Assembly (NCBI GenBank): GCA_025558075.1
Contig: JAHLKF010000013.1
Span: 434,001 to 498,000 of the forward strand
Reading direction: 5' to 3'
Length of the DNA stretch: 64,000 nt
From: Gaertneriomyces semiglobifer
Lineage: Eukaryota > Chytridiomycota > Chytridiomycetes > Spizellomycetales > Spizellomycetaceae
In this document: piece after piece, positions 1 through 64,000 of the stretch
Layout: each line of letters begins with the position of its first letter
Position numbering within the stretch: the first letter of the stretch is position 1
Translations under genes and position numbers: made by a program
The notes under the pieces: model-generated
What the model saw: the letters and a program-made list of their open reading frames with translations, nothing else
What the model was told of the DNA's origin: nothing
Database searches by the model: none

Positions 1-1422
1 TTGTTGCAACCCTCGCCGCCATCATCATAGTGGCCGCCGTGTCTGATAGTGGTTCGGGCTCCACTCGTGGGCAGCGCCTGCAATCTTTCCTCGGTGTCAT
101 TGTTTTCCTTTTGATCGCTGTCGCTGTATCTCGGGTTCGTATGCAGTAACGAGTACAGTTCATTCGCCAATGATTGAGACTCACCCACTCCTTTTTGTTT
201 CCAGAAACACAAAGCCATCAATCTCCAAACTGTCGCCGTCGGCCTTTTGATGCAATTCCTTATTGCTCTGTTCGTCCTTCGCACTGACTTGGGAATTGAC
301 ATTTTCGAGTGGCTGGCCAAATTTGTCACCAATTTTTTGGAGTTCTCCAAAGCTGGTCTGGAGTTTCTTTTCGGTAGCCCAATTGCTGGATCTTTCGCTA
401 CCGCCGTCTTCCCCGCCGTTGTGTTCTTCTGCTCCTTCATTGCCGTTGTCTACTACTGGGGTGGTATGCAGTATATCGTCGCCAAGATGGCCACCGCTAT
501 GGTGTTCGTCATGGACACCTCGGGTGCTGAGTCTATTGTCGCCGCCGCCTCTCCTTTTGTGGGTCAAGGTGAATCCGCACTTCTGGTGCAACCGTTCGTG
601 GAATACATGACAAACTCGGAATTGCACGCCATCATGACATCCGGTTTCGCCACCATCTCCGGTTCCGTCCTTCTCGGTTACGCCAAGATCATCAATGATA
701 TCTCTCTCTTGCTTACTGCCTGTGTCATGTCAATTCCTTGCTCGTTACTGCTTTCCAAGCTTCGCTATCCTGAAGAAGAAGAATCTCTGACCAAGGGTAG
801 AGTGCGGATTCCCAAGCAAAAGGAGCGCGAAGCCAATTTCTTACACGCTGCCGGTAATGGTGCCGCTACTGGCGCTCAACTAGTCATTCTGATCGCGGCC
901 AGTATTCTCGCTCTGGTCTCACTGTACACCGCCGGTAACAACCTTGTCGGTTGGTTGTTCGACATGATCGACATTCACCGTCACGATGTTGAAGTTGACA
1001 ATGAAGGACACGCAGACTGGATTACCGTTTCCTACATCCTGTCCTATGTATTCTGGCCTGTTGCTTATGTCATTGGCATCTCCTCCAATGACGCCCGCTT
1101 GGCTGCCGAGATCATGGCGGAGAAGATGGTGGTCAACGAGTTCTTTGCGTACGATCACTTGAGCAAGTTCGGTGCAGTTTCCGTTCTTCTGCCCGCAGAG
1201 GTTTTGCCCACGCACGGCACGCTTTCGGTGCGCACCACCAAGCTGCTCGCATTCGCGCTGTGTGGTTTTGCCAACATTGGTTCCATCGGTATCCAGGTTG
1301 GATGTCTCGGCGCCATGGCTCCCAGTCGCAAGTCTGATCTTGCCAAACTTGCGGTGTCCGCTATGTTGGTGGGCACCCTCTCTACATGGATGACTGCCGC
1401 CATCGCCGGCACCCTGATGTAG
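1..1422 (+). CDS. Concentrative nucleoside transporter (CNT family), 3' part, partial at left edge
   Basis: This is the C-terminal part of a CNT (SLC28-type) transporter, which moves nucleosides into the cell using an ion gradient. An exon reading in frame 3 from base 3 (…AAIIIVAAVSDSGSG…) ends at 134. A 70-nt GT-AG intron (135-204, ending TTTGTTTCCAG) is followed in phase by the exon 205-1422. The second exon gives about 405 residues with many hydrophobic segments. It contains the family's conserved blocks: the gate region, the C-terminal NEFFAYDHLS segment, then ALCGFANIGSIGIQ and LGAMAPSRKSDLA near the end, which line the substrate and ion sites in this family. The N-terminus lies outside the window. 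No frameshift is seen. Assignment rests on motif recognition and is firm at family level; substrate preference cannot be read. Confidence 0.93.
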
Positions 1423-2317
1423 ATTATACATTCTACACAAGGCTGGATTTTCAAGGAGTGTAAGCACACAAGCATGTGATGGACTGGTTCCATTCAGGAT
1501 GTAATAGCGGCTCAGTGCGAGCCGTATTGTCTCATAGGAAGCAAATCAGAAAGGTTTAATTGGGTACTGTTTCTGTAGATAGTACTTATGTAGTCTCATA
1601 GAAGAGAGGGGGTTTGATATATGCACTGAAACCTGTGGTTCTAATCCAAATAGAGTTCCACCTACCTCCTGACGTGTTGGACTTGCTGTCGACTTTCGCT
1701 CTGATGTGTGAATTTTGGTATGGACACTTTCAGCACCATGTAGTCACCATCATGGGAGGGTTTGAGTAACTTGGAGAAAGAATACCGCAAAGGTCTTGGG
1801 TTCGCATCACGCGTAATCCTCTGAGTAGAGAGTGGAGGCAGTCTCAGAAGCACGCCCAGTCAGATTATTCACCGTTACTCTAAGGTCCCACGCCGAGGCC
1901 GAAGGTTGCCAATTGGAGGTACACGGGTATTCGGCTCGGCCAGTTGTGCATGCGAAAAACCCTTTCAGATGTGGAAAGCGTACAATCCACCATGCAGGTA
2001 AATTCTGCTACACCGGATAGTTGTAGGCTTGCTTAGTACCAGAACGAAGGGACATGAATGGGATACCACGAAAGTGCAAGTCTTAAATCCGCAGAGAAGG
2101 GCGTTCAATTCATGCATTACGTCGCTATTCTACACGCGGAGAGTAGAAAACAACAATACATGCACGCCTCGACGTTTGAATCCACAATCCTTCAACATAT
2201 CGAGCTACTGAGCAGCTTGACCTCCCGTAGCACCCGCAGTAGTGTTCACATTCTGTTCTACTGGAGTGCCGCTTTCGGCGACATGGTCCTTGTAGAAAGT
2301 ATGGATGTGTTGCCAGG
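1423..2317. other. Convergent intergenic region, no gene recognised
   Basis: This stretch separates the 3' ends of the CNT gene (+) and the LOG-family gene (-). Only short ORFs without recognisable motifs occur. I see no RNA gene or repeat. Confidence 0.5.
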
Positions 2318-3498
2318 CTACATGGTTTGCAGCGTGAATTTGAGAAACCGTTCAATCTCGACTGACCCGAAATGCCCACGCTCACCTTCTTGTGCAGTCT
2401 CTGCGAAAATGACATAATTCAAATCCTCCTCACTGATCACACCTTCCTCCACCATTGCTTCGAAGCTAACAATCTTATCCCACCAGCTCTTACAAAACAG
2501 TACAACAGGGATTGGCGCCATTTTCTTCGTCTGAATCAATGTTAAGGCCTCAAACAGCTCGTCCATCGTTCCCCATCCCCCTGGAAATGCAACCAATGCA
2601 CGGGCGCGACCGAGAAAGTGCATCTTGCGCATGGAGAAGTAGTGAAAATTGAAACATAGTTCAGGCGTGATATAGGGATTAGGGTGCTGTTCAAAGGGGA
2701 GGACGATGTTGAGGCCAACGGAGCGGCCGTTCGGGATATTGGAGGCTCCGCGATTGGCAGCCTCCATGATGCCGGGTCCACCGCCTGTGATAACCACTCT
2801 GCAATGAAGGATAAATGATACGCCAGTGAATGATTTTTTCGCCGGGAACAAGAAGGCATCCACCGGCGGGAACGAGAGTACTCACAACTTATTTCCATTG
2901 CTGTGCTTCGTAACCAATTCCCCAAACTCCATCGCGGCTTGGTAATACTTCACATTTCTCTTGACAATCTCCACCTGCCTTTTCAGCTTCTTCACTTCTT
3001 CTGTGTCTCCAACCTCTTTCTGTCGCTTTTCCAGCTTCTTCGTCATCTCATCTACCATTGCCGCATCCCTGAAGCGCGCACTTCCGAACACGACGATTGT
3101 ACTCTCAATACCATGATCAATCATAATCTTCTCAGGTTTTGTATACTCGAGCTGCAAGCGAAGTGGGCGGAGATCATCGCGCAAGAGAAAAGGCTCATCC
3201 GCCCAGGCCAGACGGTAAGAAGAGGAAGTTGTCTGCGCTGTGCGTGGATCGAGCGTGGCAGTTTTAGTTAAGGAAGTGTCGGCCTTTTGCGGGAACGGAC
3301 GGTAGCGCTGCATAAGGGAGGGGACTAAGGCGGCAAGGTGGGCAGCTGTTGATTGTAAACAACATGGTAATTGAGTTTGGAGAGCTGGATGCACGCACGT
3401 CAAAGGGGTGGTGACCTACCCTGCCTAAACCGCTTCTTCGCAGGGGTTTCCACTTCATGGTCGCTATCCGCGCGATGCTTGTTGGAAGATGAAGACAT
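2318..3498 (-). CDS. LOG-family protein (putative nucleotide phosphoribohydrolase / 'lysine decarboxylase-like'), three exons
   Basis: Three exons on the minus strand fit in phase: 3498-3420, 3345-2886 and 2798-2318, with introns of 74 and 87 nt, giving 339 residues. The first exon supplies the start (MSSSSNKHRADSD). The Rossmann-like fold of the LOG family is marked by VVFGSAR, then VVITGGGPGIMEAANRGA across the second splice, and PGGWGTMDELFE. The last is the PGGxGTxxE signature whose Arg/Glu region is catalytic in cytokinin-activating LOG enzymes and in the PpnN-type nucleotide nucleosidases. The family releases ribose-5-phosphate from nucleoside monophosphates; the old name 'lysine decarboxylase' is a misannotation. 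An acidic/basic coiled-coil-like insert (EKRQKEVGDTEEVKKLKRQ) lies before the GGGPGI motif. Substrate is not determinable from sequence. Confidence 0.9.
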
Positions 3499-4434
3499 GG
3501 TTGGTTGGAAGGTCGTTCAGTTGGTATCTGAATGCAAGCGCCTAGATCTGGGTCAAACATCATCTTTAGGAACGCGTCAGTGCATCTCACTGTTTACAGG
3601 CCCAACAACAAGGTGACATCAAACCAGCCCACGAAGACAAGGAGCGAATATTCGAATATCTAATCATCAAGTTACGCACGCCGTTTAGCATATCAACATA
3701 TCAGGGAGAAGGCATGTCTCGTTTCTGCGGATTACATCGGGAGTACGACATGCAGAATTACAGTTCTTGTGCACGCAACTTGTGAGTGTGAGAGATGATA
3801 TCCTGGGATGATGGCTGCGAGGTTCCATTCAGTATCCAACAAAGGGAATAAGCCAGCAACCCCGTAAGCGCTGCCAGGAACCATCATGGCCACGTGGTCC
3901 GGCCAACAACGAGCATGAGGCGAAGTTGATCGCCAAAGGGAGATACAAATATAGTCGAGCGTCCCTGCCAAAGCTGGTGTGCTTGGCATTGCTGGCCTCC
4001 ACTACATGGCGAGGCCTGTGGTCCCGAGGCCTTTTTGAACATCCAACGTGATACCCAACCGATCACATTGATGACCGCGAATGGTAGCATCGAGGGCAAT
4101 GGTTGTGGCTGAGAACGGTCTGATTTTGCTGTCGATAGTGGTAGTCACTTGATGGCCATTGAACCCCACACTGGTCGGTCATGAGGATGTGACAGAACAA
4201 AGACATGGTCAACATATCGCATATCGCGCAGCTATCACCTGCCAACAGCTTCTTTCAGCTTTGCTCTTTTGGAACCGTCCGAAACCCATCAAATGACATC
4301 CAAGTGTTTCGATTGTATCGAGCTCACAACGCCCATAAAAGTGGTGGACTCTATGCGAGGCGTTTCCAAAGCGTGATAAAACACAGGCGCCAAGACGTGC
4401 ACCCGCAGTCCAAGATCGGCGAAATTCTAGGCGC
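3499..4434. other. Intergenic region, nothing recognised
   Basis: The region lies upstream of the LOG gene and downstream of the next minus-strand gene. Short ORFs on both strands show no motif or coding-like composition. No repeat shared with the rest of the window was noticed. Confidence 0.5.
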
Positions 4435-7241
4435 TCAATAACATTTGCGTCCATTTCTTCCTGGCCTCGCCGGTAAACAATAATTGATGGCCTTGCTGTC
4501 CAAAAATTCACTGAGCTTTTTCCTACTACATTTACTCAAGCTTTCTACCTGCTGAATTTGCTCGTAAAGGGTCTCAAAATCCACCGGCTCGTATCGAAGA
4601 ATGCTAGAGTAAAGGCTGGTTTGGCCACGAAGATAACGAAAGAGAATTTCTTCTAGTGACCACGACTCTTGGTCCCCCTCAGGGTGTTCAACAGTGCTCG
4701 TTGTTCGTACCGGCACGTCTGCTAAAAGCTCGTTCTGATGGGTTGCGGCAGGCGCAGAAGGTCGCGGAGGGATGTACTCTAGTACCCCATCAGCAGTGAC
4801 CCGGACGCCCTCTGTGAGGTCGATTAGCGATACATCCATATCCGACTCCGAAGATGTTTCTGATATCTCAGCTATCTCTGCTACCTCCGGCCTCACTCGA
4901 CATGGTGCCTCATCCGAAACAACAACGACAGAAGGAGCAGCGCTGCCTTCTCGCATGATAGAGGTGTCATTGTCATTGTAATCCTCTGGGCAATAACCAG
5001 ACTGATTGTTCATGCACCATCCTTTTATGGAGTGCGTGCTGCTTGTAAGCAGCTCGTTCTTATCAGTTGAGGCAGGGGCACAACGCCTTGGAGTCGCGTA
5101 CTTTAGTATGCCATCCGCTGTAACCCGGACGGTGTCGGTGAGGTCGATAAGAGACACATCTAAATCCGACTCCGAAGCAGCTTGAGATACCTCGATCATT
5201 CCCGTAGTCTCAGTGCCCACCTCACAAGGGATCTCATCCTGAACAGCAGCGATGGAAAATGTAGTACTGGTTTCGATAAACGAGCCACAATCTTCTACTT
5301 GACCACCAGGCTGTCCGTTCCTACACCCTCTCATTCCAAGCTGCTCGCCGCTCATCTTGGCGTGTGATACGCTTCGCAAGTGTTGTCGCAGCTTCGGTTC
5401 GGGTGAAGCTAATGATGTAGCGTCAGGTGCCTCGAACCGGCTATTCCAGCCCTCATTCTCAACTGCGTTTGCTAAAAAGTCTGGTGGCTTTGATGATGCC
5501 CAATACAGTGGATGTGACCGGCTTGCTAAGGCCTCGCATGACCCAGAAAACTGCTGGAGAGTCGAGGTAATGTCGAACTGTGTCAACGTTTCGGTCACGT
5601 CCGAACCTCCGCCCGCCTTTTCTCGTACTTGCCGGGATAATCTGACGCACTCTACATTGGTCGACAAAGACATACTATGCGCTATCTCCTAATCACGGGT
5701 ATCACATTGAAGACTTAATTAGATGTCATGCTTCACAAAGCAGAACGGTAGCCTATCACGATAGTTACCTGGGTGGGATCCAGGGGACCACTAACAACGG
5801 CACCTTGAGCGTCATGGGCGCGCTCGAGAACTGGTGTTCTTCCTCGCCGCCGCCGCTTTCGTTTAGGTTCGTGATTGACCGCCTGGGAACGCCGACTGAA
5901 ATTCGATTGAGTGTAGGATGAATCTTCCGCCGCGTTGTACTGCATCCCGGGTGGACTGCGTCCGTCTGGATCAACAGGGATGCTCCTCCCTTCGTCAGCG
6001 ACAGCGCTGAAGCTTAACCCGACAGACGCGGTATTCGAACGTTTAATTGGGAAGTCGCTAACTTCAATACACAGGCTTGAGGAATCGGCCCCTCCCTGCG
6101 GTAGCGCTATTTGGGCAGCGCATCGATGTCCGCGGGCCCCTGAGGCCAGCTCCCGTAGAGTCGCATCGCACGTGCTTGAAGATATGTCAACATTCGCTCT
6201 CCCCACCACCCCTTCCACGGGATGTGCGGTAGCCCTAACCTCCCCAATTTCGCGAGCTTGATTTGCCAGCTGTAAACTTATCCACATTTCGTGTTGTTTT
6301 CTGAGATGCTGGATCTGATCTTCTAGTTCTCGCTGTTTCTGTCTCATGCTACCGTCGTAGGCAGCTAGTATAGCCCAAATATCTGATTCCATGTCACTGA
6401 CGCGGGTTTCTTCCACGCGAGTTGGCTCACCATGTAACGTTTCAATGATTCGCTGAACAGGGTGAGCAGCTTGAACCAAACGCTTCGCCGAACGAGTCTG
6501 AGTCAACTCTGTAGCGTAAAAAACGTCTTCGGCTTGTGTATTTCTTACGGTCGCGATTGTCCATAGTGGCTGTTTTGGTTCGCATGTGGTGGCCCGGGTG
6601 TTGCCCTTCTCAGCTGGAGCCAGCACTTCACATGACTTCGTCAGTGTTCTCCATTTTCTTCCAATAATCTCTCTAACTTCTAACGTCGGTAGAATGGTGT
6701 CGACAACCTTCTGGGGTTTCCGTTGCGCTCCTTCCACGCACGACATTTGGAGACTGAAGTTTTTCATGGAAAGAACTTTGTGTGTCGACTTCTTCTTGGG
6801 CAGCTTCGCTGGATATACTTTGCTTGCAAACTGCTTCGATGCAGGCATATTGACTTTCATGTGCACGTCAGTACTGAGAGTCGGAAAAGCCTGGTTCAAG
6901 ACACAGGCGGATGCCGGATAACTTGAGGAATCGGTGGTTCCGACGGCCCTTTTCCTCCTGCTCCTTGGTACTGAAATGAATGCCTCCCGTACAGTGCGCG
7001 GATTCCATTTGTCAACAAGTTCGGTATCATCGTCCAGAACTGCCCAAACCCATTCTAGTGGTTGATCGGAAGCCTGTAGTCCTCCCAAAGTTTGCTGTTC
7101 TGTGATCCATGCATCGGCGTAGAAAGAATCGTCGTCAGCATCTCGCCACTCAGTGGGGTCATCGTCTGGTAGAGGCCCTGAATTATCTTTTTTAGCTGCC
7201 AATCTAGCGGTTGAAAGCGGCTGGTACTGGTACTCATTCAT
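4435..7241 (-). CDS. Uncharacterised 908-residue protein with coiled coil and duplicated SUMO-interacting-type motif
   Basis: Two long ORFs join through a canonical intron. Exon 1 (7241-5769, 491 codons) ends at CAG|GTAACT. The 80-nt intron 5768-5689 ends GTGATTAG. Exon 2 (5688-4435) continues in phase 0. Visible features: an acidic, Trp-rich N-terminus, a basic PKKKS/RSRRKR region, a heptad-like stretch around residues 305-335 (RQKQRELEDQIQHLRKQ), a basic KRKRRRRGR cluster near residue 465, and in exon 2 two copies of a roughly 68-residue repeat (5241-5038 and 4920-4723). Each repeat has an acidic run followed by DVSLIDLT and then RVTADG(I/V)L(K/E)Y. The hydrophobic core next to acidic residues matches SUMO-interacting motifs. 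No enzymatic domain is recognised. The nuclear-type basic clusters and SIM-like motifs suggest, as inference only, a nuclear SUMO-linked scaffold. Confidence 0.75.
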
Positions 7242-8444
7242 TGCGTGGTGGAAAGCTTTTCCAGAAGCACTTTCAACAGAACTGGACGCGATGGGAATTT
7301 TGCACCAAAGCTCACACCGGCGCTATGACCTTTCCACACCTCCATCATCCCAGGACGCTCTTGGCACGCCGCTGGACGACGTGCGGAAATGTGTACCTTT
7401 CATCGCATTCGGCTGATACAGTCCCAAATTCCAAGCAAGGATCATTGAGCCACGAAACACCGTTTATATTTCCTGGCGCGACACATTACGCACGGAACCA
7501 CCAGCAGCAGCAGACGAGCAACCGCTTCCGCGGATAGATTACTCCCCTAACCGGGCACTCAGTGGTGTCAACTGGACTATATCACTGGCGAGCACAGTCT
7601 TCATTATGCTTATCTCAAGCATCAAGTCGTCATGCAGGAGAGCAGGGACTTGGAACACCGTTCACAGCGTTTATATCGTTGAAAGAGGAAGAGGAAGACT
7701 GAGTAGCAAGATGTTTGCCATGCCGAGTATTGTATACCTGTATGTCCGGACACCCGCCGGCGGATCTGTTGGGATGTTCAAACTGGGAACGCACATACTC
7801 ACTGGGTAATGCCATGCAACAGAGATATACATGGCGATTCGATTTTCAATAACCTGCCTGCGGACACTGTCGGCACATCGTCATCAAGCTACTAGGGACC
7901 GACAAATAGTTTGATCATGTTCCGTGCAATAAAATGAATTGCTTGGCTTTTCAAGTGACCAGAATCTGAATTCATCGTGTAACAGGGATCTTCACTGGCA
8001 TTCGGAGCTCCCAAGATCTCAACTCCAACCGGTATAATGTAGTGCCGCTATGACACCGAGCGACGCTAATCAATTCCAGGAACTTTTCGGTGATATGCGA
8101 AGAATAATCTCGGCTCCAAGAAAGTGGTTTTGGGCGGTTTGTCACAGGTTGGATGAGAACATCCATTCCATCCAGATCCAGTGGAGCCTGATCAGAGAGA
8201 AAGTCACACTCAAGCATGTATTGACCATATAATCTGTTCATTTATTAACAAAGCATGTGATGTTACAGAGAAGGACCTCTCAACGATGCCTCGCGGGTGC
8301 TTCTCCGCAATTGCAAGCATTTTTGTAGCCACATCCAGAGGTAGCTTCCACATCCCACTGAATCTTAACTATGATTAGTATGATCTTTCCTTCAAATATC
8401 TGTAGTATTTGCTGGAATATGGAATCCACAAATCCTTTTATGGG
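7242..8444. other. Intergenic region; contains a short segment repeated near 61.2 kb
   Basis: No convincing gene is seen. The segment around 8222-8273 (…TCATTTATTAACAAAG…) recurs almost unchanged at about 61225-61267, directly in front of the gag-only Copia-1 derivative, so it is probably part of an unnamed dispersed repeat. Confidence 0.45.
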
Positions 8445-8512
8445 ACTGGTAGCACAGTGGTGGAGCACCTGTGCGAGATATCAGGAGGTCCTGGGTTCAA
8501 ACTCCAGCCAGT
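8445..8512 (+). repeat. tRNA-like sequence (tRNA pseudogene or SINE head)
   Basis: A 68-nt stretch folds like a tRNA by eye. ACTGG at the 5' end pairs with CCAGT at the 3' end. An internal A-box-like TAGCACAGTGG is followed by a B-box GGTTCAAACTCC within a pairable T arm (CTGGG/TCCAG). The anticodon arm is irregular, so this is more likely a pseudogene or tRNA-derived SINE head than a functional tRNA. The reversed gypsy LTR starts exactly at its 3' end. Confidence 0.4.
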
Positions 8513-8576
8513 GTAGAAGGATTATGATCAGACGGTAGGGTTTCCAATAGGATTACTCCGCTGTTGATGATCTCTT

Positions 8577-8853
8577 TGTTGCAGAGGATCCTGCTGAGGC
8601 TCTGGTCCTTCTAATAAGCTTATGTGTATTCAAGTCTGAGGTTCTAAGAGTACAGTTGAATGCCCGGCATAAGAGAACCACCCGACGGAAAAGGTCACGT
8701 GTCGGGTGTTAGGGCACCCAGTCACATGGGTCACGTGCTCACGGGCACATGACGCACGTGTATGCGCTGATATGGATAAGAACCCATGCCATAGCGCGCG
8801 CCCTGGTTAGGGTATCCCTATGACGTGTATGTCACCGGGACCCCCTTACAACA
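8577..8853 (-). repeat. Copia-1 copy 1, 3' LTR (277 bp)
   Basis: Ends are TGTTG and CAACA. Its half next to base 8577 contains a subfamily-A segment (…CCCGGCATAAGAGAACC…) that the partner LTR at 13629 lacks, while the U3 half (about 8746-8853) differs from the partner by about one base. CACGTG occurs more than once. Confidence 0.9.
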
Positions 8854-8913
8854 CTCCCCCCTCGGTGCATGCACGACATTTCCTGCAAACTGCCCAACAC
8901 CTTCAGCAGCTGT

Positions 8914-11900
8914 TTAGTGCTTATTTTCAGTGTTCAACACCTTCAGGAGCTTGTCAGCAGTGTCAGGCGTTGTCAGCAACCTGTCAGCAGTGTCAGACAC
9001 CTTCAGCACCTTGTCAGACACTGTCAGCAGCTTGTCAGCAGTGTCGGACGCTGTCAGCAACTTGTCAGAAGCATCGGACATATGGAGACCCATGCGCGGA
9101 TGCATGCGATTCAGAGCAGGAGCGGCTAGAGCCTTGGTAAGTCCATCAGCAAGCTGATTATTGGTGGATACATAGCAGAGAGCGATTTCCTGGGTCTGAT
9201 GAACTTTTTCGCGGATGAAATGATGGCGGAGATCAATGTGCTTGGTGCGATTGTGATTAACTGGGTTGTTGACAAGTTTGATGGCTGCCTGGTTGTCCTC
9301 GTACACTGTTAGAGTGCCGTGTGTGTCAGGGCCATGTTCAGTGCCCGGGAGAATGGACTTGTGGGTGTTATTTTGTGGAAAGTGCTCAAGGAGCGCGAGC
9401 ATCAGTCGACGGAGCCAGACGGCCTCCTTAGCGGCCTCTGCTAACGCAATGTATTCTGCTTCTGCTGTAGATTGCGCCGTGCAGTTCTGGAGCTTGGATG
9501 CCCATGAAATAGCGCCTCCGTTCAAGAGAAAAAGGTACGCCGACGTCGAGCGTCGGTTCTCGGCATTTCCAGCGAAATCGGCATCAGAATAACCGTGCAA
9601 TGAACAGTTTGCTCCCCCGTCTCGAGAGCCATAGCGGAGCTTAAGATTTCGAGTGCCTTTTACATAGCGGAGGACCCGACGTGCAGCGTTCAGATGCTGT
9701 TCAGTGGGATTCGACAAGAAGCGGGACAGTTTGGAGATTGCAAAAGCAAGATCGGGCCGCGTAGCGATGGTAAGGTACATCAAGCTTCCAATTATTGACT
9801 GATAAAGCTTTTGATCGGCCAGGACATCGGTTTCGGACGCAGCGACAAGCGATAAACTTGGCGACAGTGGAACAGTGACAGATGCGGCATCGACAAGGCC
9901 ATAGCGAAGGAGCATGTCGTCAATGTATTTGCCTTGGTTCAGTGTCAATGTATCGACAGTGCGCGTGACTTCAATGCCCAGGATGTACGAAAGCTCCCCC
10001 ATGTCCTCCATCGCGAATCGCCGGGCAAGACCATTCTTAATGGACTGTATGCGGGCCGTCGTGGAGCAGATGGTGAGGTCATCAACGTACAGGGCGATGA
10101 TGTCAGGTGTGCCGCCGGCAGCAGGGCGAATGTACAGCGCGGTGTCGAGAACCGTGGGTTGGAAACCAACGGACTTCAGATAAGTGTCGAGGGTTTGGTT
10201 CCATAAGCGCGGTGACTGTTTTAACCCATAGATCGAACGTAGGAGTTTAACGTACGACCCGTCAGGGAGTTGCATATGAATGTCGGTGTCGATTACAGCG
10301 TTCAGGAATGCCGTGAGGACATCCATTTGGTGGACGACAAGGCAGAAGAGCTGAGAGAGAGCCAATAGCAGGCGGAGCGTGCTGAACTTGACGACCGGGG
10401 CATAGGTTTCATTGAAATCGAGACCCGGGCACTGGGTAAACCCACGGGCAACAAGGCGGGCCTTATACTTCTTGATGGACCCGTCCGGGTGATGTTTAAT
10501 CTTGAAAACCCATTTAGAATCGATGGCATAAGCATCAGACGGCAAGGCATCGACGGGTATCCACGTCTGATTGTCAAGTAAGGACTGGAGCTCTTTATCG
10601 ATGGCCTGCTGCCAGGCATGCCGGTCAGGTGAGCGCAGCGCTTGCTTATAAGTGACGGGTTCCCGGGCACGGGGGCCGTCCAGAGCGGACGCTACTAAGG
10701 CCTCGACTGTAGGTGCAATCGCCGGGGATTGGTGCTTACGAGCAAAGTATTCATCGACAACGGGCAAGCCGTGTAAGTTGAACGCATCGTTCCATTCAGG
10801 TTCAGAATACCCGACGTACTTAACAAAATATTGATGCTCCCCCGTCGGTGCGATCCGTTCATCAACAATGTACTCGACTTCAAAAACTTCATCATCGGGA
10901 GCGTCGGGAGCAGGATCGACATAGTTGGTTTCATCGAACGTGACGTCACGGGACCGATGAATGCGCTGTGTCAGGGGATCGTAGAAACGGTAACCCGTGG
11001 AGTCAGTGTACCCGATCAGTTTCATGCGACGGGCCCGGGGTTCGAGCTTTTTATGGGGACGGCGTTCGACGGGGATATGGACATAAGCGTCGGACCACAA
11101 GACCCGCAGGTTCGCCACGTCCGCAAGAGAACCATGCCATTTTTCATATGGAGTTGCATTTCCGATGGCGCGGGACGGGGTGCGCTGACGGAGGTAGTTG
11201 ACAGCAACGACGATTTCCCCACACAAGTGCTGAGGTATGTGACTCGACAGCATGACCGCCCGGGTTTGTGTCATTAACGTCTGATTATAACACTCGGCAA
11301 TGCCGTTTTGCGCGGGAGAGTATGCGTGGGTAGGACGAACCCGTGTGCCGTGCTGCCGGAGATCGCCGACAAGGGCATGACTCAGATATTCGCCGCCGTT
11401 CTCGCATCGCAGTTCAAGGATTTTGCAGCCATGGAGGTTTTCAGCATGTTGGCGGAAAGCGTGGAATTCAGCGGGGACATCATGTTTATGTTTGATGATG
11501 GTGACATGTGCGTATCGAGTAAGTTCGTCGATGAACATGACAAGGTACGGGCAGTGATCGAGTGTGTCATGCTCGACTGACTGTACGTCGCTGTGGATGC
11601 GACCAAAGACGCGGGTTGCAGGTTGGGGGTTGTCATGATTGAATGGGGAGCGTCGGGACTTAGCGACACGACACCCGACGCAGGTGGCAAGGGTGCCGGG
11701 CGCGGAAATGCCGTATGCGCGAAGCGCTAGTTGGAGATTAGCAGCGCTCGGATGACCGAAACATAGATGCCAGAGCTTAAGAGTGACAGAGTCGGCAGGA
11801 CTAGGAGCAGGGTCAGAGAGAGCATGTGAAGTAGGCGTTATACTTGGTGAATAAACAGTGTCATCGACAATCGCAGGTGTCGGAGGTGTCGGTGGTGTCG

Positions 11901-13374
11901 GTGGTGTCGACGGTGTCGACTCGGTCGAATTGGTCGATTCTGGTCGATTTGTCGGAAAATGCTGTGCCACCGTGTCGGACGCGTGAAATTGCTGTGCCAT
12001 CGGAAGCGCAGTGACGGCAGCGGGGGGCGCAGTCACGGACGAATCGTGGGTGTACCGGGATGGGCGACACGCGGTACGTGCGGACCTGCGGCGGGGATGA
12101 CTGGTGTAGGCTTCATATTCAGCCGGAGAGGCGGTTGTGTACCCGGCAATAAAATAAAGTTTATTGTGACATATGACATCAGCTACACGAGCACCCGACT
12201 TGCGATGAGTAATCCACCCGGCACTAAGATCAGCCGAGAAGTCTAATGCATAACGAGACTGGGCCAATGATGCGAAGGAGAGCAGGTTCCGCGGACATTC
12301 CGGAGCATAGAGCACGTCAATAAGCTTAAATAAACCGCGACGTGTGTTGATGATTAAGGTTCCCTTGCCGTAAGCAGCGCACGTGCCGATGCCGGAGATT
12401 TGTCGGGCCGAGGGAAAAGCTTGAAATTCCGTCAGAAGGAAGCGATCGCGAATGATGCTATGGGTGGCGCCCGAATCAAGAGCAATGGAGTGCGGCGCGT
12501 CACGGTCAGTCGATAAGACAAGGAAGGCCTCGGGATCGGAGTCGGTGTCAGCGTCGGAGTCGGGCGGAGCGGAGTCGGCCTCATGGTCGAGTTCAGCGGC
12601 ATGTGCGGCCGGGCGGGACTGAGCGCGTTTCTTGGCGTCAATGACAAGGGGACAGTCACGAACATAGTGGGTTCCTTGGGTGCAGATGTCACAGGGACGG
12701 GCCGTCGGCCTGGGACGGCGACGGGAATGCGTGGCAGCGGCGGCAGCGGCAAAGGCTTCAGGAGTCCGAGGTTTTGTGTATACTGATGCATCCAGGTCCA
12801 GTGCGGCAACTTGTAAGGCGTCGAGGGTTTGGGTGTCGGCGGCAATGCGATTGCGAATGCGGTCACGAACTGAGGGTTTGAGACCGCAAATGTAAGTAAG
12901 GCAAACGTCGTCAGAGTCCATGTTCGGCAGGGTTAAGCGAATTTTCTCGAAAGCGGAGTTGTATTCGCCGACGGTGCCGGTTTGAGTGAGGTTTCGCAGA
13001 GCAAGGCGTTGAGAGTCCAGATAAGCAGCGGGAATGAAGCGTTGATGGAGTGCACGACGGAGGGGGGTCCACTGAGTAATAACGTCGGCTTTTGCGGCAG
13101 AGCGGTTCCAGTCTTCCAGCCATGTAAGGGCGTGGTCGCGGAGATTGCAGACAGCGACTAAGAAAAGGTCCTCCTCAGTTAGATCGGGGCGTAAGGTGTG
13201 AATCATGTTGATGGAGCGGATGATGGTCAACAGCCGGGGGGCGGCATCCTGGGGATTGCCGTCGAACGGGGTGATTTTCTTAAGCGTGTCGGTTAACAGT
13301 CGTTCAGCGAACAGTGACGGAAGGTTGTCGGGGGCCGAGAATTCCTCCTTGGCACTGCGGGTCGAGCGGGCCAT
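8914..13374 (-). CDS. Copia-1 Gag-Pol polyprotein with integrated chromodomain (copy 1)
   Basis: The single ORF of 1486 residues begins shortly after the leader. Gag spans about 25-200. A CX2CX4HX4C zinc knuckle (CDICTQGTHYVRDC) is at about 228-241. The aspartic protease active site (ALDSGATHS) is near 298. Then come the pre-integrase HHCC (WHLCFGHP…CVGC, about 535-568) and the integrase core: D596, then E658 where Asp is expected (RCENGGEY), then E694. A chromodomain lies at about 830-879 with FEVEYIVDE, QYFVKYVGY and an EPEW turn. Reverse transcriptase (KARLVARGFTQ, YVDD at 1096) and RNase H follow. A C-terminal tail of about 54 residues is built from repeats like SDTADKLLT. Gag-Pol is one frame with no visible recoding site. 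The chromodomain is not normal for Ty1/copia. The D-to-E change probably weakens integration. Confidence 0.95.
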   Translation of the reverse strand: MARSTRSAKEEFSAPDNLPSLFAERLLTDTLKKITPFDGNPQDAAPRLLTIIRSINMIHTLRPDLTEEDLFLVAVCNLRDHALTWLEDWNRSAAKADVITQWTPLRRALHQRFIPAAYLDSQRLALRNLTQTGTVGEYNSAFEKIRLTLPNMDSDDVCLTYICGLKPSVRDRIRNRIAADTQTLDALQVAALDLDASVYTKPRTPEAFAAAAAATHSRRRPRPTARPCDICTQGTHYVRDCPLVIDAKKRAQSRPAAHAAELDHEADSAPPDSDADTDSDPEAFLVLSTDRDAPHSIALDSGATHSIIRDRFLLTEFQAFPSARQISGIGTCAAYGKGTLIINTRRGLFKLIDVLYAPECPRNLLSFASLAQSRYALDFSADLSAGWITHRKSGARVADVICHNKLYFIAGYTTASPAEYEAYTSHPRRRSARTACRPSRYTHDSSVTAPPAAVTALPMAQQFHASDTVAQHFPTNRPESTNSTESTPSTPPTPPTPPTPAIVDDTVYSPSITPTSHALSDPAPSPADSVTLKLWHLCFGHPSAANLQLALRAYGISAPGTLATCVGCRVAKSRRSPFNHDNPQPATRVFGRIHSDVQSVEHDTLDHCPYLVMFIDELTRYAHVTIIKHKHDVPAEFHAFRQHAENLHGCKILELRCENGGEYLSHALVGDLRQHGTRVRPTHAYSPAQNGIAECYNQTLMTQTRAVMLSSHIPQHLCGEIVVAVNYLRQRTPSRAIGNATPYEKWHGSLADVANLRVLWSDAYVHIPVERRPHKKLEPRARRMKLIGYTDSTGYRFYDPLTQRIHRSRDVTFDETNYVDPAPDAPDDEVFEVEYIVDERIAPTGEHQYFVKYVGYSEPEWNDAFNLHGLPVVDEYFARKHQSPAIAPTVEALVASALDGPRAREPVTYKQALRSPDRHAWQQAIDKELQSLLDNQTWIPVDALPSDAYAIDSKWVFKIKHHPDGSIKKYKARLVARGFTQCPGLDFNETYAPVVKFSTLRLLLALSQLFCLVVHQMDVLTAFLNAVIDTDIHMQLPDGSYVKLLRSIYGLKQSPRLWNQTLDTYLKSVGFQPTVLDTALYIRPAAGGTPDIIALYVDDLTICSTTARIQSIKNGLARRFAMEDMGELSYILGIEVTRTVDTLTLNQGKYIDDMLLRYGLVDAASVTVPLSPSLSLVAASETDVLADQKLYQSIIGSLMYLTIATRPDLAFAISKLSRFLSNPTEQHLNAARRVLRYVKGTRNLKLRYGSRDGGANCSLHGYSDADFAGNAENRRSTSAYLFLLNGGAISWASKLQNCTAQSTAEAEYIALAEAAKEAVWLRRLMLALLEHFPQNNTHKSILPGTEHGPDTHGTLTVYEDNQAAIKLVNNPVNHNRTKHIDLRHHFIREKVHQTQEIALCYVSTNNQLADGLTKALAAPALNRMHPRMGLHMSDASDKLLTASDTADKLLTVSDKVLKVSDTADRLLTTPDTADKLLKVLNTENKH

Positions 13375-13628
13375 CTAAAAAAAAAGGTGTTATACACAGG
13401 CAAGGTGCATTCAATAAGCAGTTGTCGTTGATCGCAGGCAGGGGGATCAATGGCAGTCGTCGTTGATCGCAGGCAGGGGGATCAATAAGTGTCGGGAGCG
13501 TCGTATGTCGGGAAAACAGCGTGATCGCTCGGGCAAGTGAGGAATCGTCGGTAACGGGCCGTTCCACCCGGAGACTGAAGGGCAGAGGATAAGCAGGGAA
13601 CAACTATCGATGCCAGGGGCTCATAACC
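13375..13628 (-). promoter_or_regulatory. Copia-1 copy 1 leader with tRNA-iMet-type primer-binding site and tandem repeats
   Basis: The bases immediately inside the 5' LTR, read on the minus strand, are GGTTATGAGCCCC. They are complementary to the anticodon stem-loop GGGCTCATAACC of eukaryotic initiator tRNA-Met, not to a tRNA 3' CCA end. This is the half-tRNA priming arrangement known from Drosophila copia and yeast Ty5. The leader then holds two copies of a roughly 35-bp repeat (CGTTGATCGCAGGCAGGGGG). Confidence 0.75.
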
Positions 13629-13903
13629 TGTTGCAGAGAGATCCTGCTGATGCTCTGATCCTTCTAATAAGCTTATGTGTATTCAAGTCTAAGGTTCTAA
13701 GTTCTAAACTGACGGTTGCGTTAAGCGCTTCCCGACGGAAAAGATCATGTGACTTAGGGTTAGAGCCTCAGTCACATGTGTCACGTGCTCATGGGCACAT
13801 GACGCACGTGTATGCGCTGATATGGATAAGAACCCATGCCATAGCGCGCGCCCTGGTTAGGGTATCCCTATGACGTGTATGTCACCGGGACCCCCTTACA
13901 ACA
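13629..13903 (-). repeat. Copia-1 copy 1, 5' LTR (275 bp)
   Basis: Ends are TGTTG/CAACA. It belongs to subfamily B in its R-U5 half (…CTGACGGTTGCGTTAAGCGC…), like the copy 2 LTRs, and differs there from its own 3' LTR. Confidence 0.9.
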
Positions 13904-14695
13904 CTCTTCTATAAAGAGCCGGATGTCCACGAGTCCGCCGGCGGTGTAATAGATGTGTTGTTGCCTGCAGGACTAGGGATGAGAGGTGTCAGAGAACTTA
14001 TAAGACTGGGGGCAGGATGATCAGTCACTGGTCATAGAACTGCCGGATGTCTTACTCGTTTAGATGCGACGGGACTTATAGATATGCTTAGAACCTTGCA
14101 TTCCTCTAGCGATCTATGTCTGCCTGATCTTTGTCGTATGAAGTCCGCGCGACCCTCTTACGGGCCCCTCTGACTTAAGCGACAACAGGAAATTACATCA
14201 CATGACTTAGCTGACTAAGATAGCTCTAACCTTAACACTAGCGCGTCTATATACTCCTACTTAATACTACCGGAAGTCTAAACCCGCTACACCTGAACAA
14301 GACTCAACTTGCTTATTATGCTTTAGCTGCAAGTTCCATGGTTCAGGAACCACAAACTTACCAGCAGGCAATTACCAGTAAGGATGCTGACAAGCGGATC
14401 AAAGCTATGGATGCGGAGTATGCCTCCCTGATGAGCAACAACACCTGGAAACTTGTTCCACTGTCACCTGATAGGAAGGCTATTGGATGCAAATGGGTAT
14501 AGAAACTCAAACTCAAGTCAGATGGGACTGTTGAACGCTACAAAGCCAGACTAGTTGCCAAAGGATAATGCCTGGAATTGACTTTACTGAGACCTTTGCC
14601 CCAGTTGCTAAGTTTGACACTGTCAGACTAGTCTTAGCCATTGCAGCCATGGAAGACTTAGAGATACATTAAATGGATGTTAAAAAACTGCCTAT

Positions 14696-15913
14696 TTGAA
14701 CGGAGTTTTGCAAGAGGATATCTATATGGAACAACCTGAGGGATATAGGAAGGGTCCCAACTTGGTGTGCCTGCTGCACAAGACTCTATATGGACTTAAG
14801 CAGTCTGGAAGGGAGTGGAACAGAGTGATCAACAAAGAACTGAATGCTCTGGGATTCAAAAGAAGCGTTGCTGATCATTGTTTATATGTGTTCCAGAAGG
14901 ACAACATCAAGTTCTATGTGGTTATCTATGTGGATGATCTGATAATGGCTGGTAACAACATGGAAGCCATAGGACAACTCAAGAACCAGCTGTCCAGCGA
15001 GTTCAAGATGACAGATTTGGGGCCACTGGAGTATTTTCTGGGCATACAAGTCATCAGAAAGCGTTCTGACAAGGCCATTTTTCTCTCCCAACAACTGTAC
15101 ATCAACAAGGTCCTGGCCAAATGCAACATGGATGCCTCCACACCTGTTTCTACACCAACAGAGACTGGAAAGCACCTTACCAAGGAGGATCAACCCAGTA
15201 CAAATGAAGAAAAACCCGCCATGGCTTCAGTTCCCTATAAGGAAGCAGTTGGTAGCTTGATCTATGCCATGCTAGGCACCAGACCTGACTTGGCTGCTGC
15301 CATCAGCCAAGTTTCCCAGTATATGGCCAACCCTGGCCAAGCTCACTGGAGTGCTGTCAAAAGAATAATTCGCTATTTAAAAGGTACAAAAGCTTTGAAA
15401 CTCAAGCTGGGTGGTGTAGACAGCAAGGAGGAGCTGGTTGGCTACTCTGATGCTGACTGGGCTGGAGATATTGATACCAGGAAGTCAACTACTGGCTATT
15501 TCTTCAAAATTGGGACTTCACCATTGGCCTGGGCAAGCAAAAAGCAGCCGACAGTCGCCCTATCTACTGCTGAGGCAGAGTATATGGCCCTTACCAACAC
15601 TGCTAAGGAGGTTATGTGGCTCAGGACACTTTTGCAAGATCTTGGTCAGTTGGACACCAAACAACCAACAGTCATTTATGGTGACAACCAAGGCTCTATA
15701 GCCATGAGCACCAATCCAGCTCATCATGATCGCCCAAAACACATAGATATCCACTTCCACTTCATTAGAGAAGCCGTGGAAAGTGGTACTATCAAGGTTC
15801 AGCACCTACCCTCTCAGGACTTGATTGCTGACACACTTACCAAACCTTTACCAAGAAAACAGTTCATCAAACTTAGAGCTGGAATGGGATTAGTTGAAGG
15901 GAATGCTCATTGA
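14696..15913 (+). pseudogene. Copia-2 pol 3' part: reverse transcriptase and RNase H
   Basis: About 400 residues are open: the RT motif NGVLQEDIYMEQPEGY, LYGLKQSGREW, the catalytic YVDD, LGPLEYFLGIQV, then RNase H (GYSDADWAGD, STAEAEYMAL, HIDIHFHFIRE) ending ADTLTKPLPR. This is the usual Ty1/copia order and length for this part. The upstream RT segment (14330-14690) continues the same domain but has in-frame stops, so the protein cannot be complete. It is a relic, although its 3' half is well conserved. Confidence 0.9.
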
Positions 15914-15920
15914 GAGGGAG

Positions 15921-16213
15921 TGTTGGAAGACAATGAGCATGGACTGTGCTAGAAGATTCTGGAAGGTGCCACCTAGATAGAAGTTTCTGTAGGAAGGTGC
16001 CATCACAGATACGTTATCAGTTTGTGATAAGGATTTGTTATTCTCTGTTATAAAAGGAGGAGCCCCTCAGAACTTCTCCTGGCTAAGATTAAGGTAGAGA
16101 CACAATACACTGGTATTCAAACCTATCTTCAATAATTTCTTGTGAAAATTCCTCAGCCAGTACTTCCAAGTGGATTTCAATTTGAAAACAACCAAGCATT
16201 TGCATGAGGGGAA
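15921..16213 (+). repeat. Copia-2 3' LTR
   Basis: It starts TGTTGGAAGACAATGAG directly after the polypurine tract and has a TATAAAAGGAGG box at about 16050. Related reversed copies are at 59935-60257, and a diverged direct copy is around 58860-59330. Its true 3' end is obscured by the abutting Copia-1 LTR at 16214. Confidence 0.8.
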
Positions 16214-16542
16214 TGTTACAGAGGGATCCTGCTGATGCTCTGATCCTTCTAATAAGCTTATGTGTATTCAAGTCTAAGGTTCTAAGTTCTAAACTGACGG
16301 TTGCGTTAAGCGCTTCCCGACGGAAAAGATCATGTGACTTAGGGTTAGAGCCTGAGTCACATGTGTCACGTGCAGGTGCTGACATAGGTAAGCACTGGCA
16401 CCGTCATAACGCGTGCCCTGGTTAGGGTATCTCTATGACGTGTATGTCACCGGAACCCCCTTACAACACTCCCCCCTCGGTGCATGCACGACATTTCCTG
16501 CAAAACTGCCCGACACCTTCAGCAGCTGTTCAGTGCAGCTGT

Positions 16543-19520
16543 TCAGTGCTTATTTTCAGTGTTCGACACCTTCAGCAGCTTGTCAGCAGTGTCAGACATT
16601 GTCAGCAACTTGTCAGCAGTGTCAGACACCTTCAGCACCTTGTCAGACACCGTCAGCAACTTGTCAGCAGTGTCAGGCGCTGTCAGCAACTTGTCAGAGG
16701 GGTCAAGCATATGGAGACCCATGCGGGGAAGCAGAATTCGAAGGACAGGGGCTGCTAAGGCCTTGGTAAGTCCATCAGCAAGCTGATCATTGGTTGACAC
16801 ATAGCGGAGAGCGATTTCCTGGGTCTGATGGACCTTTTCGCGGATGAAATGGTGACGGAGATCGATGTGTTTGGTGCGGTTGTGATTGACTGGGTTGTTG
16901 ACAAGTTTGATGGCTGCCTGGTTGTCCTCGTACATTGTCAGAGCACTGTGCTCGTCAGGAAGAATGGATGCATGGATGTCATTGCGAGGGAAATGCTTGA
17001 GGAGCGCGAGCATCAGTCGACGGAGCCAAACGGCCTCCTTAGCGGCCTCTGCTAACGCAATGTATTCTGCTTCTGCTGTAGATTGCGCCGTGCAGTGCTG
17101 AAGCTTGGATGCCCATGAAATAGCGCCTCCGTTCAAGAGGAAAAGGTACGCCGACGTCGAGCGTCGGTTCTCGGCATTTGCAGCGAAATCGGCATCAGAA
17201 TAACCGTGCAATGAACAGTTTGCTCCCCCGTCTCGAGAGCCATAGCGGAGCTTAAGATTTCGAGTGCCTTTTACATAGCGGAGGACCCGACATGCAGCGT
17301 TCAGATGCTGTTCAGTGGGATTCGACAAGAAACGGGACAGTTTGGAGATTGCAAAAGCAAGATCGGGCTGCGTTGCGATGGTATGGTACATTAAGCTTCC
17401 AATTATTGACTGATAAAGTTTTTGATCAGCCAGGACGTCGGTATCGGTGGCAGCGACAAGCGATAAGCTCGGCGACAGTGGAACAGTGACAGATGTAGCA
17501 TCGACAAGGCCGTAGCGAAGAAGCATGTCATCAATGTATTTCCCTTGGTTCAATGTCAATGTATCGGCAGCGCGCGTGACTTCAATGCCCAGGATGTACG
17601 AAAGCTCCCCCATGTCCTCCATCGTGAAGCGCCGGGCAAGACCATCCTTAATGGACTGTATGCGGGCCGTCGTGGAGCAGATGGTGAGGTCATCAACGTA
17701 CAGGGCAATGATGTCAGGTGTGCCGCCGGCAGCGGGGCAAATGTAAAGCGCCGTGTCGAGGACTGTGGGTTGGAAACCAACGGACTTAAGATAAGTGTCG
17801 AGTGTTTGATTCCACAACCTGGGTGACTGTTTTAAATCGTAGATTGACCGTAGGAGTTTGACATAAGAGCCGTCGGGAAGTTGCATATGGAGGTCGGTGT
17901 CGATGACCGCGTTGAGGAAGGCTGTCAGGACATCCATTTGATGAATGACGAGCCCGAAGAGCTGAGAGAGGGCGAGGATTAGGCGGAGCGTGCTGAACTT
18001 GACGACCGGGGCATAGGTTTTATTGAAATCGAGGCCCGGGCGCTGGGTAAACTCGCGGGCAACAAGGCGGGCCTTATACTTCTTGACGGGGCCGTCGGGG
18101 TGATGCGTGATCTTGAAGACCCATTTGGAGTCGATGGCATAAGCATCAGATGGCAAGGCGTCGACGGGCCTCCATGTCTGATTGTCTAGCAAGGATTGGA
18201 GTTTTTTATCGATGGCCTGCTGCCAGGCATGACGGTCAGGTGAGCGCAGCGCTTGCTTATAAGTGACGGGTTCCCGGGCACAGGGACCGTCAAGAGCAGA
18301 CGCTACTAATGCCTCGACTGTAGGAGGAGATGCAGGGGAAGCTGACAAAGAGCGATGTTTGCGGGCGAAATAGTCATCGACGACGGGCAAGCCGTGCAGG
18401 TTGGAAGCGTCGTTCCATTCGGGTTCAGAGTACCCGCCGTACTTAACGAAATATTGGTGCTCCTCCGTCGGGGCGATCCGTTCATCGACGATGTATTCGA
18501 CTTCGAATTCTTCATCGGGAGCATCGGGAGCAGGGTCGACATAGTTGGTTTCGTGGAACATGACGTCCCGGGAGCGATGGATAAGCTTAGTGGCCGGGTC
18601 ATAGAAGCGATAACCCGTGGAATCGGTAAACCCGACGAGTTTCATCTTGCGAGCACGAGGTTGGAGCTTCTTATGTGGACGACGTTCAACCGGAATGTGC
18701 ATGCATGCGTCGGACCACAGTACCCGCAGGTTTTGGACGTCGGCAGGTTGACCGTGCCATTTTTCATATGGAGTTGCGTTCCCAATGGACCAAGAGGGTG
18801 TGCGCTGACGGAGATAATTGACTGCGAGGACTATTTCCCCCCACAAGCGCTGGGTGATGTGACTTGACAGCATGATCGTGCGAGTTTGGGATATCAGGGT
18901 CTGATTGTAGCGTTCGGCAATGCCGTTTTGCTCGGGAGAATAAGGATGAGAGGGATGGACACGAGTACCATGGGCCCGGAGTTCATTTACAACAGCATGA
19001 TTCACATATTCGCCGCCGTTATCACAGCGGATTTCGAGGATTTTACAACCATGAAGATTTTCGACGTGTTGCCGGAAAGCGTGAAGTTCAGCAGAGACGT
19101 CATCCTTATGCTGGAGAATGGCCACGTGCGCAAAGCAGGTGAATTCGTCGATGAATGTGACCAGATACGGCCGGCGGTCAAGAGTAAGATGCTCCACGGA
19201 TTGCACGTCACTGTGGATGCGACCAAGGACGCGGGTTGCAGGTTGGAGATTGTCATGATTGAAGGGAAGGCAATGGGACTTAGCGACACGACACCCGACG
19301 CAGGTGGCAAGGGTGCCGGGCGCGGAAATGCCGTATGCGCGAAGCGCTAGTTGGAGATTAGCAGCGCTCGGATGACCGAAACGTAGATGCCAGAGCTTAA
19401 GAGTGACAGAGTCGGCAGGACTAGGAGCAGGGTCAGAGAGAGTATGTGAAGTAGGCGGTATATTTGGTGAATAAACAGTGTCATCGGCAATCGCAGGGGT
19501 CGGAGGTGTCGACTTGGTCG
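16543..19520 (-). pseudogene. Copia-1 copy 2 Pol: integrase, chromodomain, RT, RNase H
   Basis: The open frame 19788-16543 reads as real Pol from about 19520. It contains the pre-integrase WHLRFGHP…CVGC, and an integrase core with all three acidic residues intact (HSDVQ, RCDNGGEY, GIAERYN). Then come a chromodomain (FEVEYIVDE…YFVKYGGY), RT with YVDD, RNase H, and the same C-terminal SDTADKLLT-type tail. Protease is absent and the frame does not connect to gag. The integrase region is more diverged from copy 1 than the flanking regions. The upstream part of the ORF (about 19520-19788) is the gag region read in the wrong frame. Confidence 0.9.
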
Positions 19521-20254
19521 CATTGAGCGAAAAGTGCTGTGTGGGTTCCTTGGTTGCAGACATCACAGGGGCGTGTCGGAGGCATGGGGCGACGCCGAGA
19601 GTGCGTGGCGGCGGCAGCGGCAAAAGCTTCGGGAGTCCCGGGAGTTGGAGGTTTCGTGTACACAGAAGCGTCCAAGTCCAAGGCAGCAACTTGTAAGGCG
19701 TCAAGGGTCTGAGTGTCAGCGGCAACTCGATTGCGAATGCGGTCACGAACCGAAGGTTTGAGACCGCAGATGTAAGTAAGGCAAACATCGTCAGAGTCCA
19801 TGTTCGGCAGGGTTAAGCGAATTTTCTCGAAAGCAGAGTTGTATTCGCCGACAGTGCCGGTTTGAGAAAGGTTTCGCAGGGCAAGGCGTTGGGAGTCCAG
19901 GTAGGCAGCAGGAATGAAACGTTGATGGAGCGCACGACGGAGGGGGTTCCATTGAGTAATAATATCAGCTTTGGCGGCAGAGCGGTTCCAGTCTTCAAGC
20001 CATGTAAGAGCATGGTCACGAAGATTGCAGACAGCGACTAAGAAAAGGTCCTCTTCAGCGAGATCGGGGCGTAAGGTGTGAATCATGTTGATGGAGCGGA
20101 TGAATGTCAATAGTCGGGGGGCGGCATCCTGGGGATTGCCGTCGAACGGGGTGATTTTCTTAAGCGTGTCGGTTAACAGTCGTTCAGCGAACAGTGACAG
20201 AGGGTTGTCGGGGGCCGAGAAGTCCTCCTTGGCACTGCGGGTCAAGCGGGCCAT
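19481..20254 (-). pseudogene. Copia-1 copy 2 Gag, truncated at the zinc knuckle
   Basis: The ORF starts at the same Met as copy 1 (MARLTRSAKEDFSAP) and matches its Gag closely through the start of the zinc knuckle (CDVCNQGTH). There the deletion replaces the last Cys-containing half of the knuckle and runs into a short foreign-frame tail. The RNA-binding knuckle is therefore incomplete and no protease follows. Confidence 0.9.
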
Positions 20255-20515
20255 CTAAAAAAAATAACAAGATGTTATACACAGGCAAGGTGCAATATGG
20301 GTCAGTTATCGTTGATCGCAGGCAGGGGGATCAATCAGTGTCGAGCGTCGTTAATCGCAGGCAGGGGGATTCACGGTGTCGGGAGCGTCGTATGTCGGGA
20401 AAACAGCGTGATCGCTCGGGCAAGGGAGGAATCGTCGGTAACGGGCTGTTCCACCCGGAGACTGAAGGGCAGAGGATAAGCAGGGAACAGCTATCGATGC
20501 CAGGGGCTCATAACC
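20255..20515 (-). promoter_or_regulatory. Copia-1 copy 2 leader and primer-binding site
   Basis: This has the same arrangement as copy 1: GGTTATGAGCCC next to the LTR, and two copies of the GATCGCAGGCAGGGGGAT repeat in the leader. Confidence 0.7.
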
Positions 20516-20793
20516 TGTTGCAGAGGGATCCTGCTGATGCTCTGATCCTTCTAATAAGCTGATGTGTATTCAAGTCTAAGGTTCTAAGTTCTAAACTGAC
20601 GGTTGCGTTAAGCGCTTCCCGACGGAAAAGATCATGTGACTTAGGGTTAGAGCCTCAGTCACATGTGTCACGTGTGCCAGCACACATGATACACGTGCAG
20701 GTGCTGACATAGGTAAGCACCGGCACCGTCATAACGCGCGCCCTGGTTAGGGTATCCCTATGACATGTATGTCACCGGAACCCCCTTACAACA

Positions 20794-22767
20794 GGTATGG
20801 TAACACACCGATAGAAAACTTATGGCGAGCTTTCTGCATAAATTCATCAGTTGGTCAATCACGCGTGTAAGCATTTACGCGTCTATCAGCGAGCCCTAAC
20901 CCTTCGTCGTGAACAAGCAGGCGCTACACTTAACACCACTCTGGCATTGAGGGCACATTTCCTATTTTGTTGTTGAGGTGAGAGCCATCAATAGTTTTTC
21001 TTTTCAAGCCAAACGGAGCGTTGTTGACTGAGGTATGGCTAGATTTTCAGTGCAAACGGACGCGCGCGCGCATAAGGCCTGCTGAGACCATCTGAGACTG
21101 CGCACTCAATTGATATTCTATCCGGCAAAGTATGGCCTACGTATTCCATTAATGTGAGAGCCAAACGGAGCGTTTTTGACTGAGATACGGCCACGTTTTC
21201 AGTGCAAACGGACGCGCGCGCGCATTTACTTTGAAACTGTTCATCGCGGTCGGAATCCTCGGACATCATCAAGATGACGGTAAGTTCCACTACTACCTGA
21301 AATGGCCAATACTTGAGGACCCAGTCAATATCGGGTAAACCGGTGGGTTGTGATCCCGTTAGGGCCGAGGACACTTGTCCCATGCCCTGCGGGGGGATGC
21401 CTAGGATATGGCGTTTGTTTCTACCGTCCGGTGTGCGCAGACGTAAAGAGATGATGCTTGTAGGAGCATGGCAAGGCTTGCAGCTCTCACCCAGCTGCTT
21501 TGCTCCCCAGCAATCCTGTTGCGTCTCCATATCTAGGGGGGCTGGGAAAATCAAGTGTTGTGCCGAGTTTGTCAGGACAAGGGCACCAGCTGGAATCACT
21601 AGCTGGCGGGTTGTGATCCCGTTAGGGCCAAGGGCACTTGTCCCATGCCCTGCGGGGGGATGCCCGGGGTATGGCGTTTGTTTCTACCGTGCGGTGTGCG
21701 CAGACGTAAAGAGATGACGCTTGTAGGAGCATGACAAGGCTTGCAGCTCTCACCCAGCTGCTTTGCTCCCCAGCAATCCTGTCGCGTCACCATACCCAAA
21801 CCCTTGCCGGGAATCCTGTTTGTTGATGACAAGCTGACACCTTTTTTTCTCGTTCTTTTCTTCAATGGATACTGGAAATTCAAGCATGCCAGCCGTTCTG
21901 GACGGTTGTCGCTGAACTCGAGCGAGCGCTTTCCACAAGACAGCGCCCACGCGGCCCGCGCAAATGCTTGGACGGGGGAAGGGGGGGAGGCGAGCACCAG
22001 CAGCAGCAGAGGCCACTGCAGTAGTAGTAGTTGTATGTGTGCGTGCCAGTACAAAAAACTCGAGATTCAGTGCGAAAAACCTGAAAAGGAGCGCGGCCGT
22101 AAACAAGCATTTATAAAATCAAGCATTGAAAAGTCCAAAAGGCAGTGGAGAACCAGGGAGTTGAATGCTTGAAAATGGCATTTTTCTCTAGTGAAAATTT
22201 AGTAGCAACTCCAGTGGCCGCCGCTCGCTCAATCTGAAGAAAGAAGCGCAGATATTATGGAATGGCATAATATGGTATTTTCTCTAAGAAATCTACTAAT
22301 ACAGGCTCCATATGGCTTTCCTAATATTCTTCATTATCCCAGTTTCATGAATCAAGCTGCTTGCACCAATACCGCTTGCTGTCCTCATCTCAGCTCGAAA
22401 GACTGCTGAAATATTGGAAGATGCTGAGATTCCTGAGGTTCTCGAGGGCGTAGCCGGTCCTCAGATAGCGGTGGTAGTGTTCCTGTAAGTGGTATCTCAA
22501 CAAGTGGCTACAAGCATCTCATGGCAACAACATGTATACTCATGCCAAAGACGGTGAGCACGTAAAAGCTCGGCTAATGCCCGTAAGCGCTCGAGTAATG
22601 GGAAGGCAAAAGTCGACGAGAACGCCGAGAACGCAATGCAATTCAACAAGCTTCTAGAACGCATGTGAGACATTAGCCCAGGTCGTCTCGACACTCAAGA
22701 GCGTTCACCAAGCTGTCTTACCTTGTGAGCAACAGCGTGATCAGCTACTCAACGTTCCCAGCATTCT
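20794..22767. repeat. Gene-poor region with two local tandem duplications
   Basis: A roughly 65-bp unit ending in a CG-dinucleotide run (GGACGCGCGCGCGC) occurs at 21008-21071 and 21160-21224. A longer unit of about 190 bp is duplicated at 21343-21532 and 21605-21793 (each contains GTTGTGATCCCGTTAGGG and CAGCTGCTTTGCTCCCCAGC). At 20794-20850 a short stretch reads NTPIENLWR on the plus strand, reminiscent of an integrase-type motif but too short to call. No gene is supported. Confidence 0.5.
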
Positions 22768-22959
22768 ATGGCCTCTTCAACGTATCCGTATCCATATTTG
22801 TTGTCGCCCGCAAATCAGACCCCGGTTCCTCCTCCTCCCAGTCAAACACCGATCTTCTCTCCTCCTCAACAACAGCGTTCGATGCTTGGTAGCTTGTTCT
22901 CCATGTATCCTGGATTTGGAGGGTACGGAGATTCGGAGGACCGCGCGTTTTATGAATGA
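22768..22959 (+). CDS. Small proline-rich ORF, possible terminal exon
   Basis: Sixty-three codons: MASSTYPYPYLLSPANQ… with PPPPSQ and SPPQQQ runs and a Gly/Tyr end (GFGGYGDSED). Composition looks coding, and the frame ends at a proper stop, but no family is recognised. It may be the last exon of a decayed upstream gene (22380-22490 also reads plausibly before a GTAAGT). Confidence 0.3.
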   Translation: MASSTYPYPYLLSPANQTPVPPPPSQTPIFSPPQQQRSMLGSLFSMYPGFGGYGDSEDRAFYE

Positions 22960-24422
22960 ACCCTCGATCTCAATGTTCTCATTCTCGGCGCACGCTCGAG
23001 CAGTTGAATGCTTGGAAGCTGATTGCTCCCAAAGGAAAAGGTAGCTGAGGCCGTAGTGGTTAGTTTTGGAGTGTATGGTTGTATAAAGGCATCTTCGCAC
23101 TTTTACTATACAACCTCTAGGTACGTGCGTAGTACAGTCGCGCTCTCGCTAACTCTGCTTACCTAATCTCCGCTCGTTGCCTTCCTCCCGCGTTCTCGGC
23201 TAGTGAAAACCAGTAAAACTAGCAGTAATCTCGGTCATGCCAATGGGGAACGTGGAAGCATTGGGGAGTGGCCGCCTTGTATGCTTTTGAGGTGGATTAT
23301 CAAGAGGTTTATGCCAAAACACGTCTCTCCTCGAATGAACACGTAGAAACACGGCCAAGACTGGGTAGTACCACGTCTATGACTACTACGACTGCTCACT
23401 GCAGTAGAGTGCCAATTTCGACCCACTTTCGAGCATTTCAATGGGTATTGCTAGTATGTAAAATGCATGCATACGGCATCATCCTCCCTTTTTTGCACCG
23501 AACGATCCCCTGCATTTGAGCGGTATCCATAGCTTTTTGCATAGCATTTTCAGCATCATCCTGCCATTATTCCAGCAAGATCCACGTTCAAAAAGCATCT
23601 CACTGAGCTCATCGATGGCATCATCATTCTGTTGGGAACTGGAACAACATCATCCTCGAGACCAAACAGATCGCCTGGCGTCACCTGCATCTACGTCTTC
23701 CTGCATCTTTGCAGTGAGCGCTAAGTTCAGCTGCATTACAGCGAATTTATCAACCTCAGGGTCATTGGGAACAGGAGCATCATTGTTGAGCTCAAATAGA
23801 TTGCTCCAGAGAACGCTCGATAAGCGAACTTGAACCTTCCCTTGAACGCTCCGTTGAACATTTGCAGGGCTCGGAGAGCTCGTAAGGCTTGCAGGAGGAG
23901 AGAGCACGGCAGTAGGAGGATGAGGATGATTCATGAGCATTTGAGCTAACAGCGAACTTTTCATCTTCAACTGTTGTTCTGGCACGCCAAGTTTGTGCCC
24001 GACCCATGGCAGAGTGGTCTTTTCAACTTCTCATACGCCCCATAGTGGAAACCTTGGCTTTTAAGCCTGAGACTTGGAAAACCTCAGCTCTACTGGCCTT
24101 GAAGAAAGCACGAGCCCTGTAATTGAAGCTGTCAGTGAATCCTGGGTGTCGACTTATCAGTGACTTTGGACGGCCGCAGATTGCCATAGAGACGATATCA
24201 ATGGAACATCAGGTAAGCGGAAGAGGAGAATTATTGCTTAACTGCTTGCTGTTGCTTATCGCGAACTATCCTCTCATACGTGTAAAGTTCAGCAACCGCA
24301 AATCGCGCATAGTGGGTGTACATTATTCGACGTTTGGGTTTCAAAGGGTTAATGAGATTCTGACAGAACATCTATTGATGAGAGGACTTTACAGTCATAA
24401 TCTAACTGGAGTCTTTTAAGGT
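22960..24422. other. Intergenic or decayed region, no gene assigned
   Basis: ORFs on the minus strand (23650-24007) and plus strand (24123-24419) have partly coding-like composition. The latter could be an exon, with GTAAGC following GGAACATCAG. Neither has a recognisable domain. Confidence 0.3.
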
Positions 24423-25540
24423 ATGTCGGATGTCATCAAAAAAGTTTCAAGTTATATTGCTCCGGATTGGGAGGAAGCAACCGTTTTGCGGCGCTTTTCG
24501 ATGGAGTCTTTTCTGGCACTTTCAAGGCTCGCCGAATTCCGTCAGATCGGCCCTAGAAACGATTCTTACGGTGAGAAGAGCTTGTCACAACAGCGACACG
24601 AGACTAATTGCCAACTTACTCCCAATTCCTTCCAGCCAGAAAGGCATTTCTCGAGGAGTACCGTCTCGGTTTCATCAAGGTGAGTAATTGCATTCAAGTA
24701 CCCGGCAAAGTAGGCGACAAAGAGTCGTTCAAACAAGAAAACATAGTATACCCTTCCTGTTGTGCCTGTCATTAACCATGATCAGCCCTAGGTTGCAACT
24801 ACTGGTATCAGTTGTCGCACGAGGAGGGCGACTTCACTGGAGAGCGTCCGCCGAGGGCGCATTTGCAAAGCTCGAGTGCTTGTAATGGCCCTCGACCATC
24901 GGTCTCTGACCATCACAAGCACGGGAGCAAGCAGCGTCCTAGGGGAACGCTCCAGTGAAGTCACGCCGAGCCCGAGTGCGACAACTGGTTAATTGTATAC
25001 GATGGGGATGATTTTGAGGAGAGCCAAAGCGACGCAGGGTGGCTTCAGTGGAGCGTCCCTCGAGAAATCATCCCTTCTATGCTGTGGGATCATATTCAGT
25101 TCTTTCCTACCTTGGATGCTAAGCGCAATCTTGGGCGTTGTCGTGTCATTGTAGGTAAGTGAGATCTCACTCCGAAAGGCGGCCATCACTTTGCTGATTA
25201 CTCTCGGCACCTCTTTCTCTCTTGCAGATTCAGAAGCCCAACTTGTCTTCACTTCTCCTTCCAAGATCACCCTCTTCAGGTTCTTTTTTCTTGTCCATAC
25301 GTGGATGTCGGGTCTTTCTGCGCCAGAGTCTGTGCTTATATCGCTGAGAATGGGACGAAGGCTCAGCTTTCATAGTAAGCTCCCGAAACACCGAAGCAGA
25401 AGGACGTACATGTCCACATTGGATTTGGTACCGTTCATGAAGGTTAGAAGGGGCCAAATGTATCGCGCGGTAAAGGTGGGCTCAGACGTTTTCTCAGGTT
25501 CAATTAGGCCGACGTGCTCGTACCTAATGATTTTCTAAAG
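24423..25540 (+). CDS. Unrecognised multi-exon gene (approximate limits), carries a long inverted repeat
   Basis: Exon 24423-24570 (MSDVIKKVSSYIAPDWEE…) joins in phase to 24636-24679 (RKAFLEEYRLGFIK) through a GTGAGA…TTCCAG intron; GTGAGT follows. Further on, a coding-like exon of about 24990-25154 (IVYDGDDFEESQ…GRCRVIV) joins 25228-25279 (DSEAQLVFTSPSK) across a GTAAGT…TTGCAG intron. Downstream in-frame pieces (CAYIAENGTKAQLS; KDVHVHIGFGTVHE) suggest more exons. Between the two parts lies a 180-bp hairpin-forming sequence with one in-frame stop. No family is recognised. The exon chain is my reading of splice signals and may be wrong in the middle. Confidence 0.4.
24809..24988. repeat. Long imperfect inverted repeat (hairpin, about 180 bp)
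   Basis: The outer arms 24809-24847 (CAGTTGTCGCACGAGG…) and 24946-24988 are near reverse complements (both contain GACTTCACTGGAG or its complement). An inner pair, 24870-24883 (GCTCGAGTGCTTGT) and 24915-24928 (ACAAGCACGGGAGC), continues the stem. It could be a foldback MITE, an RNA hairpin or a rearrangement product. Confidence 0.7.
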
Positions 25541-25966
25541 ATTAGCACTCTGCAATTCAAGTTGCAGTAAGTACGTACTTACATGGATTCCAGTACATTA
25601 GCTTCCTTAATTGCTAATGCATAATTCTCTTTCTCCTCTTCCTCGTCCACCATGCATCGATATGGCCTTTTTTCCTGACGACACTGACACAGACACGATG
25701 GTAAGTCTGCAACGTATCTTCAATTGTAAATGACGACAAACACCTTGATAAACATTGCAATACTTTTCTTAGAGTGAACGGCAAGCTCCACACCGCGAAG
25801 CTTCCATTCCGCAAATTCTGTTCTCAATGTCGTGTACTTATCGTCGGAAATATAGGGACGATATTCCTCTGGCAATTTATCATCCAGGATGATGCACGAC
25901 CGAGTTGCCCTGTGAGATCATTACTGTTAGAACGTGGTACCAGCCGATACTAAAATGAAGCTGCCA

Positions 25967-26815
25967 TTACAGAAAGTAAGCTGAATTGCGCGAGATGATC
26001 GTCTTCGGAGTCTTGACATTTCCATTCACCATCCCCTGTTGGACATTCAGTAGCAATTTGTGGAGATCAACTCCACCAAAGGTAGCATGTTGGTCAGTTT
26101 TGATATCTTTCAAACCGCTGAAGCTAGCGCAAAGTAGTTTCATCGTGTCGTTCTCGTCATCAACATCACTCCAGTCGACACTCTCCGCATCCGTAAGTGT
26201 TGAGTCACTAGACTCGTCCCACATGATTCTCTTCGGTACTTTGCAGTTAGCCTTAATTGGTGTTTGCTTTCAGAATTTGGAGAATCAACGAAAGTCGAGT
26301 CACAAACGGGAGGAAAGTCTCTTACATTAATGTTCTGTTTGATCGGAGTAGCAGATACCGAAGGTCCGTGAACGAAACTCTGCTTCACAGGACTAGTGTG
26401 CGCCGAAGGTTTGTGACGCTTTGCAAGCACTTCCTCTTCCAATTCATTAATCACTTCCTCCACCCCCAAATCAATCACCTTTTCCGCGGCTCTCTTCCGT
26501 TTCTCTTGTCTGTGGACCTTTTGTCTGGGTTAAATGCCATCCGCTTATTTATCTACCGTGAGAGGCACGCACCTTGTTGGCACTCTCTCGCCGCTTAACC
26601 CAATACGCAACCCACTCTTCGTCCTGATCATATCTATAGGTCAACGCTTCTGCTGCCGCTTTGGACACCCCTGGCTTCTTCATTGCAAGTCTAGTTTGCA
26701 AAGCTTGCAAAATACTGGTCAACCGGGTCTTGCAAGATTGGGCGGTTGCGAAACTTGTGATATGCGCAAAGGCAAGCGGGTTGAACTCCCCCTTCACAAG
26801 CTGCTTCTTCAACAG
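25967..26815 (-). CDS. Unrecognised spliced protein, C-terminal three exons
   Basis: Exon from about 26815 to 26573 (…GEFNPLAFAHITSF…DQDEEWVAYWVKRRESANK) joins 26517-26308 (VHRQEKRKRAAEKVIDLG…) through a 54-nt intron ending AAAAG, in phase. A third exon, 26266-25967, follows after a possible 41-nt intron also ending AAAG and carries an acidic run (WDESSDSTLTDAESVDWSD) and a short C-terminus. A basic, helix-prone middle region is visible. The 5' end is uncertain; an acceptor TTCAG at about 26850 suggests an earlier exon. No domain is recognised. Confidence 0.5.
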
Positions 26816-27201
26816 ATCCCACTGCGCTTCCGGATATCGTTGGTGACGCTGAACTTCATTTTAGTGGTGTATTACGCAGATGGACATCGTTACTACTATG
26901 GGACTCCTGCGTACCATGATGAAGATGAAAGGAAGGTATGTGATAGCTCTGTGCGGTACTGCTTGCTAGTACGATCACGACAACGAGGACGACGACGACG
27001 ACGATGACACCGCGATGAAGCAACGGTTATCAAGGAATTATGGTATGGGTATGAAGATTGAAAGTAAGGTCGGACGCGTAATTGGATTCGGACACCGGAT
27101 TCATCACTCTCATCGTCTAGAACATCCCCCAGCACAAGAACATCAAGCTCGCGCTCTTTCAGCACATCCTGACAGCATCCCTCTTGAGATGTCCATCAGG
27201 A

Positions 27202-27585
27202 TCACTCAGAAGAAGCTCTCAGGATGTACTCTGGGATGTTGCTATGCCTAGTAGCGGCCTCACAGGACGTCATATTCAAAAGGCAGAAAACAGCAAAGAA
27301 ACAGCAGCCAGCACTACCACTACTCGTCGTTATCCTCCTCCTCACCATCATCATCCTCAATTTAACCTCCGTCAGAGCATCGCTTAGGCTTGGTGCTACT
27401 CGCGACGGAGGCAACTCATGTCGCGGACGCTGTGAATGCTGACGGCGCAGACTGACGGCGCAGACTGCATGCGAATGCTTTTCTGTTTGGAGATGTCGTC
27501 GACGGTTGGATGATCTGCTATCTCCGAGCACTTGGTTGCAGAGCACGCAGCGAATGCCGACTGCTAAGGTCTCGAACGCTTCCAT
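27202..27585 (-). CDS. Possible BED/C2H2-like zinc-finger fragment
   Basis: From Met at 27585 the frame reads MEAFETLAVGIRCVLCNQ and then an array CX2C-X14-HX5H (CVLC…HLQTEKH), the spacing of BED or related DNA-binding zinc fingers common in transposase-derived genes. Beyond about 60 residues the reading becomes less convincing and an intron is likely. No transposase core is recognised next to it. Confidence 0.35.
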   Translation of the reverse strand: MEAFETLAVGIRCVLCNQVLGDSRSSNRRRHLQTEKHSHAVCAVSLRRQHSQRPRHELPPSRVAPSLSDALTEVKLRMMMVRRRITTSSGSAGCCFFAVFCLLNMTSCEAATRHSNIPEYILRASSE

Positions 27586-28121
27586 TGCGATTGTGCATGT
27601 GATGCTGAACGGATTAGATCGATGAGAAGAAAATGAAGGAGGTGCTGTCTGAATTGAAGGAAGAACTCTGCAGAACTCTAAGTGCGCGTAGGAGGAGGCA
27701 AACAACCTGGGAAATGGGTGTCCGCGTAGGCCGAGACATGGGATGGATGTCCGCGGAGGAGACGTACCGATGAACATCTTATTCAAAGGTCCCTGGGCAG
27801 ATACTGAGGCCGGCATGTGCCGAGGGACCTCTGGATAGGATGTTCGTTTGAACCTCCTCTGCGGAACGTGTCGGGGGATCTATTCAGAATGTCCTCTGAA
27901 ACATGCGGGCGCACGTCCCCGCTCAAAATCTAGAACATCCGCGGAACGTCCTTACATATGCATGTTTTAGGGATATACCGCTGTGCTAGGGGTGTAGTTT
28001 GTCTTCATTTCGTTATTATCCTTTTGGCGGATGGATTCTGGGCACCATCAATTCAATAGGAAATTCGTGATTACTATTAATTAATTAATCAAGTACGAGA
28101 TTCCGCCATTTACGTGCACGT
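27586..28121. other. Intergenic, nothing assigned
   Basis: Only overlapping short ORFs occur. Repeated short phrases such as GAACGTC and TCCGCGGA recur between 27720 and 27960, but no unit could be defined. Confidence 0.4.
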
Positions 28122-28307
28122 CTATGATATGGGTGCACTCTCATCCTCTGGATAGTCCTCCGTCGCCTCCATTTCCTCTACCTGTGGGTCATACTGGTAC
28201 TCTTCTTCTTCATCACCAACTGTGGATCCTTCCGCATCCGCCAGTGGCTGCACAGACGACACTAGCATTAGTGCAATCAACAACCCCAGTATGCGCAGAT
28301 TGGGCAT
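28122..28307 (-). CDS. Small secreted acidic protein (61 residues)
   Basis: MPNLRILGLLIALMLVSSVQ is a typical signal peptide, with likely cleavage after PLADA. The mature part is only about 36 residues and strongly acidic (GDEEEEYQYDPQVEEMEA…DYPEDES). One exon, clean stop. No family is recognised. Candidate secreted peptide of a fungus; confidence is limited by its size. Confidence 0.45.
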   Translation of the reverse strand: MPNLRILGLLIALMLVSSVQPLADAEGSTVGDEEEEYQYDPQVEEMEATEDYPEDESAPIS

Positions 28308-29129
28308 AATGTGCTATATACTATGCGCTGTTTGTATGGGAAGCGTACACATTGGTGAACGTTGGAGCTCGTTACGCGTTGATAACCCTCAGTTCGATCA
28401 AGCTGGTGGATCCAATCATGCGACGTGAAGCGGACAGTCGCAACTGAGGCAAGCCCGCTATCCATGAACTTGCGGCTGCAGAAGACGAGCACGTCGAGGT
28501 TTTGTTACATGCACACTTGTGGCTGGATCTTAGTCCCAACCTGCCGAACGTCTTGTGAGGAACTCAGGAACACTACTTTTGAAAAAATGAAAAGAAGTGT
28601 TCCTGATTCATTGGATCTTCCATTTCCGGAAACTTTGAGTGAAGGATGAAAACGAACCTTTCGTACGAGAAATGGTCAGACAGAGACATACCGAGGCAAA
28701 GTACTATACACTGATATTGCCGCGCCAGCAAGTATACTTTTGGCAACCCTTCGCAAGCGCAAGCTGGGGGCCAACAGATTCTTCCCATGAGGACGTCAAC
28801 TAAATGCATAGTCGACCTGCTACGCACGCATCACGACCGTTCGCCTGCAATGGCATCCACTGAAATGCAGGGTGACGTTGTGTATGTGAACCGGTTGTTT
28901 AGGGTCTACTATCGGCTGTTCGACCGCCATTTTGGAGAGGCGGTATCACGAGCATCCCGATACCTAGGCCGACAGTCGATTGGCGGCTCCCTGTGCTGCC
29001 GCTTAAAGTCAATCACGATATGACCTTTTTACGGTTTCCCTACTGTCCCGGTATACGGACGCTCAAAGGAATCGTCCTCCTTAGTGAGGATTTGTCTACC
29101 ATGACACGGCAGAGGGCGTGGTGAAAGAT
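28308..29129. other. Unassigned region with coding-like fragments
   Basis: Short stretches read like protein (HELAAAEDEHVEVLLHAHLW near 28450-28550; NRLFRVYYRLFDRHFGEA near 28890-28930) but frames and stops do not connect. Probably decayed sequence. Confidence 0.3.
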
Positions 29130-29784
29130 CCACTTTGGCGAGGTGGAATCAAGCACATCAAGGACATCAAGGGACCGGCGAGTCCATGCTGCTGCATCTG
29201 CAGGAACCCAGACGCGGCCTAATATTGTGATTGGCTTTTTGTTGATCGTGCTGCTGCATCAGATGAGGCCTATGGAATCGAGTATGCAGCGGCAGCAAAT
29301 GTGGGAGCAAGGCGTTCCTAAGTTGCCAAGCATATTCACGACCGGACGGGTCTTCTGGTGTTGATGGAAGATACCCATCGCGCGCCAGTTTTACGGGCAC
29401 TAGCTGTCAGACCGACTGACCCTTCAATAACCTGGGAATTCAAGTTTGAGTGGGTTGCAGTGTCGTACGTGGGTGGCATGCTGCCACACAAATCCAAGCG
29501 TTGGTTCCCCCGGTTTTTGACTTGGACCATCATTGTTCGTGGCATTCACAACTGCGATGCTAACCTTCCGCAACCTGCTGGAAGGAGTTGTCGCAGGTGT
29601 TCAAAATCTCTTGGATGTTGACCAGGCGCTGGAGGTGGATGAAGTACTGCCACTTGGCAGTCTCCCGCTGGCGGGAGGTCACCGCACAAAAAGAAGAAGG
29701 TCGCAACAGCAGCAGATGAAGAGACCTAGGCGTGATCTCTACGATCATGTGTGGACTCTGGATGCAAAGGATACGGGGCAATGA
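29130..29784 (+). pseudogene. Decayed protein-coding sequence, family unknown
   Basis: One reading frame from about 29130 gives protein-like sequence (IKHIKDIKGPASPCCCIC; VDRAAASDEAYGIEYAAA; HDRTGLLVLMEDTHRAP; WEFKFEWVAVSYVGGM) interrupted by two in-frame stops, then a frame change before DQALEVDEVLPLGSL…RPRRDLYDHVW. The pattern fits a pseudogene. A Cys cluster (CCCICRNPD) is the only motif-like feature. Confidence 0.4.
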
Positions 29785-30112
29785 AAGGTTAAGGTTAGGG
29801 TTACATTCAGCGGCTGGGCACCGGGTACCAATCTCTTACTATACACGCCGCAAAGAGTTCTTGACAGGGATACGTTTGTGTATATAGTAACGAACCAATG
29901 ATTGTTGCACGGTTTCGGTTGGTTTGCTGCGGGTACGGGGGCAGCGCCATGCTCTTTAGGTTGCAATTAGAGTTGATTTTAATCCGCTCCCTAGCAACGC
30001 GCTTCACCACACAACAACTTCCCCTCCGCGCTTCACGTTCCCTTGACTCACAGGAACGCTCGTCCTATATAGCGTTCTACTATGCCACAAGGGGCCGCCC
30101 CCTCTGCCCCCG

Positions 30113-30353
30113 TTGATTGAGGTCTTGAATGCTTTTAACCGATTTATGTCCATCTTGCAGGAGGGAGTTCCAGAGTCTCTTCTTCGTCTCAGGATGGCTT
30201 CGCTCGACAACTCCCCTGCGTCTGCGGATGGTATGGAAGACCGTGCGCTTCTTTAATGTCAAATTCTTGGAGAAGCTCTTTGACGATGTCCGCGATAAAC
30301 TCTCCTCCGTTGTCAGCAAGGGCGCGCTTGGGCACACCGCACTCTCGAAATAT
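30113..30353 (-). pseudogene. Retroviral-type (DD35E) integrase relic cut by a gypsy LTR
   Basis: Read from 30353 downward, the minus strand gives a piece of an rve integrase core: CGVPKRALADNGGEF, then HGLPYHPQTQG, then after a one-base frameshift VVERSHPETKKRLWN. With the shift taken into account, 35 residues separate the DNG aspartate from the VVE glutamate, as in D,D(35)E integrases. The 5' part is lost where the gypsy LTR begins at 30353. It differs from the gypsy B and Copia integrases in this window. Confidence 0.75.
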
Positions 30354-30818
30354 GTAGCGGGTCTAGACTTCCGCTAGTATTAGCTAGGAGTATATAGACG
30401 CGCTAGTATCAGGGTTAGAGTCATCTTAGTCAGCCTTGTCATATGACTTAGTTTTGTTGACGCTTAGGTCAGCGAGGCCTATATAATAGGGCCACACGGA
30501 CTTAGCGGCGACGACGGACAGGCATACAGGAATATAGATCTCTAGACCAATACAAGCTTCTAGATACAGCTATAAGTCCCGTCGCATCTGAACAAGTAAG
30601 ACATCCTGCATCTCTAAGATCAGTGACTGATCATCCTGCCCCTTAGAGTCAGCAGCCTTATAAGTTCTCCGACGCCTCTCATCCCTAGCCCTGCAGGCAA
30701 CGCCCTATCTATTATACAGCCGACGGACACGAGGACGGCCGGCTATTTGCAGAAGAGATCACTGGCAGCGGAGTAACCCCTATTGGTAACCCTACTGTCC
30801 AGCCAAAATCCTTCTACA
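30353..30818 (+). repeat. Gypsy LTR of remnant A (466 bp)
   Basis: TGTAGCGGG…CTTCTACA ends. It is followed directly by TGGTGGAGAATCGAG, a primer-binding site starting with the TGG expected opposite a tRNA CCA end. No target duplication is shared with any downstream LTR. Confidence 0.9.
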
Positions 30819-32220
30819 TGGTGGAGAATCGAGTTCGTACTGCACATCAGGAACTCTTACAACTACGACAAGACCGCAGCTCTGCTACGATGCAGAATCC
30901 TATCTACCCTCAGATCGACTCTGAGCACGGCGTCGATCGCCAACTTGTACAAGATATGGGAAGCCTAGGAGTCGGTGATTCCGTCGCACGGTATCCCTCT
31001 CCCATGGCTGTTGACGGAGACCCTCTCAATCACCCGCATGTCGCTCCCACGCCGGCCGATCGACTCGGACCCGCGGCACTTCCATCGAATTCAAGGCCTA
31101 GAAGCAATTCACTACCTTCCAACGCCCGCATCCCCGGGACGTGGCGCCCTAATTGGAACAGAATGGGACCGATCGACTCGGTCCACAATCCATTCAACGT
31201 CCGCACGAACCCTCAGTTCTACATCGAAACAGACAAGAGTTCAAGGGATTCTTCTCCTGACCGCGCAGGTCAAGGAGGTCGAGGCGCCCTCGACCCCCTC
31301 AGACAGCGAGGCCCTCCTCACCGCATGCATCCTCAGCAAGTATCAGTGCACTTTCAAGGTTATCATCAACCGACCCAGGTCGAGCCCGAGGTCGTGCAAC
31401 CATCATACACGGCGCAGCCATCGGCCAATCATCCGACCTATCACCAAAGCAGAGTTCTCGAGGCTCTACTAGCTCACCTACAGAAGCAAGGTGAGGTCAT
31501 CGCCAGTATTAGGCAAGAAATGGCGGAACTCCGACAACAGCGACGACAGTCCAGGGAGCCTTCCGTTCCGCTGACACACAGGAGCGCATATGTGCCCAGT
31601 ATTCCAGCACATCCACCGTCCACGATTCACGCCGAACCGTACGGTGTAGCCGCGGTCCCACGCCGGTACAAAGCGATTACCGAGAGCGATACCGGACCGT
31701 TCAAAGGGGACGATAGTCCTTACATCGACGAGTGGCTCAAAGAAGCCCTCGGAGCGCAAGGACGCTTCCGTGCCACAGATCAGGAGATGGTCATGCATAT
31801 TCCCGCGATCTTCCCACCAAAAGGCCCTGCCAGAGTATGGTTTCAACAACTACCGATGCGGGCCAAAGCAGAGTGGACTTGGCAGCAATGGCAAGTCGAG
31901 TTACAGGCCGAGTTTGGTGACGCAACGCGTCGGAACCGAGCCAAGACCAAATAGGAGCGCTGCACCCCAGATGCACAAGCGCACGGTTCCTTTCTGGCCT
32001 ACATTGACCAGAAGCTACTACTACGAGCGCAAGCGCTTGGCAATGGAGCTGATAACCGAGCCCCAAAGGATCGACTTCTTCAGGATATGCTCGACTACCT
32101 CCCAGGGCGAGTGCAGTTTGCCGCCCAAACCGCAGAGGTACGCTCCATACCTCAACTCAAGTCCTTCCTCAAACGGTACTTCTCCTCACCGGAGGCCAAG
32201 AACGAGGACCCTTGCTATAG
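30818..32220 (+). pseudogene. Gypsy remnant A Gag, nonsense-mutated and 3'-truncated
   Basis: The frame opens at the ATG whose A is the last LTR base and runs to a TAG at 31952-31954 where copy B has a Tyr codon. Past the stop the same frame continues to match copy B Gag (ERCTPD…DRLLQDMLDY… SFLKRYFSSPEAKNEDPCY). Homology ends near 32225, exactly where the HNH gene fragment starts. No pol follows. The rest of element A has been lost by deletion or recombination. Confidence 0.88.
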
Positions 32221-32746
32221 GTCGCGACGACCCGCCTCGTGTGGGACCAAGGCCTCAGTGAAGCCCTTCCGTACGTCAAGGGACTCTTCGATAACCCTGA
32301 CGATGTGACCGAAGACATCTTGAACGACGCCGTCGGTGTGCTCGTCCTCAAAAACAAGTACCGCCTCATCGTCATCGACCATCCGGCATTCGAGGAAGAA
32401 GAGTGGAAGGTGCATCCCAAATTGAGAGGCTACGAGTGCTCCACCTTTGGTCGAGTTCGCGACGCTGTGAGCAAAGAGCTGGTCGAACCCATCGAAGACA
32501 GCTCCAACTACTTGCAAGTATCCCTTCGGATCCAGACCCGCGTCGAACGACACACGATGCACAGGTTGATCTTGGAAACGTTCTCCACATCGAAAGAACG
32601 CACCAATGCCAAGAAACACGGGTTATCAGTAGACCACATCGACCAGTGCAACACGCACAACAACTACCTCTACAACTTGCGCTGGGCGACGAGTGCTGAA
32701 CAGAACCGATACAAACGCAAATGGCACCGCAAACGGAACAAGGATA
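32221..32746 (+). pseudogene. HNH endonuclease with NUMOD4 motif, 5' segment (interrupted by gypsy B)
   Basis: The frame opens after a stop at 32218-32220. It shows a NUMOD4-type segment (EEEEWKVHPKLRGYECSTFG, about 32389-32448) followed by an HNH segment: MHRLILETF, then LSVDHIDQCNTHNNYLYNLR and WATSAEQN. Such NUMOD4-HNH proteins are typical homing-type or self-mobile endonucleases of phages, large DNA viruses and organelles. No early ATG is present, so the true N-terminus is missing; remnant A Gag abuts it. The apparent stop at its end is created by the gypsy LTR (…GATA|TGTAG). The continuation is at 41806. Confidence 0.85.
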
Positions 32747-33204
32747 TGTAGCGGGTTTAGACTTCCGCTAGTGATAAGTAGAAGTAGATAGACGCGCTAG
32801 TGTTAAGGTTAGAGCTATCTTAGTCAGCTAAGTCATGTGATGTAATTTCTGTTGTCGCTTAAGTCAGCGGGGCCTATAAGAGGGCCGCGCAGACTTATGC
32901 GACGAAGATCAGGCAGACACAGATCTCCAGAGAGAATACAAGGTTCTACTCATATCTATAAGTCCCGTCGCATCTGAACCAGTAAAGCATCCGGCAGTTC
33001 TAAGACCAGTGACTGATCATCCTGTTCCCTTAGAATCAGCAGTCTTATAAGTTCTCCGACGCCTCTCATCCCTAGCCCTGCAGGCATCAGCACCTCTATT
33101 ATACCGCCGGCGGACACTTGAATGTCCGGCTCTTAACAAAGGAGATCATTAATAGCGGAGTAATCCTATTGGAAACCCTACCGTTCGATCATAATCCTTC
33201 TACA
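32747..33204 (+). repeat. Gypsy B 5' LTR (458 bp)
   Basis: TGTAGCGGG…CTTCTACA. The last A is also the first base of the gag ATG. Confidence 0.92.
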
Positions 33205-34928
33205 TGGTGGAGAATCGAGTTTGCACTGCACGTCAGGAACTCTTACAACTGATATACAACGGCGCCTCTGCACCAATGCAGAACCCTCTAAACCCTCGGA
33301 TCGATTCCGAGTATGGCAACAATAGCCGACTTGTACAAGAGGCGGGAAGTTTAGGAGTCGGTGATTCCGGCGTACGGTATCCCTCTCCCATGGCTGTTGA
33401 AAGAGACCCTCTCGATCACCCGCATGCCGCACATGCACCGGCCGATCGATTAGGACCCGCGGCACTTCATTCGTATTCCAGGCCTAGAAGCAATTCGTTA
33501 CCTTCCAACACCCTCATTCCCGGAGCATGGCATCCTAACTGGAACAGGATGGGACCGGTCGATTCGGTCCGCAATCCCTTCAACGTCCGCACGAGCCATC
33601 AATTCTACAGCGAATCAGATGAAAGCTCAAGGGATTCTTCTCTCGACCGAGCAGGTCAGAGAGGTCGAGGCGCTCTTGATTCCCTCGGACAGCGAGGCCC
33701 TCCGCGTGGCTTGCATCATCAGCAAGCATCAGTGCACTTTCAAGGTTTTCATCAACCGACTCGGGCAGGACCTGAGGTCGTGCAACCATCATATATGGCG
33801 CAGCCATCGGCCAACTTACCGACCATCCACAAAGGCAGAGTACTCGAGGCTTTGCTAGCTCAGATACAGGAGCAAGGGGAGGTCATTGCCAACATTAAGC
33901 GAGAAATAACGGAACTCCGACAACAGAGACACCAGTCCAGGGAGCCCTCCGTACCGCAGAGTTACAGGAGCACATATGTGCCCAGCAACCCTGCCTATCC
34001 ACCATTCACTGTTCCCGTAGAGCAGTATGGAACCTCCGCGGTCCCACGCCGGTACAAGACAACTACCGAAGCAGACACCGGACCGTTTAAAGGAGATGAC
34101 AGTCCTCACATAGATGACTGGCTCGAGGAAGCGCTTGGCGCACAAGGTCGCTTCCTCGCAGCAGATCAGGAGATGGTCATGCTCCTTCCTGCTATCTTCC
34201 CACCGAAGAGCCCAGCCAGAGTATGGTTTCAACAACTACCAATGCGGGCAAAAGCCGAATGGACTTGGCCGCAATGGCAAGCCGAGTTACAAGCGGAATT
34301 TGGTGATGAGACGCGTAGGAATCGCGCTAAGACAACTTACGAGCGCTGCACCCCGGATCCACAAGCGCACAGCTCTTTCTTAGCGTACATCCACCAGAAG
34401 TTGCTGCTCAGGGCACAGGCATTCGGCAACGAAGCCGACGTACGAGCCCCGAAGGATCGACTCCTTCAAGACATGTTAGACTACTTCCCCGGGCGAGTTA
34501 AATTAGCCGCCCAAAGTGCCGGGGTACGTTCTATACCGCCACTTAAATCCTTCCTCAAACGGTATTTCTCCTCGCCGGAGGCCAAAAACGAGGACCCCTG
34601 TTATAAGTCTCGACGGACCGAAGAAGGGTCCAAGAGCCGAGACAAGCACAAGTCGAACAAGGACAAGGGCAAAGCCCAACCCCAGGCGGATGACTCCACC
34701 AATTACCCTCATGGTAGAGGACCGGCAAACCAGGATTGGAAAGGTCTGCCAAACCCGTGGAGGAAACCACCGAACAACTGCCGAGAATGCGGCCACAGGC
34801 ACTGGTTCAATTACTGCTTTAAGAACGCGAAGCTGGTAGACCCCGCTGATGGCGTCGGTGGTCCATATGGTAAACCGAACCCAAGGCCAAAGAGAAATCG
34901 TCCAGTCGCAAGGAAAAGACCTACTTGA
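33204..34928 (+). CDS. Gypsy B Gag (574 residues)
   Basis: The ORF is intact. It starts MVENRVCTARQELLQ with the ATG spanning the LTR/internal junction, so the primer-binding site itself encodes the first residues. A coiled-coil-like stretch lies at about residues 215-245 (LLAQIQEQGEVIANIKREIT). The retrotransposon Gag core follows (…PFKGDDSPHIDDWLEEAL… WPQWQAELQAEFGDETRR… FPGRVKLAAQ). A basic region and an atypical zinc knuckle, CX2CX3HX4C (CRECGHRHWFNYC), come near the end. The length is long for a gypsy Gag. It ends before the pol frame opens. Confidence 0.93.
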   Translation: MVENRVCTARQELLQLIYNGASAPMQNPLNPRIDSEYGNNSRLVQEAGSLGVGDSGVRYPSPMAVERDPLDHPHAAHAPADRLGPAALHSYSRPRSNSLPSNTLIPGAWHPNWNRMGPVDSVRNPFNVRTSHQFYSESDESSRDSSLDRAGQRGRGALDSLGQRGPPRGLHHQQASVHFQGFHQPTRAGPEVVQPSYMAQPSANLPTIHKGRVLEALLAQIQEQGEVIANIKREITELRQQRHQSREPSVPQSYRSTYVPSNPAYPPFTVPVEQYGTSAVPRRYKTTTEADTGPFKGDDSPHIDDWLEEALGAQGRFLAADQEMVMLLPAIFPPKSPARVWFQQLPMRAKAEWTWPQWQAELQAEFGDETRRNRAKTTYERCTPDPQAHSSFLAYIHQKLLLRAQAFGNEADVRAPKDRLLQDMLDYFPGRVKLAAQSAGVRSIPPLKSFLKRYFSSPEAKNEDPCYKSRRTEEGSKSRDKHKSNKDKGKAQPQADDSTNYPHGRGPANQDWKGLPNPWRKPPNNCRECGHRHWFNYCFKNAKLVDPADGVGGPYGKPNPRPKRNRPVARKRPT

Positions 34929-35043
34929 TGGACGACGATGACTCGTCGAGCGAGCACGCATATTTAGTGTTAGCGAACGCTCCAGAGGTATTCTTCCTGG
35001 CAGATGCAGAAGGTTTCTGCCCGATAGGGTATTTTCAGAGCGT

Positions 35044-36435
35044 ATCCCACTAGAGGGGTTTAGCGGGACACAGCGAATAGCTTCAACCCCGCGATCCACG
35101 TGGCTGGATGGCCACGTACTCCTAGCCGAGCTAAGAGAACTTGAACACAAGGAGATCGACTCTCCACCGACAGTCGAAGAGCTCCGCAAGGTCGCCACCG
35201 TCTGGGGCACCCCGGGCATCGACTTGTTTGGACCAAATATGAAGGAATCACACCTTCACCAAATATTGACTGAACCCATCGCATGGAGTTCCGGTCGAAT
35301 CTATTACGCGTATGTCCCGAAGGCATACGCTGCGCCCGTTCTTGAACAAGTCAAGAAGGACGCTACTCGGTCCTTGATCCTCATCTCACACGTGCCTGAG
35401 AGGGATCGAGAGGCTTTCTTGCAGTGGAGCCAAGACCACCCGCTGATCGTCCGCGACGATCAGCACGGGCCCGGACTGGTTGCATTTCTGCTAACTGGCC
35501 ACCCAGCAGTGGCCGATTACTATGTCAGACGCCAATTCCCGCATTACGTCAAGCTGGGGGAACACCCACGAGTGCTCGCCATGCAAGACCGCCCTCAGGT
35601 CACACACCTGTTGGCCCAGGACTCGGAGCCCTTGTCACGCCCAAGAATCCCAGTCCGTCCCTTCCTTAACAGGGACAAAGCCTGTGCAGCTACTTGGAGA
35701 GAGGTGCTTAAAAAAGGGTCGAGCCCGGCAACCTCCTCAACACGGCACAGCACTGCGTTTACCATCACCTCGACGGTGGGGAAGCGTGTAACACTTAGCG
35801 AGGTTCTGGTTAACCCAGCTAGTCGCGTCAAGAAACAGCCGTGCTGGACGCTCACAATTATCAACAGTCTGTGGTTCCCAACCGTGTTGGACACTGGAGC
35901 AAGCGTATCACTCATCTCCGCCAACCTAAAAGGGCCCGCTTACTCAGACAAGGACTTGCAGGCGGCCCCGGCCATGGATTTTTCCGGCATTGGAGGCCAG
36001 CTTAACTCGTCCTCGGTGGTATCGCTGCAGATGTCACTTAGAGGCGAATCAAGTGAGTACCTTACCTTTCGTGGCTACTTTCGGGTGATCGACTACCCCA
36101 AGCCACTTATCATCTTGGCAAACGATATCCTAGGACCTCTGCAAGTACAGACCCTGGTCCAGGACCCGCCACTCAAAACGTTTGCGGTCACCATGACCAA
36201 CCCCGATATTATCGTTCTTTGCTCGGTCACGGCCGAATTGCCAACGACTCACAGGTCCGGCGTTCGAGTACAAACAGCGTGGGGAATGTTCACCAAGGAC
36301 TCTTCATTCAAGCAGAAGAAGAAAGCCGCATCTGTATCCGAGGTCTTCAATGTCGAAGTGGTCGAGGCATCCTCGGACACCTTGACTCAGTTGATTGACC
36401 CAGAGAGGAGACGCTTACTCGAGACGAAGCCTTAG
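35044..36435 (+). CDS. Gypsy B protease region with unusual N-terminal extension
   Basis: Open from about 35054 in the same frame as the Met at 35224. About 220 residues without recognised fold (…GRIYYAYVPKAYAAPVLEQV… FLQWSQDHPLIVRDD…) precede the retropepsin active site FPTVLDTGASVSLISA, followed by MDFSGIGGQ and DILGPLQVQ as expected of a retropepsin. It ends at a stop (36433) where a frame change is needed to enter RT. Typical gypsy elements have little between Gag and protease, so the extension is notable. Confidence 0.8.
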   Translation: MPLEGFSGTQRIASTPRSTWLDGHVLLAELRELEHKEIDSPPTVEELRKVATVWGTPGIDLFGPNMKESHLHQILTEPIAWSSGRIYYAYVPKAYAAPVLEQVKKDATRSLILISHVPERDREAFLQWSQDHPLIVRDDQHGPGLVAFLLTGHPAVADYYVRRQFPHYVKLGEHPRVLAMQDRPQVTHLLAQDSEPLSRPRIPVRPFLNRDKACAATWREVLKKGSSPATSSTRHSTAFTITSTVGKRVTLSEVLVNPASRVKKQPCWTLTIINSLWFPTVLDTGASVSLISANLKGPAYSDKDLQAAPAMDFSGIGGQLNSSSVVSLQMSLRGESSEYLTFRGYFRVIDYPKPLIILANDILGPLQVQTLVQDPPLKTFAVTMTNPDIIVLCSVTAELPTTHRSGVRVQTAWGMFTKDSSFKQKKKAASVSEVFNVEVVEASSDTLTQLIDPERRRLLETKP

Positions 36436-37913
36436 AGCTTAAGGCCAAGCGGAACATACCGGATGACTTAGCAGTAGCGCCCGTTGACTTCGAGCAACAA
36501 CTACGCTCAGAGAAGTTCAAAGTGGAGTTGAGCCGAGACCGGATCGTCATCTGGTTCCTCATCCAGCTTCTGCGCAAGTTCCATAAAGCGTTCTCTTACG
36601 AAGACAATTTAATTGGGCATCACGACCAAATTCCCTTCGCGCCCAAGTTTATCGGACCACCTCCGCCACGCACGAAACCACGACACTTCTCACCGAAGGA
36701 CAAGGAAGTGTTGGACAAGGAAACGCAAACCATGGTTGGTATCAACCGCTGGGAGCGCACAGACGATGCCATAGCCGTTAGCGACCCCATTATAGTTCAC
36801 TATGTGGACAAACCCCCGCGTATTGCATTTGACTTCCGAGAGGTCAACAAGCGCATGGAATGGGATCCTTACCCTTTCCCAAACATGGCGGGCATTCTAC
36901 AGTGGCTCGTAGCCATTCCGTTCCGCTTTATTTCTGGTGGAGATGCCAATAAAGGCTTCTACCAAATCTTCATCGCCGATCCGCACGTGCGCAATTGGCT
37001 TTCGCTTCGTCTCTCAGACGGTATCTACCGCTTGCGCTACATGCCGTTTGGCCCACAGAACGCCCCCGCGCACTTCTGTCGGGTGATGGATCACGTACTG
37101 TGTGGCATCAAGTGGCAAAATGTTGACAACTTTGTCGATGATGTCCACACCCGATCTATCACAGCCAAGGATGCCCTGGATGCCATAGCGCAATGGCTTA
37201 GTCGGTTCGTGGCCGCTGGCCTCACGCTGCGTCTGGACAAATGCAATTGGTTGTTCCGAGAGCTCGCAGCCTTGGGCTTCATTGCGTCCCAGGACGGGCG
37301 TAGGCCCGATCCAGCCAAAGTCGCCGCCATTACCCAATGGGATCTGCCGCTCTATGTCGGCGATCTCTGGGGCTTTGTGGGTCTGTTGGGGTTCTTCTGT
37401 CGCTTCATTGACAAGCATGCCGAACTCACCAAACCCTTGCATGAGGCAATCCTGGAAGGTGTCCAAGCTTATCGCATACACAAGGCTGCTAGAGACGAAC
37501 GCAAGGGGTCACGCCCCCAAAAATCCGCCGGTAAACCCCGGCAAGAAACCTTTGACGAAGCCCCGGTGTCCGCGCTAAACTCTGCCGCTGACAACCTGGC
37601 CAAAGTCACTCTGCAACTCCCGTCAGTGCCATCCAAGGCGGTCAACATGCCCGCGGGTGTCATTGACCCTCTTTGCCCAGGCCGCCTCAAACACAAGGCG
37701 CCTGACCGGGCCATAAAACGCTTTTTGGCCACTCACCCCGTCGTCTGGAACGACGACAGAAAAAAGGCCTTCGCAGCCTGCAAGGTGGCGCTCACCTCTG
37801 CACCGGTGCTCGCAGCACCACGTTCGGGCTTCCCGATTACCATACACACGGATGCATGCGTGGAAGCCTTCAACATTACGGTTGACCAACTACAACCAGA
37901 TACCACGCATTGA
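36430..37913 (+). pseudogene. Gypsy B reverse transcriptase / start of RNase H
   Basis: The frame opens just past the protease ORF (DEALELKAKRNIPDD) and continues through RT: FDFREVNKRMEWDPYPFP, GGDANKGFYQIF, MPFGPQNAPAHFCRVMDHVL, the catalytic FVDD (VDNFVDDV), and the thumb and connection region. A roughly 80-residue Lys/Pro-rich insertion (about 37480-37740) precedes the RNase H start (ITIHTDACVEAF). The frame stops at 37911, within RNase H. RT acidic residues are retained, but the RNase H start is degenerate (TDAC, no Gly). Confidence 0.9.
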
Positions 37914-37924
37914 CCGCTAGCCTA

Positions 37925-38732
37925 CTACTCTAGGTGAACTACAAAGACTGAGGCCAATGCACCCCCGGTCGAACTAGAAGCCGGTTGCTTGATTTGGGGC
38001 CTCGACAAAGCGCGCTGCTACCTCGAAGGTGCCCAGTTCACGGTGGTCATAGATCACCGTGCCCTCTTGTGGCTCAAGAACTACAAAGGGACCAACCGCA
38101 AAGTCCAACGTTGGGCAGTCGAACTTGCCTACTGGGATCAGTGGATGACGATCGTTCACAAACCCGGCCGCTTCCACATAGTTGCGGATACGTTGTCACG
38201 GCTGGTAGCAGCCTCCACAGTCCTGCCACACACCTCCACTTCCACTCAGAAGGTCGAGGAGGTCGAGGAGGCCGAGGACATCTACACCTTTTACACGTTT
38301 GAAACGTATTACCAGCACATAGACTTCGAGCCCACACTGGTGGCGCACATTCGTGACGCTCAAAGGGCCGAGACGGACAGTCCTGCGGCTGCCGCTCTCA
38401 CCATCTTAAGGGGCTCAAATCCACTTGCCGACTTGTCACGCGCCGAGCTCGCTATAATTCACGATTGGCGTCTTAATGACGAGATATTGGAACACCATTA
38501 CGCTCACGCCGACAACTCCCCTTGGCGCACTTACCTGCCCGCCGACCTTCGCACCGAGGTGCTCGGCCTTCTTCACGAGGAGGGAGGGCACTTTGGCTTC
38601 ACACGGACGTTTGCTAAAGTGGCAGCCCAATTTTGGTGGCCGCACATGTCCGGGAAGTACGCAACTTCTGTTGGGCGTGCGAAAAATACCAGCAAACAAA
38701 GCCCGGACCCCGTCACACATCCGGGCTACTAA
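37925..38732 (+). pseudogene. Gypsy B RNase H end and integrase zinc domain start
   Basis: After a frameshift and stop, the sequence reads TKTEANAPPVELEAGCLIWG, FTVVIDHRALLWLKN, then KPGRFHIVADTLSR (RNase H C-terminus), then the integrase HHCC start (LLHEEGGHFGFTRTF… FWWPHMS). A +1 shift near 38660 moves the CWACEKYQQTK half of the zinc domain into the next frame. Confidence 0.88.
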
Positions 38733-39856
38733 ACCCAATTGAAACACCTCTGGGACGGTGGGAATGTATCACGACGGACTTTCTCACCAAATTACCGTTA
38801 ACTGCACGAGGCCACGACGGCTTCCACATCATATGCTGTAAGAAAACGCACCGGGTGCACATTTACGTGCATAACAATACGTGGAAAGCTGATCGCACAG
38901 CGCGTGTGCTCGTGGAGCGCTACTACCCGCTGCACGGCCTACCTCGCAAGATTATTTCGGACAGAGACACACGTTTCACCAGCCTGCTATGGAAAGAAGT
39001 CAAACGGCAACTGAACATAGATCATCACCTAACCACGTCTCACCACCCGCAAGGCGACGGCCAATCAGAGCGGGAGAACCGCTTGGTTCTCCAAGTGCTC
39101 CGGACGGTCGTCAATGCACGACTGGATGACTGGGACCTGTGTCTACCGATGGTAAAGTTTGCCATCAATGACACATTACACGAGGGAATGCAGATGACTC
39201 GGTTTGAAGCCGATCTCGGATATTCCCCCTCGACTCCTTTGGGCGCGCTGTCCAAGGATCTAGAAAGCGTGCGCAACGCTACAGCAGCCGAGCTGCTCCA
39301 ACGCCTGCAGGACATTGACGTCCTCACAAGAGAACTCATGTTCGAAGCGCAAGCGTTCCAGAAGAAATACTACGACAAATCGCACAGAGAAGTCACGTAC
39401 AAGAAAGGGGACAAGGTGTACCTTAGCACCAAACACCTCAAAGGTTACGAAGGGAAATTGACCTCACGATGGGCCGGGCCCTTTGATGTAACTGCAGTGG
39501 AAAAATACGACGTCTACAAGCTCAAATTGCCAGACACCATGAGTTGATTGTACCCCTACTTCCATGTTTCGAAACTAAAAGAGTACATCGAGCCTCAGCC
39601 GGGCCAGAAACGGTACGATAACCCGGGCCCCGAGATCGTTGATGACGAGGAAGAATGGGAAGTAGAAGCAGTTGTCGGCCACAGAGACTTTGGACGGCGG
39701 AAACAGCGGCAATACAGAGTCCGCTGGAAAGGATGGGCCGACTCGGAGGACACGTGGGAGCCCGAGTCGCAACTCACCAACTCCAAGGAGGCCATCGAGG
39801 AGTACTGGAAGGGGTTACCCCAAGTTCCAGACACCGCCTTTCTATTCCACTTATAG
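38660..39856 (+). pseudogene. Gypsy B integrase with C-terminal chromodomain (one nonsense codon)
   Basis: Integrase continues from CWACEKYQQTK. The acidic triad is visible as TTDFLTKLP, SDRDTRFTS and GDGQSERENR. The GPF/Y-type module (RWAGPFDVTAVEKYDVYKL) follows. A TGA at 39545-39547 interrupts the frame just before LYPYFHVSKLKEY, consistent with a CGA-to-TGA change. A classic chromodomain follows at 39650-39820 (EWEVEAVVGHRDF, YRVRWKGWADSEDTWEPE) with three aromatic cage positions, all Trp. This is the signature of chromoviruses and is thought to steer insertion to methylated-histone chromatin. Confidence 0.93.
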
Positions 39857-40561
39857 ACACGGTCGATCATCATCGATTGTGCCGCTCCGCAATAGCCTCA
39901 ATTGGCATTAGGAGTGTTCTAGGGGCAATCAAGCCACCCTACAAATGAAGCGAAAACATGGGAGTCCTTCGTCGCAATCACACTGACACGACGACTCCAG
40001 GAGTCGTCTCCGAGAAAAGGACTCATCCAGGCCGACCAGGACCCATCCAGATCGGTCTTTTCCGAGGCTCGTGCCCGGAATCAGCAAGCGGCAGCCGCCA
40101 CCAACGAGGAACGGCTTGTCAGCTAGAAAAAAGCGCAGTGCTAGTTCAACAGCTGTCAAAATTACCCGTTCGCGTATGCTGCGGAGATTTGCTTACGTAC
40201 AAACTATTTATAGACGTGAACTGGCCCTACGCGCTTCACCTGTCAAGATCTGAACGACTTCCCAATAAACGGCAAACACACGATGGTCGGAGGGAAGGAG
40301 GTTGAAGACAAAGTATCAATAGGGGAAGTACTTTCTCGAAACAAAGAAGAAGGAAGAAGTACACGGATGCTGGCCATACAGGCTCCCGGCTTATAAAAGA
40401 GGGTTCACCGACGCTGTCTGGGGAACGTTGGTATCATCGTACAACCGCGCCAGTACTAGCAAACTGCCAAGCAGTCCAAGACCGTCTTGACCTCCTTGAC
40501 CTCTCTGTCGCTCCGTCAAACCTCCTAGTACCCTTCAACACCCCAGTCAAAGGCACCCACC
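39857..40561 (+). promoter_or_regulatory. Gypsy B spacer with TATA-like sequence before an extra ORF
   Basis: About 700 bp without a conserved domain. CTTATAAAAGAGG at about 40393 lies about 165 bp upstream of the next ATG, followed by pyrimidine-rich leader-like sequence. It may drive the extra ORF separately. Function is inferred only. Confidence 0.3.
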
Positions 40562-41304
40562 ATGGCCGCTCAACCCGCTCCCGTTCAGATGGTCTGGGAT
40601 TCCTCCAGTCCCTCCTTTATTGACGACGTTGGTAAAGAGCATCTGGGTGCTCAAATCGCTGCCTGGGCCCTTGAGGCCGTCCACAACACAGCCGGCCCCC
40701 AAGCTGCCCAGCCGTTCAACTACGCGCCCACTGGACTCCAGTTTTATTACAACGGACCGTCCCCCGCTGAAATTGGTTCCGCTCCGCATTTGTTGTTGGT
40801 TAATCCCAACAACGAGGCCCCATCCATCCTCAACGCTCGGATGGGACTGGTAAAAGACGTCGGCAAGGCGGGCCAACACCAGCGACCTGCACCTTCCGCC
40901 GGATCCATCCGACAGGGCACAATTCAGCAACTGGCCACGGGATCTCAGCCGAACCAGTATGTCTACACTCCTTGGCCGACTGACATGATCCGGTTTCCAA
41001 CCACGTGCTGGTAGCCGCCCGCAAGTGTATTGCCGCCTCCAACGCTTTTCACAGCACTATGGCCGCCAACTACCCCTCCAGGCATCCGCGCCACGACCAT
41101 CACAACATCCGCTCAAACTTTGGCATCAAGATCCACAGGACTCTGACGGCCGTCGCAGTCTTGGACCCCCATAGCACTGGACTCGCCGACGACGACGCTA
41201 TCTATTTCGTCGGTACTATCGGCGAACGATGGGTCGTCCTCTTCATCGCCAACTGGGATACCGTTATCCCGCCCACTAACCAGCAAGGCTTACACCTGCT
41301 CTAG
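40562..41304 (+). pseudogene. Extra ORF of gypsy B downstream of integrase (frameshifted), unknown function
   Basis: The first frame, 40562-41014 (MAAQPAPVQMVWDSSSPSF…), and the second, to 41304 (…VLVAARKCIAASNAFHS… IYFVGTIGERWVVLFIANWD), join by a one-base shift near 40990, giving roughly 245 residues. It ends just before the polypurine tract and is therefore carried by the element. No Env-like signal peptide or transmembrane anchor is visible, and no known domain. Chromoviruses normally lack a third ORF. Confidence 0.65.
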
Positions 41305-41347
41305 GAGCTCTAGCAACCCTCGCCTTCGGCTTCTTTAGAAGGGGGGA

Positions 41348-41805
41348 TGTAGCGGGTTTAGACTTCCGCTAGTAATAAGTAGAAGTATATAGACGCGCTA
41401 GTACCAGGGTTAGAGCTATCTTAGTCAGCCAAGTCATGTGATATAATTTCTGTTGTCGCTTAAGTCAGCGGGGCCTATAAGAGGACCGCGCGGACTTATG
41501 CGATGAAGATCAGGCAGACATAGATCTAGGAAGAATACAAGAGGTTCTACTTAGATATATAAGTCCCGTCGCATCTGAACGAGTAAGACATCCGGCAGTT
41601 CTAAGACCAGTGACTGATCATCCTGCCCCCTTAGATTCAGCAGTCTTATAAGTTCTCCGACGCCTCTCATCCCTAGCCCTGCAGGCATCAGCACCTCTAT
41701 TATACCGCCGGCGGACACTTGAACGTCCGGCTCTTAACAAAGGAGATCATTAATAGCGGAGAAATCCTATTGGAAACCCTACCGTTCAATCATAATCCTT
41801 CTACA
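41348..41805 (+). repeat. Gypsy B 3' LTR (458 bp)
   Basis: TGTAGCGGG…CTTCTACA, followed by the duplicated GATA and the continuation of the HNH gene. Confidence 0.92.
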
Positions 41806-42180
41806 GATAAGGCTGCCGCGCTGGCCACGCGTTCTGTGAATCGTGGATCGTTCCGTAATAGCAAACGCTTGAACTTCGATCGCCGTGTCTCTGCCAGGTT
41901 GTCGGCCAAGTTGCGATTGGCTGCATGGATGAGCAAGAAATCCGTCGACTAGGTAGAGTCTAGCAACCGTCGCTGGACGTAGAAACGTTTGTTGGATGCG
42001 TGCCTAGACAAGAAGAAGCGCGTGTGGGTGTTAGTCGACTGGAAGCCATCGGGGAAACACGTGTGGGAACCCACCCGGGAGTTGTACCAAGAGTTTGCCA
42101 AGAACAAGACTGCAGCCGACTGGATGAAAAAGCACCATCCCGATTTGATCAAGATGGTTGACAAAGTGTACCGGAACTGA
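41806..42180 (+). pseudogene. HNH endonuclease gene, 3' segment, with chromo-like C-terminal stretch
   Basis: After the GATA duplication the frame resumes exactly where the 5' segment stopped (codons GAT AAG GCT) and runs through a very basic region (NSKRLNFDRRVSARLSAKLR) to TAG at 41950. The same frame continues past this and a second TAG (41980) into KRVWVLVDWKPSGKHVWEP and ends at 42180. That stretch resembles the second half of a chromodomain (hydrophobic strand, W, then W-E-P). No start ATG precedes it, so it was probably part of the same protein before the two nonsense changes, or the stops are read through. Confidence 0.65.
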
Positions 42181-42247
42181 GACAAGACCATATGTTCACC
42201 GCATATCCCGTAGCTAGATCGTGTGGTTGAAACAGTGGTTAGAAAAA

Positions 42248-42266
42248 TATAAAAAGGACCTGGTCC
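42248..42266 (+). promoter_or_regulatory. TATA box plus palindrome upstream of RING gene 1
   Basis: TATAAAAAGGACCTGGTCC. GGACC-T-GGTCC is a perfect inverted repeat and lies 36 bp before the ATG. The same arrangement precedes the second RING gene. Confidence 0.6.
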
Positions 42267-42302
42267 TTCGTGTTCCCCTCATCTTTTCTCACTCTATCCA
42301 TC

Positions 42303-42698
42303 ATGTCCGACTTCTGCGTCAAGTGCCACGAACCCATCAAATCCAACAAACGCATCACTTCTTGCAACCACCTCTACCATGCTGCCTGTGCCATCCACGA
42401 AGATACTTGGAAGTGCAAGGCACCTGGGTGCGATACGCTCCTGTTCCTCATTGGCTACCGATTGTACTGTCGCCAAAACTGCACCCTTTGCACGGACAAG
42501 AACTACACGCTCTATAGAATGCTCAACTGCCAGTGCCTTCTCTGCGGTGACTGCTTACCTCTTATCGTTCGTGCTGAGGGATTCCGCTGCCCCACCTGCG
42601 ACCTGTATCAGGATTGCAACGGGACCCCACCTACCGATTACCCCGCGAACATCCGTCGAGTCAAAGCCGATGAAGAAGAAGAAGAAGAAGAAGAATAA
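42303..42698 (+). CDS. Double RING-like zinc protein 1 (131 residues)
   Basis: Starts MSDFCVKCHEPIKSNKR. The first metal cluster is CX2C…CX1HX2HX2C…CX4C (CVKC; CNHLYHAAC; CKAPGC), a RING-H2-like spacing. The second is all Cys: CTLC…CQCLLCGDC…CPTC. It ends in a polyglutamate tail. Such small intronless RING proteins act as ubiquitin ligases or viral regulators; no partner can be named. It is paralogous to the next gene and shares its upstream element. Confidence 0.75.
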   Translation: MSDFCVKCHEPIKSNKRITSCNHLYHAACAIHEDTWKCKAPGCDTLLFLIGYRLYCRQNCTLCTDKNYTLYRMLNCQCLLCGDCLPLIVRAEGFRCPTCDLYQDCNGTPPTDYPANIRRVKADEEEEEEEE

Positions 42699-42750
42699 CG
42701 ATACTCAATTCATCAGATTAGTTTGTACTGTATAATCAACGTCTGAAAAA

Positions 42751-42768
42751 CATAAAAGGACCTGGTCC
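42751..42768 (+). promoter_or_regulatory. TATA-like box plus palindrome upstream of RING gene 2
   Basis: CATAAAAGGACCTGGTCC, 53 bp before the ATG at 42822. It has the same palindrome, with the same spacing to the AT-rich box, as at 42248. Confidence 0.6.
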
Positions 42769-42821
42769 ACTGACGATCCCCCTTACCTTCTTCTCATTCC
42801 TCTCACAGAGTCCCATCAACA

Positions 42822-43124
42822 ATGCCCGACTTGTGCCATACGTGCCTGAAACCTGTCGAATCTGACAAAGTCATGACTTACTGCAAACACCTCTATCATC
42901 CTTCCTGCGCGATCCGTGATCATCCTTGGGTGTGTGAGGCACCTGGCTGCGATACGCTGCTCTACATCGATGACTACCGACTGTACTTTCGTCGACCTTG
43001 CTGTCTGTGCGGTACCAAGGTCCATCCGCTTTACCGACTACTCAGCTGTGAGTGCCTGTTGTGTACCGATTGCTTTTCTACCATAACCGACGAAGCTGAA
43101 TTACGCTGCCCCAACTGTGATTAG
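42822..43124 (+). CDS. Double RING-like zinc protein 2 (100 residues)
   Basis: MPDLCHTCLKPVESDK…, with the same cysteine/histidine layout as the neighbour: CHTC, CKHLYHPSC, CEAPGC, then CCLC, CECLLCTDC, CPNC. It ends directly after the last cluster and lacks the acidic tail. A tandem duplicate of the upstream gene, clearly diverged but with the full set of metal ligands retained, so probably under selection until recently. Confidence 0.75.
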   Translation: MPDLCHTCLKPVESDKVMTYCKHLYHPSCAIRDHPWVCEAPGCDTLLYIDDYRLYFRRPCCLCGTKVHPLYRLLSCECLLCTDCFSTITDEAELRCPNCD

Positions 43125-43897
43125 GTACACTAAATAATATGGTACAGAACAATAATACTATACGTTGTAACAAAGAGCCTTGACCCTCGGTTCATTGTCT
43201 GTATCACACCCCTGCCCGCCAGTTCTATTTCCGGCACCGCGTCCGGCTAAATTGCACGCTCCGTTCCGTTGACTCAGAGACGCGGTACACGCTCTTCATC
43301 GATAACCTGACTAAGCAATTAGCGTAACTGTGCACACAGCAATAACCCTAACCATAACGTGTTTAATTCCTCGCCAGCCAGACGCGAGTCAGTAAATGTG
43401 GCACAGCCATGATGTTACAAGTTGCTCTCCCAACTTCCCCCCGTAAGAAGGCCGCAGGTTAGTACACTATAAAATCAGTGAAGTTTGATACAGAAAATCA
43501 GTGAAGTCTCGCGATGTTGCACTGCAAGGTGTCTCGACAATGGAGTAGACATTCCAAACTTGTCAAGTGTTTCGTCCCTTGACATGGAATCTAAAGGTTG
43601 CCTAATGTCCCTTAATTCAGTCAGAAATGTTTGACTCAATTAGTAACCATTGAGTTGCAAAGTGTTTCAGAGAGTCAAAAGTGTTTCTGAGAGTCAAAAA
43701 GTGTCATTGGGTGTTTCAAGGTGTCATTGGGTGTTTCAAAGAGTCAAAGGTGTCATTGGGCATTTCAATTCCAAATTGTGACAACGCCTGAACCGAAACA
43801 CTTGGGTGTTCATTAAAAATCACTGGCATGAATAAAGTACAGAAATATTTGTATGCTTACTATCAGAAACCGATAAAAAATCACTGGAAAGGACAAG
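43125..43897. repeat. AT-rich region with short degenerate tandem repeats
   Basis: At about 43650-43770 units such as GTGTCATTGGGTGTTTCAA and GTGTTTC(A/T)GAGAGTCAAA recur in direct orientation. No coding capacity is seen. Base composition is noticeably more AT-rich than the flanks. Confidence 0.55.
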
Positions 43898-44170
43898 ATG
43901 GCGAACTTCTTTAACAGACTACGAAGCAGTGCTCGAGGTTTTATGAAGAACCTTCCAATGAATGTAACAAAAACTCGAGGTTTCTTATCAACAGTGGGAA
44001 CGAGTGCAAGCAAAGTGAAGCATCTGCTTCAACATGTGAACCAAGGTGTTCAAAGTAATGAAGTCTTCGGAAAGGAGATAGAACAGTTTAGCTCGAAAGG
44101 GTCATCACTAGGAGAGCTAGGGTTAAGGAAAGTAGGAGAAGTCGCAGGAGGGACGGATAAGTTTGATTAA
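43898..44170 (+). CDS. Small basic protein (90 residues), unrecognised
   Basis: MANFFNRLRSSARGFMKN…: the N-terminal half is basic and amphipathic and the C-terminal half Gly/Glu-rich (SSLGELGLRKVGEVAGG). One exon, preceded by a purine-rich GGAAAGGACAAG. It lies in an AT-rich island between the RING genes and tRNA-Asp. It looks like a genuine small protein, but no family is recognised. Confidence 0.4.
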   Translation: MANFFNRLRSSARGFMKNLPMNVTKTRGFLSTVGTSASKVKHLLQHVNQGVQSNEVFGKEIEQFSSKGSSLGELGLRKVGEVAGGTDKFD

Positions 44171-44544
44171 CACATGCAAACATTTGGGGTGTGATAAGGA
44201 CAAGCTTGTTTGCAAAAGAGGGGTTGTTTAAATTTAAAACAGGGTTGTCTAAAAAGGGTGCATTAAGGGTGCACCCTACGATTGACACAAGAGTAAAGGA
44301 CTTGGGGTGCAGTTGGAGAAAATCGAAGTGCACCCTCGAATGAAAGAGGTTGAGGTTGATTCGAGTCAAAAGGGATAGAAAGTGATCCCAGCACAGGTTG
44401 ACAATGCTAGTTAGCATTAAGACTGGTCACATAAATGGGACATGTACCCGCTATGTTATTACGACATCAGAGACTGTGAAGCAAATCAAACAGCAGGGTG
44501 GAGGACAACGTACAATTGTACGATTGTTGTAAGATCCCAGCCTG
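44171..44544. other. AT-rich intergenic stretch
   Basis: It contains a near-duplicate phrase (GGGTGCATTAAGGGTGCACCC) with a small inverted repeat. No gene is seen. Confidence 0.4.
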
Positions 44545-44616
44545 TCCCAGATAGTATAGTGGCTAGTATCTCCCCCTGTCACGGGGAAGACCTGGGTTCG
44601 ATTCCCAGTCTGGGAG
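44545..44616 (+). tRNA. tRNA-Asp (anticodon GTC)
   Basis: A 72-nt cloverleaf: acceptor TCCCAGA pairs with TCTGGGA, the D arm contains TAGTATAGTGGCTAGTA, the anticodon arm is CCCCCTGTCACGGGG with GTC, and the T arm is CTGGGTTCGATTCCCAG. The discriminator is G. There is no intron. A T-run (CTTCTTTTTTCGC) follows at once, as a Pol III terminator. Confidence 0.95.
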
Positions 44617-44888
44617 CTTCTTTTTTCGCTTTTTTCGGTCGGACTAGGATGATATTGTTGTGGACGAGGTTTCGAGAATTCCTGCGGCAGCTAAGGTGCA
44701 CTCCGCCACTCACACTCAATGGTTCCAAGCGTCAAGTCAAACAGCGAAGACGCCACAAGTCCGCGGAACGGCCGTATAGGTACACAGGCGTGGCCCTAAG
44801 TGTGTCGGGCACTGCTTACTTAGGAAGAAGTAACAATTACAAATTCATAAAAACCTTTATATATATGTACATATATCCGTATCAAACG

Positions 44889-46793
44889 TTATTTGCTGGC
44901 AGCGGTCTTCGCACCACTTCCAGCCTTGTGCCCGTCTGCCCGGGCACCATGGTATCCTCCTCGACCTCCCCGACCGCCATTCATCCCGCGGTTGTGATAC
45001 TCTCCGCGACCGCGGCCAGCCCCATCTTGGAATTCACGTCGTGGCGGGCCATATTGTCCCCCTTGCGCTCCTCCCTGACGCTGGTTAAACGTGCGAGGCT
45101 TACGACGTTCCTCAGCGTGCACTGTGACACCGTTCACAGTGAATGATTTGCCGATAGCTTTCTGTGCATGTTCAACGGAGGTGAATTGCACAAACGCAAT
45201 ACCCTAATAAGCGATACATCAATTTATAATCGTTGACCACTTGCCAATAGCAGCAGCTCACCTTGCTAGGAAAATGATCAACGTGCTGAACTGTGCCAAC
45301 TTTGCTGAAAGTGTTATGAAGACCTTGTCGGTCAACTGCTTCCGTGATGCCTCTGATGTATATGGAGTACTTCTCCTCGTCTTGTCTGGGCTGTTGTTGG
45401 CCTTGTGGAGCACGCTTATTCTGACGCCCCTGAACTTCACGGAATCCGTCTTCCTTATGTTCGGTAACGGCTTCGCTATTTGGCTCCTCCTGCGCCTTCT
45501 CTGCCTGCTTAGCAGGAGAAGTAGGACGTTGAGAAGTCGCAGTGTTAGGCTTGGGCTGAGTCGACGAAGGAGTCGGAGCTTTGGTGGGGGCGACATCAGC
45601 TTTTGTCGGTTTGCTGGTTGTCGCGATCAAGCTTGCCCAGGTCTTTGGTTTCGAAGGTTCGGCCACGGGGGTCGGGGTGGGAGTGGAAGTCGTGGCAGAT
45701 GCTACCGGAACGGCACGCTTGGGGGTAGCGCCATTGGTTTGTGCTGCAGTACCTGGTGCGACTGATTTCGCATTGTCGCTCTGTTCCGTAGCGGACGGCT
45801 TCGGCTTTGAAACTGCGCCCCAAGGTGACTTGGGCTCGGCAGTTGCCGCCGGAGGCTCCGGAGAACGGGGTATGCGTTCCCGCTCCGGGCTTTTGTGTCG
45901 TTCGACTGCTGGAACGACCTCAGGCGCCGGCGCGTCCGCAGGAACCTGGACAGGAGCCGCGGGCTCCTCTCTGGCAATTTTTATGGGCGAAGGACTGCGT
46001 GCCTTCTCAGTATTTTTACGAGTTTGAGCAGTTGAATCCGGTTCGGGGGATTTTGGGGTGGCATCCTGGAAGTGGACGGGAGCATGTGTCTCCGGCGAAA
46101 ACATATCCTGAGGTTCCACACCTCCTGTCGGGTCTTCCGACTCCTCATACTCGTTATCAATATCCTCCTTCAGGAATCGGAAAATGTCATTCAAAACGTA
46201 GTACCCATTCGGTTGCTCAGCCAGAAAAAAGGTCTGTGCAAACTTGTGGGAAGAACCGTCATTGTTCGACATTTCTCCAAGAACCTGGACTACGATACCT
46301 CCATTAAAGGAGGCTTGACTGTCGACATTGGAGATTAAAACCTTGCAGTCGTGGAAGTCGAGCTCAATAATTCGGTCGTGAATTTCCTGTGAACGAAGGT
46401 TAGCCGTCTTCAGGAAAAATGTCCATTGAAGGATCCAGCACTCTCACCTTTTGACCCTGACAAGTTCTGACACTAGCATCCCCTTCATGGCCGTGCAAAA
46501 AGTAAGATTTCTTGCTGTAAAAGCAATGGAGGCGTTCGGGGTTCCGGTTCAAGAATGTGTAGTACTCTTGAACAAAGAGCCATCCAACCTCGAAAGCGTC
46601 GATCTACAGCGAAATACCCAATCTTAGCGCTCAAGATTGTCCATGGCACACTGTATGGCTATGCGATGCGCGTGTTTTTGCATTCTCACAGAATAGCCCA
46701 TATAACCAGTACGAGGTCGGCCAGATCTACATTACGTACCTTTGGCTTTTCCTTGTCAGCCGACGCGGCAGTGTTGGAAATAGCGGCAGTCAT
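44889..46793 (-). CDS. G3BP/Rasputin-like protein: NTF2 domain, RRM, RGG tail
   Basis: Four exons in phase: 46793-46740, 46603-46448, 46386-45262 and 45203-44889, giving 549 residues. The NTF2-like domain is read from FEVGWLFVQEYYTFLNRNP through ELDFHDCKVLISNV to AQTFFLAEQPNGYYVLNDIF. A long acidic/Pro/Ala-rich disordered middle follows. An RRM (YSIYIRGI…GIAFVQFTS, split by the last intron) and an RGG/Gly-rich tail end the protein. This architecture is that of G3BP (animals) and of fungal relatives linked to the Bre5/Nxt3 deubiquitinase cofactors and stress granules; the protein binds RNA in the cytoplasm. All splice sites are GT-AG. Confidence 0.93.
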
Positions 46794-47597
46794 TTCTTGC
46801 ACTTTCTATATCTTGAAACCAAAAGAGGCGTCGTGAGTACCACCATCACACATTGCCACTTTTGCCAATCACCTCCACGCACGATAGATCTTCAAGCTGT
46901 ACGATCAGTGGCGAAGGGGAAAACAGCGGATGGTTGAACTGAGCAGTAGCAGTGGTAACTCTGATGTAGACGCTGCTCTCTGCGATGATGCGAGCGACAA
47001 TGAATGTACGGAGTAGACAAAGGGAGGGAGCAGGAAGGGGAGAAAGAGGGGGCGAACGACGAGGGGGGCGAGGGGGATGGTCAATGATGAGTCTCGTCCT
47101 CCAAAGACATTGACGCTGGGACCCTAGCACCAAGGCGCGCGCTAACATACAACTCTCCGACAGGAACTACTGTTACTATTACAACGCAGGCACCAAACGA
47201 TGGCTGCTCACCATATGCGTTGCCGCGGTGGCAACGTATGTGAAGATGCTTTGAACGAATGCTGTCCAGCTAGCACGAGGGGTATTCAGTCTGGCGTCTG
47301 CTGCAGGGAAACTATGGTTTCAGTGATATTTTTATCAAAGTACCGCCAAGCAGTTCCATCTGCTTTGCGCAACTGACACCCCGATTCATCACTTCGAACA
47401 AGACGTCGAGTGACATCCGCTGAAGACTAGCATCGCACCATCAATGCATAAGTGCTGATGCCGCCCCAACTACACTCATTTATTCCCACTATGTATCTAT
47501 TTCCACCTGGACGGTGGGATCTCCGCAACACGCGGTTGTCCACTCACGCGTTTGGTAAAGTTTACCTCCAAAAAACCGACCAACACCGTGCAAAAAT
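46794..47597. promoter_or_regulatory. Divergent intergenic region between G3BP-like and LRR-IQ genes
   Basis: About 800 bp separating two divergent start codons. ORFs here are short and low-complexity. It presumably contains both promoters; no clear element was identified. Confidence 0.4.
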
Positions 47598-50500
47598 ATG
47601 GACGATTTCGATGTCGAGGAGGCTATTCAAAAAGAATTGAAAGCATTGGAAGATGCCGAAGTAGGTCTCTTACTGATCTAAGCGTGCTTCTACTTTTATG
47701 TCAGCGGTGCTAAAATCTTGCCTCTAACTGCAGCGATTAGACCACACCGTTGAATTTCAGGAACAGACCGGTGGCAATGAATTAGTTGAGGAACCACTAC
47801 TGCTCGAAGATACGTTGGAGGTTAGCGGTGGCTTTTGACTGTGTACTCACGGCTGTCCGCTCAAGCTCTCCGCTAGCAATTACCATCCTGGAAGGAGTAC
47901 CTCCAAACAATCGCAAGCAGACAGTCTTTGTTGGATGTCTCGGGTGCTCTGGAACATGATGCTACAGCGGAAGAATCTGGCGTTGCGCAGTCAATGGCCA
48001 ATGCAGATAGTCCGCCATCGGACGTACTCGCGACCACCGAGGATCCTGGGTACGACTGTTTCCGTGTTCCCACGCCACGCTTATTAACTGACTCACCTTC
48101 GGCAGACTAGCTCTTCTGCAAGTATGTTATCTCAGTGGGGCCTTCGTAAGGGATGCACGTATATACGAACTCCTCATCTCTTGCAGCAATGGACGGACCC
48201 CGGACTGGAGTCCGAACTGGCATCCAGCATGAGGTGAGTCGACCTTTATGAGCAAACGCTACACTGTCTGACGCCTACTAGGGACTTACAGGAAAAGTCT
48301 TCAAGCGAGAGCGCCATATTAGAAGCGCTTCAACAGGCCGCTGAGGCTGCGGGGGTGCTTGAGACCACACCCTCGCCACGCGAAGCAATGATATTAGCCA
48401 CAGTTGCATCGGAAAACCTAGCTCACGGCTCTCAACCCCGACATGATGCTTGTGTGAAAGGAGTTCGACTCAGCGGTAATGTTGGCGGCGAACAAACGAC
48501 GGGCCCCGTGCCGTCAAAGTCTGAGAGCGTGCCGGCGACTGCTGTAGAGGACGAGGTAATTGAGTGTTGTGACTTTTGGGGCGTCTCGGGCGCACTCATC
48601 GGACATTACCGCAGGAGAGACAATTGCTGCTTGCAGAGGAGAAAAGCCTTCAAGCGGAATATGAGTATCTTACCGGGCGACAACGAGAAGAAGCTGGCGA
48701 ACAATCAAAGCTGCAGTTTCGGCTGGACTCCTTCGCGGCAACAAGGAATGCGCAAGTCCGTGTTTTGAGAGAATATAAGAAGGAATTGCGAGAATTGCAA
48801 GATAGAGCGCGGAAGCTTAGTAGTTGGCTCGGTACTGACGGTCGGAACATATACGAAAAAGAAAGAGAAAGAAGCGCCTCCTTGGTTCTCCGTGTCAATA
48901 ATGTATGTGATGTTATGGTTGAGATAAGGTTTACCATTTGTTGACGGCCAAGGCGGCAGTTGTCGCCCCATTTTGACTCGTTGGGAACAAGAGCTGAGAA
49001 TCATCTTGGTTTAATGAAAAAAGGCGCCGAAGAGCATGAGAGTGAGCTGTCTATTCTGCGTGAGCAACTCAAGCCTATCCAAGAGCAGGTGGAATTGCTG
49101 AGTCCTGGGGTTGAGAACATGCGTCAACAGATAGCGGCGCAGGAAGGGGTGTTGAACGACAAGCGAAGTCGACGAAGCACGCTGCTACTAAAGCAGCTAT
49201 CGCTGGAAGAGACTGTTCGTCAGAAAGAGCTCGATCTCCTTCTTGATAATTTGCGAAAGGAACAACGACGCGAGGAGGTCAAAATGGCTGAATTAATGCA
49301 GTTGGAGTCGCTGGAACTCCAGGAAGCATCTTTGATCAAAGTGTGTGTTGAAATGCTATTCGGAGCAACTGGATGCCAGTGCTTATAATGTCATCGTCCA
49401 TCAGATACCGGACCTGGAAAAGGCACCTAACGTCCGTCACATTGTTCTGGATAAGAATTTACTGAGTGATCTTAAAGGGCTTGAGGCTCTTAAGGACTTG
49501 CGCTCGCTCAGTCTGCAGGTATGTACTGGAGTCCGAAGTGCAGTTTAACGCCTACATTGAAGGTCCAATTGACGTTCACCTCAGAACAACAATTTCGTGA
49601 GCTTGGACCTCGCCTTGTTCTCTGAGTTACGAGTAGTCAATGCTGCAGGGAATCACTTATCTGATGTACAGGTGAGGGCTCCTATTTCTGTGCATCAGGC
49701 GCGCTTAATGTTAATGTGATGCTTGGAAGGGCCTCGAACAAATACGCAACCTTCAGGAGCTCGACCTCTCCGATAACCCGCTACATCATTTGCGATTCCT
49801 ACAGGGAGCTCGTGCCTTGAATGTTTGCAGTTTACGAAACACTCAGGTATGCCTGCCCTGTTTAGCGGTTTTTGTGCAGATGATTTCATGAGTTGCGTTC
49901 AGATTGAAGAACTGCGCTATTTAGAAACTTTGGGGTCGCTTATCTACTTGGACCTTTCGTATAACCGTCTACATGCGCACTCGCTGGATGAGCTGTCGAA
50001 CTGCGACTTATTGACCTACCTTAATTTGTCGCACAATAACTTCCAGCAGTTTCCCCGCACACCTGGTTTTTTGCTAAGCGAGTTGGATGTCAGCTACAAT
50101 AGTATCAGGTATGTCTCTATGCCCGAATAGCTACTACTCTCGGTTTTTGATCTTAACTACCCCAACGTACAGAATGCTTAGCGTTGCTCGATGGTCACCG
50201 CAGTTACGTTACTTGGACGCATCTTTTAACCGCCTTCGTCAGATAGATTCAATGACTATGTGCCCGTTTCTGACGGACCTAAACCTTGCCGACAACTACT
50301 TGTCGGGTGCGTTGCAACCATTGTTGGCTTAACTCAAGGCGCGTCTTGATGAACGACTGGTTGGCAGACATCGGATGCCTGTTCGCAATAGTACCATGTG
50401 TGGCACTACAACACCTAAATCTCACCAACAATCCCCTCACGAAGGATCATAACTTCGAACTGTGTACGGGGGTGCTCTTTCCTCGCTTGAAAACCCTCAA

Positions 50501-52643
50501 TGGGCGAAACGTTGCTGATAAACCATTTCAACTGGGGAGTCCTGTAAAAACAATCAAATGGTGTAAAGCGGCCTATCGTCATTTGGCCCCGCATCGAGGA
50601 GATGAAAGGTTCGTACCGGTTTCCCATGCGTAGACGTTGGTCAATTTGCTGACCATGCGCCAGTAAGGAGTCCAACCTTGTCGCATTAGGAGAGTTTCGC
50701 AGACTGTCGAAGGCCCAAGAAAGAGTAGGCATTTGACTACCATTTGGCATTCGGTGGTGCTCAACATTCATTCTTACCAGACGATAGAAAGCTACATGGG
50801 CCGTCGGTATAAGCCCTTTTTCCAATACTTAGTTTCCGGTTTTGGCAACACCGACGAGAGTGTCAAATCAGCCTTTACCTTGCGAGAACAGCGAGTGTCT
50901 TGGCTGTCGGCCCAATTGCACCAATGTGGCATGGAGATGAACATGTTGATGGACCGCTTCAAACCAAGCTTGTAGATATGCCGTGTTTTTGCCTCTATCA
51001 GCCAGCGTCATCCGCTGAACTGTCACCGTTAGCGACACTGCCGTTGACTGTTCGTTGGAGGAGCTGACGGAACGTATTGATCATGCATCCATCATTACCG
51101 TTCAAGCCTTGTGGCGGGCAAGACAAGCTCGCCGCGCGCGAGTGCTGCGTCTGGCCGGTAAGCCATCTAAGTCGTGGTCCAGGGTGTGGAACTACGCTGA
51201 GTAGAGATAATTTAAGCCTGCCGAACCATTCAACGTTATTGGAAAACGTATGTGTATCGTAAGGTAGCCGCCGCCCAGCTGCGCGAAATGATAGAGCAGG
51301 CAGCCACTCGTATTCAAACCATGTGGCGAGGTGTGTACGCATGCGATTACTGCAGCAATCACTGGACTGACCTCCTCTGCAGGTTACCATGCGCGACAGG
51401 CGGTGAAGCGATTGAAACCCGTCAGGGGCAAGACGTCCAAGTCCAAGAAGCCAACTGTGTCGCATGTTCACTGGCGGAGCGAAGCAGTAACTCCTGTCGC
51501 GGCCCATGATACTCCTGAATCCAGCGATAGTGAGCTCGAAGGTGGGAACATGGCATTGTTTGTTTAGTTGATTCAAACGCTGATGTGTTGTTGGCTACAG
51601 ATGCTGTTTTATTGGATGTGTGGTTACAGGACCTACCTGACGTAGAATTTGATGAGAAGCTGAATGAGTACTTATCGGACGAGCAGTTACATCACTTCAA
51701 AGCGTCAGTTCCTACAGGTAGCTACCTACCGCCAGTAGTTGTTCCTCGCGTCGGGAGCGCAAAGTCTACTGAGACAGCGAGACCGAATGTCGAGTTGGAC
51801 GAAAGAGAAGAACGGCTTCGACACCAGGTTCGTACACGATTAACCGAATTACTACACGTTCACTTATGTTATGTCCTGTCACAGCTGTCGCAATTGCTCG
51901 ATCACCGACGCCCACCATCAAAAGTGATTAAAGCTCGTTCGACTTTTCATGACCTTCTTGTATCTCATGGGGTGGTGCCAGCTCACCATCCACCGAAGCC
52001 AACGGTTGGTGATACTCTTCATCAACCAGAAGGACCGGGTGCGGGCGGATGGACGGCAGAGATGTTACTCGCTCGGCGAGAGCTCCGAGACGGGGGACAG
52101 GGCACTGGTACTATGGAGCAGCGAAATCCAAAAGATTTGGACCATCAGATGCCGCACAACAGAGAAATTGGGAGTGCTAAGGAAGGCATGGCTTTATGGT
52201 AAGGCCAATATATTTGTCATGCACGCATGGAAACAATGCCCATTGTCTTTTTCAGGAAGCAACAGGCCGACCAATTCCATGAGACGTTCCTAAAGAGAGC
52301 AAGAGCTAAGCTTCGCCAACATCGCGAAAGCCAGTCGCATCATCACGAAATGGGAAAGACTCTGCGATCAGTATTGGAGGAGAACGCCCTCGGCCCGGCG
52401 CCAGTTGCAACGATGTATTACTCGTGGGATTTGCATGCACACCTAGTACCACGATCACAGTCAAGCCATCCCTATCGAACCGAAATGCCGAGCGTCGTGG
52501 AGCCTCACAGGACAGTCTTACAGTCTAACGATATCTCAAGTCCGCTAATGGGCCAACGCAGGCTGCTCTTGAACGGGTACCTGACGCAGAAGTTGCATCC
52601 CTTGGGGGTTGCTTCTACCAATGGAACCGCTCAATTTCGGTGA
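47598..52643 (+). CDS. Coiled-coil / leucine-rich repeat / IQ-motif protein (cilium- or centriole-type), many exons
   Basis: It begins MDDFDVEEAIQKELKALED. Exons whose phases fit include 47598-47660, 47734-47820, 47877-48049, 48106-48121, 48187-48233, 48282-48555, 48615-48902 and 48960-49518, then short exons of about one LRR each (49585-49671, 49730-49846, 49903-50108, 50173-50306). Order: acidic N-terminus, long coiled coil (48615-49330), five or six LRRs (LGSLIYLDLSYNRLHAHS; LTYLNLSHNN), an LRR cap, then IQ motifs around 51090-51420 (TVQALWRARQARRARV; IQRYWKTYVYRKV; IQTMWRG|YHARQ), and a helical C-terminus. It resembles LRRIQ1/CEP97-type ciliary or centrosomal proteins. Near 49341, in a GT repeat, the frame is offset by one base, so either an exon was missed or the gene has a lesion. 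Confidence 0.8.
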
Positions 52644-53428
52644 AAATATTCAATACAAGAGAGACCTTGGTGCTTTAACATTAAGCTGGTGGGAAATTGA
52701 TGGGAGGTTCGGAGCGTAGCTGCGACGAATAGTTCAACGAGTCAATAAGAGGTACTGAGAGTGTTCCGCAAAGTCGCGGTTATTCACCTCCCAAACGCTT
52801 CGTGACGGACGCTCCGTAACCTTCTTCTCGTATTTGGATTCCTCTCGTTCCCGAATCAGCCTCTGTTTAGTACCAATTTGAGCAATCGCCCCGGGGTGAA
52901 CCAAGTACAATACAACAATACCTCAGCTTCCCCTTTACTTTTCCGCTTCATCTTCAAGCAGAACTGGAAATCCTCCCGCGCCTCAGAGCAGTCTCTGAAG
53001 GTCCCGTAACGATAGTAGTGCTTAACTTGGGGTATTACAGCTGTGGAAATGAAACGTGATTAAATAACGTGGGCGTAGGTACTTGTCGGGCATCTGTTGA
53101 CTCACTGTAGCATAGTTGCATCTTATCAAAGGCGGCCCACACGCTACAGCTGTAACTCCTTGGTTCGTCATCGCTCCGTTCCGAGCTTCCTAATGGTGAA
53201 TTCTTGGACATGATCGTTTGCTGGCTGATTTGAACAGAAGTTCGTCCACAGCTGGGTTAAGACATATTTATCGATAGGTCACATACACGTGATCCTGCGT
53301 CAGGAATATCGATACACAGAAAGGTATGATAGTACCTCAGCAAACAGTTACGGGTTCCTACAGGTGTGCACAGCACCCCTTACAAGCTAGCAAATGATGG
53401 CATACTCATCCCGACAATGTCAATCTCT
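52644..53428. other. Convergent intergenic region
   Basis: It lies between the 3' ends of the LRR-IQ (+) and GRDP (-) genes. Nothing is recognised. Confidence 0.5.
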
Positions 53429-55583
53429 TCAACTTCCTCCTCCGCCACAACCACCACCTCCAGCCCCTCCTCCACAGCTCCCACCCCCTCCTCCACAGCT
53501 TCCTCCGCCTCCTCCACAGTTTCCTCCGCCTCCTCCACAGCTTCCTCCGCCACCCCCGCAGCCTCCGCTTCCACTTCCCCCAGGGCATGGGTCGTTGAAA
53601 CTTAGATCGCCACATCCCAATGAGCCGCAACCTGCTGCGACACCCCCAGCGCCAAGCCCAACGTAAGGCAAATACGGCCAGTTGATATCGTAATGTCGGT
53701 TGCAGGACTGCCTCGTGCGGCGAATAGACGGGGGGAGGGGTTTAGAATGGACGGATGGCACCTCTTGACCGCCTCTCACAAAACGGCCCAGATACATGAA
53801 CTCCCCACTTTGTTGAGGATTATGGCGAACCACATTTGTGCGCCGTTCGCCGCAAAGTTCGCCCCAGAATGATGATGTCGGAACCAAATCGCAGGAATAA
53901 GGCTCTGCGTGCCGAGATGAAAGACGCCGTTCAGGATACCAATTCTCATACATATCTGGATTCGTTTATCATACCATTGAAGTGGCGTGCCCAAAGGACG
54001 CCCGTATCTTTAAAGGAATGCTTAAGCTGCCGGTCGGACACAGTATCGTCGTGATTCACGATATGCTTCATGTGCTTCAAACCATATTGTTGGTACTTGT
54101 CTGAATGAAGCTGGTGGGTATGCCACGCTAAGTCAATGTCTAGGGCGGGTGGATTAGCAAGAGTCGGGGTAATCTAGCAAATGACAAGAATATAAATATA
54201 CCTAGCGTTGGCACCAGGAACTTGGAAGGCTGAGCTGCCATCAGAAGCAAAAACTTGTGATACCGGACGGTCGCCCTTGCTAGATTATGCTCGTTCCATT
54301 GCACCGTTCCGTCCACCATCTTCCGATTAAAATCCCTTTGTCTCTTAACAGCTGCAACTAAATCGATGGTGAACGGCGACAATGTGCATGAATAGGCTTT
54401 GATCAACATCCTTATGGTGAGACGGCGCAACCGCCCTGCCGGGCATTTAGAGCGAGAATTTCTCGAAATCTTGGCCACATGTTTCAGCAGAACCGTCTCG
54501 AGTTCCGCCCAGCTGAACTGGTGGTCATGTGGTCTAGCCAGCAATTCCTTAATTGCGCGCTTCGCTAGGGGGTCTTCCGGTAAGAAAAGTAACTTGAGGT
54601 CTTCCAGCGCCCTTGCCAAGTCTACCTCGCCGGTACTGTAGTTCAACGCGCAACCGCTGTTTCCTCGCCGTTTATGTTTAGGAGCCGCGCCTGGAGGTTC
54701 TAACCAAAGCCAGGAACTTACCGAACTAGACTAACTGCACCAGTTCGATTCGCATCACGATTTTCATGTGCATCAACGAACCTTTGGACGTCGCTCAAAA
54801 ACCTCAATATAGTCGCTGACTCAAAGAAATGCCTCCGCTGGCAACTACGACACGCCAGAGGTGCTGATTGCGTACGAAACGGGATATACTCCTGGGCCGC
54901 GATGACCTGGCGGTTGGTACCACAGTCACAGGGAGATGAAAAGCTTGGAAGGTTGTTCAGGTCGAGAAGAAACGGCATGCCCGTGTAAGCTTCCCACGCC
55001 CCAACAGACAAATTGTCTATGTCCTGCGGCCTGTCAAAGAAGCTTGACTGAATAACGGTCCCATTCAGTACGGGTCTGACATGTGCACCGACAAAATATG
55101 AACCAACCTACCGCATGAAGTGGAAAGGTCAAAGGCGGGCGCTTATCCCGAAAAAAGTGGAACATATCCTCATTGTACCGCCATGGGCATAGCATATGTG
55201 CATGCCACATCAGGAGAACGTCTGCAGAATGATACTCTCAGCTATACATTCTACAATTTTAAACGTCGTTTGGTGAAAGCCTACCTATTGGCGGTAGCGG
55301 GGTAGAAATATCCTCAGACGGCCGTTGCTCTTTGATCATTTCCAGCCAGAGCACATACCGATGCTCCGCGGCAAAGAGATATGCCCAATCCTCCGCTGCA
55401 TCGGGTAGCTCCAAGGAATTGAACTGTCGCAACAGGTTCAGGTGCGCCCGCAAAGTGTCTGTAACCCAAACATTGTGAGCTGATGCTTAATCAATGTTGA
55501 AGATGAGGAACCGTACCGGTAGTGACAACCTTGTCGACAGCTACCGCAGTCCTTTCATTTGATAAATTCGAGCCTACGAGCAT
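53429..55583 (-). CDS. GRDP (DUF1399-type) glycine-rich domain protein, seven exons, 583 residues
   Basis: Exons 55583-55517, 55458-55285, 55221-55112, 55047-54722, 54635-54202, 54139-53975 and 53904-53429 fit in phase and total 584 codons. Family hallmarks: TTDTLRAHLNLLRQF; LPPI|DVLLMWHAHMLCPWRY across a splice; KFLVPTL|DIDLAWHTHQLH across another, with HIVNHDD after it. The last exon ends in Cys-Gly repeats (CGGGGGSCGGGGGNC…), the glycine-rich domain that names the family. GRDPs occur in plants and fungi; plant members are tied to stress and development, but the biochemical role is unknown. The Gly/Cys tail is encoded by a tandem 18-bp-type repeat (about 53440-53580), which on the plus strand would read poly-Pro. 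The start Met is the first in frame but could be further upstream. Confidence 0.9.
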
Positions 55584-56350
55584 GTGGACGAAGCCAACCG
55601 GATACTCAGCCGAAAGGCGGCAAGTAGAGTTTTCGGCGTGCACGCATCCGGATGCAGGAGGGGTTCCATTTTATACGTGCTAACAGGTACAACTGCCAAG
55701 TCTGCGCTCGTAGCATCTTTGGGAGATCGCACAATGTTTTTGACTCACACGCCTTGGCGGTTGTGATGAAACGGCTTGGGCGAATAGAAGGTCCTTTTGA
55801 CAATTCAAGATAAATGGCTCCCAAGGGCAGCCACCTCACTGATCGTGCCGGCAGCCATGTTCATGTAGTTTAGGAAAGGCCATCCATCATGTTGCATGAG
55901 TTGCGTCTCTGTTTAACAACTCGTCCTCACGCCTGTAAACATGCAACTGGGCGGTGGCACAGTCATATAGAACCTTGGACTCCCATTGCAGCTACAAATA
56001 CTGCTCGCACTGCATCTGAGCCATAGCGGCTTGATTGTTGTGAGACAGAAGCTTCCTTCTTCGGGGCCAATGGGCTCGGCGCACTATGTTTGGAAGTTCC
56101 TTGAACTACTCTTCTTCATGGCTTGCTGTGATAGCGGGACAAAGTATGCACTCAGGTGCACTATGCCGCCTTCGGTAATGCGCGGAACTTGTAACTGTAC
56201 GTTCCTAGCAAAATGGAAAAAACACAGGCCCCAATTTTGATATACCTGGCTGCATCTATACGACTGTCCATACAGCAAAATGGCAGTTGTCTGTGCCATA
56301 ATACGTATACCGATACAGGCGTCGCTTCTTAGTACCCAGCGTTGAACGTT
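55584..56350. promoter_or_regulatory. Divergent intergenic region between GRDP and small membrane protein
   Basis: About 770 bp. A minus-strand ORF (55839-55606) looks partly protein-like but does not splice into GRDP in phase, so I treat it as non-coding. No defined promoter element was seen. Confidence 0.35.
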
Positions 56351-56953
56351 ATGAACGAAGAGCAACCTCTTATCAACTCTCACCAACTCGGCACACCTCT
56401 CGATGATGCTAATTCTGACCGTTTCTCAGAGCGTTTGTTCGGCCTAGCTATTGTTGGATTAACTTTCGTTCCTGCATTTATGAACATTTGCCTCTGTTAC
56501 CATGTACTTCTCGGGGTTGAACCTGTGAGCTTGCCTCTCGCCAGCAGTATTCTCACTCTGGCGACATGGGGCGTGTACATTTGGGATTTGCACAAGGTTC
56601 GTGGTCCGAACAGTTCCCTGTCAGGTTCTTATATGGCCTTACCTAAGATCCTTGTCTAACAGCGCCGGGACCTCCGGCTCCGTTTGGCGGCATACGCCAT
56701 TCCTATTCTCGCATCTGCAGTGGCGTTTGTCGCCTGGCAAGTGAGCAGTGATGCCGTTGGCCATGTCATGTGGACCGCCTGCTTCTGCATCCTGACCGCC
56801 TGCCAGGTAAGTAAGATTGATCATGCAAGTCACGTCCGTCAGTGCTGATAGCTGATGACAACTATCTTGGTTAAGGTGTTTCCTGCGCTTCTGATGACTG
56901 TGAACGGAAACTATATATGGTCGCGGCGGGAACGCGCGACGTTTGCAGCCTAA
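56351..56953 (+). CDS. Small membrane protein, four hydrophobic segments, three exons (155 residues)
   Basis: Exons 56351-56596, 56663-56806 and 56876-56953 join in phase 0 (introns of 66 and 69 nt; the second starts GTAAGT). Starts MNEEQPLINSHQLGTPL. Hydrophobic segments: LFGLAIVGLTFVPAFMNICL; SLPLASSILTLATWGVYIW; LAAYAIPILASAVAFVAW; VMWTACFCILTACQVFPALL. The N-terminus has a dileucine-like acidic sequence (EEQPLI), often seen on endomembrane proteins. No family is recognised. Confidence 0.75.
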
Positions 56954-57832
56954 AAGTCAACCACTGGCCTCATGCATGATTTGAACGTGCAAGCTGTTTC
57001 TGTCAACTGAGCCTCTTCTCTCTTCAGAACTTGAAGGTTGACGATGGCTAAATCTAGAAAAGCAAGTTGATCCTTAAAAATGTTGAAGGTCATAACCGCC
57101 GGTTATTAAAAGATGTTGCGGCTCAAACCCAAGAAATGAAAAATGCGAAAGCAAATCGCTGGGGGACGAAGCAATCTCCTGTGTCTTCCTGTCACCATCG
57201 CACATGCGTCTCATGGAGTGCAAGTAAATTGTCCCCTCATAACCCACATGTGTCGATTCTACTGTCATGCGGTTCATTTCAGCTTCTGGGGCCGCCGTAC
57301 AGAGTGATTCGTACGCTGTCGCTCATATCCGGCATGCGTCGATTCTGGTGATTCTCTATCACTCACATCCAGCGTCCCGTCTACTGAAGTGTCAACGCTA
57401 TCGCTTATATCCCGCATGCCTCGATGGTGTTACCGATGTTCTGGCGGTTTGGTTCAGATTCTGCGGGCGGCAAGAGTAATTTCCCTAAACTGAGAGCTGT
57501 TGAGTACAAGTGGTCTATAGGTGCTGATACATATACAGGCATACCGTTTTCTGTCGCCCAAGCCTCGAGCCAGAGTTTGCCGGTCAGACGCAGAGTTTAA
57601 CTAAAGGATCATTATTGTGCTAGCCATGTTGTTTGCACAATCACTGTGCGCACGCGTCGGGAATTCCAAATCTCAAATGTGCCCACTTGCAGGAAATGCC
57701 AAATTGCCAATATGGTCCCGCAGTCTCAAAGAGAAACGAGCGAGGCACATAAAACTCACACCGATGCAGAACCATGCCCTTTAAAAATTACTGATCAAGT
57801 TGCTCGTTTGAGCACTCAGACATCATCTCATC
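56954..57832. other. Intergenic region, minor short repeat
   Basis: The phrase CATATCCGGCATGCGTCGAT (about 57327) recurs in diverged form at about 57402. Nothing else is recognised. Confidence 0.4.
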
Positions 57833-58532
57833 ATGCACCTGCCACTGCCTATTGGCCTCATCCTCATTCTGGGTGCCGTGTCAGCAATCGCCCAGGAAAC
57901 AGAAGTGGTTGTGGATCAAGCCGGTAGGTCTCCTGGCTTGCTTACTTCCAAGACGTTCTTCAGCTGAAATACGCATGTACACAGCTTGCGACAAAATCGG
58001 GCTTGCGCGCTATACTTGCGGAAATGGCTTCGAAAACGCTCTTCTTAAAGGCAGGGTTGCCTACCCCTCCGCCGAATTGGATGGCCATCTCAAAGCCCTG
58101 GCCAATTGCTTGTGTGATATTTACGCTCCGTATCCCGACGTAGCCTCGTTCCCCTGCCCCGACGCATTTGGTAAGGCGGCCCTCTTTGTCGATAGTGCTT
58201 CGCTCACAGCCTCTGACTGGAATTACATAGGAGGTCTGGCCGAATTTTATCCCCGATTTAAACAAGCTTGCTCTGACGGCGCGTACAACAACGTCCTGAT
58301 CGCTCGTCACCATGTACTAGTCATTTGGAACTACGACGATGTCAACAACCCAAACCCTGAAATGATCAGGTCTCAGGAGTATCATCCTCCTTACAAAAAT
58401 GCAAATGGAGAGGTGGTCTCTGGCAGTAACGTGCCGCTGATTAGCGGCGCCCCCAGGTTGGCAACGTTTGCTGGTCCAGTGATGATTTCCCTTGCTGCAG
58501 TATGCAGCGTGGCCGCGCATCTCGTTATGTAG
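57833..58532 (+). CDS. Secreted protein, possibly GPI-anchored (219 residues)
   Basis: Exon 57833-57923 encodes a signal peptide (MHLPLPIGLILILGAVSAIA, cleavage near AQE). A 40-nt intron (GTAGGT…TTCTTCAG) leads in phase to exon 57964-58532. The mature part has several cysteines (YTACDKIG, YTCGNGFEN, NCLCDIY, FPCPDAF, QACSDG). The C-terminus is hydrophobic after a small-residue stretch (SGAPRLATFAGPVMISLAAV…), as for GPI attachment. No enzyme motif is seen. Likely cell-surface or extracellular protein. Confidence 0.75.
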
Positions 58533-61267
58533 TGAAGGATGTGGATGCTATACATGGTGTGCCTCTTTGAATACAGTGTTCCTCATTCATAATATGTGTA
58601 CAATAGTATCCTTGAACACAGCATGTTGCCGTAGCATGGAATGCTAAACAATGTATTGTAAGACTTGATGAAGAGGAAGGGGGTGCCTACTTACCAAGGT
58701 CTCCCACTGATGCTGACATCAAATCCATCCTGTTAGATGTATTACACCTTTAGTAGTGAGGTATATCTTGTGCCGTGTGAACCGTGTAATTGGCAAGCTG
58801 GACTGGATTGAGCACAGAGTGGGCTGGAATGTTGATTACACACTGGGGTGGGAACATTTCGGATGGAACTGATACTAGATCAGATTTGTGATAAGGATTT
58901 GTAATTTCCTGCAACAAAAGGAGGGGTGCCTTCAAGACTTCTCCGGGTCAAGAAGAAGGTGCCCCAAAGTTTCATGAACAACACAATAGAAGCCTGTGCT
59001 GGTTGTGAGGTTATATAATCCCAGCAGTTTCAGTTGTTGCTACAAAAAAATCTGGGAATCACATTGAGAAACTGTCCTTTTTTGGTTGCTTGACAAAGCT
59101 TAGGGTGTGTTAGTGGGTTAGTATTGTGTTTGGTGTGGGGAGTGTAACAGCAGTGTATTGTAAAGTAGCCTTTCTGAGATTGTTCCTCCTATATCCAAAA
59201 ATGCAAGTGCTTTTGCTCTACTGTTTAATTAAAGCTTTGCAAACCGAGCATTTCGTTTGAAGATAGCTCTGCCTGGAGTTCCAAATGGCCTTGATTTGAA
59301 AGCAACCAATTATTTGCATGAGGGGAATGCATGAACATGATCATCTAGAGAATCCAAGCTAAGCTGCACTGCTGCACGGATAGTGTACGGTTTCTTTTTT
59401 GTATCAGCAATTTCTTCCAACCAGTCTTGTTCTCATTCTGAGAGCGATCCCCTGATGTGTTAGTCTTTACATTTTGAGGTTATCTTCACTGCCATTGTGA
59501 GAATGGAGAAATGATATCGCCTACTTCAGTCCCAGTACATCCTAGACTGTTTTCAAATGGCAAATCCACCTTGTCTATCCACTACTAACATGAGTAGAGC
59601 ACTAAGAAAATGCATGGACTGCCTTCATTCCTCAATCACCTCACCACTGTTGCTGATATTTCTGGCCCTGCATTTGCATCAAGTCTTCAACAGAAATTGC
59701 TTATCACTGTCTGTGATGCAACTTCCATTTAAGAGCACTTACTGAGCTGTAGTTATCCAGGCAGCAGTGTAATGTTCTATTCATGTCTGGCTTGTAGTCC
59801 GAGTCCATTTCAAGACTTCAATGCAAGGTCCCTTTCACAAGGGCCCAAGAAAGTAAAAACTGGGCCTTTCAAGTTCATTTCATCATTGTGTGTTGAAGTG
59901 CAGTCCTCCTGTGGCATTACATGTGACTTCAGCAAAGGAACGTTTCTCTTGTTGAAGATAGGTTTGAATACCAGTGTATTGTGCGCCTACCTTGATCTTA
60001 ACCAGGGGAAGTCCTGAGGGGACCCCTCCTTTTATAGCAGAGAAACTGTTGCACCCCTTACAACAGAAACCAGGTCCTTATCACAAATCAGATCAGGTAA
60101 TCTGTTGCATCTAGAATATTCCCAGCCCAGTCTTTGCCTAACATTCCAGCCCAGTCTGTGCCTATAGCCCAGCCTGTTCCCAACATTCTAGCCCAGCCTG
60201 TGCTCATTGGCTTCCAACATCATTGTCTTCCAACACCAACATCATTGTCTTCCAACATCTCTACATAGGGTACCAAGTTTGCAATGGCGCAAGTTGGTTG
60301 CCAAGTGACAATTTCTGATGAACAAATGGTAAAAGTCTTCCAGCAGGGAAATGATGGCCATTTCAGCCCTGCAATTGTTGCAGTAAGGAAAGACATCTAT
60401 TGGACCATCAAATTGCAGCATGCTCAAGCCAAATCCTGGAAGTAGTTGCACAACAAGTCCAGTAGCTCTCGAAAATGATAGATTTGGAGCCATGGAGCAT
60501 CTTCAGCAGATTCCTTGGCTGAAGTAGGAGGAAGACCTTCATGATATTGTTCTAACAGGAGTTCCAGTCTGCTGACAATGTTTCCAAAGGTGCGGGTCTG
60601 AGTGCAAGTTTGGTCTGAGCACCACAACTGCAATTGGCTCTAGTTGCCCTTGTGCATATCTGTATTAGAATTATCTGTCCTGGGACTTTGACAGTTTCAG
60701 TCTCATTTACCATTGAAGTTGGGCTCCCTCTGTGCTCATCTTGCAAATGCCCCACCTTGAGGATGGATCCTTTCATGCAACAACCTTCCCCAGGCATCCT
60801 CCAGCTCACATATTTCTTTGCTTGCCTTTAAATCAAATTGATGTGTGCACAAATGTCTGTTCAGTTGTGTGGAAGACCGTTAGATGGCCATTTGCTCCTT
60901 CCAAATATTAGGCAAGGAGTTTTTGCCAATCTTGTAGGTGAGAGACTTCCTTCTGATACCGCTATTGTAGTAACTGTGCCGCAGTATGTCATGGCAAAAT
61001 GCATCGTTTACCAAGACATGTATGTCAAACAATGCATCCTGAAGAGGAAACAAATTGGTGAATATGCTACACACACTAACCTGGTCATATGCTGGTCATA
61101 TGCTGGTCAATGTGATGAAGTACCCTTCCAATGGCCTTCAATACTACAGATATTTGAGAGAACGATCCTACTAATCAATGTGTATAGTTAAGGTTCAGTC
61201 AGATGTGGAAGTTACCTCTATGTCATATAATCTGCTCATTTATTAACAAAGCATGTGATGTGACAGA
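58533..61267. repeat. Copia-2 LTR remnants and unassigned repeat sequence
   Basis: A diverged plus-strand Copia-2 LTR is recognisable in pieces: 58880-59000 (GATTTGTGATAAGGATTTG, then ACACAATA) and 59285-59330 (TTTGCATGAGGGGAATG). A minus-strand LTR runs from about 60257/60235 to about 59935, containing the same TATAAAAGGAGG box and the phrase ACTGGTATTCAAACCTATCTTCAA split over its end. Its start is duplicated (two copies of CCAACATCATTGTCTTCCAA). From 60240 to 61200 ORFs on both strands look decayed and are not assignable. The last 40 bp match 8222-8269. Confidence 0.65.
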
Positions 61268-61654
61268 TGTTGTAAGGGAGTCCCGGTGACATACACGTCA
61301 TAGGGATTCCCTAACCAAGGCGCGCGTTATGACGCTGCCAGTGCTTACCTATGTCAGCACCTGCACGTGCATCATGTGCCCTGGCACACGTGACACATGT
61401 GACAGCTACCCTAACGCCCTCTCACGTGATCTTTTCCGTCGGGTGGTTCTCTTATGCCGGGCGTTCAACTGTACTCTCTTCAGACTTGTATACACATAAG
61501 CTTATTAGAAGGACCAGAACCTCAGCAGGATCCTCTGCAACCGGTTATAAGCCCCTGGCATTGCTAGCTGTCTCCTGCTTATCCTCTGCCCTTCAGTCTC
61601 CGGGTGGAACGGCCCGTTATTGACAGTTTCCGCCTGCCCGAGCGATCACGCTCC

Positions 61655-61970
61655 CGACACGGTTGATCCCCCTGCCTGCAATTAACGATGACTGCTATTG
61701 AACATCCTGCCTGTGTTCAACTGCTTACACCCCCGGATCACCCTGCCTGTGTTCCACGCTCCCGACACGGTTGATCCCCCTGCCTGCGATCAACGACGAC
61801 TGCTATTGAACATCCTGCCTGTGTTCAACTGCTTACACCCCTGGATCGCCCTGTCTGTGTTCCACCCTCCCGACACCGTTGATTTCCCTGCCTGCGATTA
61901 ATGACGACTGCTATTGAACACCCTGCCTGTGTTCAACTGCTTACACCCCCGGATTACCCTTTTTCTTTTT
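61655..61970 (+). repeat. Leader tandem repeats of the Copia-1 derivative (about three units of ~105-115 bp)
   Basis: Each unit contains CCCGACAC(G/C)GTTGAT, CCCTGCCTGCGAT and GACTGCTATTGAACA. Compared with two short units in the full-length copies, the leader is expanded. Confidence 0.7.
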
Positions 61971-61998
61971 TCTTGTTCAGTTAATTTTCTTTTCTTGT

Positions 61999-62607
61999 AT
62001 GGCCCGCTCGAGCTCGACCTGCAGTGCAAAATAGGAATTCTCGACATCTGACAACCCTCCGTCACTGTTCGCTGAACAACTGTTAACCGACACGCTTAAG
62101 AAAATCACTCCGTTCGACGGCAATCCCCAGGATGCCGCCCCTCGACTGCTGACATTCACTCGATCCATCGATATGTTGCACACTCTGCACGACGATCTCA
62201 CTGAGGAAGATCTTTTCTTAGTCGCCGCCTGCAACCTTCATGATTATGCCCTTACATGGCTCGAACACTGGAACTGCTCCACGGGAAAAGCCGATTCCAT
62301 CACCCAGTGGACCCCCCACCATCGCACGCTATGTCAACGCTTCATTCCCGCTGCTTATTTGGACTCTCAACGCTTAGCGCTGCAAAATCTCGTTCAAACC
62401 GGCACCGTCGGCGAATACAATGCTGCATTCGAGAAGATCCGCCTTACACTGCTGCCAAACCTGGAATCCAACACCGTGTGCCTCACGTACATATGCGGCC
62501 TCAAACCGTCTCTTCGTGACCGCATTCGCAATCGAGTTGCCGCCGAAAACCAGACTCTTGACGCCTTACAAGTTGCCGCCCTGGAACTGGATGCATCCGT
62601 GTACCGA
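61999..62607 (+). pseudogene. Gag of the Copia-1 derivative, with an early stop
   Basis: ATG at 61999 gives MARSSSTCSAK, then TAG at 62032, where the full copies have a Glu or Lys codon. The same frame continues through Gag (TDTLKKITPFDGNPQDAAPR… CGLKPSLRDRIRNRVAAE… ALELDASVY). It ends at the large deletion before the zinc knuckle. Initiation at a downstream Met (62173) could still give about 145 Gag residues. Confidence 0.85.
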
Positions 62608-62836
62608 AATGTAGGGTATGCACCGAGGGGGGAGTGTTGCAATAAAATCCCAGTGGCATACATGCCATTGGGGTTACCCCGTTATCGGTAATTGCTATGT
62701 CAGCACTGACAGTCACATGATCTTTTCCATCGGGAAGCGCTTAACGCAACCGTCAGTTTAGAACTTAGAACCTTAGACTTGACAGATAACAGAGCTTATT
62801 AGAAGGATAAGAGCATCAGCAGGTTCCTCTGCTACA

Positions 62837-63210
62837 GGGTTCAGTTTCACATTACTGGCACAGGTAAAGTTTTTACCAGTCCAATCGGTCTTTAACTTGA
62901 GCCAGAGTTGGCTGTAGTCTTCATCCTTACAGATGGGGTTCAATGTATCAAGCTCGCAGTCATCCTTGTCCTTGACACAGTTGGCGAGATACTCTTCCAA
63001 GGCGGTACATGCTCTACCGATGGCTTCACCGACATCGACAGAAAAAGAATAGGTAGGTGGTTTGAACTGATCATTGAAGATCGATCTGCTGGTCGCGGTA
63101 GCGTGAAAAGTGAGCGTATTCGGAATGTCATTCGGCATTGTCAACATGGTCAGGAAGTAGCCATCCTCGCACAGATGTCGTCGCAGAATGGTAGAAATTG
63201 ATATCGACAT
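62837..63210 (-). pseudogene. Unrecognised gene, 3' end replaced by Copia-1 LTR
   Basis: Starts MSISISTILRRHLCEDGYFL and runs about 125 codons (… SFSVDVGEAIGRACTALEEY, CVKDKDDCELDTLNPICKDE, NFTCASNVKLNP) before the reading frame enters the LTR at 62836 and terminates there. Cys spacing and composition look like a genuine host protein. Its continuation was not found on the other side of the inserted element. Family unknown. Confidence 0.45.
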
Positions 63211-63457
63211 GAAGACGTGACACGCATCCTGATAGATCAGGATATATACATATATATAGGTAGGTAGAATGCGACATGGGCATTATACAACATATGCAAT
63301 GTGAAAGGCTAGCGAGCGATGGTGATAGTATGCAGCATAACCTTCATGCAGTTCTGCCGCATGAGGCACATATATCTTTAGATGTTATCTTATGATATGC
63401 TCATATATGACGCGCAACATAATCTAGCATTCTGTCGTGTGGTGATCATGTGTAACG
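63211..63457. other. Intergenic, AT-rich
   Basis: It contains a short TATATA-type run at about 63241-63258. No gene is seen. Confidence 0.4.
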
Positions 63458-64000
63458 CTATAATAGAACTGTTTCTTTTTTCCTTGGTGTCCCACCGGGA
63501 AGAACCAGCGCCGATGTCCGAGACCAGCTGCGTGATGAGCGCTGTATCACAAACGATACACCGGACCCGCGCGTTTTCGGTCCCAGTACTCGTATCGCTT
63601 TTCGTCGCTGTTCGTCAACGATCTTCTTGACGGCCCCATCCAAGATTTTTAAGCACTCTTGGGATTCCAGCATAACAGCCTAGGCCACCATCAGTAGTGA
63701 GTGGGCACTGAGCGCTCAGTGGTCACAGACAACAAGCCCTACCTCAAAGAGTAGAAACAGTTCAAAGAGCTGCAGATCATCCAGTAAGCCCTGATCTTGG
63801 GCAACGGAAAGTTGGGCGAAATCGCCAAAAGCATACAGGTGCCCGGCGAGGTGGAATGTGAGTTGAAAGCAAATGGTGTCGTCCCACACTTGGAAGGAAG
63901 GTATTGCGATTGTGGAAAACTTTTCCTCGAGGGTTTGCGATAATTCCATGCCAACATCCTGCAGCGCACTTTGGAAATGTTCGCGGTGAATTCTCAGTTG
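63458..64000 (-). CDS. C-terminal part of an unrecognised gene, partial at right edge
   Basis: The exon from beyond 64000 to 63743 (…HFQSALQDVGMELSQTLEE… FQLTFHLAGHLYAFGDFAQL… LFELFLLFE) joins in phase 0 to exon 63679-63458 through a 63-nt GTAGGG…GGCCTAG intron. The second exon reads MLESQECLKILDGAVKKIVD and ends basic. Helical, amphipathic composition; no known domain recognised in the visible part. Confidence 0.55.

Follow-up and report, generated by a model that had tools for sequence, protein, structure and literature searches.

A Ty1/Copia retrotransposon family of the chytrid Gaertneriomyces semiglobifer carries behind its integrase a chromodomain predicted to bind methylated histone H3

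LTR retrotransposons carry targeting parts at the C-terminus of integrase, and targeting by means of a chromodomain is a textbook mark of chromoviruses. In a 64,000-nucleotide stretch of the Gaertneriomyces semiglobifer genome (contig JAHLKF010000013.1, positions 434,001 to 498,000; hereafter the window, to which all positions refer unless a contig is named), the original prediction placed a chromodomain inside a Ty1/Copia polyprotein, between integrase and reverse transcriptase. This raises the questions of whether the segment is a true chromodomain, how a Copia lineage acquired it, and what it does.

The element (copy 1) occupies 8577..13903 on the minus strand, 5,327 bp from LTR to LTR, and comparison of the LTRs and flanks showed that the 5-bp target duplication AAGAG borders it at either end. 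The 5′ LTR (13629..13903, 275 bp, TGTTG...CAACA) and the 3′ LTR (8577..8853, 277 bp) are identical in 235 of 278 aligned columns. The differences lie mostly within one block, as if part of an LTR had been replaced by that of another subfamily after insertion, yet the target duplication is common to both. The primer-binding site, GGTTATGAGCCCC (13616..13628, minus strand, 13 nt), adjoins the 5′ LTR and is complementary at 13/13 nucleotides to the inner portion, on the anticodon side, of the host tRNA-Met (CAT) genes, which we read from the tRNA sequence as the initiator. Half-tRNA priming of Drosophila copia uses this inner tRNA-Met site, and the element is, judged from the primer complementarity and this reading of the tRNA, a half-tRNA-primed (hemivirus-like) Copia. 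A polypurine tract, also read from the sequence, adjoins the 3′ LTR (8854..8863, minus strand).

The intact gag-pol frame of copy 1 (8914..13374, minus strand, 1,486 residues) encodes, in Pfam order, a Gag capsid region of the Retrotrans_gag/Ty3_capsid type (12805..13293; 50.0 and 42.7 bits when scanned as a piece), the protease-region beta-barrel Pol_BBD with DSGAT (12253..12480), the integrase core rve (residues 589–687, 11314..11610; 27.9 bits, below the cut-off of 32.6), an SH3-like C-terminal integrase domain, SH3_retrovirus (residues 748–818, 10921..11133), the chromodomain (residues 829–882 by profile and fold prediction, 10729..10890) and the Copia reverse transcriptase RVT_2 (residues 935–1170, 9865..10572; 197.8 bits, cut-off 31.6). 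The integrase precedes an RVT_2-type reverse transcriptase within one Pol, as in Ty1/Copia elements (Pseudoviridae), and the Pol is not of the Ty3 type, with integrase after reverse transcriptase, that defines chromoviruses. The Copia-type Retrotran_gag_2, usual among relatives but not defining for Ty1/Copia, was not listed for the Gag in a Pfam scan whose HMMER filters remove most hits with an E above 0.1. The integrase of copy 1 departs at one of the three acidic residues that we take to be catalytic; the 24 other copies examined keep all of them.

The letters of the predicted chromodomain are in frame, and the Pfam Chromo match covers residues 831–877 (10744–10884), between the SH3-like end and RVT_2. 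In the scan of the whole protein, where both rve and Chromo fall under their cut-offs, the domain scored 23.0 bits (E 7.7e-5; cut-off 25.1), though a 100-residue piece scored 28.5 bits (E 1.4e-6), and a six-frame search of the 20.86-Mb assembly (66 contigs) gave 28.8 bits at copy 1. A PDB sequence search with the domain found the Schizosaccharomyces pombe Chp1 chromodomain as the best match (E 2e-4), followed by HP1 and CDYL2. AlphaFold2 modelled the domain as a sheet of three strands with the C-terminal helix packed against it, at pLDDT 90–93, within a 161-residue model of mean pLDDT 71.4 whose SH3 part is of low confidence. The nearest fold is again that of S. pombe Chp1 and the closest folds are methyl-lysine readers, with a best Foldseek E of 2.9e-3 and no match at E≤0.001. 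The three aromatic cage positions that had been proposed were recovered by alignment as F831, Y853 and Y856, which places the domain in group I of the group I/II distinction drawn in passages of PMC5006619. The profile matches identify the segment as a domain of the Chromo family, placed at the C-terminal end of a Ty1/Copia integrase, and its chromodomain fold is predicted by the model.

The original prediction also held that the domain is a fixed part of the family, and the genome copies bear this out. Copy 2 (16214..20793, minus strand; LTRs 16214–16468 and 20516–20793, ORF 16543–19788) retains the domain at 18367..18507 on the minus strand, as found by Pfam in the six-frame search. Among the genome copies covering each position, the window copy included, F831 is kept in 26/26, Y853 in 25/26 and Y856 in 27/27. 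Unique changes in the chromodomain across 28 genome loci comprised 17 synonymous and 18 nonsynonymous ones, giving a pN/pS of 0.33 from these small counts, compared with 0.32 for the reverse transcriptase, 0.30 for the RNase H region, 0.43 for the integrase, 0.47 for SH3 and 0.51 for the linker. Within the limits of such counts, the substitution pattern indicates that purifying selection holds the chromodomain about as strongly as the reverse transcriptase. RVT_2 occurs at 46 places in the genome, nine of them within frames of at least 1,400 residues, one of which contains a stop. In tandem arrays on contig C6, five copies are short of 40 residues, the chromodomain helix among them; a head-to-tail Copia array with a 3.91-kb period lies at 49.5–59.4 kb of this contig, and similar copies lie near 95–105 kb. 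Other insertions in the window are two stretches that resemble LTR sequence of the family of copy 1, one an apparent solo LTR and the other an apparent fragment (61268–61541 and 62711–62836), a remnant of a different Copia family between copies 1 and 2 (14437–15913, plus strand), in which no chromodomain was found, and a broken Ty3/gypsy element (33204–39811, plus strand) with its own chromodomain at 39656–39811 (58.0 bits).

The proposal to look for the domain in other Copia elements proved fruitful. Two protein searches provided 166 distinct relatives (the best 120 of 168 matches and all 48 matches, respectively, with P0002 and P0005 in both), and the precomputed Pfam columns listed Chromo in 22 of them, each time beside Copia-type Pol domains. 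These 22 are nearly all metagenomic; the only fungal name is the chytrid Powellomyces hirtus (P0166), and one labelled as a Ktedonobacteraceae MAG we take for misbinning. IMG/VR scans with A1 and P0057 as queries found no relatives. In nine relatives that we scanned, Chromo scored 31–53 bits at the same place as in the window element, which has the lowest score of the ten. A purpose-built chromodomain HMM found all 23 chromodomain proteins, the window protein counted, and none of the 145 other Copia proteins, even at E<1; as 20 of the 23 had supplied pieces for its training, only the latter result counts as a test. The segment is thus not a non-chromo linker of ordinary Copia elements, the observation that had been named in advance as contrary to the prediction.

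Phylogenies of Pol bear on how often the domain was gained. In a tree of integrase, reverse transcriptase and RNase H from which the chromodomain was excluded (64 of 70 full-cover rows, after four long rows were dropped and 52 non-chromodomain rows then reduced to 50), 13 of the 14 chromodomain elements formed one clade (100/99). An integrase tree of 76 rows, with 21 of the 23 chromodomain proteins (P0122 and P0136 were too short) and the 55 non-chromodomain rows left after thinning by hand, chiefly of Closterium, united 20 of the former, including the window element and that of P. hirtus (98/88). In a tree of reverse transcriptase only (70 rows; 54 of 84 non-chromodomain crops kept), they fell at three places with weakly supported forks between. 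The trait distribution fits one gain in the lineage of the window element, retained since and separate from chromoviruses, which have a Ty3-type Pol. We rejected as a member of the clade P0057, a distant Copia polyprotein (1,906 residues, jgi source) with a chromodomain of 38.5 bits at the same place: it fell outside in both the three-domain and integrase trees, and one origin appeared in 0 of 200 bootstrap trees in each. An AU test on the 14 chromodomain rows of the three-domain tree did not reject a single origin (p = 0.398), and a second capture by P0057 is only suggested.

The origin of the captured domain was sought in two trees of chromodomains, both poorly resolved (57 and 55 columns). 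In the first, 20 Copia domains required four changes, and 14 of them were joined (97/95) by the chromodomain of a host gene on contig C6 (L082:3899–5128, about 969.9 kb), which combines HMUDK_hel (119.7 bits) with a C-terminal chromodomain (43.5 bits). In the second, from which 13 of our 24 own chromodomains were left out as near-copies or long branches, the 22 Copia domains other than P0057 and the same host domain lay on one side of a branch that is not strong (79/84), and the resident gypsy domains, HP1, Chp1 and CDYL2 on the other. Topology tests on the second set rejected neither one clade of the 22 (p = 0.101) nor one of all 23 (p = 0.065). The proposed tree of these chromodomains gave a partial answer: the host domain groups with Copia domains in both trees and, in the second, apart from gypsy, a pattern that hints, without settling the matter, that the host gene was the donor or that the host captured the domain. 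As a separate observation, the second-best Chromo match of the genome adjoins frames on contig C7 (755.5–765.4 kb) that resemble, when read by eye, a DNA methyltransferase carrying an SNF2 part.

The Gag suggests another route, recombination of a chromovirus block that brought in the domain and a Ty3-type Gag together, making the element a gypsy/Copia chimera. Gypsy elements with chromodomains reside in this genome, and the window Gag exceeds the cut-offs of both Retrotrans_gag and Ty3_capsid. In a hand count of the listed relatives, a Gag family was recognized in 12 of the 22 chromodomain proteins, in all 12 cases PF03732; thus 12/12 bearers of PF03732 carry Chromo versus 0/54 bearers of the Copia-type PF14223. 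However, every one of these 12 with a place in the trees lies in a single clade, so that this association represents at most one event, and the 79/84 branch groups the Copia chromodomains, P0057 aside, with the host HMUDK-type gene and not with resident gypsy. Comparisons of the Gag also count against this route: by hhalign its profile aligned with Copia gag at 96% over the C-terminal capsid and zinc-knuckle part and did not align with resident gypsy gag, a small and divergent set, and phmmer with the P0005 gag reached P0012 (7.7e-7) and P0023 (5.9e-5), both Copia proteins with Copia-type gag. Our own profiles gave the same weak cross-match, and a PDB sequence search with the Gag returned nothing useful. 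Since none of these gave a gypsy link, it is Pfam that supports Ty3 kinship of the Gag, and we regard a chimeric origin as possible but doubtful. The pairing of an unusual Gag with a chromodomain raises the prospect that complete modules may move from one superfamily to another. Our fuller reconstruction is likewise tentative: one ancient event may have founded a chytrid and metagenomic chromodomain-Copia lineage that combines a Copia polymerase, half-tRNA priming, a Ty3-type capsid and a histone-reading tail derived from a host chromodomain gene and not from a chromovirus, the chromovirus strategy having been independently re-invented and kept by selection for heterochromatin aiming.

As to function, we consider it probable that the C-terminal chromodomain of this Copia integrase binds methylated H3 and steers the integrase to heterochromatin. 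Passages of PMC5006619 describe the integrase C-terminus as the site of targeting parts in LTR elements. Cleavage of the polyprotein would leave the chromodomain attached to integrase; its binding to H3K9me, or possibly H3K27me, would tether the pre-integration complex to H3K9-methylated nucleosomes, and new copies would be steered into silent chromatin. The host encodes an HP1-like protein, a single 472-residue frame that holds both a chromo and a chromoshadow domain, so that the H3K9 methylation mark is probably present. A search for the Pre-SET region of H3K9 methyltransferases gave no match in the host and none in 14 controls, so the negative carries no weight.

The positions of the copies were compared with gypsy markers, for which 13 of the 14 places with RNase H and 39 of the 86 with Chromo were picked by hand, leaving out host genes, the Copia family of the window element and weaker places. 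Thirty-six of the 46 RVT_2 places were assigned by hand to this family (31 once tandem copies were merged), six, including two weak pieces, were treated as other Copia, and four pieces were dropped; 100 of 121 kinase places served as controls after neighbouring pieces were dropped. Fourteen of the 31 family copies lie within 50 kb of gypsy versus 2 of the 100 kinase places (Fisher 1e-8). However, 3 of the 6 places of other Copia families do likewise, so this clustering cannot be taken to show targeting; it fits heterochromatin targeting but also ordinary clustering of transposable elements, or their purging elsewhere.

Retroelement chromodomains may have roles other than targeting; the title of a Tf1 paper, as cited in a reference list, names cDNA binding beside target choice. 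A rival reading takes the domain for a spacer in the integrase, chromodomain-like in structure, whose partner is DNA, cDNA or Gag, histone reading having been lost in the window lineage. Consistent with such a loss, the window element (P0001) has at its second cage position a Tyr, as P0002 does too, where the other printed relatives have Trp; it also has EWND for the usual TWEP, and its Pfam Chromo score is the lowest of those compared. On the other hand, the cage places are aromatic in all genome copies save one, pN/pS is as low as in the reverse transcriptase, and the closest folds are methyl-lysine readers, and we consider this loss improbable. Chance resemblance within an ordinary Copia linker, to which the whole-protein score just below the Pfam cut-off might point, is refuted by the scores of the nine scanned relatives at the same place and the 0/145 HMM result, with the high-confidence predicted fold also against it, and deserves practically no credence.

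Targeting by a Copia chromodomain remains our preferred reading, and the domain is not new to the superfamily as the original prediction had supposed. Llorens et al. (2009; PMC2774666, in passages) described a chromodomain at the C-terminal end of integrase in the diatom Ty1/Copia element CoDi-A, regarded it as a capture separate from that of chromoviruses, and were aware of no other Copia case; a 2017 paper (PMC5348765) repeats this finding and names, in the relevant passages, no chromodomain LTR elements other than chromoviruses, CoDi-I and its own Chronos. For fungi, passages of a survey of LTR elements (PMC3248453) tie chromodomains to Gypsy, a Ganoderma centromeric Copia element is listed in part of PMC10817607 with GAG, INT, RT and RH domains, and the main text of PMC6875170 does not contain the word chromodomain. 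The best-ranked papers and passages of the open-licence full-text literature yielded no chromodomain in a fungal Copia element. As far as we found, it had been reported in Copia from diatoms only, and the fungal lineage appears new.

CoDi-A and CoDi-I, compared here by published description rather than sequence, share with the window element a Copia Pol and a chromodomain at the integrase C-terminus, but their hosts are diatoms and not a chytrid. Chromoviruses, and the gypsy elements with chromodomains in this genome, resemble the window element in the position of the chromodomain and in Retrotrans_gag/Ty3_capsid Gag by Pfam, whereas the window element has the Copia Pol order and RVT_2. Passages on Chronos of oomycetes (PMC5348765) and on Ectocarpus lineages (PMC12477816) describe separate chromodomain captures by LTR elements, but in Ty3/gypsy. 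Yeast Ty5, named in PMC5006619 and in the original prediction, is a Copia element whose integrase directs it to silent chromatin, but it is tethered to the heterochromatin protein Sir4 without a chromodomain. Gain of this module in fungi by a second major LTR superfamily, which keeps it under selection, would turn heterochromatin aiming into a repeated solution, not an accident of one lineage.

Elsewhere in the window, a nucleoside transporter (247–1419) has its nearest matches among the named proteins listed in Powellomyces hirtus, Geranomyces and Spizellomyces (62–63% identity), and the best-scoring named protein listed is from Coemansia (42%).
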